DNA of 64,000 bases from positions 620,001 through 684,000 of the forward strand of contig NZ_JAMQJY010000001.1 of NCBI RefSeq assembly GCF_023703085.1, written 5' to 3'. The position numbers and the translations under genes are program-made. A model generated the notes under the pieces. It saw only the letters and a program-made list of their open reading frames with translations, did not search any database and had not been told where the DNA came from. Numbering within the stretch: the first letter of the stretch is position 1; each line of letters starts with the position of its first letter. Below, one piece after another: positions 1 through 64,000 of the stretch. The stretch is from Alkalicoccobacillus plakortidis. GTDB taxonomy: Bacteria; Bacillota; Bacilli; Bacillales; Bacillaceae_D.

Positions 1-261
1 GTTCCATATATACAACAAGTGTTTTCTATAGTACCTTGACTACCTGGGGCAAATCCACCTGCAGTTGCTAAGTCCTTGGAATTGAAAAGGATTCTAATAG
101 GATACAAAGGGATGCAGACTGTAACAGGAATGTGTAAAGAATTTTTCATTTTTCATAGAAACGCGGAGAAATGGTTGAGAGTTGAGATAAAACATATATA
201 TCGACTTTTTATCTGTCTTTAGTGCTACTCTATTGATTTGCTCGGGGGCATCTTTTCATAT

Positions 262-445
262 GGTGCTCTATCGTTTCACTTTTGCCTTCTATCGTTTCAA
301 TCGGTGCTCCATCGTTTCAATTTGGTCTTCTATCGTTTCAATTGGTGCTCCATCGTTTCAATTTAGTCTTCTATCGTTTCAATCGGTACTCCATCGTTTC
401 ACTTTGGTCTTCTATCGTTTCAATCGGTACTCCATCGCTCCACTT
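262..445. repeat. Tandem array of nine boxes with alternating 21/20-bp spacing
   Basis: Nine copies of an ATCGTTTCA-like box begin at 270, 291, 311, 332, 352, 373, 393, 414 and 434, so the spacing alternates strictly 21, 20, 21, 20 (a 41-bp unit made of two half-units). Half-units end alternately in GGTGCTCC/GGTACTCC or in TTGGTCTT-like sequence. The array lies just beyond the 3' end of the sugar-permease gene. Open frames through it are low-complexity by-products of the repeat, not genes. The stretch from 1 to 261 shows nothing convincing. Confidence 0.9.
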
Positions 446-495
446 TCCCCGAAACCACAGTCAAATCCCCAGCGTATATACACTGGGGGTAGCTT

Positions 496-1389
496 CTATC
501 CTTTTACTCCGGTTAAGGCGATTCCTTCAATGATTTGGCGTTGGGCAAAAATGTAGATGACTAGAACAGGAATGACGGAGATTGTTGCTCCAGCCATCAT
601 TAATGGCCAGTCGGTTACGTATAAGCCTTTAAATGTTGCGAGTAATAGTGGCACCGTATAAAGGTTTTGATCACTCAAAAAGACGAGTGGTTGGATAAAG
701 TTATTCCAAATTCCGATAAATGAAAAGATACCGAACGCAGCTAGTGCCGGGCGAACTAATGGCAAAATGATTTTCCAATAAATATATAGTGGGTTTGCTC
801 CATCCATTACCGCTGCTTCTTCCATTTCTTTTGGGATACCCATGATAAATTGTCTTAGAAGAAAAACACCAAATGCATTAAACAGTGCGTTTGGTACAAG
901 GATCGATAAATGACTGTTTACCCAGTTAATACTGTCCATAATAATATACAAAGGAATTAACGTCACTTGCATCGGCACCATCATTGTTGCCAAAAAGGCG
1001 ATAAAGAGAAATCGTGAGCCTGGGAACTTAATTTTTGCAAAGGCATAGGCTGCCATCGAGCAAGTGAGTAATTGACTAAATACAACAACAAATGAGATAT
1101 AGAAGCTATTAAAATATGCGCGACCAAATGGCATCGCATTTAGTGAATCCGTAATATTACTCCACATAAATGGATCTGGAATCCACACTGGAGGTACGGC
1201 AAATATCTGTTCAAATGATTTTAAGCTGCTTAATGCCATCCAAATAAAAGGGCCAGCCATGATAAGTGAACCCAATATGAGCGCAAAGTGTAGGGCAATT
1301 TTTGATGGTCTTAACTGAGATCCAGTCGCTGGTTTTAGCTTTCCTGGCTGTTTTTGACGTAGTGGTGTCCTACTTTCCTCCATCTTCAT
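496..1389 (-). CDS. Carbohydrate ABC transporter permease (MelC/AmyC/MsmG type)
   Basis: Inner-membrane permease of a CUT1-type sugar importer, 297 aa, within the usual 275-300. About six hydrophobic segments are visible. The cytoplasmic EAA loop that docks the ATPase reads EEAAVMDGANPLYIYWKIILP. It is the last gene of a minus-strand operon with a second permease (20-bp overlap), a binding protein and an alpha-galactosidase, so the substrate is probably an alpha-galactoside such as melibiose or raffinose. No ATPase gene is present, as is common where a shared MsmX-type ATPase serves several CUT1 importers. The family is certain; the exact substrate is inferred. Confidence 0.93.
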   Translation of the reverse strand: MKMEESRTPLRQKQPGKLKPATGSQLRPSKIALHFALILGSLIMAGPFIWMALSSLKSFEQIFAVPPVWIPDPFMWSNITDSLNAMPFGRAYFNSFYISFVVVFSQLLTCSMAAYAFAKIKFPGSRFLFIAFLATMMVPMQVTLIPLYIIMDSINWVNSHLSILVPNALFNAFGVFLLRQFIMGIPKEMEEAAVMDGANPLYIYWKIILPLVRPALAAFGIFSFIGIWNNFIQPLVFLSDQNLYTVPLLLATFKGLYVTDWPLMMAGATISVIPVLVIYIFAQRQIIEGIALTGVKG

Positions 1390-2251
1390 AATGCACCCAC
1401 CTTCTTGAAACTGAGAATTGGATTAGCGTAAAAATTAAGATGATCACAAACAGGACCATAGCGGAAGCTGTACTTGGTCCAAAGGCAGAACGACCAAATG
1501 CAGTTTCATAAATGTGATACACAAGGGTATAACTTGCTTTACCTGGCCCACCTTGTGTCATGACGTATGCCTGATCAAATACTTGAAACGAACCAATAAC
1601 GGACATAATGGCGACAAAAAAAGTTGTTGGTGATAGTAGTGGAAAAGTAATATGCAGAAATTTTTGGATGGATGTTGCTCCATCGATGTCTGCCGCTTCA
1701 TAATAACTTCTAGAGATGCCTTGAAGCCCGGCCAAAAATATAACCATATTGGTCCCAAGACCCCACCAAATACTTAATCCTGCGATCGAGGGAAGGACTA
1801 GACTACGGTTTGTTAACCAGTTTGGTCCATCAATACCTATCATCGCTAAAAGCTGATTAATAAGTCCAATGTCACCATTTAATAACCACATCCAGATTAC
1901 CCCAATGGAGACGGAGCTCGTAACAACAGGCATAAAGAAAAAGACTCGATAGACGGTTTTTCCTTTGACTTTGTTTAAGGCTAATGCAACTAACAGAGCT
2001 AGAGCAATACCAAGTGGGATCACTAATACAGAATAGTAAGCAGTGTTTACAAGAGCGGTGATAAAATTATCATCTCGGAACTGACCAATGTAGTTAGCTA
2101 AACCGACAAATTCACGCTCACCAAAGCCGTCCCACTTCATAAAACTTAGTCCAAAAGCAAATCCCAAAGGAAGAATCGAAAAGGCCAGCATGCCTATTAG
2201 TTGTGGGGCAATAAAAAAATACCCCCACCATTTTCGCTTAGAATCATTCAT
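1370..2251 (-). CDS. Carbohydrate ABC transporter permease (MelD/AmyD/MsmF type)
   Basis: Second permease of the sugar importer, 293 aa, with an N-terminal membrane helix (YFFIAPQLIGMLAFSILPLG) and further helices. The EAA loop reads YEAADIDGATSIQKFLHITFP near residue 190. It overlaps the start of the downstream permease by 20 bp, which suggests translational coupling. A hairpin separates it from the upstream binding-protein gene, an arrangement that often lets the binding protein be made in excess. Start ATG is preceded by an AGGAGG-like site. Confidence 0.93.
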   Translation of the reverse strand: MNDSKRKWWGYFFIAPQLIGMLAFSILPLGFAFGLSFMKWDGFGEREFVGLANYIGQFRDDNFITALVNTAYYSVLVIPLGIALALLVALALNKVKGKTVYRVFFFMPVVTSSVSIGVIWMWLLNGDIGLINQLLAMIGIDGPNWLTNRSLVLPSIAGLSIWWGLGTNMVIFLAGLQGISRSYYEAADIDGATSIQKFLHITFPLLSPTTFFVAIMSVIGSFQVFDQAYVMTQGGPGKASYTLVYHIYETAFGRSAFGPSTASAMVLFVIILIFTLIQFSVSRRWVHYEDGGK

Positions 2252-2283
2252 CAGTGGTTCCTCCTATTAACATGATCATTTGT

Positions 2284-2313
2284 AAAAGGAGCCAGAGCAA
2301 TCACGCTGACTCC
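2284..2313 (-). terminator. Intra-operon stem-loop with short T run
   Basis: On the minus strand, GGAGTCAG and CTGGCTCC flank a 10-nt loop and are followed by TTTT. It sits between the binding-protein gene and the permease genes, so it is more likely a partial terminator or 3'-end stabiliser than a full stop. Confidence 0.6.
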
Positions 2314-2324
2314 TCCGTGCTTTT

Positions 2325-3602
2325 TTATGATTCTTCAAGCATTTCTCTAGCAACATCAGCAGCCTTATCAATTGCTTCTTCTGGAGTTAGATCCCCAAGT
2401 AACATCACTTCATAAATGTCTTCAAGTTCTTTGTTTAATCCAGGCGCGGTAAATTCATAGCCAACTACTCGCCCGGTCTGTCGTGCGTCTAACAAGTATG
2501 AACCATGCTCTGGTTTATCTTGATTCACAACAACTTCATCAATGCCTTCAACGGATGGGACGGCATTCCCTTCACCATCTAATCTCGTTTCCTGTCCTAA
2601 TTGAGAGGTGTAGAATGAGACAAATTCTTTGGCTTCTTCTACATGATCCCCTTTGGCATTCGCGCTCATGTAAGCGGTTGCAATATTAACGCTAGGTATT
2701 TCTTCATCTGTGTTTGTTGGCCATGGAATATAATCAAAATCAATGCTTGTTTCTAAAAACATAGGAGTTAACCATCGTCCAGCTGCTACCATTCCTACTT
2801 GGTTGGACATAAACATCGCGTCCATTCCTTGACCTTCAGGTAGTGTGCCGGCGAAGATAAAGTTTTTCTCACTAACCATTCGCTCTACAAATTCAAACGC
2901 TTCAAGTGTCAAATCGTTCTCATCAGCAACGATCTGGTTATCCTCTTCAAATAATCCACCGTTTGCCCATACCCAATTAATGATATTTCCGTGCCCGCCC
3001 TCTTGTACAAAGCCATATTTTCCGGCATCACGTAGTTCGGAAGTTACCTCTTCCATCGCTTCCCAATTCCAGTTACCTTCATCAAAATACTCTTGAGGCG
3101 ACTTGATCCCCGCTTCTTCAAACATACCTTTGTTGTAATACATCAAAAATGGATTACAATCAACAGGCAGTCCATAGATTTGATCATCTTTTTGTGACGC
3201 CCCCCATAACCCGTCGGCAAACTCATCTGCTTTTACATGAGACGCGTCAGAGTTTAAAAAGTCATTTAACGGCTCGATCGTTCCATTTGAAATCAAAGTA
3301 GAAATATCCTCTGCCCCTACATAAAATAAATCTGGCGCCTGCCCACCTTGAAGCCTCGTGGTTAGCGTTTGAAAATAATTGTCATTCGGGATTCCTGTCA
3401 GGTCCACCTCGACGGTATCACTTTGTTCATTAAATGCATCTACAGCACGTTGATAAACCTTTAACTCTGCAGGGTTGCCCCATGCAGAGAAGGTTAATTC
3501 TACCTTGCCATCACCCGATGACCCTGAGCTTGAGCATGCACTCAGGGCGATTAAACCAACTGCCATTCCTCCTAGCACTAACACACCAGACCTTTTTTTC
3601 AT
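2325..3602 (-). CDS. Extracellular sugar-binding lipoprotein of ABC importer
   Basis: Family 1 solute-binding protein, about 425 aa, that captures sugar outside the membrane for the two permeases downstream. The N-terminus has a lysine/arginine pair, a hydrophobic core and the lipobox LSAC, followed by a serine/glycine linker, so it should be lipid-anchored. The ATG at 3602 is preferred over an upstream TTG because GGGGGAG lies 6 nt before it. The gene sits directly behind the GH4 alpha-galactosidase gene. Substrate specificity (melibiose, raffinose or related) is inferred from that neighbour. Confidence 0.93.
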   Translation of the reverse strand: MKKRSGVLVLGGMAVGLIALSACSSSGSSGDGKVELTFSAWGNPAELKVYQRAVDAFNEQSDTVEVDLTGIPNDNYFQTLTTRLQGGQAPDLFYVGAEDISTLISNGTIEPLNDFLNSDASHVKADEFADGLWGASQKDDQIYGLPVDCNPFLMYYNKGMFEEAGIKSPQEYFDEGNWNWEAMEEVTSELRDAGKYGFVQEGGHGNIINWVWANGGLFEEDNQIVADENDLTLEAFEFVERMVSEKNFIFAGTLPEGQGMDAMFMSNQVGMVAAGRWLTPMFLETSIDFDYIPWPTNTDEEIPSVNIATAYMSANAKGDHVEEAKEFVSFYTSQLGQETRLDGEGNAVPSVEGIDEVVVNQDKPEHGSYLLDARQTGRVVGYEFTAPGLNKELEDIYEVMLLGDLTPEEAIDKAADVAREMLEES

Positions 3603-3632
3603 GATGTACTCCCCCAAAATTTATTTTGTCCA

Positions 3633-4931
3633 TCATTGGTACTTTGGTAAGTAGTCCCCATGAGCCTCTATTAGTTCATCACACATCGAAACAATATCAT
3701 CAATAGATAACTCCGCTTTTGTATGTGGATCAAGTAAGGCGGCTTGGTAAATGTAATCTCGTTTTTTTGTGACTGCAGCTTCAATGGTTAGGAGCTGCGA
3801 GTGAATATTTGTATGGTTTAAACCAGCAAGTTGAAGTGGCAACTCGCCAACAAAGGTCGGAGTGATACCACTACGATCTGCAATACAAGGAACTTCTACC
3901 GTTGCTTTTGTTGGTAGATTAGTGATTAGGTTTCCAGTATTAAGTACGTTCCCACCGAATTTAAATACTTGATTAGTTTCAATCGCTTCGATAATCTGTG
4001 AACCATATTCCTTTGAACGTGTATGTGTAACACCTTCTGATGTGAGTGTTTTTTGAACCTTTTCCCAATTTGCGATTTGTTCTTCACAACGTCGCGGATA
4101 TTCATCAAGTGGGATATTTAATTGCTCAATCAACTCAGGATAGTTTGACTTGATAAAGTATGGATGATACTCTGCGTTGTGTTCAGATGATTCGGTTACA
4201 TAATAACCAAAGTGCTCCATTAATTTAAAACGAACCATATCGTGATGGCGCTCCTGTTGCTTTTCTAATGCTTTTCTTTTGATTTCAGGATAGAGATCTA
4301 CTCCATCTTGTTTGACCTCGAGCAACCATGCCATATGGTTAATGCCTGCTATTTTTTCCTCGATCCGAGAATGGTCCATTCCTAGATTTTTAAATAGCTC
4401 TTTTGTGCACGCTTGAACACTGTGACATAGTCCTACAGACTTTACGCCGGAATGCTGTTGCAAGGCTCCCATAAGAGTGGCCATTGGATTGGTATAATTC
4501 ATAAACAACGCATCAGGTGCAACATCCTCAATATCTCTCGCAAAATCTAACATGACTGGTATCGTTCTCAACGAGCGAAAAATTCCACCTATTCCAACGG
4601 TGTCTGCAATAGTCTGACGTAATCCATATTTCTTTGGAATCTCAAAATCAATCACCGTACTTGGTTTGTAGCCACCTACTTGAATAGCATTGAATACATA
4701 TTTGGCACCTTGTAACGCTTGCTTGCGATCTTGATACGAGCGAATCGTAACATCTGCATCAAGTGCCTCTGCCAACTGTGTTAATAAGTTTTGTGATTCA
4801 CTCATTCGTTTCTCATCAATATCATACAAAGCAAATTCAAATCCCTGTAGAGCTGGTACTAACATACAATCACCAAGAACATTTTTTACAAATACAGTAC
4901 TACCTGCCCCAATAAACGTAATTTTAGACAT
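3633..4931 (-). CDS. melA: GH4 family alpha-galactosidase (MelA-like)
   Basis: Cytoplasmic glycosidase of family GH4, which works by an NAD- and metal-dependent oxidation-elimination mechanism and releases galactose from alpha-galactosides. The N-terminal dinucleotide fold starts GAGSTVF. The metal-binding cysteine lies in GLCHS near residue 173 and a metal-binding histidine in INHMAWL near 200. The length, 432 aa, equals that of B. subtilis MelA. It is first in the operon, followed by importer genes. A cre site lies upstream, so carbon catabolite repression by CcpA is expected. A 6-phospho-glycosidase is the alternative within GH4, but a non-PTS importer next door argues against it. Confidence 0.9.
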   Translation of the reverse strand: MSKITFIGAGSTVFVKNVLGDCMLVPALQGFEFALYDIDEKRMSESQNLLTQLAEALDADVTIRSYQDRKQALQGAKYVFNAIQVGGYKPSTVIDFEIPKKYGLRQTIADTVGIGGIFRSLRTIPVMLDFARDIEDVAPDALFMNYTNPMATLMGALQQHSGVKSVGLCHSVQACTKELFKNLGMDHSRIEEKIAGINHMAWLLEVKQDGVDLYPEIKRKALEKQQERHHDMVRFKLMEHFGYYVTESSEHNAEYHPYFIKSNYPELIEQLNIPLDEYPRRCEEQIANWEKVQKTLTSEGVTHTRSKEYGSQIIEAIETNQVFKFGGNVLNTGNLITNLPTKATVEVPCIADRSGITPTFVGELPLQLAGLNHTNIHSQLLTIEAAVTKKRDYIYQAALLDPHTKAELSIDDIVSMCDELIEAHGDYLPKYQ

Positions 4932-5008
4932 TAATTATACCTCCATCATCATTTCGTTCTGTTAAGAAAAACAAATTATTGCTATACTAGCTATAAAATC
5001 ATCATACA

Positions 5009-5023
5009 ATGAAAACGCTTTCT
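5009..5023. promoter_or_regulatory. cre site for CcpA
   Basis: The 15-mer ATGAAAACGCTTTCT fits the Bacillus cre consensus WTGNAANCGNWNNCW at every defined position. It lies between the divergent alpha-galactosidase operon and the AraC-type regulator, about 80 bp upstream of the melA start codon, where CcpA binding would repress the operon when glucose is present. Confidence 0.8.
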
Positions 5024-5115
5024 TATATACGGTAATTAAATCTGTATGTAGGGTAAATTAGTTGCAACTGCATTCCATTTTCTCATTATAAATTGTTTTA
5101 ATGGAGGTTAGGTTT

Positions 5116-5980
5116 ATGCTAAATAAGAAGGACCTGCTCATGAATCAAATGTACGAATTTGATTTTAATCAATTAAACCACTTACCATCAGTGTTGCTAA
5201 CAAACGTTGGCTTGGGAAACTCGTTCTGAGACTACCTATGATTACCATGGTCTCACCAGAAAGCACGATCATGGATTTTTAATTTTTCAATATACATTGT
5301 CAGGAGTAGGTTGTCTTGAGTATGGTGGGAAACAGTACCGTCTGCAAGCAGGCGATGCCTTTTTTGTGTCTGTGCCAAGTGATCACCGATATTACGTTCC
5401 GAGTAATGAAGAGCCGTGGGAATTTGTCTTTTTAACATTAGGGGGGCATGAAGCCGAGAAAATTTGGAGAAATATTGTGTCGGTAAAAGGACCGGTTACT
5501 TCAATTGGTCGAAACGAACCGATCATTAAGCTGTTGTTTTCAACGATTGAGGAAACGATGTCTGATCGCTTAGAGGATCCGTTCCAGGCTTCTTTACATG
5601 GTTATCAGTTTCTACTTGCTTGCATGAAGCATTTTTTATGTTATCGTGAACCAGAAACAGAACCTCACAGCTTTAGGCAGGCGATACGTTTTATCGAAGA
5701 GAACTACCATCAACCAATTTCACTAGAAGATATTGCAGAAAGTGTCCATTTATCACGCTATGCCCTACTTAGACTATTTAAACAACATGCGCAAACTACT
5801 CCTATCCAGCATCTCAATCAACTACGGATACAGCATGCATGCCGAATGTTAACGTATACAAATAAACCAATTAAGGATATTGCAGTTGAGATCGGTTATG
5901 CCAATGCGAATTATTTTAATAAAGCCTTTCGAAAAGCAATGGGCATGTCGGTTGGCACGTATAGGACGAATAATCGATAG
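5116..5980 (+). pseudogene. AraC-family regulator of the alpha-galactoside operon, frame broken
   Basis: The gene begins at ATG 5116 after a GGAGGT site (5103-5108). The first frame reads MLNKKDLLMNQ and continues for about 31 codons before a stop just past 5215. The second frame covers the rest: a cupin-like ligand-binding domain and two C-terminal helix-turn-helix motifs (SLEDIAESVHLSRYALLRLF and IKDIAVEIGYANANYFNKAF). Removing one T from GCTTGG at 5210-5215 joins them as VGWETRSE and gives a protein of about 288 aa. It is divergent from melA and should activate or repress that operon. It is either a sequence error or a recent loss of the regulator. Confidence 0.8.
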
Positions 5981-6012
5981 GAACTCGGTGATTGGAAAGT
6001 CAGCTCAGCCAT

Positions 6013-6047
6013 AAAAAGCCTCTTTGGAATGGATCCCGAGGCTTTTT
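6013..6047. terminator. Bidirectional terminator
   Basis: AAAAAGCCTC and GAGGCTTTTT flank a 15-nt loop, with A/T runs on both sides. It can end both the plus-strand AraC-type gene and the minus-strand PhzF-like gene. Confidence 0.85.
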
Positions 6048-6057
6048 CTGTCTAATT

Positions 6058-6932
6058 TTATATAGAGATCTTTAAATCCTTCACGTATTGAGCTGTTCCG
6101 CTAATGGCAATGGATAGCCCGGCTTCTTTCCTAGTCACATGTACGTGTACACGACCGTTTTTGCCGATCTCCTGTCCTTGTTCCACCATTAACTCATAAG
6201 GCTCATCGCCAGGTTTTATATACGTTGCGTAATAAGCACCCATTACCCCTGAAGCAGTTCCCGTTACAGCATCTTCAATGGTGCCAGAATACGGGAGGAA
6301 AAATGCCTAGCATGCATCTGTGCGTTTCGGTCAATGCTTTCCAAGCAAAATGGATGAATGGACACACGTGGCATATCCTCTAGTACATCTGGAAACTGGT
6401 TCTGTTGCGGTTGCATCCGTAAAAATGCGTCAAGTGACTTAATTGGAAGTAATAATGTCCAAATTCCCGTGCTTCCGTAAACAATCGGAAAACGTTCATC
6501 GATGTCCTCTTCTGTTAATCCAATGGCTCTCATAAGCAAGTGTTTATCCCCGTTAAATGGATGAAATTCAGGTCTTGCATGTTGCATTCGACATAAATGC
6601 TCACCCATCTGTATAGGCAAGATCCCTGCTTTTGTTTCGATTGTAAAAGTATCTGTCTTTGGAAGCAGCCCCTTATCCTGTAAAGCAAAACAAACAGCCA
6701 TTGTTGCGTGTCCACATACATTCATCTCATGACCTGGTGTAAAATAACGAATCCCAAAATCTGCAGTTTTTGAATCGACGACAAAAGATGTCTCATTAAA
6801 TCCGACTTGTTGTGCAATGTGCTGCATATCCTCATCCGTTAAAGAATCAGTATCAAGCACCACTCCAGCAGGATTACCTTTGTTTACTTCCATACTAAAA
6901 ACATCCCAATGCAACACGCGTATCGATTTCAT
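6058..6932 (-). pseudogene. PhzF-family isomerase/epimerase, frame broken
   Basis: PhzF-fold protein whose enzymatic substrate cannot be told from sequence. The N-terminal part (MKSIRVLHWDVFS, then VNKGNPAGVVLD and NVCGHATMAVCFAL) is typical. At about 6298-6303 the frame changes. The remaining family sequence (PYSGTIEDAVTGTASGVMGA) continues in another frame to 6058. One extra T in the TTTTT run on the coding strand would restore a protein of about 290 aa, the family norm. A homopolymer miscount in the sequence is as likely as a true mutation. The GNAT gene just upstream may be co-transcribed. Confidence 0.8.
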
Positions 6933-6949
6933 ATAAGACCACCTATTCC

Positions 6950-7459
6950 TTAGAATGAATTGGTCCTGGCAATTCTAACTGATAAAACGCCAAATCCAAG
7001 CCATTTATCAAATTTATATCCTGCCTTCTTAATTGTGCCAGCATGTGTGAAACCAAAACGAGTATGTACAGCAATGCTATTAGTGTTTACTGCATCAATT
7101 CCTGCAACTAATGTCGCGTACCCTTCTTTTTTGGCAACGTCGATTAGATCACTTAACAACTTACTGCCAATGCCTTTTTTACGATAGTCACTATGTACAT
7201 AAATCGAATGTTCAACTGTGTATTGATAAGCAGCATGTGGCCTGAAGGAACCAAAGGTCGCAAAGCCATAAATGATTCCATCCTCTTCGCCCTCAAATAC
7301 TAAAACCGGGAATCCTGCCGTTTTCTTATCATCATACCACTGCTTCATCATCTCAAATGTATAAGCCGAATAATGATAAACGGCAGTAGTGTGTAAAATA
7401 GCCTCGTTATAAATCTCTAAAATCGCCTGTATATCTTTTTCCTCTGCAGATCTAATCAT
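6950..7459 (-). CDS. GNAT N-acetyltransferase (phosphinothricin acetyltransferase-like)
   Basis: 169-aa acetyl-CoA-dependent N-acetyltransferase. The acetyl-CoA binding segment reads RKKGIGSKLL near residue 95. The following AGIDAVNTNSIAVHTRFGF is characteristic of the PAT/YwnH-like branch that acetylates methionine sulfoximine, phosphinothricin or other small amines. The gene is 17 bp upstream of the PhzF-like gene on the same strand. The true substrate cannot be deduced. Confidence 0.85.
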   Translation of the reverse strand: MIRSAEEKDIQAILEIYNEAILHTTAVYHYSAYTFEMMKQWYDDKKTAGFPVLVFEGEEDGIIYGFATFGSFRPHAAYQYTVEHSIYVHSDYRKKGIGSKLLSDLIDVAKKEGYATLVAGIDAVNTNSIAVHTRFGFTHAGTIKKAGYKFDKWLGFGVLSVRIARTNSF

Positions 7460-7497
7460 TCATTTACACTCCTTTATAAATAGGTGACATACGTTGT

Positions 7498-8274
7498 TTA
7501 ATCCATTAACTCTGCTAAAACTGATTTAACTGAATTTGCTGTTCGAATATCACTAGCCAACATGCCATCCAATGCGATCGCTTTTGCGGCAATTTTAGCA
7601 GATACACCACTTATAATGAGTTCAGTGCCTAGTAACTTAAGTACGTCTCTTAATTTAATTAAATCTCTTAAAACCAAGTCATTAAAAGTTGTTAAGCCCG
7701 ACAAATCAACAATAAGTGTAGTCATTTTCAGTTTTACTACTTGGGTTGTAGAAATATCAAAAATACGACTAAAACGCTCTTCATTCATCTCGCCGATTAA
7801 TGGCAAAACAGCTATGTCTTTTACTAGCGGAACAATTGGACAAGCGAGTGACTTAATTTCTAAAAGAGACCGCTCATAACTTTCTTCCACCTCTCTTCTA
7901 TAAGACACATCTTTTTGCACGCCAATAAAATATGATTTGTCTTCATCATCCATATGTAAACAATCAACTGATAAATTGTTCCAAAATGGTGTACCGTCTT
8001 TTTTATAGTTTAATAATTCCACAGTCACTGACTGCTGTTTTTTTATCGCATTTCTAAGTTTAGCTACTTCATCAGCATCAGTATTCTCACCCTGTAAAAA
8101 GCGGCAATTATGGCCGATAATTTCTTTTGGCTCATAACCCGTCATCTCAAAAAAACCTTGATTCGCATAAATGATTGGATTATCTTCTTGGTTTGGATCT
8201 GTAATAATGATACCTGCTCGTGTATGATTTAGTGCCTTAATCAAAAGCTTCTGATTTGCAAAGATCCTTTCCAT
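7498..8274 (-). CDS. LOV-STAS blue-light sensor, YtvA-like
   Basis: 258-aa cytosolic photoreceptor. Residues 1-120 form a LOV-type PAS domain with the flavin-adduct motif GHNCRFLQG (reactive Cys at residue 57) and the downstream VELLNYKKDGTPFWN. A linker helix follows (YRREVEESYERSLLEIKSL). Residues 145-258 are a STAS domain (LIVDLSGLTTFNDLV) like those of stressosome RsbR proteins. The B. subtilis relative feeds blue light into the sigma-B general stress pathway. An AGGG ribosome site precedes ATG 8274. No other stressosome gene is nearby. Confidence 0.92.
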   Translation of the reverse strand: MERIFANQKLLIKALNHTRAGIIITDPNQEDNPIIYANQGFFEMTGYEPKEIIGHNCRFLQGENTDADEVAKLRNAIKKQQSVTVELLNYKKDGTPFWNNLSVDCLHMDDEDKSYFIGVQKDVSYRREVEESYERSLLEIKSLACPIVPLVKDIAVLPLIGEMNEERFSRIFDISTTQVVKLKMTTLIVDLSGLTTFNDLVLRDLIKLRDVLKLLGTELIISGVSAKIAAKAIALDGMLASDIRTANSVKSVLAELMD

Positions 8275-8397
8275 GTAAACCCTCCGACGACATGTATTGA
8301 GTTACCATGTTATCATACCAAAATACGATTTGAATGAGAATGGTGGTCCTTTCCAGTGGTTTGATAGAGGGCACTTAAATAGAATAAAATTACATCA

Positions 8398-8441
8398 AGA
8401 GATTTATGTAGTTTAGGAAGAGATTTATGTAGTTTAGGAAG
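8398..8441. repeat. Two direct copies of a 21-bp unit
   Basis: AGAGATTTATGTAGTTTAGGA occurs at 8398 and again at 8419, a 21-bp period, immediately before the 41-bp tandem array. Both lie in the 500-bp gap upstream of the LOV-STAS gene. No coding sequence is seen in 8284-8457. Confidence 0.85.
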
Positions 8442-8457
8442 ATGGATTGACTGTTAA

Positions 8458-8729
8458 GTCAGAAACTTCGGGGGTTAGCAAGACCGATTGGCGCTCCAGT
8501 CAGAACTTTAGAGGGTTACCAAGACGGATTGGCGCTCCAGTCAGAACCTTAGAGAGTTACCAAGACGGATTGGCGCTCCAGTCAGAACTTTAGAGGGTTA
8601 CCAAGACGGATTGGCGCTCCAGTCAGAACTTTAGAGGGTTACCAAGACGGATTGGCGCTCCAGTCAGAACTTTAGAGGGTTACCAAGACGGATTGGCGCT
8701 CCAGTCAGAACTTTAGAGGGTTACCAAGA
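8458..8729. repeat. 41-bp tandem repeat, six full copies plus a partial seventh
   Basis: Units begin with GTCAGAA at 8458, 8499, 8540, 8581, 8622, 8663 and 8704, exactly 41 bp apart, and each full unit ends in GGCGCTCCA. The first copy is the most diverged and the third has two substitutions. Copies 4 to 6 are identical, which indicates recent amplification. The array is intergenic, between the LOV-STAS gene and a 30-codon membrane peptide gene. The core ATTGGCGCTCCA resembles ATTGGTGCTCCA in the array near position 340. Confidence 0.95.
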
Positions 8730-8790
8730 GAAACTTTGAAGGATCAAGAGGAGAAGTATTTTAGCAAGATTCACAAATTCTTTAGGCTAC

Positions 8791-8883
8791 CTACTTCCCA
8801 TTAAACGTTCTCCATGATGAGATAAAAACAACAATTAAACCAATTATCGCCACTCCAATTAATGATAGATGTAGTAGATTCAT
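8791..8883 (-). CDS. 30-aa single-helix membrane peptide
   Basis: ATG 8883 follows AAGGGG by 7 nt and opens a 30-codon frame that reads MNLLHLSLIGVAIIGLIVVF and then ISSWRTFNGK. This is one transmembrane segment with a short basic tail. It is the first of two small membrane-protein genes on this strand. No family is recognised. The good ribosome site and hydrophobic pattern support a real gene, but its small size keeps confidence moderate. Confidence 0.5.
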   Translation of the reverse strand: MNLLHLSLIGVAIIGLIVVFISSWRTFNGK

Positions 8884-8934
8884 TTAAAATCCCCTTTCAT
8901 ATGATTGAAATAAGTTAATAGAAAAAATAATATC

Positions 8935-9186
8935 TTACATCGACATTAAATTATAAATTCCTGCACTTAAAGGTAATGTAAAAGTTAGCAGACCTAACAT
9001 GAAATAGCCTACTTTGTGCGTCCATTTTTCTTCCTGCCATACGGCGATAATGGTGATCGTTAAAAATAGTAAACCTACATACAAAAATAAAACTGTTTCT
9101 GCAGACCCGGTAAGTGGGTGAGTGAAACTTTCAATTAAATACCACACCAGAAAAATCAACGCGAAGAATCGAGCTGTTTTATACAA
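8935..9186 (-). CDS. Small three-helix membrane protein, unknown function
   Basis: 83-aa protein with three hydrophobic stretches (FFALIFLVWYLIESF, VLFLYVGLLFLTITIIAVW, VGYFMLGLLTFTLPLSAGI). The length and pattern resemble the small DUF3953-type membrane proteins of Bacillus, but this assignment is not certain. It is upstream of and co-directional with the 30-aa membrane peptide gene. A GGGGG-containing leader precedes the start. Confidence 0.6.
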   Translation of the reverse strand: MYKTARFFALIFLVWYLIESFTHPLTGSAETVLFLYVGLLFLTITIIAVWQEEKWTHKVGYFMLGLLTFTLPLSAGIYNLMSM

Positions 9187-9407
9187 CCTAACACCCCCAC
9201 CACTTTTATAACATATTAAGTACTATTTTCCTAGAAGGTTTGTGTACATTGTGCATTTAATAAGATTTCACGCACCTAATATACTTTCTATCCTTTCTAT
9301 TTCAGTGCCTCCAAAAAACAAATGTCTTTTTTTGTCGAATGTGTAACAAAAACAAAAGACCGTGTTATAGTATGAAAGAACTATTACTTTTTGCGGAGGT
9401 ATTTACT

Positions 9408-9725
9408 ATGAATAATGTACTATTAAAAAGAGATCTAACTGGTGAACAACTTTCTATTGTCCAGTCTGAGTTAGATAAAAAGTCTAAAAGCAAGGTCATA
9501 ATGTATCTATTGTGGTGGTTTACCGGTGGAGTTGGTGGACATCGTTATTATTTAGGTGATGTTGGTTATGCGATTGGAATGACTCTAACATTAGGTGGAT
9601 TTGGTTTCTGGGCACTTATAGATGTATTTTTCATTGGAAAAAGATTAGAAAAGAAAACAGAGATTCTTGAAAGAGATATCATTGAAAATGTTAAAAATTA
9701 TACAACTTCAAAAATAGCAAATTAA
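9408..9725 (+). CDS. TM2-domain membrane protein
   Basis: 105-aa protein whose central part has the TM2 domain: a helix ending in WWFTGGVGGHRYYLGD, then GYAIGMTLTLGGFGFWALID. The domain forms two membrane helices joined by a short loop. Its function is unknown in bacteria. ATG 9408 is chosen over upstream starts because GCGGAGG lies 9 nt before it. A possible extended -10 (TGTTATAGT, 9363-9371) lies upstream. It is transcribed alone, opposite to its neighbours, and ends at a strong terminator. Confidence 0.8.
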   Translation: MNNVLLKRDLTGEQLSIVQSELDKKSKSKVIMYLLWWFTGGVGGHRYYLGDVGYAIGMTLTLGGFGFWALIDVFFIGKRLEKKTEILERDIIENVKNYTTSKIAN

Positions 9726-9753
9726 AAAGAACCATTTTTTGGTTCTTTTTTTT
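9724..9753 (+). terminator. Rho-independent terminator of the TM2 gene
   Basis: AAAGAACC and GGTTCTTT flank a short T-rich loop and are followed by a run of T. It starts right after the stop codon. Confidence 0.9.
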
Positions 9754-9920
9754 ATTGAAATTATCTATATCTAAAGTGTTGAGCGGTCTAAATAATACGT
9801 TTCTAATTATTGATCTCTTTCCCTTAAACGGAGTTGTATTTTAAACTAATTTAGCTTGATGAAAAAAATGAGATAAATTCTTAGTTTAGTCTTACTGTGA
9901 CAAAACTCAGGTGAACCAAC

Positions 9921-10121
9921 TTACTTTTTAAGCTTTAATATAACAATAATGATAACGATCCAAAGTATAAGTGAGATAGGTATCGCATATATCAAACCTT
10001 TAAACAAGCCGCCTTTTTCTCTAACTGTAACCGCCTCCGACAAATATCTATACTGTTTTATCGGAAACATGAACACTATATTTAAATTAAATAAAACAAT
10101 TAACAAGTGGCATTCCTTCAT
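9921..10121 (-). CDS. Possible small membrane protein
   Basis: 66 codons at most. The C-terminal half is a clear transmembrane helix (GLIYAIPISLILWIVIIIVI) ending in KLKK. No good ribosome site precedes ATG 10121 or the internal ATG at 10070, and no family is recognised. It could be a remnant of a longer gene. The flanks, 9754-9920 and 10122-10317, show nothing else coding. Confidence 0.3.
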   Translation of the reverse strand: MKECHLLIVLFNLNIVFMFPIKQYRYLSEAVTVREKGGLFKGLIYAIPISLILWIVIIIVILKLKK

Positions 10122-10317
10122 GTATTAGATTAGATTTACTTTTATTCCAAGTATAGTGATTTCAAAAGTTTAAGCCGACTAAATTAGAAGTTGCCTCCTT
10201 ACATCTTTCAAATAGAATCTTTTCCTTTTTTACATTTAGATAAGGAATTAGGGACACATCGGGGGACATTTAATCTTACCCCTTCTAATATATTCAAAAT
10301 CCTAAAATACAAATAAA

Positions 10318-10343
10318 ACCCCAACACCCAAGGCGTCAGGGGT
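10318..10343 (-). terminator. glnA terminator
   Basis: On the minus strand ACCCC and GGGGT bracket an inner partial stem and are followed by TTTTATTT, just after the glnA stop. Confidence 0.8.
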
Positions 10344-10351
10344 CTCACTTA

Positions 10352-11701
10352 TTAATAAGTCTCTAAATATTGATCTCTTTCCCACGGGTGTACTTGCGTA
10401 CGGAACATGTCCCACTCGATTTCTTTTGCTTCGATAAAGTGCTCAACTGCGTGCTCGCCTAGAGCATCAACGATCACTTCGTCGGTTACAAGTTTGTTTA
10501 GAGCGTCTTTTAATGTTGCTGGAAGGTCATTGATTCCTTCTTCAATACGCTCTTCTTTGCTCATCACATAGATGTTGCGGTCTGTTGCTTCTGGTGGAGT
10601 CATTTTGTTTTTGACTCCGTCTAGTCCAGCTGCAAGCATTGCTGCAATAGCTAGGTATGGGTTAGCTGCTGGGTCTGGGCTACGTACTTCAATACGTGTG
10701 CTGATACCACGTGATGAAGGGATACGGATTAATGGTGAGCGATTACGCATCGACCATGCCACGTAAACTGGTGCTTCATATCCAGGTACTAAACGCTTAT
10801 ACGAGTTTACAATTGGATTCGTTAGGGCTGTGAATGCTTCTGCGTGTTTAAGAATTCCTGCAAGGAACTGCATAGCTGTTCTACTTAGCTGAGACTCCGT
10901 ATTTTCGTCGAAGAACACATTGCCTTTTTCATTAAATAGTGACATGTTGCAGTGCATACCTGATCCATTCACACCAAATAGTGGTTTAGGCATAAAGGTT
11001 GCATGCAGTCCGTGCTTACGAGCAATCGTTTTAACAACTAGCTTAAATGTTTGGATATTATCACACGTTGTGATGGCATCCGCATATTTAAAGTCAATTT
11101 CATGTTGTCCTGGAGCTACTTCGTGGTGAGATGCTTCAATTTCAAAGCCCATGTCTTCAAGCTCAAGCACGATATCACGACGGCAGTTTTCACCTAGATC
11201 TGTTGGAGCTAAGTCAAAGTATCCACCTTTATCATTTAACTCAAGGGTAGGTTCCCCTTTTTCATCATTCTTAAATAGGAAGAATTCAGGCTCTGGTCCA
11301 ATGTTAAAGTCCGTGAAGCCAAGCTCTTCTGCTTGCTTAAGAACACGCTTTAAGATTCCACGTGGATCGCCTTCAAATGGAGTAGGTTCTTCACCTGGTT
11401 TACCTGGTTGGTAAATATCACAAATCAAACGTGCTACTTTCCCTTTTTCAGGTGTCCACGGGAAGACAACCCATGTATCTAAGTCTGGATATAGATACAT
11501 ATCTGATTCTTCAATACGAACAAAACCCTCGATTGATGAACCATCAAACATCATCTTGTTGTCTAATGCTTTTGGAAGCTGATCAATTGGAATCTCAACG
11601 TTCTTAATGGTTCCTTGCAGATCAGTGAACTGCAAACGGATAAAACGAACGTTGTCCTCTTGAGCAATGCGTGTAATGTCTTCTTTTGAATATGATGACA
11701 T
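10352..11701 (-). CDS. glnA: Glutamine synthetase, type I
   Basis: 449 aa. It makes glutamine from glutamate, ammonia and ATP in the cytosol. Visible signatures are FDGSSIEGF (N-terminal beta-grasp), the metal/glutamate site [19 protein letters not shown], and the ATP-site region [19 protein letters not shown]. The length is standard for the GSI-alpha type of Gram-positives. ynbB lies directly upstream, as in B. subtilis, but the glnR repressor gene usually found between them is missing. A consensus sigma-A promoter lies in the gap, so glnA is probably monocistronic here. Confidence 0.98.
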
Positions 11702-11805
11702 AGTATGTACCTCTCCTTTATTCGAATGGATTTATAGGAAGAACATCTGCTTAAGGCATAGTTCGACTTATTTTTATATTTTACTATTTATATTCCCTAT
11801 CTCTC

Positions 11806-11834
11806 ATCCTACTAAACGTCTGTCCAATCGTCAA
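11806..11834 (-). promoter_or_regulatory. Sigma-A-type promoter for glnA
   Basis: On the minus strand TTGACG (11834-11829) and TAGGAT (11811-11806) are separated by exactly 17 nt, about 105 bp upstream of the glnA start. I saw no clear GlnR operator (TGTNAN7TNACA) in the 145-bp gap. Confidence 0.65.
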
Positions 11835-11846
11835 ATTCTGAATCTT

Positions 11847-13100
11847 CTAGTTTTTTGTAGGGTTTATTGCATCTAATGCTTGCATCACTGCGATCTTCAC
11901 ATGCTCGTAGGTTAATCCGCCTTGAACATATGCTGTGTAAGGTGGACGGATTGGACCATCCGCAGTTAATTCAATACTAGCCCCTTGTATAAAAGTACCA
12001 GCTGCCATAATCACATCGTCACTGTAACCTGGCATAAATCCAGGTTGTGGCGTTACATGTGCATTAATGGGTGAGGCTGCTTGAATTGCCTGACAAAATG
12101 TAATCATAGCTTCTGCATTCGGAAAATGCACCGCTTGAATCAGGTCTGTCCGTGTTTGATTCCACGCCGGTGTTGAATGGTAACCTGCAAGTTCCAACAT
12201 GGCCGCTGTAAAAATCGCTCCTTTTAAAGATTGAGAGACTACATGCGGGGCGAGGAAAAAGCCCTGATACATCTCAAGCAAGCTGTATAAGCTTGCGCCT
12301 CCTTCTGCACCTATACCTGGAGCAGCTAAACGATAGGAGGCGAGCTCAACATATTCTGCTTTGCCCGCAAGGTAACCACCTGTTTTTACAAGGCCACCAC
12401 CTGGATTTTTAATGAGTGATCCTGCGATTAAATCAGCGCCAACATGGCAGGGTTCCAATTCTTCGACAAATTCTCCGTAACAATTATCAACAAAAATGAC
12501 GACATCTTCTTTGATACTGCGAACATACTGAATCATGTCTTCTAGTTCTTTAATCGTGAAGGATGGTCTGTTCGCATAACCACAAGAGCGTTGGATACCA
12601 ATCATCTTTGTATTTGGATGAATAGCGTCTCTCACAGCTTGCTTATCTACTTGCCCGTCATCTAATAAAGGAATCGATTGATAGCTAATTCCAAACTCCT
12701 TTAATGATCCTTTTCCATTGCCACGTATTCCGACAATTTCTTCAAGTGTGTCATAAGGTGCACCAGTAATGTAGACTAATTCATCCTCTGGACGTAATAC
12801 GCCAAATAATGCCGTCGCGATGGCATGTGTGCCTGAAATGATTTGTGGTCGAACAAGTGCCGCTTCTGCTCCAAAAACGTCTGCATACACTTTTTCTAAC
12901 GTATCACGTCCCGCGTCATCATAGCCATATCCCGTAGAAGGAGTAAAATGAAAATCTGAAACCTGATGCTTTTTAAACGATTCCATCACTCTAAATTGGT
13001 TGTGAAGTGCAACCTCTTCAATTTGTTGATGCATGTGTTTAATTTGTTGCTCTGCTTTTGCAGCAAGAGTTTGTATATACTCTGGGTTCTGTAGATTCAT
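11847..13100 (-). CDS. ynbB: PLP-dependent methionine gamma-lyase-like protein (YnbB, 'aluminium resistance' family)
   Basis: 417 aa, fold-type I pyridoxal-phosphate enzyme. The PLP lysine is in GSLIKNPGGG near residue 240, and FVDNCYGEF holds the cofactor-contacting aspartate. It belongs to the family annotated as aluminium resistance or cystathionine beta-lyase-like; its physiological reaction is not settled. It starts 6 bp after the hflX stop codon, so the two are co-transcribed, the same order as ynbA-ynbB in B. subtilis. Confidence 0.9.
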   Translation of the reverse strand: MNLQNPEYIQTLAAKAEQQIKHMHQQIEEVALHNQFRVMESFKKHQVSDFHFTPSTGYGYDDAGRDTLEKVYADVFGAEAALVRPQIISGTHAIATALFGVLRPEDELVYITGAPYDTLEEIVGIRGNGKGSLKEFGISYQSIPLLDDGQVDKQAVRDAIHPNTKMIGIQRSCGYANRPSFTIKELEDMIQYVRSIKEDVVIFVDNCYGEFVEELEPCHVGADLIAGSLIKNPGGGLVKTGGYLAGKAEYVELASYRLAAPGIGAEGGASLYSLLEMYQGFFLAPHVVSQSLKGAIFTAAMLELAGYHSTPAWNQTRTDLIQAVHFPNAEAMITFCQAIQAASPINAHVTPQPGFMPGYSDDVIMAAGTFIQGASIELTADGPIRPPYTAYVQGGLTYEHVKIAVMQALDAINPTKN

Positions 13101-13106
13101 GAAGTT

Positions 13107-14372
13107 CTACTCCTGTTCTTGTTCACTTGCTTGTAATACGGTGGCTAGTGGGCTATCTGATTTCACAAAACCTGATGCGTTATAGCCATTTTTGTCTTCA
13201 TCCCACTCAAGACTTGTGACAATTGTATTGGTTTTAATTGTCGATAGTAACTTGCCATTAGACGGTTCAATCTCAACTTGATAGGCAAGCATTTTTTTAA
13301 TTAATTCACGCTCAATTTGACCAGACAATAAATCTACATCCTCCGGCTTATAGGCACTCATCTCAACAGATGGGTAGCTGTGATCTGGATAAAACGCACC
13401 AGTTCTTTTTTCTTCTTTATTATATATGAGTAGCTGCGGGATATGGCCTACATCCAACTCTTTGATTAGTTCTTGTACGGTGTGTTGATGTTGCTCGTAT
13501 TCATCATGTGAGCTATCCACTACGTGTAGAATCAAGTCAGCTTCTGCTAATTCTTCTAATGTCGACCTGAACGCTGCAATAAGTGATGTTGGCAGATCGC
13601 GTATAAAACCTACTGTGTCAGACAAAATGACCTCTAAACCGGATGGCAGACGAAATTGTCTTGTTGTTGGATCAAGCGTTGCAAACAGCATGTCCTCTTC
13701 TAAAATAGCAGACTCTGTTAAGCGATTAAGCAATGTCGATTTTCCGGCATTTGTATAACCTACAAGAGCAATTTGAATCACATGATTGTGCTTACGACGC
13801 TCGCGATAGCGTTTTCTATGTTCAACAACCGTTTTTAATTGGCGTTCAATATCCGTCATTCGGCGTTTGATATGTCTACGATCAGTTTCAAGCTGTGTTT
13901 CACCCGGACCCTTACTTCCAATTCCGCCACCTTGTCTAGATAAGGCAAGCCCTTGACCTGCTAATCGAGGTAATAAATAACTCAACTGCGCAAGTTCAAC
14001 CTGAAGCTTACCCTCTCTTGAATCTGCACGTTTAGCAAAAATATCTAATATTAATTGTGTACGATCTACCACGGTCACACCGGTTTCTCGGTTCACATTT
14101 CGAACTTGTCCTGTCGTCAATTCATCATTAAAGACAATTAAATCCGCTTCAAGTTCCTCTGCTAGTGCAGCTAGCTCGTCCACTTTACCGGCACCAATAT
14201 AAGTAGATGGTTCTACTTTTTTACGATTTTGCGTTAAGGTTGCAATAACCTCTCCGTCTACTGAGCGAACAAGACCATCTAGCTCTGTCATCGACTGCTC
14301 AAAACTTGCTTCATTCCCGTCGAATTGGCACCCCACTAGGATGACCCGTTCTTTTTTATTTTTATCTGTCAA
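13107..14372 (-). CDS. hflX: Ribosome-associated GTPase HflX (YnbA)
   Basis: 421 aa. It binds 50S subunits and helps rescue stalled or heat-damaged ribosomes. The N-terminal HflX domain includes the glycine-rich LARQGGGIGSKGPGETQLE followed by an arginine-rich coiled segment. The G domain shows GYTNAGKST (Walker A), a G2/G3 region with DTVGFIRDLP, and YNKEE in the NKxD position. It is followed closely by ynbB. Confidence 0.96.
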   Translation of the reverse strand: MTDKNKKERVILVGCQFDGNEASFEQSMTELDGLVRSVDGEVIATLTQNRKKVEPSTYIGAGKVDELAALAEELEADLIVFNDELTTGQVRNVNRETGVTVVDRTQLILDIFAKRADSREGKLQVELAQLSYLLPRLAGQGLALSRQGGGIGSKGPGETQLETDRRHIKRRMTDIERQLKTVVEHRKRYRERRKHNHVIQIALVGYTNAGKSTLLNRLTESAILEEDMLFATLDPTTRQFRLPSGLEVILSDTVGFIRDLPTSLIAAFRSTLEELAEADLILHVVDSSHDEYEQHQHTVQELIKELDVGHIPQLLIYNKEEKRTGAFYPDHSYPSVEMSAYKPEDVDLLSGQIERELIKKMLAYQVEIEPSNGKLLSTIKTNTIVTSLEWDEDKNGYNASGFVKSDSPLATVLQASEQEQE

Positions 14373-14400
14373 TGTCCATTCTTCCTTCCTTACACACGTA

Positions 14401-14425
14401 AGAAGCAGAATGTCACTCTGCTTCT
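14401..14425 (-). terminator. Terminator-like hairpin after spoVK
   Basis: AGAAGCAGA and TCTGCTTCT pair around a short loop between spoVK and hflX. The T run is weak, so read-through into hflX is possible. Confidence 0.6.
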
Positions 14426-14449
14426 CTTGTTCAATCAGATTGTCACTCT

Positions 14450-15394
14450 TTAGAGTTTATCATGAGTCTCGTAAAATTTGAAATCCTCAGCTGTTAACGA
14501 GATAAGTGCTTGTCGTTCATATAGATGATATTTCATTAAACGGACAGCCTGATGCCTAACTGCTTTTTCAATTAAATTACGCATATATCGACCATTACTA
14601 AATGTTGCTTCATTCTCTACACGTATATGCTTAATATGATCACGCACTAATTGTTCTGCATCCTTACTGAGTTGATAATCCCGTTCCCGAGCCATACCAT
14701 GTATCATTTCCATTAATTCCTGTGTTGAATAGTTAGGAAAGTCGATTGTAATTGGAAAACGTGACGGTAGCCCAGGATTTAGAGAGAGGAAATGGTCCAT
14801 TTCTTTTGAGTAGCCAGCGAGGATCAGGATAAAATCATGTAATTTGTCCTCCATACCTTTTACTAGCGTATCAATTGCTTCCTTCCCAAAATCTTTTTCT
14901 CCGCCTCTGGCAAGCGAGTAAGCCTCATCAATAAATAACACTCCACCACTCGCCTGTTTAATAAGATCTCTTGTTTTTTGTGCTGTATGTCCGATGTATT
15001 CTCCTACTAAATCTGCCCGCTCTGCCTCAATAAAATGTCCTTTAGATAACACTTTCATGTCATGAAAAAAACGCGCAATTACCCGAGCGACTGTTGTTTT
15101 ACCCGTTCCAGGATTTCCTTTAAAAATCATGTGTAACACTTGTTTATTTGTTTTTAGGCCCTGTAGCTCTCTACGTTGATTCATGTACAGCCAGGCATAG
15201 ATCTCCTTAACGAGACGTTTTACTTCATCTAAGCCTACATATTGCTTTAATTGCTCCTCAAATCGAATTAAGGTATCATGCGTTTGTTTTTCTTCTTCTG
15301 TCTGTAACCAATCATCAGTGCTAATGCCTTGAGCCTGTTGGTTTAGAACAACATTTATGCGCGCATTTTTCTTCACATTTGTTGGGTGATTCAT
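14450..15394 (-). CDS. spoVK: Stage V sporulation protein K, AAA ATPase
   Basis: 314 aa, CbxX/CfqX-type AAA+ ATPase needed for spore maturation in B. subtilis. Walker A is GNPGTGKTT, Walker B GGVLFIDEAYSL, sensor-1 region FILILAGY, arginine-finger region SRFPITIDFP. ATG 15394 is chosen because GGGGG lies 7 nt before it. It sits upstream of hflX as in B. subtilis (spoVK-ynbA-ynbB). Confidence 0.95.
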   Translation of the reverse strand: MNHPTNVKKNARINVVLNQQAQGISTDDWLQTEEEKQTHDTLIRFEEQLKQYVGLDEVKRLVKEIYAWLYMNQRRELQGLKTNKQVLHMIFKGNPGTGKTTVARVIARFFHDMKVLSKGHFIEAERADLVGEYIGHTAQKTRDLIKQASGGVLFIDEAYSLARGGEKDFGKEAIDTLVKGMEDKLHDFILILAGYSKEMDHFLSLNPGLPSRFPITIDFPNYSTQELMEMIHGMARERDYQLSKDAEQLVRDHIKHIRVENEATFSNGRYMRNLIEKAVRHQAVRLMKYHLYERQALISLTAEDFKFYETHDKL

Positions 15395-15547
15395 CACACA
15401 TCCCCCTTTATCATTCTCATCGGTGCAGTTCAGATGCTGTGTACACTTACTATACGCAGATGATTAAAAAGCGTGACAATCGCCTATTTTTTTCTTGATT
15501 CAGTTGTATGTACTGGTATACTGAAAAGAAAAGTGAGGAACCAACAT

Positions 15548-16552
15548 ATGCCTGAATTGTATACTCACCCTGAATTTGTTATTGATTTTCTTGATTCCCT
15601 CAGAGAAAAAGGACGTGCATCTTCAACCATTAAACGCTATAGCTATGACTTAGAAGATTTTTTTAAATGGATGATGAATGATCACAATAAAGACGCAGAG
15701 ACGGTTTGGTCCACACTAACACACGAACAGCTAGATACATTCTTTTTGTATCTTATGGAGAAAAGGGCCTACAAAGTACGAACAATTCGCAGAATAATTT
15801 CCGTTACGAAACAATTAGCAAAACATACGATTATGAGTGGCTTCATTTCACGACATCCGGCAACTGTATACGACGCACCGAAGCTGATGGTTACACCCTT
15901 AACACGTGAGGAATGGCTATCTAATAAAGAAGTGGAGCGTTTGCTTCAATCCGTTCAATCAGAAGATGGTTTAACTGAAAATCAACTCTTAGCTCGGCCA
16001 ATGTTAACGAAACGGAACGACTGGATTTTTTCATTATTTTTAATCTATGGTTTAACCTTACAGGAAGTTTCCCGAATGACCATGTTCGATATTCTCTTTG
16101 CGCAAAATCAGGTACGTATTCAATCTCATAGTGATTCAGCAAAAACAAGAGTCATCGATTTACGAGAAGAAGACAAACTGAAAGCATATGCGTATTATGA
16201 AATGATCCCGGAACCTGTACGACCGAGACAACATAGTAAGGAGCCCTTTCATATCGCATTTGATTTCCAACGCAAAACCTTCCACTGGTCTTATGAACAG
16301 GATCATCCAAAGGCATTAACCGAAATTGCCATTCAAAAAATGATTCGTAACGAGATCCAAAGAGCAGGATTACGAAAAGGAACATCTGCACAGCATTTAC
16401 GGCACACCTTTATCCTCCAACAGCTTTGTCAAGGAGCCTCTGTTGAAGAATTACAGAATCATCTCGGATTCTCCAGTGCGTTATCATTGGATCGTTGTTT
16501 GTTAACTCTTGACCATTTAACAGAAGAAGAACGACTTTTATTAAGCACATAA
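15548..16552 (+). CDS. Degenerate tyrosine-recombinase-like protein
   Basis: 334 aa with the two-domain layout of XerC/XerD-like recombinases: an N-terminal SAM-like core-binding domain (LREKGRASSTIKRYSYDLED) and a C-terminal catalytic fold. Catalytic positions are largely lost. The first arginine of the TGLRxSEL motif is threonine (YGLTLQEV, residue ~168). The HxLR histidine is glutamine (QHLR, ~281). The LGH histidine is phenylalanine (LGFSS), and the nucleophilic tyrosine is replaced in LDRCLLT (~315). Only the second arginine remains. ATG 15548 has a GTGAGG site. It is divergent from spoVK and shares a terminator with hfq. It may be a DNA-binding protein with no strand-exchange activity. 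Confidence 0.8.
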   Translation: MPELYTHPEFVIDFLDSLREKGRASSTIKRYSYDLEDFFKWMMNDHNKDAETVWSTLTHEQLDTFFLYLMEKRAYKVRTIRRIISVTKQLAKHTIMSGFISRHPATVYDAPKLMVTPLTREEWLSNKEVERLLQSVQSEDGLTENQLLARPMLTKRNDWIFSLFLIYGLTLQEVSRMTMFDILFAQNQVRIQSHSDSAKTRVIDLREEDKLKAYAYYEMIPEPVRPRQHSKEPFHIAFDFQRKTFHWSYEQDHPKALTEIAIQKMIRNEIQRAGLRKGTSAQHLRHTFILQQLCQGASVEELQNHLGFSSALSLDRCLLTLDHLTEEERLLLST

Positions 16553-16599
16553 AAAAGCTGCCAACGGTTGTTTGTACAAACCCGTTGGACAGCTTTTTT
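16551..16599. terminator. Bidirectional terminator between recombinase-like gene and hfq
   Basis: A-run, GCTG-CCAACGG, 14-nt loop, CCGTTGG-A-CAGC, T-run. It is nearly perfect in both directions and so ends both convergent genes. Confidence 0.92.
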
Positions 16600-16603
16600 G
16601 AAC

Positions 16604-16837
16604 CTACTCTTCTGATTCTGTTTTTAGTTGAACATTACGCTGTGGCGCAAATGTTGAGATAGCATGCTTATAAACAAGCTGCTGCTTTCCTTCTGTTTCG
16701 ACAATCACCGTGAAATTATCAAATCCTTTTATAAGACCACGTAATTGGAATCCGTTTAATAGAAACACCGTAATAGGAATCGAATCTTTACGTAGTTGAT
16801 TTAGAAATTGATCCTGAATGTTAATCCCTTGTTTCAT
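16604..16837 (-). CDS. hfq: RNA chaperone Hfq
   Basis: 77 aa. The hexameric Sm-like protein binds sRNA and mRNA. The Sm1 region reads [20 protein letters not shown] and the Sm2 segment [10 protein letters not shown] is in place (YKHAIST matches the family). ATG 16837 follows AGAGGAGGT. It is 40 bp downstream of miaA, the usual miaA-hfq pair. Confidence 0.97.
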
Positions 16838-16877
16838 CTGTATAGACCTCCTCTGTTTATAAGTATACATTCGTCAT

Positions 16878-17795
16878 TTACGATTGGTTTCCTTCAACAA
16901 AATTCTTAATTTGACTAAAAAGTACATCTTTCTCTTCAATACCAGCATCAAACCAAGTCATATCCATTTTATTTCGAAACCATGTTAGTTGTCGTTTGGC
17001 ATATCTGCGTGAATTTCGCTTTAATAACTCAATTGCTTCTGCTTTGCTGCATTCTCCACGCAAATACATAATAATTTCTTTGTAACCAATCGCTTGCGCA
17101 GAGGCGTGGTTATCCAATCCTCTATCCATAAGTGATTGCACTTCAGCTACCAAGCCATATTCAATCATTTTGTCGACTCGATTATTAATTCGTTGATACA
17201 ATGGCTCGCGATCTAGATCAATTCCGATACCAATAAACGGTCGAGTCGCTTCTTGAACTTGTTGTTTTGAAAATGGAATACCAGTCACTTGATGTACCTC
17301 TAAGGCACGAATCACACGCCTCACATTATTTGGGTGAATGTCTTTTGCTGCTTGTGCATCTACTTCTTCAAGTAGCTTGTGTACATATTCATTTCCCTTT
17401 TGAGCAGCATCCTTCTCTAGTGAATCTCGCAACTGTTTATCTTCAGGCTTGTCCACAAATTGATAACCGTGCGTAATTGATTGAATATATAAGCCGGTAC
17501 CACCAACAATAATGGGTAGTTTGTTTCGAACGGCCAGATCTTCGAGTATACGTGTGCATCTCTCTTGAAACTCCGCAACAGAAAAGGCTTCGTCTGGTTC
17601 TTTTATATCAATTAAATGATGAGGAACCCCGTCCATTTCTTCCGTTGTTACTTTGGCTGTTCCAATATCCATTCCCTTATAAATTTGCATGGAGTCGCCA
17701 CTAATTACTTCTCCATCTAATTCCTTTGCAAGACGAATCCCCAGATCTGATTTGCCAACGGCTGTTGGTCCAGCAATCACTAGTAGCTTTTTCAT
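16878..17795 (-). CDS. miaA: tRNA dimethylallyltransferase
   Basis: 305 aa. It adds the isopentenyl group to A37 of tRNAs reading UNN codons; MiaB, also in this window, then methylthiolates the base. The P-loop is GPTAVGKSDL, with SGDSMQIYKGMDIGTAK and the tRNA-binding GGTGLYIQS. It lies between a methyltransferase gene and hfq on the same strand. Confidence 0.97.
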   Translation of the reverse strand: MKKLLVIAGPTAVGKSDLGIRLAKELDGEVISGDSMQIYKGMDIGTAKVTTEEMDGVPHHLIDIKEPDEAFSVAEFQERCTRILEDLAVRNKLPIIVGGTGLYIQSITHGYQFVDKPEDKQLRDSLEKDAAQKGNEYVHKLLEEVDAQAAKDIHPNNVRRVIRALEVHQVTGIPFSKQQVQEATRPFIGIGIDLDREPLYQRINNRVDKMIEYGLVAEVQSLMDRGLDNHASAQAIGYKEIIMYLRGECSKAEAIELLKRNSRRYAKRQLTWFRNKMDMTWFDAGIEEKDVLFSQIKNFVEGNQS

Positions 17796-17805
17796 TATTG
17801 CAGCC

Positions 17806-18606
17806 TCACTTTACTTCTGTTTCATTATCGATCATACCATATTGAAATTCCGCAACTCTTCTTTTCCTCACTTGAAAACCAAGCTCTGAAAAACGACTAC
17901 TTTGCCAGTGATCTTTTAGAACCACTCTTCGCTTGGCAACTCGAAGTGCTTCTTGAACGATCTCTTGACTAAGTGGTTCATAGTGAGCAAAAGGTTTAAG
18001 TGCTTGAATCCCTATTGATGCATGAATCGTTACTTCAAACATCGGATCAAAGTATACCACATCAAATGAGTTGTCAGGTAAGCTCTTTAACAGGTGAAAG
18101 TGGTGTCCTGTCATCACTTCAATTGTACGCATGGCACTAAGCAGAGAAGGATGAGCATCTTGCCAGCTCCTAAGCCCAGTCTTCACAATATACGCCATTA
18201 TAGGATTAGCTTCAACTCCAGTTACCCTTCCAGATGGACCCACCGCAAGTTTAGCCATTAATGCATCTGCAGCTAATCCTAACGTACAATCCAACACACT
18301 CTCACCTGTTTTTAATGCAGCTGTTTCTATAAATGTATCATACCCGTTTTTTAAGTAAGCCTTCGCTCTCACCTGTGCTGCATTAGGATGATAAAAAAAC
18401 GGTACGTTCTGTCCTTGTCGGTATAAGCTTAATCTATTGCTCCCAACCACTAGTAAATCCGTTTCCCATTCCGCTAATAACTGTTCCACAGATCGGTCTT
18501 GTCTCTGTCTAAATGGCATTTGCAGGTCATCTGCAACTTGTTTAGCAGGTGCCTCAAGCTTATCTGCCCGTTTACGTGCTGTTGTGACATTGACGTTCAA
18601 ATGCAT
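17806..18606 (-). CDS. Class I SAM-dependent methyltransferase, RsmJ/DUF548-like
   Basis: 266 aa, single Rossmann-type methyltransferase domain. Motif I is VLDCTLGLAADALMA, the acidic end of beta-2 is VTGVEANP, and motif IV reads VVYFDPMF. The N-terminal part (FYHPNAAQVRAKAYLKNG) is typical of the family. An rRNA or other nucleic-acid substrate is suspected from the RsmJ resemblance, but it is not known. It is tightly packed between mutL and miaA (about 10 bp on each side), so it is part of that operon. Confidence 0.8.
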   Translation of the reverse strand: MHLNVNVTTARKRADKLEAPAKQVADDLQMPFRQRQDRSVEQLLAEWETDLLVVGSNRLSLYRQGQNVPFFYHPNAAQVRAKAYLKNGYDTFIETAALKTGESVLDCTLGLAADALMAKLAVGPSGRVTGVEANPIMAYIVKTGLRSWQDAHPSLLSAMRTIEVMTGHHFHLLKSLPDNSFDVVYFDPMFEVTIHASIGIQALKPFAHYEPLSQEIVQEALRVAKRRVVLKDHWQSSRFSELGFQVRKRRVAEFQYGMIDNETEVK

Positions 18607-18615
18607 TCCTTCCTT

Positions 18616-20454
18616 CTACATGACCCGCTTAAACATTTTCTCCATCTCATAGGTCGTGAATTGAATAATAACCGGGCGTCCATGCGGGCAAGTAAATGGG
18701 TCCTCACAGGAACGTAGTGTTTGTAGCAGTGCTGCAATTTCATCATCTCGTAAATGCCGATTAGCTTTTATGGCTGCCTTACAAGCCATAAGAATGGCCG
18801 CATCTTCACGCAGCTTTCCAATATCAATCCGAGCATTTTCTAGAAGTTGATCAAGTAGCTCACGAATGGTTTCCTCCACTAATCCATCAGGAAACCAGAC
18901 GGGATGTGAGCGGACTCGATAGGTTTGTTGGCCAAACGAATCAAGAAATACTCCCACTGCTTCAAGTTTATCAAGGTTTGAATCGATTAAAGCAGCTTCT
19001 TGAGCTGTACATTCAATAGTAAAAGGCGTTAACAGCTCTTGAACATGAGGAGTCTGTTCTGCCACTTTCACACGGAAAAATTCATAATTTATTCGTTCTT
19101 GTGCTGCGTGTTGATCTATTAAATATAATCCGAGTTCATTTTGAGCAATGATATAGGTCCCGTGCATTTGTCCGATTGGATAAAGTGGTGGAATCCGTGA
19201 CTCCGGTTCTGTAAACTTCGGCTCCGGTTCTTCCACAGTTGGTTCGGCAGAAATGACTGGTTCAGTTGATTCCTTTTTAGGAACAGATTCAACCTGCTCA
19301 TTATACGAAATGGTCTCACGCACCTGTAAAGTCGGTTCCTCAGTGGTGGTACTTGTTTGCGACTGCGTACGTTTTTCTTCCCGTTCTTCCTGAAAAGAAA
19401 AAGGAATCTGTGTTGATTGCACCGTTTGAGTTGGTTGCTTTGGCTGCTGTTGTTCCGGAATTAACTGAGTTTGTTGAAACGCTTTTTTAATTGCTGATGT
19501 GAGTAAGGCGCCTAGTTCTGCTTCCTTGCTTAACCGTACTTCCATTTTTGCTGGATGAACGTTCACATCTACTAAAGTTGGATTCATCTCGATTTGAACA
19601 ACTGCAACAGGATAACGTCCAATGGGTAATAAGGTATGATACCCTTGCAAAATCGCTCCTGCTAATGCGTAATTTCGAATGTATCGCCCATTAATATAGA
19701 CAGAAAGATATTGCCTTGACGAGCGATTGACCTCTGGACGGCAAACATAACCCGTAACCTGATAATCTAATGAAGACTCTTGGAACGTAACTAGTTTTGT
19801 TGCAACAGAACGTCCATAGATTTGAGCCATTACTTGGCGGATATCACCATTACCTGATGTTTTTAATACTTGCTTCTCATTATGCACGTATTCAAAAGCT
19901 ACTGTAGGATTGGACATCGCCAGTCGATTCATAACATCACTAACATGCCCAGCTTCAGTGTGAGATGTCTTTAAATATTTTAATCTCGCTTGTGTGTTAT
20001 AAAAAAGATTGGAAATAACAAGCTCCGTTCCTTTTCGTGAAGGGGCAGCCGTGCGTTTTTTCAGGTGACCACCTTCAAGCTGAAGTTCAACTCCTTCACC
20101 CTCTCCCGTGCTTGTCCTGACCAAAACATGAGAGACAGAAGCTATACTCGGTAATGCCTCACCTCTAAAACCTAATGTATGAATATTAAATAGATCTCGA
20201 TCGGTTTGAATCTTACTTGTTGCGTGTCGTAAAAACGCTGTTTCTACATCTTCAGATTCTATACCACTACCATTATCTACGACTCGTATAGACTGAAGTC
20301 CAGCCTCTGCAAGTTCTACTAAAATAGTTGTACTGCCAGCATCCAACGCGTTCTCAACTAACTCCTTAACAATAGCTGCTGGACGCTCCACCACTTCACC
20401 AGCGGCAATTTTGTTGGAAAGTGCATCATCTAGCTGCCGAATCGCTGCCATCAT
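18616..20454 (-). CDS. mutL: DNA mismatch repair protein MutL
   Basis: 612 aa. The N-terminal GHKL ATPase has KIAAGEVVERPAAIVKELVENALDAG, shown here by NALDAG, plus DNGSGI and GFRGEAL. A variable linker rich in Gln, Glu and Pro spans residues 340-430. The C-terminal endonuclease domain keeps the metal motif DQHAAQERINYE plus CKAAIKANR and CPHGRP, so this is the nicking type of MutL found in bacteria without MutH. It follows mutS on the same strand with a 21-bp gap. Confidence 0.97.
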   Translation of the reverse strand: MMAAIRQLDDALSNKIAAGEVVERPAAIVKELVENALDAGSTTILVELAEAGLQSIRVVDNGSGIESEDVETAFLRHATSKIQTDRDLFNIHTLGFRGEALPSIASVSHVLVRTSTGEGEGVELQLEGGHLKKRTAAPSRKGTELVISNLFYNTQARLKYLKTSHTEAGHVSDVMNRLAMSNPTVAFEYVHNEKQVLKTSGNGDIRQVMAQIYGRSVATKLVTFQESSLDYQVTGYVCRPEVNRSSRQYLSVYINGRYIRNYALAGAILQGYHTLLPIGRYPVAVVQIEMNPTLVDVNVHPAKMEVRLSKEAELGALLTSAIKKAFQQTQLIPEQQQPKQPTQTVQSTQIPFSFQEEREEKRTQSQTSTTTEEPTLQVRETISYNEQVESVPKKESTEPVISAEPTVEEPEPKFTEPESRIPPLYPIGQMHGTYIIAQNELGLYLIDQHAAQERINYEFFRVKVAEQTPHVQELLTPFTIECTAQEAALIDSNLDKLEAVGVFLDSFGQQTYRVRSHPVWFPDGLVEETIRELLDQLLENARIDIGKLREDAAILMACKAAIKANRHLRDDEIAALLQTLRSCEDPFTCPHGRPVIIQFTTYEMEKMFKRVM

Positions 20455-20475
20455 CCACCCTCTCCTTTCTGTTTC

Positions 20476-23088
20476 TTAATCCTTTAATTGTTGCTGCCAT
20501 TTATTAATAAGCTGCAGTGCCTCAAAAGGAGTCACATGCATAAGCTCTGCTGAGCCAATCGCATCCAATACGTTTTTTTCTTTTTTTGAAGGAGCTTTTT
20601 TTGTTTTGCGAGAATTCTCATCCACTGCAAAAAGCGACAATTGTAGATCTGCCTCTGCTCGTTCATTGGCTGAATTAACATCAGGTTTTTCTACGGTTAC
20701 AGCCATTTCACGACTTGCACCTTCAAGTTCTGCTAATAAGATCTCTGCTCTTTCAGTCACCATATTAGGAAGGCCAGCTAACTCTGCAACATAGATTCCA
20801 TAGCTTCGATCTGCCGGTCCATCAATAACCTTGTGTAAAAAGACAACATGACCGTCTTTCTCTGCTGCTGACACATGAATATTCTTTAGCTGGGTAAGAC
20901 TTTGCTCCATTTTTGTTAATTCATGATAGTGCGTAGAGAACATCGTTTTTGCTTGAATGCGTTCATGAATAAATTCCATGATCGATTGAGCAAGAGCCAT
21001 TCCATCATATGTTGATGTTCCACGTCCAATCTCATCAAGTAAAAGTAAGCTATCTTGCGTTGCTTTTGTCAGCGCATGTTTGGTTTCTAGCATCTCTACC
21101 ATAAATGTACTCTGACCACTTGCCAGATCATCAGCAGCACCAATTCGAGTAAAAATTTGATCAAAAACTGGTAGCTCCGCTTCATCAGCTGGGACATAAC
21201 ATCCAATTTGCGCCATAACGGCCGTCAGAGCTAGCTGTCTCATATACGTACTTTTACCACCCATGTTTGGTCCAGTTAATAGCAGCATACCGCGACTGTC
21301 TCCCATTGACACATCATTTGGCACATATTGTCCACGAGGAATCACTGTCTCAACAACGGGATGACGATTGTTCTGAATTTGAATCTGTCGTTTATCAGAA
21401 AAGGTTGGCTTTACATATCTTCGTTGTTCGCTCACTGATGCAAAGCTTGCATAAACATCTAGCTCACTCATCTGACTAGCCAATTGTTGAAGCTCAGGCA
21501 CATATTGTTTAACCTGATCTCTAATTTGAACAAACAATTCATATTCTAGCTTTTCAGTTTGGTCGTTTGCTTCAAGAATAAGAGCTTCCTTCTCTTTTAA
21601 TTCAGGGGTAACAAAACGCTCGGCATTCGTTAGTGTTTGTTTTCTTTCATAACGCCCCTCTGGAACAGATGCTGCATTGGCACGTGTAATTTCAATATAA
21701 TAACCAAACACTCTGTTGTAGCCAACTTTTAATGTGCGAATGCCAGTGACTTGCCGTTCCTTTGCTTCAAGTTCTGCAATCCACTGCTTACCATTTTTAC
21801 TAGCATCCCGATATGTATCCAAATCCGAATGATAACCTGATTGAATAATACCGCCTTCCTTCAAAGAGATAGGAGCATCCTCAATCAAACTGGTTTCTAA
21901 TAGGTCAGATATCTGTTTATATGTATCTGAATCTTTAAACCATCCTTTAGCAAAGTCTGCTTGCATCGTAGAAAGCAGTTGTACAATAGCAGGGACTCGT
22001 TGAAGCGACTTCTTTAGCTGAACGAGTTCTCTTGGTGATACACTTCCATAGGCGACTCGAGCTGCTAACCTCTCCAAATCGTATACGGCTTTTAGCTCAT
22101 CCCGTAATTCTTCTCGTTCAAAAAACTGCGTTAAGAAGGTATGAACAGCCTGTTGACGCGCGATAATCTTATCTTTTATTACAAGAGGTCGCTCAATCCA
22201 TTGCCTCAGCATTCTTCCACCCATAGCTGTAACCGTTTGGTCTACGATTGACAGGAGTGAACCTTGTTTCCTTTTTTCTCTTAACGTTTCCGTTAACTCT
22301 AGGTTTCGTTTTGTATGCTGATCCATTTTAAGGTAAGAAGTGGAAGCATAATAAGTAGCCGGCTGAAGATGGGCTAAAGATCTTTTTTGAGTGCGAACAA
22401 GATATCGTAACAACCGAGCATATGTAGCTTCAAGCTTTTCCTGCTGCAGGTTCTGATAAACAGACGCATACTCCTTTTGGTCATCTAATTCATCTTCAAA
22501 GGAGATCGTTAGCTGTTTTTCTTGTTCCAAACGATTAAGCAATTCAGAATCACTAGTACTTGCGATGATCACTTCCTTAGACTTAGCAGTAAGGACTTCC
22601 TGAATAGCGTCTTCCAATTCATCGCCAGTAATTGTTACTCTACCTTCACCTGTTGAAAGGTCCGCAAACGCCACCCCATATGAGCCATCCTCACACACAT
22701 GAATCGTTGACAAATAATTGTTTTCTTTCTCCTGAATAAAATGATCACTCATCATTGTTCCAGGGGTTAACAGTTTCACAACTTCGCGCTTTACAACACC
22801 CTTAGCCGTTTCCGGATCTTCTACTTGTTCACAAATTGCTACTTTATAGCCTTTTTCAATTAAGCGAGTCATATAGTTCTCAGCTGAATGATGTGGAACA
22901 CCACACATAGGGATACGTGTTTCACCTTGTCCACGTCCGGTTAACGTTATCTCCAGTTCTCTAGAAGCCTTAACGGCGTCATCATTAAACAGCTCATAAA
23001 AATCACCTAATCGAAAAAATAAAAAAGCATCCTCATACTGTGCTTTTATCTCTAAATATTGCTTCATCATTGGGGTTACTTGTGCCAT
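20476..23088 (-). CDS. mutS: DNA mismatch recognition protein MutS
   Basis: 870 aa. The mismatch-contacting motif FFRLGDFYELF lies near residue 30. The ATPase has Walker A GPNMGGKSTYM and LLLDEIGRGTSTYDGMA, followed by STHYHEL. The C-terminal tail includes a beta-clamp-like segment (DLQLSLF). ATG 23088 (MAQVTPMMKQYL) follows TTGGAGG and is preferred to an upstream in-frame ATG. It heads the mutS-mutL-methyltransferase-miaA-hfq run. Confidence 0.97.
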   Translation of the reverse strand: MAQVTPMMKQYLEIKAQYEDAFLFFRLGDFYELFNDDAVKASRELEITLTGRGQGETRIPMCGVPHHSAENYMTRLIEKGYKVAICEQVEDPETAKGVVKREVVKLLTPGTMMSDHFIQEKENNYLSTIHVCEDGSYGVAFADLSTGEGRVTITGDELEDAIQEVLTAKSKEVIIASTSDSELLNRLEQEKQLTISFEDELDDQKEYASVYQNLQQEKLEATYARLLRYLVRTQKRSLAHLQPATYYASTSYLKMDQHTKRNLELTETLREKRKQGSLLSIVDQTVTAMGGRMLRQWIERPLVIKDKIIARQQAVHTFLTQFFEREELRDELKAVYDLERLAARVAYGSVSPRELVQLKKSLQRVPAIVQLLSTMQADFAKGWFKDSDTYKQISDLLETSLIEDAPISLKEGGIIQSGYHSDLDTYRDASKNGKQWIAELEAKERQVTGIRTLKVGYNRVFGYYIEITRANAASVPEGRYERKQTLTNAERFVTPELKEKEALILEANDQTEKLEYELFVQIRDQVKQYVPELQQLASQMSELDVYASFASVSEQRRYVKPTFSDKRQIQIQNNRHPVVETVIPRGQYVPNDVSMGDSRGMLLLTGPNMGGKSTYMRQLALTAVMAQIGCYVPADEAELPVFDQIFTRIGAADDLASGQSTFMVEMLETKHALTKATQDSLLLLDEIGRGTSTYDGMALAQSIMEFIHERIQAKTMFSTHYHELTKMEQSLTQLKNIHVSAAEKDGHVVFLHKVIDGPADRSYGIYVAELAGLPNMVTERAEILLAELEGASREMAVTVEKPDVNSANERAEADLQLSLFAVDENSRKTKKAPSKKEKNVLDAIGSAELMHVTPFEALQLINKWQQQLKD

Positions 23089-23172
23089 ACCTGCCTCCAA
23101 CCGTTCATTCATTCTTACGTGTATTATAGCATAGAGCAAAGCTTGCCTGCACTTGGAATGCAACAACAAAAA

Positions 23173-23195
23173 AGAGCGGTGCTATGCACCACTCT
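23173..23195 (-). terminator. cotE terminator
   Basis: AGAGTGGTGC and GCACCGCTCT pair around a 3-nt loop and are followed by TTTTTTG on the minus strand. Confidence 0.9.
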
Positions 23196-23202
23196 ATCTC
23201 GC

Positions 23203-23769
23203 TTACTTATCCAATTCTTCGTGCATAAAGTGCGGGTCAAGATTTTCGAGCTCTTCATCCGTCACCTGGTCTACATAATCAGAAATTGGATAATCTTCAA
23301 CGATGCCTTGAGGATTAACGGCAACCGCTACCTTGGTTTCACCAATACACTCCACAATGAATTCTCTTTCTACTTGCACATCAACGGTTGTTCCATTATC
23401 CGACACAGTTGCCTCAAGTGTATTCGGTTGTTGAATGGCACGAGCAACAACATCAAGATCTTCCGTTAACACATTCTCATCTTTCATCGACAGTGGCACA
23501 ATATCCGTATACGTGACTGTTTGCGTGGCAACATCTGTTTTTGTGTTATTCGTATACGAGAACCAGACGTTAATATCATATGATCCTTGAACCTCTACCG
23601 TATCTCCGCGCTTTTCGGCATCATAACTGTGATTTATTATCCAGCATCCTAAGATACTGGTTGGTCTGTGAGTTGGTGTAATATGGTGTGTCGCTTCTGA
23701 AAATTTCCGTCCCTTGCCGCAAACCGCCTTTGTAATAATCTCTCGGTAACTAATTTCATTTTCAGCCAT
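23203..23769 (-). CDS. cotE: Outer spore coat morphogenetic protein CotE
   Basis: 188 aa, near the 181 aa of B. subtilis CotE. It is made in the mother cell and organises the outer coat around the forespore. The sequence starts AENEISYREIITKAVCGKGRKFS, which includes the conserved REIITKAVCGKG. It has acidic stretches and a very acidic C-terminus (DEELENLDPHFMHEELDK). Ribosome site AGGAGG precedes the ATG. As in other Bacillus genomes it sits between ymcA and mutS. Confidence 0.95.
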   Translation of the reverse strand: MAENEISYREIITKAVCGKGRKFSEATHHITPTHRPTSILGCWIINHSYDAEKRGDTVEVQGSYDINVWFSYTNNTKTDVATQTVTYTDIVPLSMKDENVLTEDLDVVARAIQQPNTLEATVSDNGTTVDVQVEREFIVECIGETKVAVAVNPQGIVEDYPISDYVDQVTDEELENLDPHFMHEELDK

Positions 23770-24352
23770 ATGCTGACCCTCCTATTCTCATATCCTTGCT
23801 GGTGAGGATGATGTGTCGGCTCCTGCCTACCGTTCCGCCCAATCACCCCCATCCTATGCAGGGGGTCAAACGAATGTGAATGAAGACTAAATAGGTAGGG
23901 CAAACCGTTTCTATACAAGATATGAGCGAAGAAAAAGAATAGTACAGGAATCTTTGTGTTGAAAATAATGCTCGAAACGTTACATGGACTAATGTGCACC
24001 ATTTGTGTCTAGGTTTGTTCATTTAAGTAGCAAGTGGGTTTGGTGGAGTATCTCCGCTAGCGGGATGTTGGAGCGTCTTAAATTTCGTACTGTTCACATT
24101 TACTTGGTTACATAATTTTAATTTACTGCTTCATAGAAAAGAGATTTTTAAAAAATATTATATACCCTTCAAAACACCGAGATTACAGAATAAGAATAAC
24201 TGTCAAAACGAAGAATTTGAATCAATTACTCAACCATATTAGAAACTGATTGAACTAGAAGAAACTCAATCCTGCGTAAAAAATCTTACAAATCAGCTTT
24301 AGACATACACAAAGACAATGGTACTAGGTCTTCTATTTTGTTGAAAATAAAA
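23770..24352. other. Gene-free gap upstream of cotE, with a palindromic element
   Basis: About 580 bp without a supported gene. At 23845-23866 ACCCCC and GGGGGT flank ATCCTATGCA. On the minus strand this contains CATAGGATG, similar to the CATA-type -10 of mother-cell sigma factors (sigma-E or sigma-K), in the right place to drive cotE. The stretch 24200-24340 has coding-like composition on the plus strand but with several stops, so at most it is a decayed gene. Nothing else stands out. Confidence 0.4.
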
Positions 24353-24394
24353 AACCAAACCATTATGTGAGTTAAACATCATAATGGTTTGGTT
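24353..24394 (-). terminator. Long-stem terminator of ymcA
   Basis: AACCAAACCATTATG pairs over about 15 bp with CATAATGGTTTGGTT on the minus strand and is followed by TTTTATTTTC. The stem is long and its loop resembles that of the ymxH terminator at 55280. Confidence 0.9.
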
Positions 24395-24431
24395 ATGTAA
24401 TAGTTGATATAATTCTGTCCCGTGCTCTCTG

Positions 24432-24842
24432 TTAAAATGGGCTTTTTACTGTGCGACCTTTTAATAGGTCACCATCCGTTGAGATAATGATTTCATCTGT
24501 AACCGTTTTTGAGATCGTGTTTGAGATCATTTGTAGTAAGTAATTGACTTCAACTTGACTACGTTTAAACTCTTGCACTAATGGGATTTCATCAATTTCT
24601 TCATGTAAGGCATCAATTCGGGCATCTACTGCCTTTAGAGCTTCCGTTTTTCCATAATGCTTTAAATTCACGGCTTCTTTTTGCTCTTTTTTAATTTGAG
24701 CAATGAGCTCTTGAATACGGAGATGGTCGTTCACTTGTTTTTCTGCACGCTTATAAAAGTCTACTTCTTCTGTTTCTGCCACCATTTTTGCAAGTTCTCT
24801 TGCCTTTTGGCGAACATCATCCTTTGTATATAGCTTGTTCAT
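24432..24842 (-). CDS. ymcA: RicA (YmcA), regulatory iron-sulfur complex / biofilm protein
   Basis: 136 aa, alpha-helical YmcA/YlbF-family protein. In B. subtilis it forms a complex with YlbF and YaaT that promotes Spo0A phosphorelay flux and guides RNase Y in mRNA processing. Long heptad-like helices are visible (RAEKQVNDHLRIQELIAQIKKEQKEAVNLK). It directly follows miaB (6-bp gap), its standard neighbour, so the two are co-transcribed. Confidence 0.92.
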   Translation of the reverse strand: MNKLYTKDDVRQKARELAKMVAETEEVDFYKRAEKQVNDHLRIQELIAQIKKEQKEAVNLKHYGKTEALKAVDARIDALHEEIDEIPLVQEFKRSQVEVNYLLQMISNTISKTVTDEIIISTDGDLLKGRTVKSPF

Positions 24843-24848
24843 CTGTAT

Positions 24849-26453
24849 TTAAACCTCCACCGTTTCTGTGATTTCACCGTTTAAAGACCACGTTTTTGCT
24901 TCCGTAATTTTCACATGCACAATGGTACCAATAATCGATTCTGGACCACGGAAGTTTACCATACGATTTGTGCGTGTACGTCCTGCCAAAACATTAGGAT
25001 CTTTTTTACTTTGACCTTGAACAAGTACTTCTACAATTTTGTCTTGGTACTCTAGGTTTTTCTTGGCTGATGTTTCATTCACCAATGCATTTAACCTGGC
25101 TAGGCGTTCTTTTTTCACTTCCATCGGCACATTATCTTCCATTTTTGCCGTTGGTGTGCCTTCTCGTGGTGAGTAGATATACGTATACGCACTATCAAAT
25201 TCGACTTCTCTCATAAGCGACATTGTTTCTTCAAATTGTTCGTCCGTTTCATTTGGGAAACCGACAATAATATCTGTTGTAAAAGAAGCATTTGGTATGG
25301 CTTGTTTAATTTTTCCTGCCAATTCCAAATAACTTTCGCGTGTATATTTACGTGACATTAGTTTTAAAATTTGTGAGCTACCGTGTTGAACAGGTAAATG
25401 AATATGTTCGACAAGGTTACCACCTTGAGCTAACACTTCAATTAATCGGTCATCAAAGTCACGTGGATGGCTTGTCGTAAATCGAACACGAGGGATATCA
25501 ATTTTATGGATTGCATCCATTAGTTCACCAAGTCCATAACCATTATTTAAGTCTTTTCCGTAAGCATTAACGTTCTGACCAAGTAGAGTGACTTCTTTGT
25601 ATCCCTGTCTTGCGAGATCTCGTACCTCAGCAATAATATCCTCAGGAAGTCGACTACGTTCTTTGCCGCGCGTATATGGCACAATACAGTAGGTACAGAA
25701 CTTATCACAGCCATACATAATGTTTACCCATGCTTGCGTTTTCCCCTCACGCTTACGAGGCATGTTCTCTACGATATCGCCTTCTTTTGACCAAACTTCT
25801 ACAACCATCTCTTTTCCAAATACTGCGTCACGAAGCAAATGTGGTAAGCGATGGATGTTGTGTGTGCCGAATACAAGGTCAATATGTTGGTGTTTCTGGA
25901 GGATCCGATTGACGACGCTTTCCTCCTGCGACATACAGCCACATACTCCAATGATCAGTTCTGGTTTTTCAAGTTTAAGAGGTTTTAAGTGACCAATCTC
26001 ACCAAATACTTTATTTTCAGCGTTTTCACGAATCGCACAGGTGTTGAGTAAAATGACATCTGCTTCCTCTGTGACATCTGTTGATTCAAATCCCATTTCT
26101 GTTAGGAGTCCTGCCATATTCTCAGAATCATGTGTGTTCATTTGGCAGCCATAGGTGCGAATCAAATATTTTTTACCAGCACCAAGTTGACTTAATTCAG
26201 GAGGGATTACGTGTTCAGGTCGAATCACTTGCGTTGTTTCCTTACCTCGACGTTTTCCTTGCTTATAGTCTGGTTGCTCGTGAATGGTAATATCTCGTCC
26301 ATTAATTCGCATAACCTTTTTGTTTTCATCTTCTGAGATGATCTTTGCCTTTGAAAAATCAAAGTATTGACTATAGTCCTTTTTTTGAGTTTGTTGTTTG
26401 TTTTTATTTATATGAGTATTACCTGATTGACCTAATCGTTGTTCTTCGTTCAT
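24849..26453 (-). CDS. miaB: tRNA-2-methylthio-N6-dimethylallyladenosine synthase
   Basis: 534 aa. This radical SAM enzyme adds the methylthio group to i6A37, the product of MiaA. The N-terminal cluster domain shows [11 protein letters not shown] with two further Cys ([20 protein letters not shown]). The radical SAM motif is CDKFCTYC. The C-terminal TRAM domain starts around KIVEVLVQG. Start ATG 26453 (MNEEQRLGQ) is preceded by AAGGAG, and an in-frame upstream start is rejected. The charged N-terminal extension of about 65 residues is typical of Bacillus MiaB. Confidence 0.96.
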
Positions 26454-26557
26454 TATGAGATTAACTCCTTCCAAAACATACCGTTCTTCTAATCGTATAT
26501 TATACGTGCGAATGACCATAAACACAATGCATGTGCAGCTAGTAAAACAAAGAAAAG

Positions 26558-26597
26558 AAGCGTTTATCTGCCGAATGAATCAACAGATAAACGCTTT
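26558..26597 (-). terminator. spoVS terminator
   Basis: AAGCGTTTATCTG and CAGATAAACGCTT form a 13-bp perfect stem between spoVS and miaB, followed by a T-rich tail. Confidence 0.88.
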
Positions 26598-26613
26598 TTT
26601 TCGAGACAGAGAG

Positions 26614-26874
26614 TTAACGAGGTTCAATAATTAGTTTAATGGCGGTGCGCTCTTCCCCATCAATCTCAATATCAGTAAAAGCAGGAATACAAACTAGATC
26701 AATTCCGCTTGGTGCCACAAATCCTCTGGCAATTGCAACTGCTTTAACTGATTGATTCAGCGCCCCTGCTCCAATCGCCTGTATCTCCGCTGAACCGTGT
26801 TCTCGAATGACTCCAGCTAAAGCGCCAGCTACAGAATTTGGTGTAGATTTTGCTGAGACTTTTAAGACATCCAT
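26614..26874 (-). CDS. spoVS: Stage V sporulation protein S
   Basis: 86 aa, exactly the family length, an Alba-like small protein. It starts MDVLKVSAKSTPNSVAGAL and contains GAGALNQSVKAVAIARGFVAP, all typical. ATG 26874 follows AGAGGAGGT. In B. subtilis it affects the switch from asymmetric division to coat and cortex assembly. It lies between ymdB and miaB, its usual place. Confidence 0.97.
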   Translation of the reverse strand: MDVLKVSAKSTPNSVAGALAGVIREHGSAEIQAIGAGALNQSVKAVAIARGFVAPSGIDLVCIPAFTDIEIDGEERTAIKLIIEPR

Positions 26875-27005
26875 TTTAGAACCTCCTCTGTACATGAGTC
26901 ATTGGTTTCTTGCCGTAGATAAACAGGTGGTTAGAAGTAGGATTTGATCTCCAAGTTGGAGAAACGTACTTCATACTTATTAATAAAACGGATAAATATT
27001 CCTAT

Positions 27006-27803
27006 CTAAAGCTCTAGATACGGATGATCCTCATTAATAAGCAAACGTTTAATAGACGTTGCCTGACCTGTTTTAGGATTCACATCTATAACGACACCAC
27101 TCAACTGTTCCCTGCCTGAAGCAACTTCAAACCTTGCAGGAAGATTTGTTAAAAATCTATGAATTACAGGTTCACGTTCTACACCAAGTATTCCATCATA
27201 AGGTCCTGTCATGCCAACATCCGTAATATAAGCCGTCCCCTTTGGTAGAACGCGCTCATCTGCCGTTTGAATGTGAGTGTGAGTACCAACCATAGCCGTT
27301 ACTCGACCATCCAAATACCAACCCATTGCGACCTTCTCACTTGTAGCTTCTGCATGAAAATCAACAAAAATATAAGGAGTACGTTTTTCAGCTTCTGCAA
27401 TCAATTCATCTGCTTTTTTAAACGGACAATCATTGGCCGGTAAAAACGTACGCCCCATTAGATTGATGACAGCCACTTCTATTTGATTAATCTGTACAAA
27501 AACCATACCTTTACCAGGCGTACCTTCTGGATAATTGGCCGGACGAACCATCCATTTAGCTGAATCAATAAATTCAAATACATCCCGATTCGCCCATGCA
27601 TGATTTCCTAACGTAATGGCCTGTGCTCCTGAATCTAAAAAGCTCTTATAAATTTTCTCTGTAATGCCTTTTCCCGCTGCTGCATTTTCTCCATTAATAA
27701 CCGTTAGAGTTGGTTTATACTGTTTTTTTAATCGTTTAACATATTCTTGAACCATTGAGCGACCCGGAGAACCTACAACATCTCCAATAAATAAAATCTT
27801 CAT
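27006..27803 (-). CDS. ymdB: YmdB metallophosphoesterase
   Basis: 265 aa calcineurin-like phosphodiesterase. Metal-ligand motifs are FIGDVVGSPGR, NGENAAAGKG, LGNHAW and GTHTHIQTAD. In B. subtilis it hydrolyses 2',3'-cAMP in vitro and controls the switch between motility and biofilm. ATG 27803 (MKILFIGD) follows AAGAGG. It lies 57 bp downstream of rny on the same strand, the conserved rny-ymdB pair. Confidence 0.95.
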   Translation of the reverse strand: MKILFIGDVVGSPGRSMVQEYVKRLKKQYKPTLTVINGENAAAGKGITEKIYKSFLDSGAQAITLGNHAWANRDVFEFIDSAKWMVRPANYPEGTPGKGMVFVQINQIEVAVINLMGRTFLPANDCPFKKADELIAEAEKRTPYIFVDFHAEATSEKVAMGWYLDGRVTAMVGTHTHIQTADERVLPKGTAYITDVGMTGPYDGILGVEREPVIHRFLTNLPARFEVASGREQLSGVVIDVNPKTGQATSIKRLLINEDHPYLEL

Positions 27804-27859
27804 AACAACGTAACCTCTTTCTTTCATCATAGAAACAAAATAAAGCGGCATTAGCCGCT

Positions 27860-29429
27860 TTATTTTGCATACTCAACTGCCCGTGTCTCTCGGATAACCG
27901 TTACCCGAATATGTCCTGGATAGTCAAGTTCGTCTTCAATTCGTTTTGTAATATCTCTCGCTAGTTTATGAGCTAACGTGTCATCAACTAGTTCAGGGCG
28001 TACCATAATCCGAACCTCTCGACCTGCTTGAATGGCGTAGGTTTTCTCTACTCCTTCAAACGACTCTGAGATCTCTTCTAGCTTCTCTAAACGGCGAATA
28101 TACGTCTCAAGTGTCTCTCTTCTTGCTCCTGGGCGTGCTGCTGATAACGCATCCGCTGCAGCAACAAGGGTAGAAATCACCGATGTCGACTCTGTATCAC
28201 CGTGGTGAGATGCAATGGCATTCACAACAACCGGATGCTCTTTGTACTTCGTAGCAAGCTCCACGCCAATTTCAACGTGACTTCCTTCAACCTCATGGTC
28301 AATTGCTTTCCCAATGTCATGAAGAAGACCAGCTCGTTTCGCAAGCTTCACATCTTCACCCAATTCTGCTGCCATTAATCCGCTTAAGTGTGCAACCTCA
28401 ATAGAATGCTTAAGAACATTTTGTCCATAACTTGTGCGGAATTTCAAACGACCTAGAATTTTAATCAAGTCCGGATGCAAACCATGAATACCCATTTCAA
28501 ATGAAGTCTGTTCACCATATTCACGAATCGCTTCATCAACCTCGCGACGGGATTTGTCTACCATTTCCTCAATCCGTGCTGGGTGAATACGACCGTCCTG
28601 CACAAGCTTTTCCAATGCAGTACGAGCAATTTCACGACGGATCGGATCAAATCCAGAGAGAATAACAGCTTCAGGTGTATCATCAATAATTAAATCGATA
28701 CCCGTTAATGTCTCAAGCGCTCTAATATTACGGCCTTCTCGACCAATAATACGACCCTTCATTTCATCGTTAGGAAGATTAACAACTGAAACAGTTGTTT
28801 CAGCCACATGGTCCGCAGAACAACGCTGTACAGCTAAAGAAAGAATTTCTCTCGCTTTTTTATCAGCTTCCTCTTTCGCCTGAGCTAATCGCTCTTTGAT
28901 AAGAAGTGCGGTTTCATGTGCAATCTCTTCTTCGACCTCTGATCGAACAGATAATCTTGCTTCTTCACGACTCATACCGGATATACGCTCCAAGCTCATG
29001 CTGTTGCTTTTTTATGAGCTCATCCACTTTACTGTTCATCTCTTCAATTTGTCGTTGTTTTTTGGTGAGAGATTCCTCCCTTTTCTCCAAAGAATCTTCT
29101 TTTTTATCGAAGGTTTCGCTTTTTCGGTCTAGAATCTCTTCTTTTTGTACCAAACGATGCTCTTGTTTTTGAATCTCATTCCTACGTTCACGAACCTCAC
29201 GTTCTGCCTCTGTACGAAGAGTATGAACTTCATCCTTCGCTTCAAGAATGACTTCTTTCCTGTTCGCTTCCGCATCGCGTTTTGCATCTTCTACAATTTG
29301 ATTCGCAGCATGCTCCGCGCTTACGATTTTCGCTTCTGCAATGGATTTTCGAACAAGATATCCAACAACTGCAGCTAATGCAGAGACAACAAGTATAATG
29401 GGGATGAGAATATACCATGGTATAAACAT
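27860..29429 (-). pseudogene. rny: RNase Y, single-base frame break in the linker
   Basis: RNase Y is a membrane-anchored endoribonuclease that starts much of mRNA decay. All domains are present but in two frames. Residues 1-145 hold the N-terminal helix ([20 protein letters not shown]) and coiled coil. The rest holds the KH domain ([15 protein letters not shown]) and HD domain ([23 protein letters not shown]). The break is at 28990-28995: removing one T from GCTTGG on the coding strand gives [15 protein letters not shown] and a protein of about 522 aa, the normal size. Because rny is important for growth, a sequence error is more likely than a real null. Confidence 0.88.
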
Positions 29430-29588
29430 ATTTTCACCTCCTCTTGCTATCTAATTGTTGGTTCAATAACACTGTTTTGCATAGATCTTCTTTAATAGTA
29501 AACTTAAGTTCCATACATGAAAGCGGAATAAAATAGTAAAAATAAAAGCCGCTTCACTTTTTAATTGTAAAGTGCCCTACCCTTGATG

Positions 29589-30248
29589 TCAAGCTGAGGA
29601 GATAGGTGTAACTTCACTAATCCCATCACGAATTGACACGTCAAAAGCTCGATCTGCTGACTCTGTTAAATGGTGGTTATGCGTTACCATTATAATCTGT
29701 CGTCCAAACATGGTACTGAGAGATTTTAGAAACTCGTATAAATAATAGACATATTCATTGGATACATGTTTACCAGGCTCATCAAGAATTAGCGGTCCAT
29801 TTACTTTTGGTTGGACTGTTTCCATTAATGCGACACGTAGCGCTAATGTCACAATATCAACCACACCACCACCTCGCGAGTCTTGAGGTTTGGTTTTCAC
29901 TTGTACACCTTCATATTCTGTGGTGACATAAAACTCAGCTACTGTGCGATTTCCATGCTCTTCTAACTCAATCTGAAAAAAGAACAGGGGTCCAAATACA
30001 TACTGGAGTGCATTGGTTACGAGAGTCTCCATTTGTTGTCGAGCTTGTTCTCGTGCATACTCTGCTGATTGTTGTAGTAACACTCTCGCTTTTTCGTATA
30101 CATCAATGGTATCTAGGTATTCATTTAACTTAGCTTCAGCCTGCTCAAGCTGATCTGTTAATACCTGTCTGCGTGCATCGAGTCTAGTCCACGTATCATG
30201 TGCTTGTTTAATAGATTGTTCAAGCTTTGTGATCTCTTCACGACTCAT
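29589..30248 (-). CDS. C-terminal half of a split Rad50/SbcC-like ATPase
   Basis: 219 aa. An N-terminal coiled coil (residues 1-65) leads into the C-terminal lobe of an ABC/SMC-type head: a signature-like SRGGGVVDIVTLALRVAL near 120, Walker B PLILDEP, D-loop-like GKHVS, and H-loop MVTHNHHL. There is no Walker A, so it must pair with the N-terminal half encoded upstream. It overlaps the 84-aa coiled-coil gene by 11 bp. It is the last gene of the nuclease/ATPase operon between recA and rny. Function in DNA-end processing is inferred. Confidence 0.8.
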   Translation of the reverse strand: MSREEITKLEQSIKQAHDTWTRLDARRQVLTDQLEQAEAKLNEYLDTIDVYEKARVLLQQSAEYAREQARQQMETLVTNALQYVFGPLFFFQIELEEHGNRTVAEFYVTTEYEGVQVKTKPQDSRGGGVVDIVTLALRVALMETVQPKVNGPLILDEPGKHVSNEYVYYLYEFLKSLSTMFGRQIIMVTHNHHLTESADRAFDVSIRDGISEVTPISSA

Positions 30249-30492
30249 TTTGAATCAACTCTTTTGGGATTAGTGACCACGTTTCCTCCATCGCTTGCCC
30301 GATCTCTGTTTCAAGTCTCTTAATTTCCGTTTCAAGTCCATCAGGTGCAACACCCAACTCTTCTAATTCTTTTAAGATCCGTTCTTTTTGATTTTCAAGC
30401 TCTTCAAGCTTTGCCTCTGCTCGGTATCTCACATCACGTGCCTGATCAATCGCTTTTTTCATTTTGTTTAAATCCTGTTCCATTTGATTCAT
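30238..30492 (-). CDS. 84-aa coiled-coil protein in the split Rad50-like operon
   Basis: Almost entirely heptad coiled coil, rich in Glu, Lys and Leu (AKLEELENQKERILKELEEL). It corresponds in position to the returning arm of a Rad50/SbcC coil, between the N-terminal half that ends in a zinc-hook-like motif and the C-terminal ATPase lobe. It may be a separate subunit. Alternatively it is the beginning of the next gene, separated by a +1 frame break of the kind seen elsewhere in this sequence, because the next frame starts inside its last codons. Confidence 0.65.
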   Translation of the reverse strand: MNQMEQDLNKMKKAIDQARDVRYRAEAKLEELENQKERILKELEELGVAPDGLETEIKRLETEIGQAMEETWSLIPKELIQNES

Positions 30493-30515
30493 CGCTACCT
30501 ACCCCTTTCAACATT

Positions 30516-31940
30516 TTAGTGTGAATGTGCTTTTTGAATGGTTTGACCACAAGTTGGGCAGATTCCATCCTTTTTCAAAAGCTCTTCATAACGATTTTGA
30601 AGCTCTTCTAATTCCAGCTTCTGTTTATGAACAAACGTCTTACCATCTTGAATTCGTTTAGCTACATCGTTGTAGTTTTGTTGTTTTGATAAAAGCAGTT
30701 GGAACCGTTGATGTGTTTGATCCAAGCCGCTAACCATATCGTTTAACTTCTCTACTCGTAATGTGTTCTCTTTTTGAGTTTGCTGCTCATTTATTTGTTT
30801 GTGCACACTCTGATACTGATCTAACAAAAACACTAATCTCTGTCTTTTTTGCTCAAGTTGTTTAATCGTATCCTGCCAGCTTGTATCCACTTGCCGTACA
30901 AAATTTGTTTGGTCCAACACATGATGTGCCTTCTCTTTTACACGGTTAAGCTTTACATATTGCTCTTGGAGATAGGCTAGCTTTTTTCGCTTATCCTCAA
31001 GTTGCTCAGCCTTACTACGAGAAAGCGCTGCTTGTTCAATGGTTTCGGTTAGCTGTAGTTGTTGTTTTACTGCTTTTGTTTGCTGTGTGTGACTTTGATA
31101 TTGCTCCTGTAACTTCAGTAATGCAGTTTGTCTAAACGTAGCTACTTGCAGTTGCTGAAACAATAACTCCATTTTAGGCAGGTTTGCCACGGCTTCTAAT
31201 TGGAGCGACACATCATGAATGGTTTGTTTATTTGTCAACAAATCTTGCTGTTTAGTTCGAAGACCCTCTAAAGCAGCTTGCTTGGACTTTAACTCTTCCA
31301 ATTGACTAGATGCTTTTTGAAGTCGCTCGCCAGCCGCAACAACATTCTCATAAGGCTCTAAATCCTTTTGCAGCTGTTCTGTTTGCTCTTCACTCCATCG
31401 TTTGCTTTGGTTTAATGAGCTAAGATCTCGTGACGTATCCCTAATTGCGGCATCTAAATAATGCGCCCCACTAATTCGCCCAATCGTTTTTGCCCTCATC
31501 GAGCCTGGTTGCTCTAACATAAACGGACCATCAAGCTGTTGTGCAAGATGAATCGTTAATTCATGATCGCGGTCAATTCGTAATGGTCGCATACCATGAA
31601 GGCTTAATACCTCTTCTGGAACATGCTGTCCAAAGCTTTCAAAGACCTGTTGCTCTTCACCGGCCTTTTTAATCATATAGCGATTTTTGGAAGCCGTTCG
31701 CTCTCGTATAATCTTATCTCCATTTTCAAACTGTACGGTCACACGGACAAAATCACTACCTGCTCGAATAAAATCGGTTCCACGAGGCTGGTTAAACAAT
31801 GCCCAACGAATACCTCGAATCACGGCTGTTTTCCCACTATCAGACTGGCCGATTAGTACATTTAAACCATCTGTAAACGTAAAACGAGAATCCAAATGCG
31901 ACTGGAAGTTCTCAAGGCGTACGTCTGTTATGTTACTCAT
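30516..31940 (-). CDS. N-terminal half of a split Rad50/SbcC-like ATPase with zinc-hook motif
   Basis: 474 aa. The N-terminal lobe of an SMC/Rad50 head has Walker A GQSDSGKT at residues 31-38 and a Q-loop region near QLDGPFMLEQPGS. About 300 residues of coiled coil follow. The protein ends a few residues after CPTCGQ, the CxxC form of the Rad50 zinc hook. Walker B and signature are absent here and lie in the gene at 29589-30248. ATG 31940 has GGGGAGG 8 nt before it and overlaps the nuclease gene by 8 bp, so the two are translationally coupled. Confidence 0.85.
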   Translation of the reverse strand: MSNITDVRLENFQSHLDSRFTFTDGLNVLIGQSDSGKTAVIRGIRWALFNQPRGTDFIRAGSDFVRVTVQFENGDKIIRERTASKNRYMIKKAGEEQQVFESFGQHVPEEVLSLHGMRPLRIDRDHELTIHLAQQLDGPFMLEQPGSMRAKTIGRISGAHYLDAAIRDTSRDLSSLNQSKRWSEEQTEQLQKDLEPYENVVAAGERLQKASSQLEELKSKQAALEGLRTKQQDLLTNKQTIHDVSLQLEAVANLPKMELLFQQLQVATFRQTALLKLQEQYQSHTQQTKAVKQQLQLTETIEQAALSRSKAEQLEDKRKKLAYLQEQYVKLNRVKEKAHHVLDQTNFVRQVDTSWQDTIKQLEQKRQRLVFLLDQYQSVHKQINEQQTQKENTLRVEKLNDMVSGLDQTHQRFQLLLSKQQNYNDVAKRIQDGKTFVHKQKLELEELQNRYEELLKKDGICPTCGQTIQKAHSH

Positions 31941-32922
31941 CCATGTCACCTCCCCAGCTTTCCTCTACCTGGGTCATTCGCCGAAGGGCTTCTTGCTTCA
32001 CTCGATCTTCAACATTTGATAGCGACGCAAGCTCACGAATAATATCGTTCATATGTAGGTTTTTAAAATCACTTTGTTCTCTCACTTGCTGAACAAATGC
32101 ATTTAATTTTTCTTCTTGATTTAATGCCTTTTCCACATATGTTCGATCAAGTACATCCTCCCCTTTTTTAGCGGTTGTTAGCACTTGTTCCCTTAATGTA
32201 ATACCTGATTTTGTAACCTCACCAATAACAACCTTTGGAAGCCTGTTAAGCTCCATCCAATGATTATTAATTCGTGAGATGGCCCCAGGATTACAAATGA
32301 ACTTTCCATCTTGCTCTTTAATGCCAAAGCCTCCATGAAAATGGCCCGTCAAAACGACATCTGCAGGTGTAGTCCAAATATGATCAACAAGTGTATGAGG
32401 AATTCCTTCAGGTAGTGCTTTTTCAACTAACATACTGTGGACAAGATGGATCATATAATCTGCATTATGTTGATTAATTGGATAATAATCTAGCTTCACA
32501 TCACGTTGGTCTAGGTCATAGTGATACGGTTGTCCAGATATCTGAACCTTTACACCATCCTTTTCAATAAGTAACGGCTCATCTGGGTGAATAATCGTCA
32601 TAATTCCAAATGAATCAAGTAGACCAAGCATCGTTCGAGAAATGGTATCAGGATTATGTCCAAACGTATCATGGTTGCCTGAAATCGCATAAATCGGAAT
32701 CTGAACTTCACGAAACAGTTTAGCAAACTGACCAACTACATTTGGCGACAAATCAGGACGATCAAATACATCTCCTCCATGTAGCATGAGATCAACTTGT
32801 TCTTTTTCAGCAATCTGCATGACCTCTGTTAACTTTAGCTTAATCGTTTCAGAGAATGTATCCAGCCTATTTTTTGGTGTTGTTCCACGGATATGCGTAT
32901 CTGTAAAATAAAGAAATTTCAT
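31933..32922 (-). CDS. Mre11/SbcD-like metallophosphoesterase nuclease
   Basis: 329 aa. The full set of metal motifs is present in order: FTDTHIRG (residues 6-13), HGGDVFDRP, SGNHDTFG, LVHSM and TGHFHGGF. These match the DNA exonuclease/endonuclease branch (SbcD, Mre11). A C-terminal helical part may contact the ATPase coil. It begins 62 bp after recA, beyond the recA terminator, and overlaps the Rad50-like gene. The pairing with a split ATPase suggests a DNA-end processing complex. B. subtilis does not have these genes at this locus. Confidence 0.88.
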   Translation of the reverse strand: MKFLYFTDTHIRGTTPKNRLDTFSETIKLKLTEVMQIAEKEQVDLMLHGGDVFDRPDLSPNVVGQFAKLFREVQIPIYAISGNHDTFGHNPDTISRTMLGLLDSFGIMTIIHPDEPLLIEKDGVKVQISGQPYHYDLDQRDVKLDYYPINQHNADYMIHLVHSMLVEKALPEGIPHTLVDHIWTTPADVVLTGHFHGGFGIKEQDGKFICNPGAISRINNHWMELNRLPKVVIGEVTKSGITLREQVLTTAKKGEDVLDRTYVEKALNQEEKLNAFVQQVREQSDFKNLHMNDIIRELASLSNVEDRVKQEALRRMTQVEESWGGDMDE

Positions 32923-32947
32923 CTATTTTATCACCTCAAACTGAAAA

Positions 32948-32974
32948 GAATAAGCACCCATACGGTGCTTATTC
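32948..32974 (-). terminator. recA terminator
   Basis: GAATAAGCACC and GGTGCTTATTC form an 11-bp perfect stem with a short loop, followed by TTTTCAG on the minus strand. The nuclease operon downstream is therefore either read through at low level or has its own promoter. Confidence 0.88.
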
Positions 32975-32984
32975 AGCTAGCTAT

Positions 32985-34034
32985 TTATTTTAAGTCTAAT
33001 GGAACATCTTCAAATTCGTCCTTCGATGGAGCCGGCACTTCTACCTGTCCGTCTAGTCCATGATGCGCACGAATTAGTCCTTCGATTTCTGCCATCATTT
33101 TTGGATTTTCTTTCAAGAAAATCTTAGAATTCTCTCGCCCTTGGCCAATTCTCTCTTCATTAAATGAGTACCATGCTCCACTTTTTAAAACGATATCTAG
33201 TTCTGCTGCGATATCAAGAACAGAACCTTGTCTAGAGATACCTTCCCCATACATGATATCTACTTCAGCTTGTTTAAATGGAGGAGCTACTTTGTTTTTG
33301 ACAACCTTAATTCGTGTCTTATTCCCTACCATATCGTTTCCTTGTTTTAGTGTTTCTGCACGACGAACTTCAAGTCTAACAGATGAATAGAACTTAAGGG
33401 CACGACCACCAGGAGTTGTTTCAGGGTTACCAAACATAACACCGATTTTCTCACGGATTTGGTTAATAAACAACGCAATGGTTTTCGATTTGCTAATCGC
33501 ACCAGAAAGCTTACGAAGCGCCTGAGACATCAGGCGGGCTTGAAGACCTACGTGACTGTCTCCCATATCTCCTTCAATTTCCGCCTTTGGTACAAGTGCA
33601 GCCACACTATCAATAACAATAATATCTACAGCTCCACTACGAACAAGTGCTTCTGCAATCTCAAGTGCCTGTTCTCCTGTATCTGGCTGTGAAAGAAGTA
33701 ATTCCTCTACGTTTACTCCAAGTTTTTGGGCATAAACAGGATCAAGCGCATGCTCGGCATCAATAAAAGCAGCCGTTCCACCATTAGCTTGCACTTCAGC
33801 AATCGCATGAAGAGATACCGTTGTTTTACCAGAAGACTCTGGACCATACACTTCAATTATACGTCCACGCGGATATCCACCTACACCTAATGCAATGTCC
33901 AACGCAAGTGAGCCACTTGAGATGGTTGCAATTCGTTGATCAGTTTGATCCCCTAATTTCATAATAGACCCTTTACCAAATTGTTTTTCGATTTGGCGCA
34001 GAGCCATATCTAATGCTGCTTTACGGTCACTCAT
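32985..34034 (-). CDS. recA: Recombinase RecA
   Basis: 349 aa. Walker A is GPESSGKT, Walker B region [12 protein letters not shown], and the L2 loop region [21 protein letters not shown]. Start ATG 34034 ([12 protein letters not shown]) follows AGAGGAGA; a longer upstream frame is rejected. It has its own promoter and SOS box. It is separated from cinA by a DEAD-box helicase gene, unlike the direct cinA-recA order of B. subtilis. Confidence 0.99.
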
Positions 34035-34107
34035 CGCAATCTCTCCTCTATTTAAAAAATCACTATTTAATAAGCGAATTCTCATCATCATTACTTTCTA
34101 CTGTTCT

Positions 34108-34136
34108 ATCATAACTCGTTTTATGAGATTTGCCAA
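34108..34136 (-). promoter_or_regulatory. Sigma-A promoter of recA
   Basis: On the minus strand TTGGCA (34136-34131) and TATGAT (34113-34108) are spaced by 17 nt, about 75 bp before the recA start codon. Confidence 0.8.
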
Positions 34137-34144
34137 TAGAAAAC

Positions 34145-34158
34145 CGAACATTTATTCG
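34145..34158. promoter_or_regulatory. SOS (LexA/DinR) box
   Basis: CGAACATTTATTCG on the plus strand matches the Bacillus SOS box CGAACNNNNGTTCG with one mismatch. It sits 9 bp upstream of the recA -35 element, as expected for LexA repression of recA. Confidence 0.85.
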
Positions 34159-34251
34159 TATTTTTTTCAAGCAAGCAAAGTGGGGTAAAAGTCTGGAATG
34201 TTTTCCGATTGATTGTATGAAATAAAAGGGGGAAATGAAGGAAAGAGAATG

Positions 34252-34281
34252 GATGCAGCTGTACATAGAGCAAGCTGCATC
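34252..34281 (-). terminator. Stem-loop after the DEAD-box gene
   Basis: GATGCAGCT and AGCTGCATC form a perfect 9-bp stem right after the helicase stop codon. No T run follows directly, so it may be a weak terminator or a 3' stabiliser. Confidence 0.5.
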
Positions 34282-34286
34282 ATCAG

Positions 34287-35897
34287 TTATGAACGCGTGG
34301 TTGTATTACTTCGGTTTGTTCGTTTTGGACGTGGTTTTGCTGGTTCAAGATTCACTCTGGCGCCATTAATACGGGAATGACGTAAGGCCTCATACACAAA
34401 TGGAGCCGAATCCTCAGGAACATCAACAAACGTGAAATTATCAAAAATATCAATTCTTCCAATGCTCTCAGCAGGTATACCAACTAATCTAGCAATCTCT
34501 TCCGAAAGGATTTTTGGTGTGAGTTTGACATTTCGGCCGACATTAATAAAGAAACGAATCATGCCTGGGGCTCCTCCCGTCTCACCAAACTGATAGCCAG
34601 ATTCTTCAGAGGCTGAATCCGAGGAAAACTGAAGTGTTAGTAACGCTTGAACGACTTCCTCTGCTGAATAATCCGTTAGGAGCTCTGTCACCAATGGTCC
34701 AAAAAGTTCTTTATCTTTCCCTTTTGAATTAATGGTGTCTGAGACTAGATTCTTCCATGTATTCTGCTGCTTCTCAACAACTTCTTCAATTGTTGGTACA
34801 TCATGAGTCGGAATCATCATTTTAATCTCTTGTTCAATTGATCGTAGGTGTTTCATTTCTCGTGGTGTAACTAAAGTTAAGGCTAAACCGGTACGCCCTG
34901 CACGCCCCGTTCGACCGATCCGGTGTACATAACTCTCAGGATCTTGAGGAATATCATAATTAATGACATGAGTCACATTTTGCACATCAATTCCACGAGC
35001 TGCTACATCCGTTGCGATCAAAAATTCAATCGAGGCATCACGAAATTTCTGCATCACAACATCTCGTTGTGACTGAGACAGATCACCATGTAAACCGTCT
35101 GCTAAATAACCACGAGCTTGTAAGGCCTCGGTTAACTCTGCTACCCCTTTTTTTGTTCTGCAGAAGAGAATACCAAGTTCCACATCATCACTGTCAATAA
35201 TTCGACAGAGAGAGTCGATTTTATTGCGTTCGAGAACCTTAAAATACCGTTGTTCCACAAGAGGCGCTGTTACTTCTCCTTTATTAATGGTAACGGTTTT
35301 TGGGTTATTCATGTATTTGTGAGATAGCTTACGGATTGCATAAGGCATAGTAGCGGAAAAAAGAAGCGTCTGTCTGTTTGTACTAACATTACTTAAAATT
35401 GATTCAATATCTTCTACAAAACCCATATCAAGCATTTCATCCGCTTCATCAAGAACCACCGTGTGCACCTTGTCTAATTTAAGTGTTTGGCGACGAAGAT
35501 GGTCAAGGATTCGGCCAGGCGTACCAATCACGACGTGCACACCTTGCTTTAAGGCACGAATCTGGTGACCAATCGATTGTCCACCATAAATCGGAAGCGT
35601 CCGAATTCGTTTATGCACAGATAGCTTTTGAAGCTCTCCTGATACCTGGATGGCGAGCTCTCTTGTTGGAGTCAAAATCAACGCCTGAATATAAGGATCG
35701 TTTGAAACTTTATCAACCACAGGAATCCCAAATGCAGCTGTTTTACCAGTACCGGTTTGAGCCTGCCCGATCACGTCTCCACCACTAAGAATAGCCGGTA
35801 TTGCCTTCTCTTGAATAGGAGAAGGCTCTTCAAAACCCATGTCTTGGATCGCACGTTTGACCGGGTCCGAAATCTTAAAATCTGTAAAATAAGTCAT
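34287..35897 (-). CDS. DEAD-box RNA helicase with DbpA-type RNA-binding domain
   Basis: 536 aa. Helicase motifs are in order: Q motif region [39 protein letters not shown] within [14 protein letters not shown], and [10 protein letters not shown]. The last 80 residues ([19 protein letters not shown] to VDVPED) look like the DbpA RNA-binding fold of CsdA/DeaD/YxiN proteins. An Arg/Thr-rich tail ends the protein. ATG 35897 follows AAGGTGG and overlaps the cinA stop in ATGA, so translation is coupled to cinA. Roles in cold growth or ribosome assembly are likely but inferred. Confidence 0.93.
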
Positions 35898-37141
35898 TTT
35901 GTTGCATTCCACCTTTTTATTTCGGTCAACAAGTAGAAGCAGCAATACTTTACAGCACGCTCTCGAATCGCTTGCCGACTACCACTTAACAGAAGAGGAT
36001 AAACGGTCTCTGTATTATCTGGTCCAACAATGGCGATATAGACAGTACCCGGCTCTTTTCCTTCCTGAGGATCTGGTCCAGCCACTCCAGTGAAGGAAAC
36101 CCCGATATCTGTTGAGAACATCTTTCGTACAGCACTTGCCATTTCCCTTGCACAAGACTCACTTACTACCCCACTTTGCTTAATGGTTTCTTTCGACACA
36201 TGTAGTACATTCTCCTTCACATGAGTTGAATAAGCAGAAATTCCACCATAAAAAATGGATGATGAGCCTTTAAATGATGTTAGACCAACCGTGAATAGAC
36301 CACCTGTAAAGCTTTCAGCAGCAGAAACCGTTAAACCTGCCTCTTTTAAATGGAGTGTAACCTGCTCCATTAAACCAATCTCGCCATAGCCGTAGAAGAA
36401 TTCTCCAACTCGTTTTTGAATTAGCTCTTCGGTCTCATCCAATAATCGTATAGCTTCGTTCTCATCCGTATGTTTTACAGTCAAACGAAGTTTTACCTCG
36501 CTATTACCGGCAAGAGGTGCAATGGTTGGATTGGTTTGAGCATCAATCAAGTCTTCAAGATCTGTTTCAAGCTGAGATTCTCCAATGCCATAGTAACGTA
36601 AAACCCGAGATGTAATAGCCGTTCCTGAACCATCTAGTAAAAGTGGTTTCAGTTCAATCTCAAACATAGGTTGTAATTCCTTTGGTGGACCAGGCATCAA
36701 AACAAGCTTACATTTGTCTGTCTCAAGAAACATACCCGGAGCCATACCTGTGTGATTGGTTAAAACGGTTGAACCTTCAATGACCAATGCTTGTTTTCGG
36801 TTATTTGGTGACATTGGTCGTTGTCGTTTTTCGAAATAGGCTTCGATTGATGAAAGTGCTTCTTTGTCATGAACTAAACCTCGACCACAAAATGCTGCAA
36901 CCGTCTCTTTTGTAAGATCATCCTTTGTTGGACCAAGTCCTCCGGTTAAAATAACTAGATCTGCCCGATTTGCTGCAAGTTCTATCGATTGTGCCAATCT
37001 CGCTTCATTGTCACCAACTACCGTATGTACATAGACATCGATCCCTATTTCAGCAAGCTGCTTAGAAAGATACTGTGCATTAGTATTTGTAATCTGACCT
37101 AATAAAAGCTCTGATCCTACTGCAAGAATTTCAGCATTCAT
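35894..37141 (-). CDS. cinA: CinA, competence/damage-inducible protein
   Basis: 415 aa. The N-terminal molybdopterin-binding-like domain ([30 protein letters not shown]) is joined to a C-terminal amidase-like CinA domain ([28 protein letters not shown]), the nicotinamide-mononucleotide deamidase part in related proteins. ATG 37141 follows GGAGGAA. It lies 16 bp after pgsA and overlaps the helicase start. Confidence 0.95.
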
Positions 37142-37157
37142 CGAACATTCCTCCATA

Positions 37158-37739
37158 TTATTTAGATTTTAAAATGACATGTTTACTTTTAATAAAATAA
37201 TCTACTCCAGATATAATCGTCAAAATGGTGGCAATCCAGATCATAATTTGATCAAAAGGGATCGACAACGCAGCAAATGGAACATTATGTAATAGACAAG
37301 CAGAGATTGCAACAATTTGCGCTGTTGTTTTCCATTTTGCTAATTGACTGGCTGCAATAACATCACCATCTGCCGCAGCAACAAGACGAATTCCAGTTAC
37401 GGCGAATTCACGACTAAGAATGACAATAACCATCCAAGCTGCAACGACTCCTGACTCCACTAAACCAATAAGGGCTGCCGTCACGAGTAATTTATCTGCT
37501 AATGGGTCAAGAAACTTCCCAAAGTTAGTGATCAGATTTAACTTTCGTGCAAAATAGCCATCAAGCCAATCTGTTGCAGATGCAAAAATAAAAATAAGCG
37601 CTGCAATAAAATCAGAAACAGCTAACTCTGTTCCATAAAAATCGATCACACCAAAAGGCCAATCGATAAGTAAAAACAACATAAAAACAGGAATTAATAA
37701 AATGCGAGAGATTGTAATTTTATTTGGCAGATTCAACAT
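37158..37739 (-). CDS. pgsA: CDP-diacylglycerol--glycerol-3-phosphate phosphatidyltransferase
   Basis: 193 aa integral membrane enzyme that makes phosphatidylglycerol phosphate. The CDP-alcohol phosphotransferase motif D-x2-D-G-x2-A-R-x8-G-x3-D-x3-D is seen in [20 protein letters not shown] followed by LDPLADK. ATG 37739 ([12 protein letters not shown]) follows AAGGGG. It sits upstream of cinA as in B. subtilis. Confidence 0.96.
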
Positions 37740-37873
37740 AGCCCCTTCTTTCTTAAACAAATTCTGTGGTTTTTTTCCTTTTGACTAGTATTCAAATAAG
37801 GGGTAACCGTCTCATCATTGTATCATAACACTCCCACATACGTTAAAGCATAGTCTTTCGGAAAAAAATAATA

Positions 37874-37903
37874 GCCGTTCCTGCTATTGTTTACAGGAAC
37901 GAC
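37874..37903 (-). terminator. Terminator between ymfM and pgsA
   Basis: GTCGTTCCTG and CAGGAACGGC pair on the minus strand and are followed by TATTATTTTTTT. Confidence 0.88.
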
Positions 37904-37911
37904 CATTTTGA

Positions 37912-38799
37912 TTAAGGATTATACGTAATTTCAATTTTTTGATGAACAAGATCAAGTGGAAGCTCTACCTCTTCATCATTTATAAATACAGTGGCGTTTT
38001 GAGAAGCTCCAAGGTTGATCAAAATGGACTCCTGATCGCTATAATCCTCTGAAATCTCATTGCCATCACTAAAGCCAGTAGATGGAACAAGAAACTCACC
38101 GTCTGCATCTTTAATGTCGGCATAACAATCACCAGTAAATTCAACCCGAACATCAAAATCAGGTGCTTCAAGGTCAAATGAAGAGGTATTTCCTGAGCTT
38201 TCGTTAAACGTCAGGGTACTTGTTGGCTCGTCTTCTTCAGTCTCATCTTCTGTATCTGATGTTCCCTCATCCGATGAGTCTTGCTCGTCTTCCGCCTCGT
38301 CTTCAGCAGGTTCATCTTCTGGCTCTGGCTCGTCACCGTATTCAGCATCTATTGTGGGTGTATTCTCTGGAGCAATAGGCGCATTGTCTCCGCTTGAGAA
38401 ATTCCCTCTAAACACCCATATTGCTGCTGCAATCACAATTAAAAAGACAATGACTGCAATGACCGGTAAAACAGATGCCACACGAGACTTTCTGTTAGCC
38501 GGTTGTTCAGGTATTGGTTTTCTACGTTCTGACCTAGATGGAATATTTTCTGCATTTTTGCTTGGCTGTGGTAATTCATTTTTGTGTTGCTCCAAAAATT
38601 CCGTTGAATCAATTCCAACAGCTTCAGCATACGTTTTAACAAATGCTCTTGCATAAAATAATCCAGGAAGAGAATCAAACCGTCCTTCTTCAATGGCCAG
38701 TAGATATCGCTTCTGTATTTTGGTTATCCGTTGCAAATCCTCAAGGGAGAGCTGTTTTTCATCACGTGCTTGTTTTAACTGTAATCCTAATTCTGACAT
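37912..38799 (-). CDS. ymfM: YmfM, RodZ-like helix-turn-helix membrane protein
   Basis: 295 aa. The N-terminal HTH domain (LGLQLKQARDEKQLSLEDL, ITKIQKRYLLAIEEGRFDSL) is followed by a basic segment and one membrane helix (VLPVIAVIVFLIVIAAAIWV). An unusually acidic Asp/Glu-rich external linker of about 60 residues and a C-terminal DUF4115-like beta domain follow. RodZ proteins link MreB to wall synthesis and cell shape. ATG 38799 follows GGTGGGTG. The acidic outer region would fit life at high pH or salt, which is only a guess. Confidence 0.9.
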   Translation of the reverse strand: MSELGLQLKQARDEKQLSLEDLQRITKIQKRYLLAIEEGRFDSLPGLFYARAFVKTYAEAVGIDSTEFLEQHKNELPQPSKNAENIPSRSERRKPIPEQPANRKSRVASVLPVIAVIVFLIVIAAAIWVFRGNFSSGDNAPIAPENTPTIDAEYGDEPEPEDEPAEDEAEDEQDSSDEGTSDTEDETEEDEPTSTLTFNESSGNTSSFDLEAPDFDVRVEFTGDCYADIKDADGEFLVPSTGFSDGNEISEDYSDQESILINLGASQNATVFINDEEVELPLDLVHQKIEITYNP

Positions 38800-38819
38800 C
38801 TTAACACCCACCTACACCT

Positions 38820-39587
38820 TTAGCTTATATCAAAGGAAGAGAATCCTGGCTCGACTACATCATAGGTGATTTTTTCATTTTCATCATTACGCAATTCAAT
38901 AATGCAGTCAAAATCCTCGAGTTCATATTCCGTTTCCCGAACAAAAATATCTGGATGCTCAACTACCTTGACCACAGGTTGCCTCATTACCTCAGCTACT
39001 AAGGTTCTGTGCTTCTCTGTAGATCGCATCGTTGAAACAATTCCATCAATGATAAAGATATGATCTCCACCGAGCTCATCTTCTGCCAACTGGCTACGAA
39101 CGGTCTGTCTTAGCAGTGTGGAAGAAATAAAGGACCAACGTTTGTTTGCACACACACTTGCTGCTACAACAGACTCTGTTTTTCCGACCCGTGGCATGCC
39201 ACGAATGCCCACTAAATAATGTCCATCACGTTTATAAAGCTCGGCCATAAAATCAACCAAAAGCCCCAGTTCACGACGGATAAAACGGAATGTTTTACGT
39301 TCAGCTGCATCCCTTTCAATATAACGTCCATGTCTAATCGCTAAGCGATCACGGACTCTTGGTTCACGAAACTTTGTTACTGATACACTGCCAATCGTAT
39401 GTAAAATGGATTTAAAGCGTTCCACTTGGTCATCACTGTCACTACTAAGTAACATACCTCGTCGACTGTCATCAATACCGTTAATGGTCATAATATTAAT
39501 GGAAAGCATCCCAAGTAACGAAGAAATATCCCCTAGAATCCCCGGTCTGTTTTCTAATAATTGGTATTCAAAATACCATTCCTTCAT
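38820..39587 (-). CDS. ymfK: YmfK (DUF3388): ACT-like domain plus P-loop
   Basis: 255 aa, unknown function. Residues 3-60 look like an ACT-type ligand domain (YQLLENRPGILGDISSLLGM, SINIMTINGID). A P-loop follows, GMPRVGKTES near residue 128, and a Walker-B-like HIFIIDGIVST. The family is conserved next to ymfM and ymfJ in Bacillus. Start ATG 39587 (MKEWYFEYQ) is chosen because family members begin there. Confidence 0.85.
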   Translation of the reverse strand: MKEWYFEYQLLENRPGILGDISSLLGMLSINIMTINGIDDSRRGMLLSSDSDDQVERFKSILHTIGSVSVTKFREPRVRDRLAIRHGRYIERDAAERKTFRFIRRELGLLVDFMAELYKRDGHYLVGIRGMPRVGKTESVVAASVCANKRWSFISSTLLRQTVRSQLAEDELGGDHIFIIDGIVSTMRSTEKHRTLVAEVMRQPVVKVVEHPDIFVRETEYELEDFDCIIELRNDENEKITYDVVEPGFSSFDIS

Positions 39588-39756
39588 AATCAACACCGCC
39601 TTGTCCAAAAAAGAATGATGGAACATGGATTCTGACAAATTCAGCTAAAATATTCACTACTTTTGTTAATGATAATGGATTTTTAGCTGAATTGAAAGGT
39701 TTTTTATAGATGCCATACATTTTATTCAATCCTAATTATGTTTAACATATAAAAAA

Positions 39757-39783
39757 GGCACCGCTACTATAATATGCGGTACC
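39757..39783 (-). terminator. ymfJ terminator
   Basis: GGTACCGC and GCGGTGCC pair with an AT loop and are followed by TTTTTT on the minus strand. Confidence 0.85.
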
Positions 39784-39797
39784 TAAAAAACATATGA

Positions 39798-40046
39798 CTA
39801 TTTGTGATCAACAAGTTTCACCATCATGTTGGCAATGGCATGCTGTTCTTCTTCATCTGCTACTTTCCAAAGCTCAGCAAGCACACGTTCTTGTTCATTT
39901 TTTGGCTCTACTTGACCTGCAAGGTATTCGCCAACTTGATGAGCTACATCTGAAATAACTCCTTCAGATAAGCCTTGATCCTGCGCTTGATCCAAACGAA
40001 CATTTAAAAACTCTTTCCAATGGTCCCAGTTATCAACTACTGACAT
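39798..40046 (-). CDS. ymfJ: YmfJ (DUF3243)
   Basis: 82 aa, helical and acidic, beginning MSVVDNWDHWKEFLNVRLDQ and ending IANMMVKLVDHK. It matches the small DUF3243 family found at this locus in Bacillus. Function unknown. AGGAGG precedes the start. It has its own terminator. Confidence 0.88.
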   Translation of the reverse strand: MSVVDNWDHWKEFLNVRLDQAQDQGLSEGVISDVAHQVGEYLAGQVEPKNEQERVLAELWKVADEEEQHAIANMMVKLVDHK

Positions 40047-40126
40047 GGTTAGATTCCTCCTTAAATTGTACTACGCAATTAGCATTCGTCATTTAGCCAA
40101 TTTTATACGGAGAAATTCAAGGCTTT

Positions 40127-40853
40127 TTAATGCCAGGCACCATTTACTTCGATGATTTGTCCATTTAGATAATGAGAATCAGGACCAACTAAAAAGAGCA
40201 CTGCGTTAGCGATATCCTGAGGTGTACCTAATGTTCCCGCTGGAATGTCATCTTCAATCAATTGTCGATCCTCTTGGCTGTAATCGTGCATCATTCTTGT
40301 TTCAATCGCACCAGGAGCTATCGCATTCACTTGAATTCCACTAGGTGCAACTTCCTTTGCAAGTCCTTTAACAAAACTGTTAAGCCCACCTTTTGCTGCA
40401 GAGTACGCCACTTCATATGATGCACCGGTCACTCCCCAGATGGAAGAGATTGCAATGATTTTCCAGCTTTTTTTTGAATCATTGCTGAAGTAGCTGGCGA
40501 GCAAGCTTCATCGGAGTAAACAAATGCACCATCATCAGCTCTGTTAAATCTTGATCAGTTAATTCGGTTAATAGTCCACGTATGGAGTGACCTGCAGCGT
40601 GCACAAACACATCAACCGGACCCGTTAATTGCGCTAATAGACGTTCAGGTCCATCAGGTTGAGATAAGTCAGCCTGGATCAATATCACTTCTGCACCGTT
40701 ACGTTGACACTTTTTTTGAACCTGTTCTGCTTGTTCGCGGTTCCGGTGATAATGAATACTTAACAATACATCTGGTGTCGCAAACGTTTCTGCAATCGCT
40801 GCACCAATGCCACCAGATGCACCAGTAATCAAAGTATGCTTTTTCTCGATCAT
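40127..40853 (-). pseudogene. ymfI: YmfI, short-chain dehydrogenase (FabG-like), frame broken
   Basis: SDR-fold oxidoreductase of about 242 aa in related genomes. The N-terminal frame has the cofactor loop TGASGGIGAAIAE and HAAGHS. The C-terminal frame has ISSIWGVTG and the catalytic YSAAKGG, then NAIAPGAIETRM. The frame changes between 40460 and 40485 in an A-rich stretch. Adding one A after CAA and one A in GGAAAATC would give the family-like QQMIQKKAGKIIAISS. ATG 40853 overlaps the ymfH stop in ATGA, so it is translationally coupled. Confidence 0.8.
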
Positions 40854-42136
40854 GCTTCTGCGCGTACCTGACAAACCGTTGAACGAGATAGCTGAAAATG
40901 ATCACGCAATATGTCTTCTAGCTCTGTTTTTGTGAATGATTCTAATACAGGAACCACATCAAATAGGTTCATTTGATTAAATTGATACCTTGTAAACTGA
41001 GTGGCAATAAACTCAGGTGAATTTAACGAACGTAGGAAAGACCCTATTTTTTTCTTCACAGCCCGTTCCATGCTTTGCTGATTAATCTCACTTTGGACAA
41101 ATTCTTGGATCATGCTTTTAATTTGCTCAGCTAATTGATCCGGATCTGGCGAATCTCCACCAACAATCGTGAAGCCAAATCCATGTTCACCAGTGTATTC
41201 ATATGAAAACGTATCATCAATCAAACCTGAATCATATAACGTTTGATAATTCTTAGAACTTTGCCCAAACATTAAATCAAGCAGAATTTTGACCCCAAGC
41301 TCACGTTTTAATAAATCATGTCCTTGACGATCCGTACCTGTTTCCTTAATACCTACTAAGCATTTTGGTGCTTGAACAGGCATACGAATGATTGTTTTTT
41401 CTTTTGCAACATGATCTGGTTCTTCTTCAAAAAAGCGCTTAATGTCCTGTGGTGGGGCAAACGTTTTGCCAGCCTGGTTCGCTTTAATTTGCTTCATAAC
41501 TTCTTCTGGTTCCACCGCTCCAACAACAAATAAGAGCATATTGCTTGGATGATAGAAGGTGTGATAACACTTGTATAACCAATCATCTGTAATATGTGAA
41601 ATTGATTCGATCGTACCTGCGATATCAATTTTTACAGGATGATGCACATAAAGATTCTCTATCACACCAAAATAAAGTCTCCAATCAGGATTATCATCAT
41701 ACATCGTGATTTCCTGATTAATGATTCCTTTTTCCTTCTCGACACTTTCAGGAGTAAAATAAGGATGCTGAACAAAATCAACTAATGTCTCTAAGTTCTT
41801 AGCAACGTTAGACGTACTAGAAAATAAATAGGCTGTGCTTGTAAAACTAGTGAATGCATTAGCTGATGCACCTTGCTTACTAAAATCATGGAATACGTCG
41901 CCCTTTTCATCTTCGAACATTTTATGCTCTAAGAAATGAGCGATGCCATCTGGAACTAAAAGTTCTTCGTCTCCATCAATCGGTACAAAGCGATGATCAA
42001 TGGAACCATATTTTGTTGTAAAAGTCGCAAACGTCTTATTAAATCCCTCTTTTGGGAGAATGTAAACGTTGAGTCCATTTTCCAGTGTTTCATGATAAAA
42101 GGTTTCATTTAATTGCTTAAACGGCACTTGATTCAT
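40850..42136 (-). CDS. ymfH: YmfH, M16-family zinc peptidase (active-type)
   Basis: 428 aa. The inverted zinc motif HxxEH is intact as HFLEH near residue 66, with the second-glutamate region around EKEKGIINQEI. It pairs with YmfF encoded just upstream, which lacks the motif. Such active/inactive M16 pairs often form heterodimers. Substrate unknown; a peptide-degrading role is inferred. It overlaps ymfF by 20 bp. Confidence 0.92.
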   Translation of the reverse strand: MNQVPFKQLNETFYHETLENGLNVYILPKEGFNKTFATFTTKYGSIDHRFVPIDGDEELLVPDGIAHFLEHKMFEDEKGDVFHDFSKQGASANAFTSFTSTAYLFSSTSNVAKNLETLVDFVQHPYFTPESVEKEKGIINQEITMYDDNPDWRLYFGVIENLYVHHPVKIDIAGTIESISHITDDWLYKCYHTFYHPSNMLLFVVGAVEPEEVMKQIKANQAGKTFAPPQDIKRFFEEEPDHVAKEKTIIRMPVQAPKCLVGIKETGTDRQGHDLLKRELGVKILLDLMFGQSSKNYQTLYDSGLIDDTFSYEYTGEHGFGFTIVGGDSPDPDQLAEQIKSMIQEFVQSEINQQSMERAVKKKIGSFLRSLNSPEFIATQFTRYQFNQMNLFDVVPVLESFTKTELEDILRDHFQLSRSTVCQVRAEA

Positions 42137-43422
42137 TTTCTTCTCCTCCCTTCAGAAAGTAGATCGTATCAAGCTCACATTTGTTTGCAGCAGCAATGAT
42201 CTCTTCTCTGCTAACACTCTCAATTTGCTCTAACAGCTTCTCGACTGATTGATTAGCGTTACTAAGGACCTCGCGATAATTTAGCTCGATTTGGCCAGAG
42301 GCTGAATCGGAAGTCTCGAGTAATTGATTACGTAACATGGATTTTGTCTGCTCAATCTCATCCTCTGTAAAATCGCCTTTTTTCATTAAAGAAAACTGTT
42401 CTTGAATAATCTCTACTGCTCGATCATATTTTTCAAATTCAATGCCTGCCATTACCATCAAAATACCTTTATGACTCTCAAGACGCGAGGCTGCATAATA
42501 GGCTAGACTCTCTTTCTCACGCACATTTATAAATAATTTGGAGTGTGAGAATCCGCCGTACATCCCATTAAATACTTGCATTGCCGCATAGTCAGCATCA
42601 CCATAATGAGTATGTGTACGGAACCCCATGTTTAGTTTACCTTGTTTAATCTCTTGAGTCTCCGCTACCACCTTTACCTCTTTCACAACTGGTGACTTAG
42701 GACGTTTTGCAGGTTCATGTTTATTTGATTGTTTTAGTTGAAACGCTTGGTGGATCTCGTCGGTAACCTGCTTTTCATCCACATCACCAACGATATATAG
42801 ATCGATGTTGTCGGTTTGTAGCATGCCTTTGTAATACTCATAAAGTGATGTAGGAGTGATGGCTTCTACTCCAAGCTATATCACCAAATGCCGGAATCGC
42901 ATAGGCTTCACCTTTGCACATCACTTCTGTTGCTTTCATATTGGCATAACGCATCTTATCATCGTAAACAGACTCAATTCGTTGCTTTAATGTTCTTTTC
43001 TCAGTCTCAACAACCTCTGAAACAAAGGCTTCATCTTTGAGCTCAGGATGTAAAATCACATCTGAGAGAACTTCCAAAGCTTGTTGCAGCAAAGAATCTG
43101 TATCACGTAAATAACGTTCATTTGCAACATCCATAAAAAATGTCATAACGTGCTGTTCTCCACTTTTACGAACATCTCCACTTAATCTCGCTCCGTACAA
43201 ATCATCAAGATGTACCCGAAGTTTTTGGCGTGATGGCCATTTTTTAGTTCCACCTTGCAGCACATGTGGCAATAGTGCACGTAAGGCAACCGTTTCTTTT
43301 TCGAGTGGTGCACGAAGCATAACCATTAGTGTGGTCGTTTTGTATTTATCCGTTTTCATCACGTGAACATGAATACCTTGATGCTCAAATTGCTGTTCAT
43401 TTTGTTCCATATCGGCACTCAT
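42117..43422 (-). pseudogene. ymfF: YmfF, M16-family non-catalytic partner, frame broken
   Basis: Expected length about 425 aa. The first frame (from MSADMEQ or the internal ATG at 43410) runs to KGEAYAIPAFGDIAW; the second begins at about 42870 and continues EAITPTSLYEYYKGMLQT to 42117. Removing one T from GCTTGG at 42871-42876 joins them as GDIAGVEAITP. There is no HxxEH motif in the N-terminal part (RALLPHVLQGGT instead), as is normal for this subunit. The gene starts a run ymfF-ymfH-ymfI with overlapping ends. Confidence 0.85.
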
Positions 43423-43517
43423 TCCTTTCCATAAATAGCGTCATTAAAGCAACCTGCATATCCTTCTAGTATACCATATTAAGGAATCATTCATGCCTAA
43501 TCAGACTTCAATTTCAT

Positions 43518-43554
43518 AAAAAACAACCGAGATCCTTTGATCCGGTTGTTTTTT
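43518..43554 (-). terminator. ymfC terminator
   Basis: ACAACCGGATC and GATCTCGGTTGT pair with a 5-nt loop and T/A runs on both sides. Confidence 0.92.
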
Positions 43555-43556
43555 GA

Positions 43557-44276
43557 TTACGTCATAAATCGTTTACGAAGCACATGAAATTTAAATTTAT
43601 CAGCTCGGAAATAATTTTGCGAGTATAAGATCGGTTGGTCATGCTGGTCATAATGAGTTTGATTTAAAAGAAGTAGTGCAGAACCTGCATCCGACTCAAG
43701 CAGCTCTGATACCGTTTCATGATATCCAATCGGTTCAATATACGTAACAGCATACGTAATGATTTTACCAATTTCACTTAAAAATTGAAAAAGGGATTTC
43801 GTTTCATGAACGGAACGATTTGAGAGTAAATGATAAGGCACCCGATCAAGACAATAGACAACAGGCACATCATCCGCGGTACGTAGCCGCTCAATTTGAA
43901 AAACCTTTTCTAAATCACGTTGTTTAAAGAGCTCCTGATCTTCTTCTGTTGCTTCTAAAATAGAGTCAGATAAAAAAATCGTGCCAGGCTCCATATTTGC
44001 CTTACGAATCATATCCGTCACACTTGATAGTTCTTCAATTCCAGCAGTTAGCATGGGCTTTGCGTTTACAAATGTGCCAACACCATGCCTCCTCACTAGA
44101 AGACCCTCATCCTCAAGCAGACGAAGCGCCTCCCGTAAAGTAGCACGGCTGACTCCAAGTTGTTTGGCTAATTCAAATTCAGATGGAAGTTGCTTTCCCT
44201 CTTCGTATTTCTCTATGTCTTGGCGCAACTTATCAATAACCTGTAAATATAGTGGTCTGTAATCAGTTTTGATCAC
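43557..44276 (-). CDS. ymfC: GntR/HutC-family regulator YmfC
   Basis: 239 aa. The N-terminal winged HTH (LPSEFELAKQLGVSRATLREAL) is followed by a UTRA ligand domain. GTG 44276 (VIKTDYRPLYLQV) is preferred because GGGGGAGAG lies just upstream and includes a possible ATG at 44291. In B. subtilis it sits beside spoIIIE as here. The ligand and targets are unknown. Confidence 0.88.
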   Translation of the reverse strand: MIKTDYRPLYLQVIDKLRQDIEKYEEGKQLPSEFELAKQLGVSRATLREALRLLEDEGLLVRRHGVGTFVNAKPMLTAGIEELSSVTDMIRKANMEPGTIFLSDSILEATEEDQELFKQRDLEKVFQIERLRTADDVPVVYCLDRVPYHLLSNRSVHETKSLFQFLSEIGKIITYAVTYIEPIGYHETVSELLESDAGSALLLLNQTHYDQHDQPILYSQNYFRADKFKFHVLRKRFMT

Positions 44277-44307
44277 AGTCTCTCCCCCCATTCATCTTCT
44301 ATACAAC

Positions 44308-46686
44308 CTAAGACGACACTTCATCCTCTGATTTGGCTGAAATAAGCACCTCACGTGGTTTGCTACCTTCATACTTACCTACGATTCCGCGGAGCTCCAT
44401 CTCATCAATTAACCGGGCAGCTCGTGTATAACCAATTCTAAATCGGCGTTGTAGCATCGATACAGAAGCGGTATTCATCTCCACAACAAGGTCAACTGCT
44501 GACGAATAAAGCTCATCTTGAACCTCTGCTTTTGGCGTTTCTACTTCCTCAGTTGGTGTCATCTCTTCTTGATATTGTGCTTTTTGCTGAGAAATGACAA
44601 AGTCAACAATATCCTCTACCTCTTCATCTGATAAGAATGCACCTTGAATTCTTGTCGGTTTATTTGCACCAACAGGCAAGTACAACATATCCCCACGACC
44701 TAATAACTTCTCGGCTCCACCTGAATCCAGAATCGTTCTCGAATCCGTTTGTGAAGAAACACCAAAAGCAATTCGAGAAGGAATATTCGCTTTTATGACC
44801 CCTGTTATTACATCTACTGATGGTCTCTGTGTCGCAATAATCATATGGATACCAGAAGCTCTTGCCATTTGTGCCAATCTGGCAATCGAATCTTCTACAT
44901 CCCCTGATGCAACCATCATTAGATCAGCCAATTCATCAACAATCACTACAATATAAGGTAGGAAAGGTTGCTTAGCCTCTCCTGACTCATTTTGCTTTCT
45001 AATTAATTCGTTGTAGCCTTCCAAATTCCTCGTTCCACTATGCGAAAATAAATCATAACGTCTTTCCATTTCAGCGACTACTTTTTTTAAGGCTTGTGAG
45101 GCTCTTTTAGGTTCAGTTACAACAGGTGTTAGAAGATGTGGAATCCCATTATAAACATTTAACTCAACCATTTTAGGATCAATCATCATCAATTTTACTT
45201 CATGTGGTTTTGCTTTCATTAAAATACTTGTGATAATACCGTTAATACATACACTTTTCCCGCTACCAGTTGCTCCGGCTACGAGTAAGTGAGGCATTTT
45301 GTTCAACGGCGCAAGCACAGGTTCACCAGAAATATCTCGTCCAAGTCCAACGGAAAGTACATGCTCGTCTGCTTTAGATGGTGTAGAATCAAGTACTTCA
45401 CGTAAAGAAACAATCGCCACTTCTTTATTTGGAACTTCAATTCCAATCGCTGATTTTCCTGGTATTGGTGCTTCAATTCGAATATCTTTTGCTGCAAGTG
45501 CAAGTGCCAGATCATCTGCAAGATTTACGATTTTACTCACTTTTACGCCAATATTCGGATTCACTTCATATTTGGTTACAGCTGGTCCTAAATGAACTTT
45601 TGTTACACGTGCTTTAACCCCGAAACTATCTAACGTCTGCTCTAGCTTTCGGGCATTAGATGTTAGCTGCTGTTTCTCTTGATGTTGACCTGGTGTAGAT
45701 GCTGATTTTAATAAGTCAAAAGAAGGAAGTATGTATGATTCATTTGTTTCTCCAGCTGTCACAAGAGAAGCCGAGACCATCGTTTCTTCCTCTACTGATT
45801 CGTTACTCTTAGCTGGTTCTGTTTTTACTTGAGTTTGTTCAGCTTGCTTTTGTTGTGCAGGTTGCTCAGGTGTTTGATCCTGATAAGCATTTTGAGAGAA
45901 ATCAACGATCTCAGGAATTTCCGTTGGATACGTTTCCTCTGGCTCGGTAGTTGTTGAACGTGTTTTTCTTGTTTTTTTGTTTTCTTCCTGACTCTGTTGC
46001 TCTTTCTTCTTCTCTTCTCGAAGCGTTCGTTCTTCTTTCATTTTTTCTTTGGACTGTTTACTCCACTGTAAGCTCTCTTTAAATAAAGACGTCATAAAAT
46101 CAACAATGCCAAGATACGTCTTTCTAAATCCTTTACCTAACAGTTCAGAAACAGATCTACCTGTGATGAGAATCGTTCCAATAATCATGAGAATAATACA
46201 TAAAAAGATGGTCCCACCACTTGCAAAAAGAAAGTGACTTACAGCAAAGGCAACTGCACCAATCATACCTCCACCTAGTTCACCACTTAGACTGTTTCCA
46301 CTTGCTTCAAGCCAAAATAAATCCCAAGTATTACGGATGACAGATGTATCCGAAAAACCTCCACTTGCACCTAGAGACCGAAACAAGCTCCAGTGACCAA
46401 GCAAGGCAAGTGAGAGAACAATGATATAAAAACCTGCCATACGCCTTGACCAAAATGCAGGTTTTGTTCTCTTGAACATGATAAACAAAGATACAACAAG
46501 CAGTCCAATGGCCAAAAGGAAAAACCATTCCCCTAGAAAAAAACGAAACAAACGAACAAAGGCTTCTCCTACACTACCTAACCTCGCTAGTGTTACAACC
46601 GCTACTACAAGTAGGGCCAAGCCTACAATTTCGTAAGTCAGCTGCGATTTCCAATTTGTCTTTTTCCGTTTTTTGCGTCTTGCCAT
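44308..46686 (-). CDS. spoIIIE: DNA translocase SpoIIIE
   Basis: 792 aa FtsK/SpoIIIE-type pump that moves the chromosome into the forespore. About four to five membrane helices lie in residues 15-180, then a charged Glu/Gln/Lys linker (210-320). The motor has Walker [14 protein letters not shown] and Walker [13 protein letters not shown]. The C-terminal gamma winged helix ([20 protein letters not shown]) reads SRS/KOPS-like DNA. Position next to ymfC and tepA is as in B. subtilis. Confidence 0.97.
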
Positions 46687-46730
46687 AGTACGGTCACCCT
46701 TTTATCCATTCGTCTATCCTAATATGAATA

Positions 46731-46749
46731 AGCAGCCAGATTGGCTGCT
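46731..46749 (-). terminator. Hairpin after ylzJ
   Basis: AGCAGCCA and TGGCTGCT pair around 3 nt; the tail on the minus strand (TATTCAT) is only moderately T-rich. Confidence 0.6.
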
Positions 46750-46803
46750 TTTCATGTATTCGATGGCTATTATTATAGCATAATCTGCATGTAGAACGAG
46801 CAA

Positions 46804-47025
46804 TTAAATTAGCGGATTTGCATCAATAATTGCCCCTGGGCTAAGCTGTTGATTTAAATACAGACTTACATCACTAGAAACAAGACGAACAACCCTATAT
46901 CTACCTGATTCAATTGGCTCAACAATCAGCTGTCCACTTTCAAAAGGAATTGTCATTTGTTGACTAAACTCATCACCTGTAGCTGGATACACTTGATCAA
47001 GAGGCATGCTTGTATATAAAATCAT
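46804..47025 (-). CDS. ylzJ: YlzJ-like small protein
   Basis: 73 aa, matching the YlzJ family that accompanies tepA in Bacillus. It starts [14 protein letters not shown] and ends [11 protein letters not shown]. Predicted all-beta and soluble; function unknown. Its ATG overlaps the tepA stop by 4 bp, indicating translational coupling. Confidence 0.88.
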
Positions 47026-47741
47026 TGCATAATCTCTCCTTGCTTATATCCCTCGATCAACTGATTCAACTTTTTCATCGCTTTCCCAATACCACCAACT
47101 TCATTGATCAATCCACAGTCAACTGCATCCACACCAATCACATTGGTCCCAATATCTCTTGTTAAATTCCCCTTAGAGAACATCAACTCTTTGAATTTCT
47201 CCTCAGAAATATCTGAATGGGCTGTCACAAAGCGAATAACCCGCTCTTGCATCTTATCCAAATATTCAAACGTTTGTGGTACACCAATGACCATTCCCGT
47301 TAGGCGTATCGGGTGAATCGTCATCGTTGCCGTCTCAGCAATGTACGAGTAATCGGATGCCGTTGCAATTGGAACTCCTATTGAATGGCCTCCACCTAGC
47401 ACTAACGTCACTGATGGCTTAGACATGGAAGCAATCATTTCTGAAATCGCGAGCCCTGCCTCCACATCCCCACCAACCGTATTCAATATTATGAGTAATC
47501 CCTCAATTTTTGAATTCTGCTCAGCTGCCACAAGCTGAGGAATAATATGCTCATATTTAGTTGTTTTATTTTGTGGAGGTAACTGCATATGCCCTTCAAT
47601 CTGACCAATTACAACTAGACAATGTATATTTGATGCTTCCATTTCAGGCACATTTGTTTGACCAAGCTCTTGAATTTTTTCAACCAACGAAGACTTTTTC
47701 TCCCCTGGATCATTCGGCTGCTGTTCAGGTTTTTCGTTCAT
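47022..47741 (-). CDS. tepA: TepA, ClpP-fold translocation-enhancing peptidase
   Basis: 239 aa. The ClpP/crotonase-like fold shows [20 protein letters not shown] and the probable catalytic serine in [11 protein letters not shown]; a histidine follows in TMTIHPIR. In B. subtilis it has been linked to protein secretion and spore SASP degradation. ATG 47741 (MNEKPEQQ) follows AAGGAGAG. Confidence 0.93.
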
Positions 47742-47845
47742 GGCTTTCACTCTCCTTATTTGTGTACATAGACGTAGTATGTTCGGTTAGACCTTCGCTC
47801 ATGCGTGAGAAGAAATTGTTGATGATTAATAAGGTGAGACTCGGC

Positions 47846-47897
47846 TTTTGGCTTGTTAGCTCCTCTTTTGGCTTGTGGGGGTGGGGTTTTGGCTAGT
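47846..47897. repeat. Three TTTTGGCT boxes 20 and 21 bp apart
   Basis: TTTTGGCT starts at 47846, 47866 and 47887, followed by TG or AG. The two spacings add to 41 bp, the same alternate 20/21 pattern as the array at 262-445. It lies in the 250-bp gap between rnjB and tepA; the rest of that gap (47742-47960) shows no gene. Confidence 0.7.
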
Positions 47898-47960
47898 ATC
47901 CACTCCGCTCATGAGCCTTATCCTCCGCCAACAACCTGCCTCTCTCACTTTTCAGACACA

Positions 47961-47991
47961 AAAAAGCACAGCTCGCTGAGCTGTGCTTTTT
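47961..47991 (-). terminator. rnjB terminator
   Basis: AAAAAGCACAGCTC and GAGCTGTGCTTTTT pair nearly perfectly, and the T run follows on the minus strand. Confidence 0.93.
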
Positions 47992-47997
47992 AATCAT

Positions 47998-49665
47998 TTA
48001 CACTTCCATAATAATCGGTAGGATCATTGGACGTCTTTTAGTTTTTTCATAGAGGTGTCTGCTTAGTCCTTCTCTTACGTTGCTTTTTAGAGATGACCAT
48101 TCGCTTACTTTCTCTGACATGCATTTCTTTAAAATATTACTTACGAGTTCGTTTGCATCCTCAAGTAGTTGCTCTGATTCTCGTACGTAGACAAAACCAC
48201 GTGAAATGATGTTAGGTCCAGATTCAATTGTACCTGTTTTTTTGTTCAGTGTAACAACTACAACTAAGATACCATCTTTAGATAGGAGTCTGCGATCACG
48301 TAAAACAATGTTACCTACGTCACCAACACCTAATCCGTCAATTAGAACATTACCGGATGGAATTTTGCTTGCTCGTCGTGCTTGTTTATTTGTAAATTCA
48401 ACAACTTCACCTTTTTCTACAATGAAGATGTTTTCATCTGGAATCCCTACACCTAATCCCAAATTACGGTGCGCATGTTGCATACGAACCTCACCATGAA
48501 CTGGTAGGAAGTATTTTGGTTTCATTAGATTTAGCATCAGCTTTAGTTCTTCTTGGCTACCGTGTCCAGATGCATGAACTTTTGAGGAGCCATAGACAAC
48601 TTCTGCTCCAATTCGATGCAATTTATCAATAACCGCAGAAACAGATTTTTCATTACCAGGAATCGCTGAAGCGGCAATAATCACGGTATCATAAGCATTG
48701 ATTGTGATTTGACGGTGAGCCCCTTTTGCCATACGGGTTAAGGCAGACATCGGCTCTCCTTGGCTACCAGTTGTTAAAATCACTAGTTGCTCAGGCTTAT
48801 ATTTGTTCACCTCATCTAATTCAATGATTAGATCCTTTGGTGGAGATAGATAGCCTAATCGAGTTGCAATGGAAATAACACGAATCATACTTTTTCCAAC
48901 GATTGCTAGCTTACGATTTGCTTTAGCTGTTGCTTCAATAATCTGTTGGATTCTGTGCACATTTGATGCGAACGATGTGACAATTAGTCGCCCGGTTGTT
49001 TTACGGAACACATCTGTAATACCAATTCCAACTTCTGATTCAGATTTAGTTGTTCCAGGACGTTCAGCATTTGTACTATCAGATAAAAGGCAAAGAACAC
49101 CCTTATGACCGATGTTTGCCATTTTTCCGATGTCGGCTTGTTTTCCATCAACTGGAGTCTGGTCAAATTTAAAGTCACCTGTATGTACAATCGCACCCTG
49201 AGATGTCTCAACACATACACCAACACAATCCGGGATACTATGGCTTGTCCGGAAAAAGGAAACCGGAGTTGAACCAATCTTAATGCGTGATTTAGCATCA
49301 ATGGTTTTAAGCTTAACAGAACGTAAAATACCCGCTTCTTTCAGCTTCTCTTCAACTAATCCCAATGTTAATTTTGTGCCATACACTGGTACGTTTACTT
49401 TTTTAAGAACGTAAGATAATCCTCCAATATGGTCTTCGTGTCCATGTGTGAGCACGATGCCCTTCACACGATCTGCTTGCTCTGTTAGATAAGATACATC
49501 CGGAATAACAATGTCTACTCCTAACATATCGTCATCTGGGAACATCAACCCTGCATCAATAATAATAATATCTTCATCAACTTCTACTCCGTACATATTC
49601 TTTCCGATTTCGCCAACGCCACCTAGGGCGAATACACGAATTTTTTCAGTAATCTGCTTCGACAA
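47998..49665 (-). CDS. rnjB: Ribonuclease J2
   Basis: 555 aa metallo-beta-lactamase/beta-CASP ribonuclease. The metal motif is HGHEDH near residue 75, with DAGLMFPDD before it and HTGDFKFD after. Other beta-CASP regions include GSQGEPMSAL and VHASGHGSQEE. In Bacilli it partners RNase J1 in RNA maturation and decay. The gene is first downstream of dapA, as B. subtilis ymfA/rnjB. AGGAGG lies before ATG. Confidence 0.95.
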   Translation of the reverse strand: MSKQITEKIRVFALGGVGEIGKNMYGVEVDEDIIIIDAGLMFPDDDMLGVDIVIPDVSYLTEQADRVKGIVLTHGHEDHIGGLSYVLKKVNVPVYGTKLTLGLVEEKLKEAGILRSVKLKTIDAKSRIKIGSTPVSFFRTSHSIPDCVGVCVETSQGAIVHTGDFKFDQTPVDGKQADIGKMANIGHKGVLCLLSDSTNAERPGTTKSESEVGIGITDVFRKTTGRLIVTSFASNVHRIQQIIEATAKANRKLAIVGKSMIRVISIATRLGYLSPPKDLIIELDEVNKYKPEQLVILTTGSQGEPMSALTRMAKGAHRQITINAYDTVIIAASAIPGNEKSVSAVIDKLHRIGAEVVYGSSKVHASGHGSQEELKLMLNLMKPKYFLPVHGEVRMQHAHRNLGLGVGIPDENIFIVEKGEVVEFTNKQARRASKIPSGNVLIDGLGVGDVGNIVLRDRRLLSKDGILVVVVTLNKKTGTIESGPNIISRGFVYVRESEQLLEDANELVSNILKKCMSEKVSEWSSLKSNVREGLSRHLYEKTKRRPMILPIIMEV

Positions 49666-49865
49666 TGGTCTTTCCTCCTATACATGTTTGCAAAATTCTC
49701 ATATCAAAATCGGCGTCCTTATTTCTATAGGTCGCCTGGTCGATTCCGTTCCCCGTTTCATTCTTATTAATCCTTTACTTATCCATCCTGAATAAGTACC
49801 CGAACGCATCACTTGATTTCAGTATACCTTATTTTTCTAGTGAAAAACAAGTACAACCAAAACGA

Positions 49866-49892
49866 AAAACCCGACTATTAAAGTCGGGCTTT
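49866..49892 (-). terminator. dapA terminator
   Basis: CCCGACT and AGTCGGG pair around a short loop and are followed by TTTTTCG on the minus strand, ending the asd-dapG-dapA operon. Confidence 0.92.
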
Positions 49893-49900
49893 CTGAACTA

Positions 49901-50764
49901 CTATGAAAAAAAGGAATCTACTAATTCTTGCTCTTCAGATGTTAACGAGAGTAAAGGTAATCTGGTTCCACCAGTATCGATTCCTATTTTTTTTAAACGA
50001 TGTTTTACACAGACTGGATTCGGTGATAAAAACAGTGCCTTCATCTTTGGCAAAAGACTAAGATGCAATGTTGCAGCACGTTTTGTTTCACCTGATTTAA
50101 AAGCATTAACCATTTCTTTCATCTGATTTCCTATCACATGAGAGGCAACAGACACGACCCCGTGTGCTCCAATTGAGAGCGCAGGTAGTGTTAACGAATC
50201 GTCTCCACTATAAACAATAAATTGTTCATCAGTATGATCAATAATCGTTGCCATATGCTCTAGATCACCACTTGCCTCTTTTAACGCGATAATATTATCA
50301 AGCTTAGATAAGGCAATCACTGTCTCAGATAACATATGTGCTCCTGTACGGTGAGGCACATTATATAACATGACAGGCAAAGAAACGTTTGTGGCGATTT
50401 GCTGAAAATGGGCAAACATACCGGATTGGTTCGGTCGATTATAATAAGGAACAACCGCCATAATGCCATCTGCCCCAAGAACTTCTGCCTGTTTAGACAA
50501 AGCTACAGACGATGCTGTATCATTAGAACCCGTCCCAAGTATGACGGGAACTCGTTTATTTGTATAATCAATCGCAAATTGAAACAACTCTAGCTTTTCT
50601 TTTGTTGAAAGCGTTGGGGACTCCCCCGTTGTTCCTGCTACTACTAAAGCATCTGTACCCGTTGCAATCAAATGGTCAATTAATTCGGAGGCCGCTTTAA
50701 GATCAAGTTCTCCATTCGAATCAAAAGGAGTCACCATCGCGGTTAATACCTGCCCGAAATCCAT
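49901..50764 (-). CDS. dapA: 4-hydroxy-tetrahydrodipicolinate synthase
   Basis: 287 aa class I aldolase. It condenses aspartate semialdehyde with pyruvate at the branch to lysine, diaminopimelate and, in spores, dipicolinate. Schiff-base lysine is in IALKEASGD. Pyruvate-site residues are in GTTGESPTLS and YNVPHRTG. ATG 50764 (MDFGQVLTAMV) follows GAGGAGAG; the longer upstream frame overlapping dapG is rejected. It begins 4 bp after the dapG stop. Confidence 0.97.
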   Translation of the reverse strand: MDFGQVLTAMVTPFDSNGELDLKAASELIDHLIATGTDALVVAGTTGESPTLSTKEKLELFQFAIDYTNKRVPVILGTGSNDTASSVALSKQAEVLGADGIMAVVPYYNRPNQSGMFAHFQQIATNVSLPVMLYNVPHRTGAHMLSETVIALSKLDNIIALKEASGDLEHMATIIDHTDEQFIVYSGDDSLTLPALSIGAHGVVSVASHVIGNQMKEMVNAFKSGETKRAATLHLSLLPKMKALFLSPNPVCVKHRLKKIGIDTGGTRLPLLSLTSEEQELVDSFFS

Positions 50765-50768
50765 CTGC

Positions 50769-52016
50769 TCACTCTCCTCGATGTCCGAATAACGCTTCTT
50801 GGCCGAGTCCTGCTTTTTCAAGTTGAAACATGTGATGAAGAGCATTAACTGCTTTACTCATATCCTCATTTTTCACTAAAACCCAAATTGTTGTATGAGA
50901 ATCAGCCGACTGGAGAATTTGGATATTTTCTTGTGACAAGGCACTAACAATCTTAGCCGTGACACCTGGGACACCAGTCATACCTGCTCCAACCGCAGAT
51001 ACTTTTGCACAATTGCGCTGTACTTCTGGTTTAAATCCAAGTCTAGTTAAGGTCTCAATCGCACGATCAGCCGCCGCATCCATAACGGTGTAAACCACAC
51101 CACTAGGTGAAATATTAATAAAATCAACGCTGATTTTTTCCATGGCCATTGACTTAAAGACTTTTTCTTGTACATCATAATGACCTTCACGTGCTGATAC
51201 TTTAATTTGAGTTACATTTGCCAAATGAGCAATACCTGTAATCAATTGCTCCTGAACATCACTTCCTGCACCTCCTGGATGCATGGTTGTAATTAATGTT
51301 CCTTTTTTGCTCGAGTATGTCGAGCGAATATGAATCGGAATTTTAGCTTGCATCGCAATTTCAACGGCACGAGGGTGAATCACTTTTGCCCCTTGATAGG
51401 CCATATTACAAATTTCATTGTACGTCATTGTTTTAAGCGGTCTTGCTTTCTCAACAATACGAGGGTCAGCTGTCATCACACCCTCTACATCTGTGAAAAT
51501 ATCGACCCATTCCGCATTGACAGCAGCTGCAAGAGCAGTAGCTGATGTATCGCTGCCTCCTCGACCAAGTGTTGTGGTTTCACCAGTTTTGGATTGCCCT
51601 TGAAACCCTGCAACAACAAGAACGTCATGATGCGTTAACAATGAACGCAAGTGGTCTGATTTCATATCTAAAATCTTGGCGTTCGAGAAATCTTCGTTCG
51701 TACGAAAACCAGCTTGAGCTCCGGTCATCGCTCTAGATTTGAGACCCACAGATGCAAGTAAATCAGAAAAGATAACGGATGAGATCACTTCTCCACATGA
51801 AGCTAATAAATCTTGTTCTCTTTTTGGTAGTTCGCTGCTAGCCAAACCGAGTAAGGTGTCCGTTGCGTATGGATCGCCAGCACGACCCATAGCTGAGACC
51901 ACAACGATTACTTTTAATCCTTCATCTACCGCCTTGCGTACATGGTTTGCTGCTAATTTTCTTGTCTGATCATCTTTGACGGATGTTCCTCCGAATTTTT
52001 GAACAATTAGTTTCAT
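50769..52016 (-). CDS. dapG: Aspartokinase I (DapG)
   Basis: 415 aa. The kinase domain starts VQKFGGTSVKDD and has the substrate loop TTLGRGGSDTSATAL. Two C-terminal ACT domains follow (around ITGIAHLANVTQIKV and VSAVGAGMTGVPG). In B. subtilis DapG is the diaminopimelate-sensitive isoform serving cell-wall and spore needs. It lies between asd and dapA in one operon. Confidence 0.96.
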   Translation of the reverse strand: MKLIVQKFGGTSVKDDQTRKLAANHVRKAVDEGLKVIVVVSAMGRAGDPYATDTLLGLASSELPKREQDLLASCGEVISSVIFSDLLASVGLKSRAMTGAQAGFRTNEDFSNAKILDMKSDHLRSLLTHHDVLVVAGFQGQSKTGETTTLGRGGSDTSATALAAAVNAEWVDIFTDVEGVMTADPRIVEKARPLKTMTYNEICNMAYQGAKVIHPRAVEIAMQAKIPIHIRSTYSSKKGTLITTMHPGGAGSDVQEQLITGIAHLANVTQIKVSAREGHYDVQEKVFKSMAMEKISVDFINISPSGVVYTVMDAAADRAIETLTRLGFKPEVQRNCAKVSAVGAGMTGVPGVTAKIVSALSQENIQILQSADSHTTIWVLVKNEDMSKAVNALHHMFQLEKAGLGQEALFGHRGE

Positions 52017-52030
52017 AGCTCACACTCTTC

Positions 52031-53077
52031 TTAGGATAATAGATCTTGCTGAATTAGACTTTCTGCGATTTGAACAGAGTTCAGTGCTGCACCTTTTAGT
52101 AGGTTATCTGACACAACCCAGAAGTGATACCCATTTGCTTTGTCTAAATCTTGACGAATTCTACCCACAAAAACATCATCTTGCCCTACTGCATTAGATG
52201 CCATTGGGTAAATTTGATTTGCTGTATCATCTTGTAGTGTAACCCCTGGTGCATCACTAAGAAGTGTTTTAAGTTCGGCAACTGTAGTACCTTCTTGCTC
52301 GGTTTCAATATAAACAGATTCTGAATGCCCTGTTTCTATCGGTAGACGAACACACGTTGCAGACACTTGCAGGTCAGCCATATTTAAGATTTTTTTTGTT
52401 TCATTTATCATTTTCATTTCTTCATATGTGTAGCCATTTTCTTGAAAAACATCAATTTGCGGGATCGCATTAAAAGCAATTTGATAATGCTTTTTGTCTC
52501 CTCCAACAGGAAGGATCTCGGCTTTTGCTTCCTTACCAGCAAGGATATCAGCGGTTTGGCTCTTTAATTCATTTACAGCTTCAAGTCCTGCACCAGATAC
52601 TGCTTGATATGTTGAAACAATGACCTTTTTTAATCCGATTTTTTGGCGAATTGGTTCTAGTGCGGCAACCATTTGAATCGTTGAACAATTTGGATTTGCA
52701 ATAATTCCTTTGTTCCATTTTAGATCAGTTGGGTTAACTTCCGGCACAACTAGAGGTACTTCAGGGTCCATACGGAAAGCACTTGTATTATCTACAACAA
52801 TCGCTCCTCGTTTAACGGCCTCTGGCGCTAACGCTTTAGAAACCGATCCACCCGCACTAAATAATGCAATTTGAATTCCTTCGAATGATTCTGGAGTTGC
52901 CTCTTCGACAGTATACGCTATTCCTTTAAAAGAAATCTCTTTGCCCGCTGAGCGTTTTGAAGATAATAGTTTTAAGCTTGCAATTGGAAAATCTCTTTTT
53001 TCAAGAGTAGCCAGCATTTGCTGTCCTACTGCACCTGTTGCACCAACAACTGCGATATGGTAACCATTTTTAGACAT
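52031..53077 (-). CDS. asd: Aspartate-semialdehyde dehydrogenase
   Basis: 348 aa. NADP motif [10 protein letters not shown] at the start, catalytic cysteine in NPNCSTIQM near residue 128, and the active-site histidine region [12 protein letters not shown]. It turns aspartyl phosphate, made by DapG next door, into the semialdehyde used by DapA. First gene of the asd-dapG-dapA operon with its own promoter. Confidence 0.97.
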
Positions 53078-53143
53078 TATTCATTCTCCCTTCCCATCCA
53101 ACAAGTTCGTATTCTCTTTGGCATAAGCCATTTACTCTATTAA

Positions 53144-53172
53144 ACTTTACGGGAAAAAGGGGTTTTGTGCAA
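53144..53172 (-). promoter_or_regulatory. Probable sigma-A promoter of asd-dapG-dapA
   Basis: On the minus strand TTGCAC (53172-53167) and TAAAGT (53149-53144) are separated by 17 nt in the gap between dpaB and asd, about 67 bp before the asd start codon. Confidence 0.55.
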
Positions 53173-53182
53173 CCTTGGTCAT

Positions 53183-53782
53183 TTAATCACGATATTTTTC
53201 GATAATGACAGGCTGAAGCTGACGCCCTAAAATAGCAGCTTCAACAGTATCTGGTAAGGCATCCATTCGTGCGACCATAGACGTTGGTTTTTTATCTGGT
53301 GCATCCTGGCCAAATGGAATAAAATAAATATGTTTGGCTGCCATTAACTTCATAATATTCACACCGTTTAATCCCAGTGCATCATTTGTAGAGATACCTA
53401 GTACAACCGGATTCCCATTTCGTAATGTTGCTTTGGCGCCCATTAGCACAGGGTTATCTGTTAATGCATTCGCAAACTTGCTTGCTGAATTACCAGTTAA
53501 AGGTGCAATCACCATACAATCCAATGGCGTAGTAGGACCAAATGGCTCGGCTTTAACTATTGAATTGACAAGAGGTTCCGATGTGATGGAAGCTATTTGT
53601 TCTAACCAATCATCACTGTCACCAAACTTTGTATCAGTTGATTCGACTGTATACGTTGCAAAAGGTGTTACTTTTGCCCCTAACTCTACAAGCCTTTTCA
53701 TTTGTGGTAAAACCTCGCTGTATGTGCAATGAGAACCTGTTAAACCAAAACCTATATGTTTTCCTTTAAGACTCATAATCAT
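53183..53782 (-). CDS. dpaB: Dipicolinate synthase subunit B (SpoVFB)
   Basis: 199 aa flavoprotein-fold subunit (GKHIGFGLTGSHCTYSEVLP, VIAPLTGNSASKFANAL). With DpaA it converts dihydrodipicolinate to dipicolinic acid in the mother cell; this gives spores their heat resistance. The start is either ATG 53782, which overlaps the dpaA stop, or ATG 53776; GGAGG serves both. Translation is coupled to dpaA. Confidence 0.95.
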   Translation of the reverse strand: MIMSLKGKHIGFGLTGSHCTYSEVLPQMKRLVELGAKVTPFATYTVESTDTKFGDSDDWLEQIASITSEPLVNSIVKAEPFGPTTPLDCMVIAPLTGNSASKFANALTDNPVLMGAKATLRNGNPVVLGISTNDALGLNGVNIMKLMAAKHIYFIPFGQDAPDKKPTSMVARMDALPDTVEAAILGRQLQPVIIEKYRD

Positions 53783-54671
53783 TCATCCTCCAATTCGTCG
53801 CTTTTAAGTAAATCGGCAAGAATAGCAGCTAGGATTTTCCCCGCTGTTTTTGGCGCAACAATACCAGGCATACCAGGTACTAGCATCGCCTTCATCCCTC
53901 TTTTTTCTGCGTATCGAAAATCGGTCCCACCTGGTTTTGAAGCCAAATCAATAATTAAGGAATGCAATGGCATTTCAGTAAGTACTCGAGCTGTAATCAT
54001 GCGAGCAGGAATGGTATTAATGCAGATATCAATATCTTTTAGTTCCGTTTGGATATGCTTTGTATGGAATGGCTTTAAACCCATTTCGCTGATTCTAGCA
54101 AGCAGAGCTGAGTCATGTGCACCTACCTTTACTTTTGCCCCTAAGGCAGCGAAACTTCTTGCAATGGTCATGCCAATTCTCCCTAAACCTAGTACTGCCA
54201 CATTGGCATTATGAATCGTTATATCCGTATGCTGAATCGCCATCATTATAGCTCCTTCAGCAGTGGGAATTGAATTGTAAATGGCCACATCATCACGTTC
54301 CATTAACTTAACAAGCGGTCTTTTGGCCATCGTTTGGAGCTGATCGAGAAAATCATTACTAATGCCTGTATAAATGGTGCAATGTTTTGGCGTTTTCTCA
54401 AGTTGCTCTAGTGATAATGATAGGGTTTCGTTTGAAAATACCGTATCAATCCAAGCCATCTGCACTCATTCCACTCACTGGCAATATAATTGCATCTACT
54501 GTTGTCCAGTCGATTTCATCCATAGCGTATTTTGACGCACCAATAAATCCATCATCAAGCTGTTCAAAACCAGCTGAAGGAGATCTTGGCATCAAGAGTC
54601 GATAATGTGCGAATAATTTCTAAGTGTCTAGCATCTCCGCCTATTAAAAGGATATGTTTTCCGGTTAACAC
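53779..54671 (-). pseudogene. dpaA: Dipicolinate synthase subunit A (SpoVFA), two frame breaks
   Basis: A GTG start at 54671 lies 6 nt after AAGGAGG and opens MLTGKHILLIGGDARHLEII. The family sequence then continues in a second frame from about 54575 (AGFEQLDDGFIGASKYAMDE) and in a third from about 54450 (DTVFSNETLSLSL) to the end, including the Rossmann motif VLGLGRIGMTIARSFAALGA. Each break is a +1 shift. The second is repaired by removing one T from GCTTGG at 54451-54456. Repaired length is about 297 aa, as in B. subtilis. If real, spores would lack dipicolinate. Confidence 0.88.
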
Positions 54672-55279
54672 ATTGTCCCTCCTTCTAAAACTCGATTTGT
54701 TCTCTGTACTAACAAGCACAGATCATCGTTTTAATCGTTATCTGTGTTTCATCATATGTAATGAGAGATAATCAGTGAATGTTCGTTTGAAGCACAATTA
54801 GAAGCTGGGTGAGAGGTGTCTGGATAATCTAAGGCCAAGGTTCTCAGCAGACATTCCGCTCCCTGGATGGAGGCACGCCTCGCCAGGAGGTCGCCCGCCT
54901 AATTTGGCTTTGTCAATTCATTTCAACTTTGCCCTTTAGTCAAGCTGGAGTTGGCCTCCCATCCCGTCCGCAATGTGTGAGCATCTATATTTTAATAGGA
55001 CATAATAAGATTAGTTGTATTAGTGCTACAAAGCAAAAAACCCAAATATTAATGTACGAATAAATCAACATGGAAAAAGCTTGGGCTTGACCAAACGAAT
55101 GAATTTTAATGAGAACAGTATTGATTAACCGCATGATCTACATTAGAACTTCGCTGATCTGTAAATAACTCAATTTCATTTACAAACAACACAAACTAGT
55201 TTAAGGCAGCAGATTCCACCGCGTAAGAAGGGTCTGTCCGAAGCGGTTGCCCTTCTCCTGATTTTTGATCAAACAAAAA
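54672..55279. other. Gene-free gap upstream of dpaA
   Basis: About 600 bp without a supported gene. CATATGATG on the minus strand (54758-54750) resembles a sigma-K -10 element and lies about 80 bp before the dpaA start, where a mother-cell promoter is expected. A GC-rich patch at 54850-54895 holds nested inverted repeats (GAGGC-AC-GCCTC inside CTGG and CCAG). Another stem, AGAAGGG with CCCTTCT, lies at 55225-55260. Nothing coding is visible. Confidence 0.4.
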
Positions 55280-55319
55280 AAGAACCATTATGTGTGAATT
55301 ACACAACATAAGGGTTCTT
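55280..55319 (-). terminator. Long-stem terminator of ymxH
   Basis: AAGAACC-TTATGT and ACATAA-GGTTCTT pair on the minus strand with one mismatch, then TTTTTTTG. The inner sequence resembles the ymcA terminator at 24353. Confidence 0.9.
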
Positions 55320-55360
55320 TTATGGTGATAACTAATACATTTCTGTTTAATCTGCTTTGC

Positions 55361-55603
55361 CTACACAGTTGGATCAACGTCAATGATGATCATATCTTCG
55401 CCAATCTTTTTAATTTGTTGCCAATAGACCGTGACAACCTGATCCTTTTTGCCAAATTGAAACCAGCGCGATGTTGGAATAATAAAAGCGGTTATTTCGC
55501 CAGTTTCTTCATTTATGAGCAAATCCGTTTGACCTAATACGCCTAAACGTTCTCCCTTTTGATAATCAACAATTTCTTTTGAGGAAATTTCACTTAATCT
55601 CAT
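55361..55603 (-). CDS. ymxH: YmxH/YlmC family PRC-barrel protein
   Basis: 80 aa with a PRC-barrel-like beta pattern (MRLSEISSKEIVDYQKGERL, then INEETGEITAFIIPTSRW). This small sporulation-associated family occurs next to mlpA and dpaA in Bacillus. Molecular function unknown. AGGAG lies before ATG. Confidence 0.9.
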   Translation of the reverse strand: MRLSEISSKEIVDYQKGERLGVLGQTDLLINEETGEITAFIIPTSRWFQFGKKDQVVTVYWQQIKKIGEDMIIIDVDPTV

Positions 55604-55651
55604 GCAATCACTCCTTGGTTTTGACCTATTTCAACCTATGTGCTTTTCCAT

Positions 55652-55682
55652 AAAAAAAGACCAAGCCTGATTGGACTGATCT
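55652..55682 (-). terminator. Imperfect terminator after mlpA
   Basis: CCAA and TTGG cores within a longer imperfect stem are followed by TTTTTTTA on the minus strand. Confidence 0.65.
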
Positions 55683-55690
55683 TCGGAATT

Positions 55691-56929
55691 CTATTTTAAA
55701 GCATTTGGCCATTCTCCAGTAGTGCTGACAAGCGATAAAGCCGGTTTTGAGGTTAATATACGCTCAGATAATTCATTCACTGAATCCAATGTCACACTAT
55801 TAATTTCATCTAGCATTTCATCCATGGTTCTGTGCTGTCTTAGCATGAGTTCGTTTTTACCATTTCGGCTCATTCGACTGTTTGTACTCTCTAAACTAAG
55901 CATTAAACTTCCTTTAAGCTGTTCTTTACCATTTTTTAGTTCTTTTTCAGTCATACCTTTTTCCGCCATCTCATGAGTCGTTTCTTCTACCGCTTCAACA
56001 AGTGCATCAAGCTGGATATACCCGTTCCAAGCATAAAGTGTTAAAAGACCACTGTCTGAAAATGAAGAGTGATAGGAGAAGACTGAGTAGCATAATCCTC
56101 GTTTTTCACGAATCTCTTGAAATAAACGACTACTCATGCTTCCACCAAATGAGTTATTTAACAGCACAAGTGAATAGATAGAAGGATCATCGATAGCAAG
56201 ACCATTATAACCAATACATAAATGTGCTTGTTCTGCTTCTTTCGCTCGAATTCGCTGCTCTTGAACAAACTGAGGTTTAGTAAGGATTTCAGTTTGCACA
56301 GTCGGTTTCACTTTAGCAAACGTTGTTTTTAATTGTTCAATTAACGTCTCATCAATATTCCCTGCAACTGAAATCACAACATAATCACCCGTATAAAATC
56401 GATCCATATAAGCACGGAGATCAGCTGATGTAAAAGAAGAAAGCGTTTGATCAGTACCTAAAATTGGATACGCTAAAGGGTGTGAACCATAACAGGCTTC
56501 ACTTAATAACTCATGAACTAAGTCATCGGGGGTATCTTCGACCATTCGAATTTCTTCTCCAATGACATTTTTCTCTTTTTCCAACTCTTCTTCATCAAAT
56601 GTAGAATTGAAGAACATATCTTGTAGGACATCTAAGGCAATAAAAGAATGTTCATCAAGTACTTTTGCGTAATAACACGTATATTCTTTAGATGTAAAAG
56701 CGTTCACCTGACCACCAATCTGATCAAAAGCTTCAGCAATATCCTGAGGAGACCGGGTGTGGGTTCCCTTAAACAACATATGCTCCAACAGGTGTGAAAG
56801 TCCATTTTCCTTCTGTGTTTCGTTTCTTGAACCCGTTCCAACCCAAATGCCCATCGATACGGAGCGAACAGTAGAAATCGGTTCTACTAAAATTCGGACT
56901 CCATTGGCTAAATCAATTTTCTGTATCAA
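55691..56929 (-). CDS. mlpA: M16 zinc metallopeptidase MlpA (YmxG)
   Basis: 412 aa processing-peptidase-like enzyme with the inverted zinc motif HLLEH near residue 50 and the downstream glutamate region EKEKNVIGEEI. The likely start is TTG 56929: it follows GGGGGTCAGAG, and translation from it (IQKIDLANGVRI) matches the family N-terminus. An upstream ATG would add 28 unrelated residues. It overlaps the ylxY end by 17 bp. The B. subtilis homologue affects protease gene expression. Confidence 0.93.
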   Translation of the reverse strand: MIQKIDLANGVRILVEPISTVRSVSMGIWVGTGSRNETQKENGLSHLLEHMLFKGTHTRSPQDIAEAFDQIGGQVNAFTSKEYTCYYAKVLDEHSFIALDVLQDMFFNSTFDEEELEKEKNVIGEEIRMVEDTPDDLVHELLSEACYGSHPLAYPILGTDQTLSSFTSADLRAYMDRFYTGDYVVISVAGNIDETLIEQLKTTFAKVKPTVQTEILTKPQFVQEQRIRAKEAEQAHLCIGYNGLAIDDPSIYSLVLLNNSFGGSMSSRLFQEIREKRGLCYSVFSYHSSFSDSGLLTLYAWNGYIQLDALVEAVEETTHEMAEKGMTEKELKNGKEQLKGSLMLSLESTNSRMSRNGKNELMLRQHRTMDEMLDEINSVTLDSVNELSERILTSKPALSLVSTTGEWPNALK

Positions 56930-57923
56930 TCTCTGACCCCCTACTTTTGTCCGTTGGCTTAGGAAACTGTGTACGTGTTTCAGCCAATAAATCGGACACT
57001 GTTCCAATTTCATACCCTTTTTCTTTTAATCCAATAATTAATTGCTCTAAACCTCTTGCTGAAGAATCAGTTGGATGCATTAAAATGGTTGCTCCTGGGT
57101 GTACTTTACTCAAAACGCGTTGAACCATTTCCTGTGGTTGTGGCTTGCGCCAATCAATGGTGTCAACTGACCATAAAATAGTATGCATGTTCTGATTCGC
57201 TGCCTCTTCTACTACTGTGTCTGTAAAGCTGCCACTTGGCGGAGCAAACCACTTTGGTGTAACACCTAGTGTTGCGTCAATGACATCATTTGTTCGTTTT
57301 AGTTGATCTATAATTTCAGTCCGCGTTAATTTCTGCATATCAGGGTGGGTATAAGCGTGACTTCCAATTTCATGACTTTCCTCAAAGATCATTTGAGCAA
57401 CATTGGGATTGTCATGTACCCAAGACCCATCTAAAAAAAATGTCGATTGAACATCGTGACGTTTCATTGTTTTTAATAGCTCTGGGATGTATTCATTGCC
57501 CCAAGCAACATTAACAAGTAAGCTGACCATCTGCTTTTGTTCATTTCCGCGGAAAATAGGAGAAGGAGGGAGGTCTTCTAGGTGAACACGTGGCTCCACT
57601 TCTTTAAAGACGAGTTTTTTTTCATCAAATACCCCAAGCTCCTTCATCTTATCATACGATTTTCGAACGTCAACCTGTATCCCATTATAGCCAGGAATCG
57701 CTTTCCATACCCTATCAACCTTCGCATCTGATGGGGGAATTGAAAACGTTTTAGCTTCTTCTGAAATTTTTTGATATAAGGCGTCTTCTTTTGTGGAGAC
57801 TGCCTCTGTTTGTGTGAACCGTATCGCATCAACATAAGAAAGTGTAAATGGATTTTGTAGCGCTCCGGCTGTCAATAGAATCAAAGTTAGGACTAAACAA
57901 ACATGAATTACCGCCCTTTTCAT
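56913..57923 (-). CDS. ylxY: YlxY, polysaccharide-deacetylase-fold protein
   Basis: 336 aa with an N-terminal signal or anchor helix (VCLVLTLILLTAGAL). The NodB-like domain is at residues 135-320. The zinc histidines are present (EIGSHAYTHPDM), and later motifs (APPSGSFTD, TILWSVDTIDW, ATILMHPT) are recognisable. Motif 1, normally TFDDG, reads VNVAWGNEY, so the usual catalytic and metal aspartates are missing. It may be non-catalytic or use a different chemistry. Placed between pnp and mlpA as in B. subtilis. Confidence 0.9.
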   Translation of the reverse strand: MKRAVIHVCLVLTLILLTAGALQNPFTLSYVDAIRFTQTEAVSTKEDALYQKISEEAKTFSIPPSDAKVDRVWKAIPGYNGIQVDVRKSYDKMKELGVFDEKKLVFKEVEPRVHLEDLPPSPIFRGNEQKQMVSLLVNVAWGNEYIPELLKTMKRHDVQSTFFLDGSWVHDNPNVAQMIFEESHEIGSHAYTHPDMQKLTRTEIIDQLKRTNDVIDATLGVTPKWFAPPSGSFTDTVVEEAANQNMHTILWSVDTIDWRKPQPQEMVQRVLSKVHPGATILMHPTDSSARGLEQLIIGLKEKGYEIGTVSDLLAETRTQFPKPTDKSRGSEIDTEN

Positions 57924-57975
57924 AACAAAACCCCCTCTTCACCGAATCTATGCAAGAGGGGGACAAGGTAGAACA

Positions 57976-58005
57976 TAAAAAAGACTGGTTCATAGCCAGT
58001 CCTTC
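57976..58005 (-). terminator. pnp terminator
   Basis: GGACTGGC and ACCAGTC form a stem on the minus strand followed by TTTTTTATG. Confidence 0.85.
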
Positions 58006-58020
58006 TAAATGGTTTGTATA

Positions 58021-60135
58021 TTATTGTTTGGCTTCTGCTTGTCTTTCTTTATCTTCTTTTAAGATGACTTTACGAGAAAGATTCACTCGACCTTGGTTAT
58101 CAATTTCTGTTACACGCACCATGATTTCATCACCGATTTTGACAACATCTTCAACTTTGCCAACACGTTCTTCAGCTAGCTGAGAAATGTGAACTAAGCC
58201 GTCTTTACCTTTAAACAATTCAACAAAGGCACCAAACTTTTCAATTCGTTTGACTTTACCAAGATAGGTTTCGCCAAGCTGTACTTCTCTAACGATGTCT
58301 TCAATAATTTTGCGGGCTTTTTCATTCATTGGTTTTTCAGTTGATGAGATATAAACTGTACCATCTTGTTCGATGTCAATTTTGACACCCGTTTCTTCGA
58401 TGATTTGGTTAATAATCTTACCACTTGGTCCAATAACATCACGAATCTTATCTGGATTGATTTTCATCGTCATAATCTTCGGAGCAAAGTCTGAAAGATC
58501 ACTACGGTGTTCACTGATTGCCGTCAACATATTATCTAAGATGATCATTCGTCCACGTTTTGCTTGAGCAAGCGCTTCTTCAAGAATCGTACGATCAATA
58601 CCTAAGATCTTAATATCCATCTGCAATGCAGTAATTCCGTCTTTTGTTCCTGCTACTTTAAAGTCCATGTCTCCAAGAGCATCTTCCATACCTTGAATAT
58701 CTGTTAACACACTGACATGCTCTTCATGTTTCACTAGTCCCATTGCAATACCAGCAACTGGTGCTTTAATTGGAACTCCAACATCCATCATAGCTAGTGT
58801 GCTCGCACAAATACTCGCTTGAGACGTTGAACCGTTTGATTCAAGTACTTCAGAAACTAAACGAATGGTGTATGGGAATGATTCTTCGGATGGGATAACG
58901 GCTTCAAGAGCTCGCTCACCTAATGCTCCATGTCCAATTTCACGACGGCCAGGTGCACGAATAGGGCCTGTTTCCCCTACACTAAATTGAGGGAAGTTAT
59001 AGTGATGCATAAAACGTTTTGATTCTTCAAGGCCTAGACCGTCAAGAATTTGAACGTCTCCAAGTGCTCCAAGTGTACAAATACTTAATGCTTGTGTTTG
59101 TCCACGAGTAAACAACCCAGATCCGTGTGTTCTAGTTAAGTAGTTAACTTGAGACGACAGTGGACGGATCTCATCAATAGCTCGTCCATCAGGACGGACT
59201 TTTTCTACCGTAATTAGTCGACGTACTTCTTCTTTTACGAATTTCTGTAAAATTTCTTTTACTGCTGAGACAGCAACGGTTTCATCCTCTTCGAAAGGTT
59301 CTACCGTCTTTTTAATAACAGCATCAATTGCTTCCTGACGAGCATGTTTTTCTTGAACCTGAACCGCTTGCTTTAATTCAGCTTCAGCAAGTTCACGAAT
59401 CTTTGCCTCAAGATCAGCATCCGTTGTTTTTAAAACAACTTCTTTTTTCTCTTTACCAACTTGAGCAATAATCTCTTCTTGGAAGGCAATTAAACGCTTA
59501 ATTTCATCATGACCAAACATAATCGCTTCAAGCATAAGTTCTTCCGATAGCTCTTGTGCTCCAGCCTCTACCATGTTGATTGCCTCTTTTGTACCAGCAA
59601 CTACAAGATTCAGATCACTCGATGCCAATTGATCAGTAGAAGGGTTAATCACTAGCTCACCTTCAATACGGCCAACAGTCACACCAGCAATTGGTCCTGC
59701 AAACGGGATATCAGAAATCGATAGTGCCATTGAAGAGCCAATCATCGCAGCCATTTCAGAAGAAGCATTAAGATCTGAACTCATAACAATACTGATTACT
59801 TGAACCTCGTTACGAAAACCATCTGGAAATAACGGTCTAATTGGACGGTCAATTAAACGACTCGTTAAGATAGCACGCTCACTTGGACGTCCTTCTCTTT
59901 TAATAAATCCACCAGGGATTTTTCCAGCTGCATATAGGCGTTCTTCATAGTTCACTGTAAGTGGAAAGAAAGGAAGATCCTTTGGTTCCTTAGAAGCTGT
60001 TGCAGTTGATAGTACGGCAGTGTCTCCATAACGGACAAGTACTGCACCGTTTGCTTGTTTAGCAAGCTGACCTGTTTCAATTGTCAGTGTGCGTCCAGCC
60101 CATTCCATAGAAAATTCTTGTTTACCTTGTTCCAT
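58021..60135 (-). CDS. pnp: Polynucleotide phosphorylase
   Basis: 704 aa 3'-5' exoribonuclease and degradosome partner. Two RNase PH-like domains ([38 protein letters not shown]) flank a helical domain. A KH domain ([18 protein letters not shown]) and an S1 domain ([20 protein letters not shown]) end the protein. It lies next to rpsO, the universal neighbour. A tail rich in Lys, Glu and Gln follows S1. Confidence 0.98.
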
Positions 60136-60240
60136 TTGCGCGTACTCCTCTCTTGCACAGATTAATCATATTCATCTTAGTATGACCAAGCATTCTAGAC
60201 GAGCATAATTGTGTTATTTACTACATGTTATCAAACCAAG

Positions 60241-60268
60241 AAAAAAGCGGGAACAAGTCCCCGCTTTT
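60241..60268 (-). terminator. rpsO terminator
   Basis: AAAAGCGGGG and CCCGCTTTTTT pair around ACTTGTT, followed by a T run, between rpsO and pnp. Confidence 0.92.
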
Positions 60269-60275
60269 GTCGTGT

Positions 60276-60545
60276 TTATCGGCGTAAGCCAAGCTTGTCA
60301 ACTAGATCACGGTAGCGCGCTACGTCTTTATCACGTAAGTACGTTAATAAGTTACGACGCGAACCAACCATTTTCAAAAGACCACGTCTTGAGTGATGAT
60401 CCTTTTTATGAGTACGTAAATGCTCATTTAGTGTGTTGATTTGCTCTGTAAGGATAGCTACTTGAACCTCTGGAGAACCAGTGTCAGTATCATGCGTTTT
60501 AAATGTAGCAATTAGCTCATTTTTACGCTCTTGTGTTAATGCCAT
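60276..60545 (-). CDS. rpsO: Ribosomal protein S15 (uS15)
   Basis: 89 aa, standard length. It starts [20 protein letters not shown] and has the rRNA-binding [22 protein letters not shown] 60545 has an AAGGAGGTGA site; a long upstream in-frame extension is rejected. S15 binds 16S rRNA and organises the 30S platform. Confidence 0.99.
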
Positions 60546-60685
60546 CCTGTTCACCTCCTTTAAATTGTATCCAGATTCCGAGCAGACGTTGGTGAAGCGC
60601 CGTGCCAAGAAACGGTTGTGTACAATAAGTACATGAATTACTATACCTTGCTTTTCCATAGATTGCAAGGGCAAACCGATGAGAA

Positions 60686-61636
60686 CTAAAGATTGTTTTC
60701 GCGAGCGACAGCTTCCGTTTGTTGCTTATCTAAAGCAAGCTGCGCCTTTAGCTCTTCAATGCCATTAAAGCGCTTTTCATCTCTAATTCGAGTAAACCAG
60801 GAGATTTTTACTGTTTCCCCGTAAATCTGTTCATCGAAATCAAGTAAATGTACTTCAATGGACGGAAGATCTTTACGCTGCTCATGAAAGGTCGGTTTAA
60901 ATCCAACATTACACATTCCGACATACTCTGTATCATGAACTGTTACCTTCACCACATAAACTCCTGTCTTTGGGATCAAGTAACGTTGGTTAAGCTTAAC
61001 ATTAGCTGTCGGATAGCCAATTGTACGTCCTCGCTTTTCACCATCTTCAACAGTTCCTTCTACTACATAGTGTTCACCTAAAAGATCCTTTATCTCTGCA
61101 ACTTTTCCTTCTTGCAAAAGCATACGTAATGCAGTTGAACTCACTTTTATCCCTTCTCTTTCCACCTTAGATACGGCTGTCGAACTGAATAAACCTCTAG
61201 AATGAAGTGGCATGGTGTCCATTGTTCCCTTGCCTTTTTTACCATAGGTAAAGTCAAATCCAGCAACCACGTGCCTAGCACTCAAAGCAATTAAGTATTG
61301 ATCTACAAATTCCTGAGGTATTAAATTGGCTAAAGATTGATTAAATTCTACCACATACGTACGATCAACACCTAGTTCAGCGATTCTCTCTAGTTTATCC
61401 GGTAGCGGCGTTAGAAAATGCATCGGCTGACTAAGCTGTTGCAGCACCTCTTTAGGGTGGGGATGGAACGTCATCACTGCACTAATCAGATTATTTTTTT
61501 TCGCATATTCAACGGCTTGATTAATGACATGCTGATGTCCTTTATGCACTCCATCAAAGTAACCAAGAGCAAAAACAGTTGGTTCGGAAAAAAGTTGCGA
61601 CTGATCAATTGGATGGCTAAGATATATCGTTTGCAT
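60686..61636 (-). CDS. ribF: Bifunctional riboflavin kinase/FAD synthetase
   Basis: 316 aa. The N-terminal adenylyltransferase has [14 protein letters not shown] and the C-terminal flavokinase [13 protein letters not shown]. Makes FMN and FAD. ATG 61636 shares its first base with the last base of the truB stop (TGATG), so translation is coupled. Conserved truB-ribF-rpsO order. Confidence 0.97.
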
Positions 61637-62571
61637 CAATCCTTTTCCTTTCTAGCTACTTGCTCTGGAGCTTGAAACAAGATTTTTTCTGGTTTCATTT
61701 TATTTGGTTTTTCTGGATGTGGTTTATAAATGGCAAGCAACTCGTTGTTTATGGAATATACAACAACTCGATCACTTGTACCAAGTTCTTCACATGATAA
61801 CACAGCACCATTGCGAATTCGCGCCTCAACATCAGATGGAACCTGAATCGTTTTCCATCCTGTTAACGCACGTTCAAATGGTAATAGTTGATCCATTCGT
61901 TTTTCAAGTTCCATCTGTTCGAGTTGTTCAAGCGTTACACAATCAGCTAATGTAAACGGTCCAGATGCGGTCCGTTTTAGCTTAGACATATGTGCTGGAT
62001 AACCAAGAGCTTCTCCAATCGCAACGGCTAATGTACGGATATACGTACCTTTGCTACATGTAACGGCAAAACGAATTGAATATGTATCGTGGCTATTTTT
62101 TTCTAATTGTATCAACTCAATTGAGTGGATGGTAATTTGTCTTTTTGGTCGCTCTACCTCTTGATTTGCTCGTGCATACTCATATAATCGCTTTCCGTTA
62201 ACTTTTACGGCTGAATACATCGGTGGAACTTGTATTTGTTCACCTAAAAAAGAGTTGAGTACAGCTTTTATTTCTGCTTCGGTCCATGTTTGATCGACAA
62301 TTTTTTGTTCAACGATTTCTCCATCTGCATCTTCGGTAGTCGTTGTATAACCAAGTGTTAATTCAGCCTCATACGTTTTCCCAAAGTCAGACATATACTC
62401 AGCTACTTTAGTTGCTCTTCCAATACAAATTGGCAGAACCCCCGTTACACTGGGATCTAACGTTCCAGTATGACCTACTTTTTTTGTCTGATAAAGTTTA
62501 CGAATGCGATAGACACAATCATGTGACGTCATGCCTGCCGGTTTGATAAGTGGTAGTATTCCTGTTGGCAT
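61636..62571 (-). CDS. truB: tRNA pseudouridine-55 synthase
   Basis: 311 aa. The catalytic aspartate is in HTGTLDPSVTGVLPI near residue 40; GILPLIKPAGMTSHD starts the protein. The C-terminal PUA-like part spans about 235-311. Downstream of rbfA. Confidence 0.97.
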   Translation of the reverse strand: MPTGILPLIKPAGMTSHDCVYRIRKLYQTKKVGHTGTLDPSVTGVLPICIGRATKVAEYMSDFGKTYEAELTLGYTTTTEDADGEIVEQKIVDQTWTEAEIKAVLNSFLGEQIQVPPMYSAVKVNGKRLYEYARANQEVERPKRQITIHSIELIQLEKNSHDTYSIRFAVTCSKGTYIRTLAVAIGEALGYPAHMSKLKRTASGPFTLADCVTLEQLEQMELEKRMDQLLPFERALTGWKTIQVPSDVEARIRNGAVLSCEELGTSDRVVVYSINNELLAIYKPHPEKPNKMKPEKILFQAPEQVARKEKD

Positions 62572-62603
62572 CAGTTGCGCTCCTCTCCAAACAACATTGA
62601 GTG

Positions 62604-62642
62604 CAAAAAAAGGATAGGAAGCACTATGCTCCGCTATCCTTC
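62604..62642 (-). terminator. Terminator between rbfA and truB
   Basis: AAGGATAG and CTATCCTT pair around 17 nt and are followed by TTTTTTT on the minus strand. It may partly separate truB from the infB operon. Confidence 0.85.
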
Positions 62643-62645
62643 CAA

Positions 62646-63002
62646 TTAGTTAGAATCATTGTTTCGATTAAGATCTGATAGCAGCGTCTCAATACGATTG
62701 CCATATTCAATGGACTGATCAATTTCGAATTCTAATTCAGGTGTTTTACGCAAGCGGATTCGTTTTCCTACCTCTGAACGTAAAAACCCTTTTGCTTTGT
62801 TTAAGCCTTTTAAGCTGGCTTCTTTCTCTTCTTCACTACCAAGAACTGTAATGAACACTTTTGCTTGTTGAAGATCTCCAGTGACATCGACTCCCGTAAC
62901 GGTTACAAATTTCACACGAGGATCTTTTAATCCGCGAAGCATAATGTCACTAAGTTCTTTTTTCATTTGTTCTGCAACTTTGTTTGCACGAACTTTACTC
63001 AT
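62646..63002 (-). CDS. rbfA: 30S ribosome-binding factor A
   Basis: 118 aa KH-fold protein needed for late 30S maturation and cold adaptation. It starts [20 protein letters not shown] and contains [20 protein letters not shown], as in the family. Between ylxP and truB. Confidence 0.97.
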
Positions 63003-63022
63003 ATTGTCACCTCATTGTTCGG

Positions 63023-63304
63023 CTAAAGCCATTCAAATTGTGTCAGCGTCCGTTCTGAGTCAGGATCCGCATCGATTAGAGCCAATGCTTTTTGTAGCTC
63101 TTGCTCACATCGTTTCTTAGTGGTAGACACAGCAACAATGCTAAGCTCCGAGCGCTGCCACAAATCATGATGGTCCGTTTCTGAAACGGAGAGATTATAT
63201 CGCTGCCCTAAGCGAGTCAGCAAACTTTTTATGACTGCTCGCTTTGCTTTTAATGACCCTGCCTCATAAATAAACAGCTCACAACGGACAGCACCTATAA
63301 TCAT
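63023..63304 (-). CDS. ylxP: YlxP (DUF503)
   Basis: 93 aa, [20 protein letters not shown] is typical of the DUF503 family, which lies between infB and rbfA in most Firmicutes. Function unknown; a ribosome or translation link is inferred from context. ATG overlaps the infB stop in ATGA. Confidence 0.93.
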
Positions 63305-64000
63305 TTACGGACGATTTCTTCCATAACATACGCTTCAATTAGGTCGCCTTCTTTGATGTCGTTAAAGTTTTCTAGCGTAATACCACACTCATATCCCGCA
63401 GCTACTTCTTTTACATCATCTTTAAAACGTTTCAGCGCATTGATAGCACCTTCGTAAATCACAATGCCATCACGGATTAAGCGAACCGTTGAATTACGTG
63501 AAATTTTTCCGTCTGTTACATAAGAACCAGCAATCATACCAATTTTAGATACTTTAAAGGTAGTACGGATTTCTACTTGACCAATGATTTTTTCTTCATA
63601 CTCTGGGTCAAGCATACCTTTCATTGCTAATTCAATTTCATCGATTGCATTATAAATGACACGATGTAGTCGAATATCTACTTTTTCAACTTCAGCTGTA
63701 CGCTTAGCATTTACATCTGGGCGAACATTAAAACCAATCACAATTGCATTAGATGCAGAAGCTAAAATAATATCCGATTCAGCAATCGCTCCAACACCAG
63801 TGTGAATAATATTAACCTTGACACCTTCAACCTCTATTTTTTCAAGTGAACCTCGCATTGCCTCAACTGAACCTTGAACATCACCTTTAATAATGATGTT
63901 AATATCTTTCACTTCACCTTGTTGGATTTGATTAAACAAATCATCTAAAGAAACACGTGAAGTTTCAGTACGGTTCTCGTCACGATGACGAGCATTTCTA
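63301..64000 (-). CDS. infB: Translation initiation factor IF-2, C-terminal part (5' end beyond window)
   Basis: Partial: 232 codons plus stop remain, and the frame is open to the window edge. The visible part begins [20 protein letters not shown] and continues with [21 protein letters not shown] (start of the domain-3 region), [10 protein letters not shown], and the C-terminal beta-barrel that binds fMet-tRNA ([38 protein letters not shown]). The GTPase domain lies outside the window. Confidence 0.98.

Follow-up and report, generated by a model that had tools for sequence, protein, structure and literature searches.

A Rad50 split at its hook and encoded beside recA: a probable four-chain Mre11-Rad50-type complex in place of SbcCD in Alkalicoccobacillus plakortidis

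Results

A four-gene operon next to recA

The minus strand of the A. plakortidis window (the whole 64,000-nucleotide stretch analyzed) carries four ORFs between recA and rny, at positions 29589 to 32922, which code for an Mre11-like nuclease, the N-terminal and C-terminal halves of a Rad50 (N-half and C-half) and, between these two, a coiled coil of 84 aa. The four-gene Mre11/Rad50-like operon described by an earlier note on this DNA is thus present in full. The features of the locus are as follows.

34145 to 34158, plus strand: LexA-box-like site upstream of recA, 1 mismatch
32985 to 34091, minus strand: recA, upstream neighbor of the operon; order kept in 30 of 30 named records
32948 to 32974, minus strand: terminator-like hairpin between recA and the nuclease gene; 11-bp stem, then TTTTC
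31933 to 32922, minus strand: Mre11/SbcD-like calcineurin-fold nuclease, 329 aa
30516 to 31940, minus strand: Rad50 N-half, 474 aa from ATG; N-lobe, helical arm of about 300 residues, CPTC hook
31827 to 31850, minus strand: Walker A of the N-half, GQSDSGKT; G34, G39 and K40 in 97 of 97 aligned N-halves
30549 to 30560, minus strand: hook motif of the N-half, CPTC; C464, P465 and C467 in 97 of 97 aligned N-halves
30238 to 30492, minus strand: coiled-coil subunit, 84 aa, with an LGVxPExL turn
29589 to 30248, minus strand: Rad50 C-half, 219 aa; helix at residues 3 to 85, then a C-lobe with variant signature, Walker B and H-loop
29856 to 29876, minus strand: variant ABC signature of the C-half, RGGGVVD, replacing LSGGE; G126 to G128 and D131 in 72 of 72 sequences
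29775 to 29792, minus strand: Walker B of the C-half, LILDEP, then the D-loop GKHVS; D156 and E157 in 72 of 72 sequences, S163 in 68 of 72

When the N-half is read from its ATG at 31940, which is preceded by a GGAGGTGA-type ribosome site, the spacings given earlier are reproduced: an 8-bp overlap between the nuclease gene and the N-half, a 23-bp gap before the coil gene, and an 11-bp overlap between the coil gene and the C-half. An alternative GTG start at 31949 would give an N-half of 477 aa (30516 to 31949) and a first overlap of 17 bp. The neighboring rny gene is frame-broken in the window.

An Mre11-like nuclease and the two lobes of a Rad50 head

The nuclease matched PF00149 (E 7.8e-14) and the PDB Mre11 structure 1ii7 (E 6.3e-7), and its D8, H10, GGD, GNHD, H162, H194 and H196 are invariant in 30 sequences, the window copy included. 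It therefore has the calcineurin fold and the Mre11 metal motifs of a nuclease partner in the Mre11-Rad50 superfamily. By the curated standard for canonical SbcCD (TIGR00618/TIGR00619) it is not an SbcD, with 40 bits against the SbcD cutoff of 77.65.

The N-half matched PF13476 (E 8.3e-13) and phrog_16465 (E 4.2e-72), and its profile matched Rad50 N-lobe and zinc-hook PDB chains. In particular, profile positions 415 to 477, at its end, aligned with residues 4 to 66 of the Rad50 zinc-hook structure 1l8d (E 9.1e-5). A long helical arm (301.8 +/- 0.9 residues; measurable in 65 of the 97 alignment rows) ends in a CxxC hook in all 97 aligned N-halves, as in the superfamily. In the window copy, 10 residues follow CPTC before the stop codon, and together with the zinc-hook match this bears out the proposal that a Rad50 chain is cut at the hook. 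All 64 viral N-half ORFs, and 19 of the 20 chromosomal ones, carry CxxC within their final 60 residues; the exception is the L204 N-half, in which it lies 86 residues from the ORF end.

The C-half matched the Rad50 C-lobe chain 3qkr_B (E 6.2e-16). Its AF2 model (pLDDT 91.8) matched 1ii8_B, 1f2u_B and 9a9j_B, and that of the N-half (pTM 0.39) matched 9a9j_A, 1f2u_A and 1ii8_A, so that the two predicted folds correspond to the paired A and B chains of the same entries. SMC heads scored nearly as well as Rad50 in the structure comparison of the C-half, 5h66_B ranking third. A Walker A/Q-loop lobe and a Walker B/H-loop lobe would thus make up a bipartite ABC head of Rad50 type. The motif assignments made earlier hold for Walker A in the N-half and for Walker B and the H-loop in the C-half; the signature, in contrast, is RGGGVVD and not the usual LSGG. 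Its GGG aligns with the SGG of Pyrococcus furiosus Rad50, and the signature Ser is Gly in 72 of 72 aligned C-halves. As the D-loop Asp is also replaced by Ser in 68 of 72, ATP use by this head may be unusual.

The split is conserved, and natural fusions join the pieces

In each of the 30 named records, the two halves are separate ORFs between recA and rny, and the gene overlaps are small and similar. They are also separate in all 84 further loci that yielded both halves, 64 of them viral and 20 chromosomal. These loci are not independent: 80 of the 84 are distinct as N+C pairs, 79 of 87 C-half ORFs are distinct, and 19 of 30 additional family loci repeat loci of the named records. Eight of 51 phylum matches, with E > 1e-20, were excluded from the carriers. 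The constant gene order and similar overlaps in the named records set the four-gene arrangement beyond chance. Six weak C-half matches in long frames (L242 to L247) were dropped, being by eye of RecN or YhaN type.

We considered whether an ordinary fused sbcC could appear split through errors of annotation or sequencing, or through decay. The frame break in the neighboring rny would fit such an origin, as would those in 3 of the 30 named records (the N-half in L062 and L064, the nuclease in L066). The recurrence of separate ORFs in the named records, in the 84 further loci and in a sequenced phage leaves this explanation next to no chance. Furthermore, all 119 N-half homologues from a search that scored 7999 candidates were at most 527 aa long and none was a single-chain relative with arms and hook, in a search that was not exhaustive since it missed known fusions of 776 to 822 aa.

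The location between recA and rny, kept in all the named records, recurred in 12 of 20 loci of other families and in 6 of 13 loci of a phylum sample. The slot therefore looks old, which does not sit well with the description of the operon as inserted there. Distances of the N-half, C-half and nuclease correlated with one another at r 0.92 to 0.96, and with those of recA or rny at r 0.83 to 0.92, in 43 loci chosen for having both recA and rny; five named records were omitted from this comparison (four near-duplicates and one broken).

Natural fusions link the pieces in several ways. Nuclease and N-half are fused in L070 and L215, and also in nine clusters whose chains end 12 to 22 residues past the hook. 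One cluster, P0134, has nuclease, N-half, hook and a coil-like tail in a single chain. In six further clusters (P0120 to P0125) and in L241, the nuclease is joined to both lobes, and the arms and CxxC are gone. At the sequence level, such fusions of the nuclease to the N-half, or to both lobes without arms and hook, suggest that the separate pieces make one ATPase. Together with the matches to paired Rad50 chains, they give an indirect answer to whether the C-half can complete the ATP site of the N-half, a condition set by the earlier note.

The coil as a probable arm segment

The coil has no Cys in the window copy and matched phrog_18563 (E 8e-8). In an alignment of 19 sequences, G47, P50, I57 and L60 are invariant and the LGVxPExL turn is conserved. 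The coil profile found a match in all 20 chromosomal loci and in 46 of the 67 viral ones, and recognized none in the other 21 viral loci.

The ascending arm, at about 300 residues, is roughly twice as long as the coil and the C-half helix together, so that a simple model needs the N-half arm to fold back or extra copies of the coil. The coil might instead be a kleisin- or Nbs1-like regulator or adaptor that clips the N-half to the C-half, and not the missing arm segment. A descending side that falls short even when the coil is counted, a conserved turn that resembles a helical hairpin, and the viral loci without a profile match would all be compatible with this role. Against it, by-eye inspection of 28 viral loci showed a coil-like small ORF just before the C-half in 21, and a search of the 12 kb surrounding the armless fusion L241 with the coil profile detected none. 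The adaptor role is also weakened by P0134, whose coil-like tail follows straight after the hook and scored 15.6 bits against the coil profile, compared with at most 9.6 for 1000 shuffles and at most 5.9 for 116 arm controls, in a test made after the tail had been seen. Altogether, we consider an adaptor unlikely and retain the coil as a probable part of the arm.

Carriers of the split system mostly lack SbcD

Searches of the A. plakortidis genome, which is 96.9% complete, found neither SbcD nor SbcC. AddB gave weak matches only in the same genome. At the order level, SbcD was found in 9 of 24 carriers (absent in 15) against 346 of 373 non-carriers. The Fisher p value of 1.2e-10 for this association is inflated by shared ancestry, since a single family accounts for 13 of the 15 carriers in the order that lack SbcD. 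Beyond the order, SbcD was found in 3 of 48 and 1 of 18 carriers (absent in 45 and 17, respectively), the non-carrier baseline being that of the order only. In the order, two candidates per genome were scored with the SbcC query, which picks up SbcC of the B. subtilis type poorly or not at all; the carrier counts therefore rest on SbcD.

The rarity of SbcD in carriers relative to order-level non-carriers indicates that the split system probably replaces SbcCD, whereas the earlier note had given it a role separate from the canonical enzyme. Alternatively, the operon might be an additional Mre11-Rad50-like system that fills a niche of its own, such as fork or spore repair, without replacing SbcCD. 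This could account for the nine order-level carriers that retain SbcD, seven of which have it beside operon copies with no evident plasmid or short-contig location. The failure to find SbcD in most carriers, and in A. plakortidis itself, makes a separate niche distinctly improbable compared with replacement.

Regulation and phage carriage

The earlier note had pointed to the location of the operon downstream of SOS-controlled recA. The LexA-box-like site upstream of recA is the sole site in the window with 1 mismatch, the window total of 13 matches being not above the 17.3 expected by chance; 28 of the 30 named records also have this site upstream of recA. No LexA box with up to 2 mismatches occurs in the gap between recA and the nuclease gene, either in the window or in 29 of 30 named records, and a terminator-like hairpin lies in this gap. 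SOS control of the operon is thus not supported, and read-through from recA is possible. Near-identical copies of the hairpin occur in L039 to L041. Scanning of the window gave 3 terminator-like sites against a shuffle mean of 4.2, and 22 of 30 named records had hairpins in a permissive scan without shuffled control, some of the matches being poor. Most weight is therefore given to the hairpin of the window itself and to those of L039 to L041.

An anti-phage role was also suggested earlier, and a phage or plasmid defense system of the Lamassu, Gabija or Wadjet type would similarly combine an SMC-like ATPase with a nuclease. PADLOC returned LmuB at 44 bits for the N-half and mad3 at 36 bits for the C-half, neither a strong match. 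The conserved slot adjoining recA, the frequent absence of SbcD from carriers and the match of the nuclease to Mre11 argue against defense, and phages themselves carry the system, in one case beside a resolvase and a UvsW-like helicase. We therefore regard a defense function as very improbable.

Discussion

We estimate at about 0.8 the probability that the four chains form an Mre11-Rad50-type DNA end-processing complex that stands in for SbcCD in A. plakortidis. Family relationship, complementary lobes, the conserved split, the hook, the gene order, the natural fusions and the failure to find SbcD make up the sequence evidence, from which we infer assembly, zinc sharing, nuclease substrate and cooperation with RecA. 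The N-half and C-half would pair into one Rad50 ATPase head. The long helical arm of the N-half would rise to the CPxC hook near its C terminus, and the return path would be provided by the separate 84-aa coil and the 83-residue N-terminal helix of the C-half. Two heads would dimerize on ATP, and it is plausible that the two putative CPxC hooks share a zinc ion at their tips. The Mre11-like nuclease would dock at the arm roots, and the complex would open or trim DNA ends and hairpins before RecA acts, taking the place of SbcCD in this genome. The role in DNA breaks proposed for the operon is thus likely.

We hold a broader picture tentatively, at somewhat less than even odds. Here, a Rad50 ring made of non-covalent pieces would open at its tip and turn over ATP at an altered trans site, in which the signature Ser has become Gly and the D-loop Asp usually Ser; it would be ancient in Bacillota, beside recA, and would have supplanted SbcCD in whole families. 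Such a ring could open at the tip because its arms would belong to two separate chains, with the hook and the coil as their only places of contact.

The function of Rad50's long arms and of its zinc hook has long been debated. The natural builds of this one enzyme, i.e., hooked arms in separate chains, nuclease plus N-half, the same with a coil-like tail, and a single chain without arms or hook, are natural tests of this function. Among the best structural matches is P. furiosus Mre11-Rad50 (1f2u, 1ii8, 9a9j), in which the head likewise consists of separate N- and C-lobe chains. The split in those two-chain structures is presumably a laboratory design, whereas that described here is natural, lies at the hook and comes with a third coil chain.

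The SbcCD of Bacillus subtilis and Escherichia coli similarly combines an Mre11-like nuclease with a Rad50-like ATPase, and B. subtilis SbcC is reported to take part in repairing damage by mitomycin C and to be epistatic with RecA (PMC1533848). In canonical SbcC, a single chain of about 1000 residues (that of L072 has 1030 aa) carries LSGG, in contrast to the three chains (477, 84 and 219 aa; 780 aa in total) and RGGG of the window system.

Our literature search found no description of a split Rad50 system and no experiment on one. Mre11/Rad50 fusion proteins, with a nuclease fused to a Rad50-like part, have been reported (Yoshida 2011, PMC3175470), and the study did not observe one of the SbcC P-loop segments in those of Anaerostipes and Bacillus phage 0305phi8-36, which is the pattern that a nuclease and N-half fusion would show. 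A separate C-half gene, a coil gene and the recA-rny operon are not described in the accessible text of that study, and phage 0305phi8-36 was absent from our tblastn matches to the Geobacillus fusion. An SbcC/SbcD pair is also among the core recombination genes of jumbo phages (PMC7824862); it is not described as split in the accessible part of that article, though other split phage enzymes are.

The same split form is thus present in related bacteria and in some of the viruses that infect them, often in the absence of the usual machine. This may fill a gap, as carriers scored as lacking SbcD probably have the split complex instead. Its pieces are annotated as AAA family ATPase, ATP-binding protein, hypothetical protein and metallophosphoesterase.

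Organization of the operon

The operon in the window comprises four open reading frames on the minus strand, with recA as a neighbor:

29589-32922, minus strand: Mre11-like nuclease, Rad50 N-half, coil and Rad50 C-half in this order, ORFs overlapping or adjacent, flanked by recA and rny
32985-34091, minus strand: recA

The spacings read previously (8 bp, 23 bp and 11 bp) are correct provided that the ATG at 31940 is the start codon of the N-half. In Pfam, PHROGs and NCBIfam searches, the nuclease grouped with Mre11/SbcD and each half with one end of Rad50; no operon protein reached the NCBIfam thresholds for SbcD or Rad50. The operon is classed here with the Mre11-Rad50 kind, outside canonical SbcCD. 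In PHROGs, three phage families separately matched the N-half, the coil and the C-half, which gave an early indication that the split predates this genome. No description of a split Rad50 or SbcC was found in the literature, as judged by titles and abstract starts, with subscription papers mostly outside the scope. The rny gene (27860-29429, minus strand) consists of two overlapping frames of 154 and 379 aa, the result of a mutation or an assembly error that shifted the frame; rny is a single ORF in most relatives among 30 database records with the operon.

Conservation of the split and of its location

The split proposed in the earlier note is real and conserved, as the order recA, nuclease, N-half, coil, C-half, rny was found in all 30 of these records, from Alkalicoccobacillus, Shouchella, Halalkalibacter, Halalkalibacterium, Alkalihalobacillus, Salsuginibacillus and others. 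Most have small nuclease/N-half and coil/C-half overlaps; in locus L064 a 4-bp gap separates coil and C-half. Additional frame breaks affect the N-half of L062 and L064 and the nuclease of L066. Nineteen of 30 further family loci duplicated loci of this set. The N-half was matched in 41/41 family genomes searched, one with an inner stop, and N-half and C-half are separate ORFs in all 84 loci having both (80 distinct pairs).

The recA-rny location also extends beyond the 30 records. With recA upstream and rny downstream, it was seen again in 12 of the 20 additional chromosomal loci fetched, and in 6 of the 13 split loci from the phylum sample, several of whose contigs end too early to judge; in L206, about 3 kb separates recA from the nuclease. 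Because these flanks recur, the operon seems to have occupied this site for a long time. Among 43 chosen loci, distances computed pairwise for the nuclease, the N-half and the C-half correlated mutually with r values of 0.92 to 0.96, and operon protein distances correlated with those of recA or rny with r values of 0.83 to 0.92.

A probable single ATPase in pieces

The complementarity of the lobes, natural fusions and structural matches together argue that the nuclease, N-half, coil and C-half are pieces of one ATPase complex. Fusions of nuclease and N-half occur in loci L070 and L215 and make up ten protein clusters of 776-822 aa (P0127-P0136). Of these clusters, nine end 12-22 residues past the CxxC hook. 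The tenth, P0134, extends about 135 residues beyond the hook (residues 642-776) as a coil-like tail, and is the only chain seen joining the hook and a coil-like part. The tail end scored 15.6 bits against a distant-coil profile (highest scores of 9.6 among 1000 shuffles and 5.9 among 116 arm controls), a single weak match from a test run after the tail had been noticed. Such a match is expected if the coil continues the arm after the hook.

In six further clusters of 667-734 aa, including one from a Candidatus Desulforudis MAG, a single chain devoid of CxxC and arms combines the nuclease with the N-lobe and the C-lobe. Locus L241 encodes another armless fusion of this kind, which from its sequence appears to be a naturally occurring minimal form of the complex; the coil profile had no match in the 12 kb around it:

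L241, 5652-7760, minus strand: armless fusion of 702 aa, Mre11 nuclease and both Rad50 lobes

AlphaFold2 models of the N-half (pLDDT 83, pTM 0.39) and the C-half (pLDDT 91.8, pTM 0.72) both had Rad50 as their best structural match. They fell on the same P. furiosus entries, with the N-half corresponding to chain A or C, and the C-half to chain B or D. For the C-half model, SMC heads scored close to Rad50.

Differences from Rad50

Walker A, Q138, the Walker B residues D156-E157 and H190 are invariant in the alignment, and CPxC is invariant in 97/97 aligned N-halves; a wider viral set contains two variants, CEAC and CSLC. In several Halalkalibacter-type N-halves (L050, L051, L054-L056, L058, L061, L063, L068), a third Cys lies a few residues past CPTCGQ, in many cases with a His after it. 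Aligned on the LSGGE signature of P. furiosus Rad50, the motif here reads xGGGV, with Gly at the Ser position in 72/72 sequences. The change is notable because the title of PDB entry 1us8 calls the Rad50 signature motif essential for ATP binding and biological function. The D-loop Asp of Rad50 is replaced by Ser in 68/72, and one armless fusion, P0122, lacks GGGxxD.

The N-half arm measures 301.8 +/- 0.9 residues from lobe motif to hook (65 of 97 rows), about twice the length of the coil plus the C-half helix. Its AlphaFold2 helices span residues 162-253, 257-301, 304-347 and 358-460; if the two middle ones formed a hairpin, the arm lengths would be closer.

Relation to SbcCD

The earlier note had suggested a role separate from that of canonical SbcCD, but neither SbcD nor SbcC was found in this genome. 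The SbcD search (genome 96.9% complete, all 10 candidates scored) had no matches besides the operon's own nuclease and a membrane phosphoesterase. Two SbcC searches, with 14 of 57 and 2 of 52 candidates scored, found nothing, and none of 20 AAA_23 matches lay in a frame longer than 674 aa. An AddB profile gave only a weak match (41.7 bits) to this genome, at G000:C1:1146215-1148353 in a 970-aa frame.

Of the 397 genomes in the order-level sample, 355 have SbcD: 9/24 carriers of a C-half relative versus 346/373 non-carriers (Fisher 1.2e-10, shared descent ignored). Where carriers only were searched, SbcD occurred in 3/48 at class level and 1/18 at phylum level (18 of 43 carriers). Two of the nine order-level carriers with SbcD appear to have their C-half relative on mobile DNA: the contig of genome G350 matches a Jeotgalibacillus plasmid in size, and that of G415 is 55 kb long. 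The simplest reading is that the split operon replaces SbcCD. Since B. subtilis SbcC is reported to act in repair of mitomycin C damage, epistatically with RecA (PMC1533848), a similar role would be expected for the split operon by analogy.

Regulation

A LexA-box-like site is present at recA, as in 28 of the 30 records, but none was found at the nuclease, and a terminator-like hairpin lies between the two genes. SOS control of the operon by read-through is a possibility.

Distribution among chromosomes, viruses and plasmids

The C-half profile matched 24/397 genomes (12/135 genera) in the order sample, 50/398 (32/146 genera) in the class sample and 51/259 in the phylum sample, where 43 matches, including this genome, were strong (E below 1e-20) and eight weak. 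A protein search gave 2457 matches; the 120 listed include Hazenella, Baia, Thermoflavimicrobium, Tissierellia, Symbiobacteriaceae, Desulfovirgula, Fuchsiella, Frackibacter and one MAG labelled Betaproteobacteria.

Sixty-seven viral contigs carry a C-half relative, with the N-half in 64, the nuclease in 65 and, by coil profile, the coil in 46. On visual inspection of 28 viral loci, 21 had a small coil-like ORF ahead of the C-half; none was seen there in L176, L177, L179, L181, L187, L188 and L199. Bacillus phage vB_BboS-125 has an additional gene within the split:

gp32, gp34 and gp35: N-half, coil and C-half, respectively
L069 7416-7988: gp33, AP2-domain gene between the N-half and coil genes
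NC_048735.1 22426-23397: Mre11-like nuclease frame, without annotation in the record

The nuclease frame comes after these genes and is itself followed by a resolvase, then a UvsW-like helicase. Gp33 is possibly a homing endonuclease, and its position offers a hint of how a cut close to the hook might have arisen in a gene. Plasmid copies occur in Geobacillus, Paenibacillus, Aneurinibacillus and others, with the C-half in nine plasmid records.
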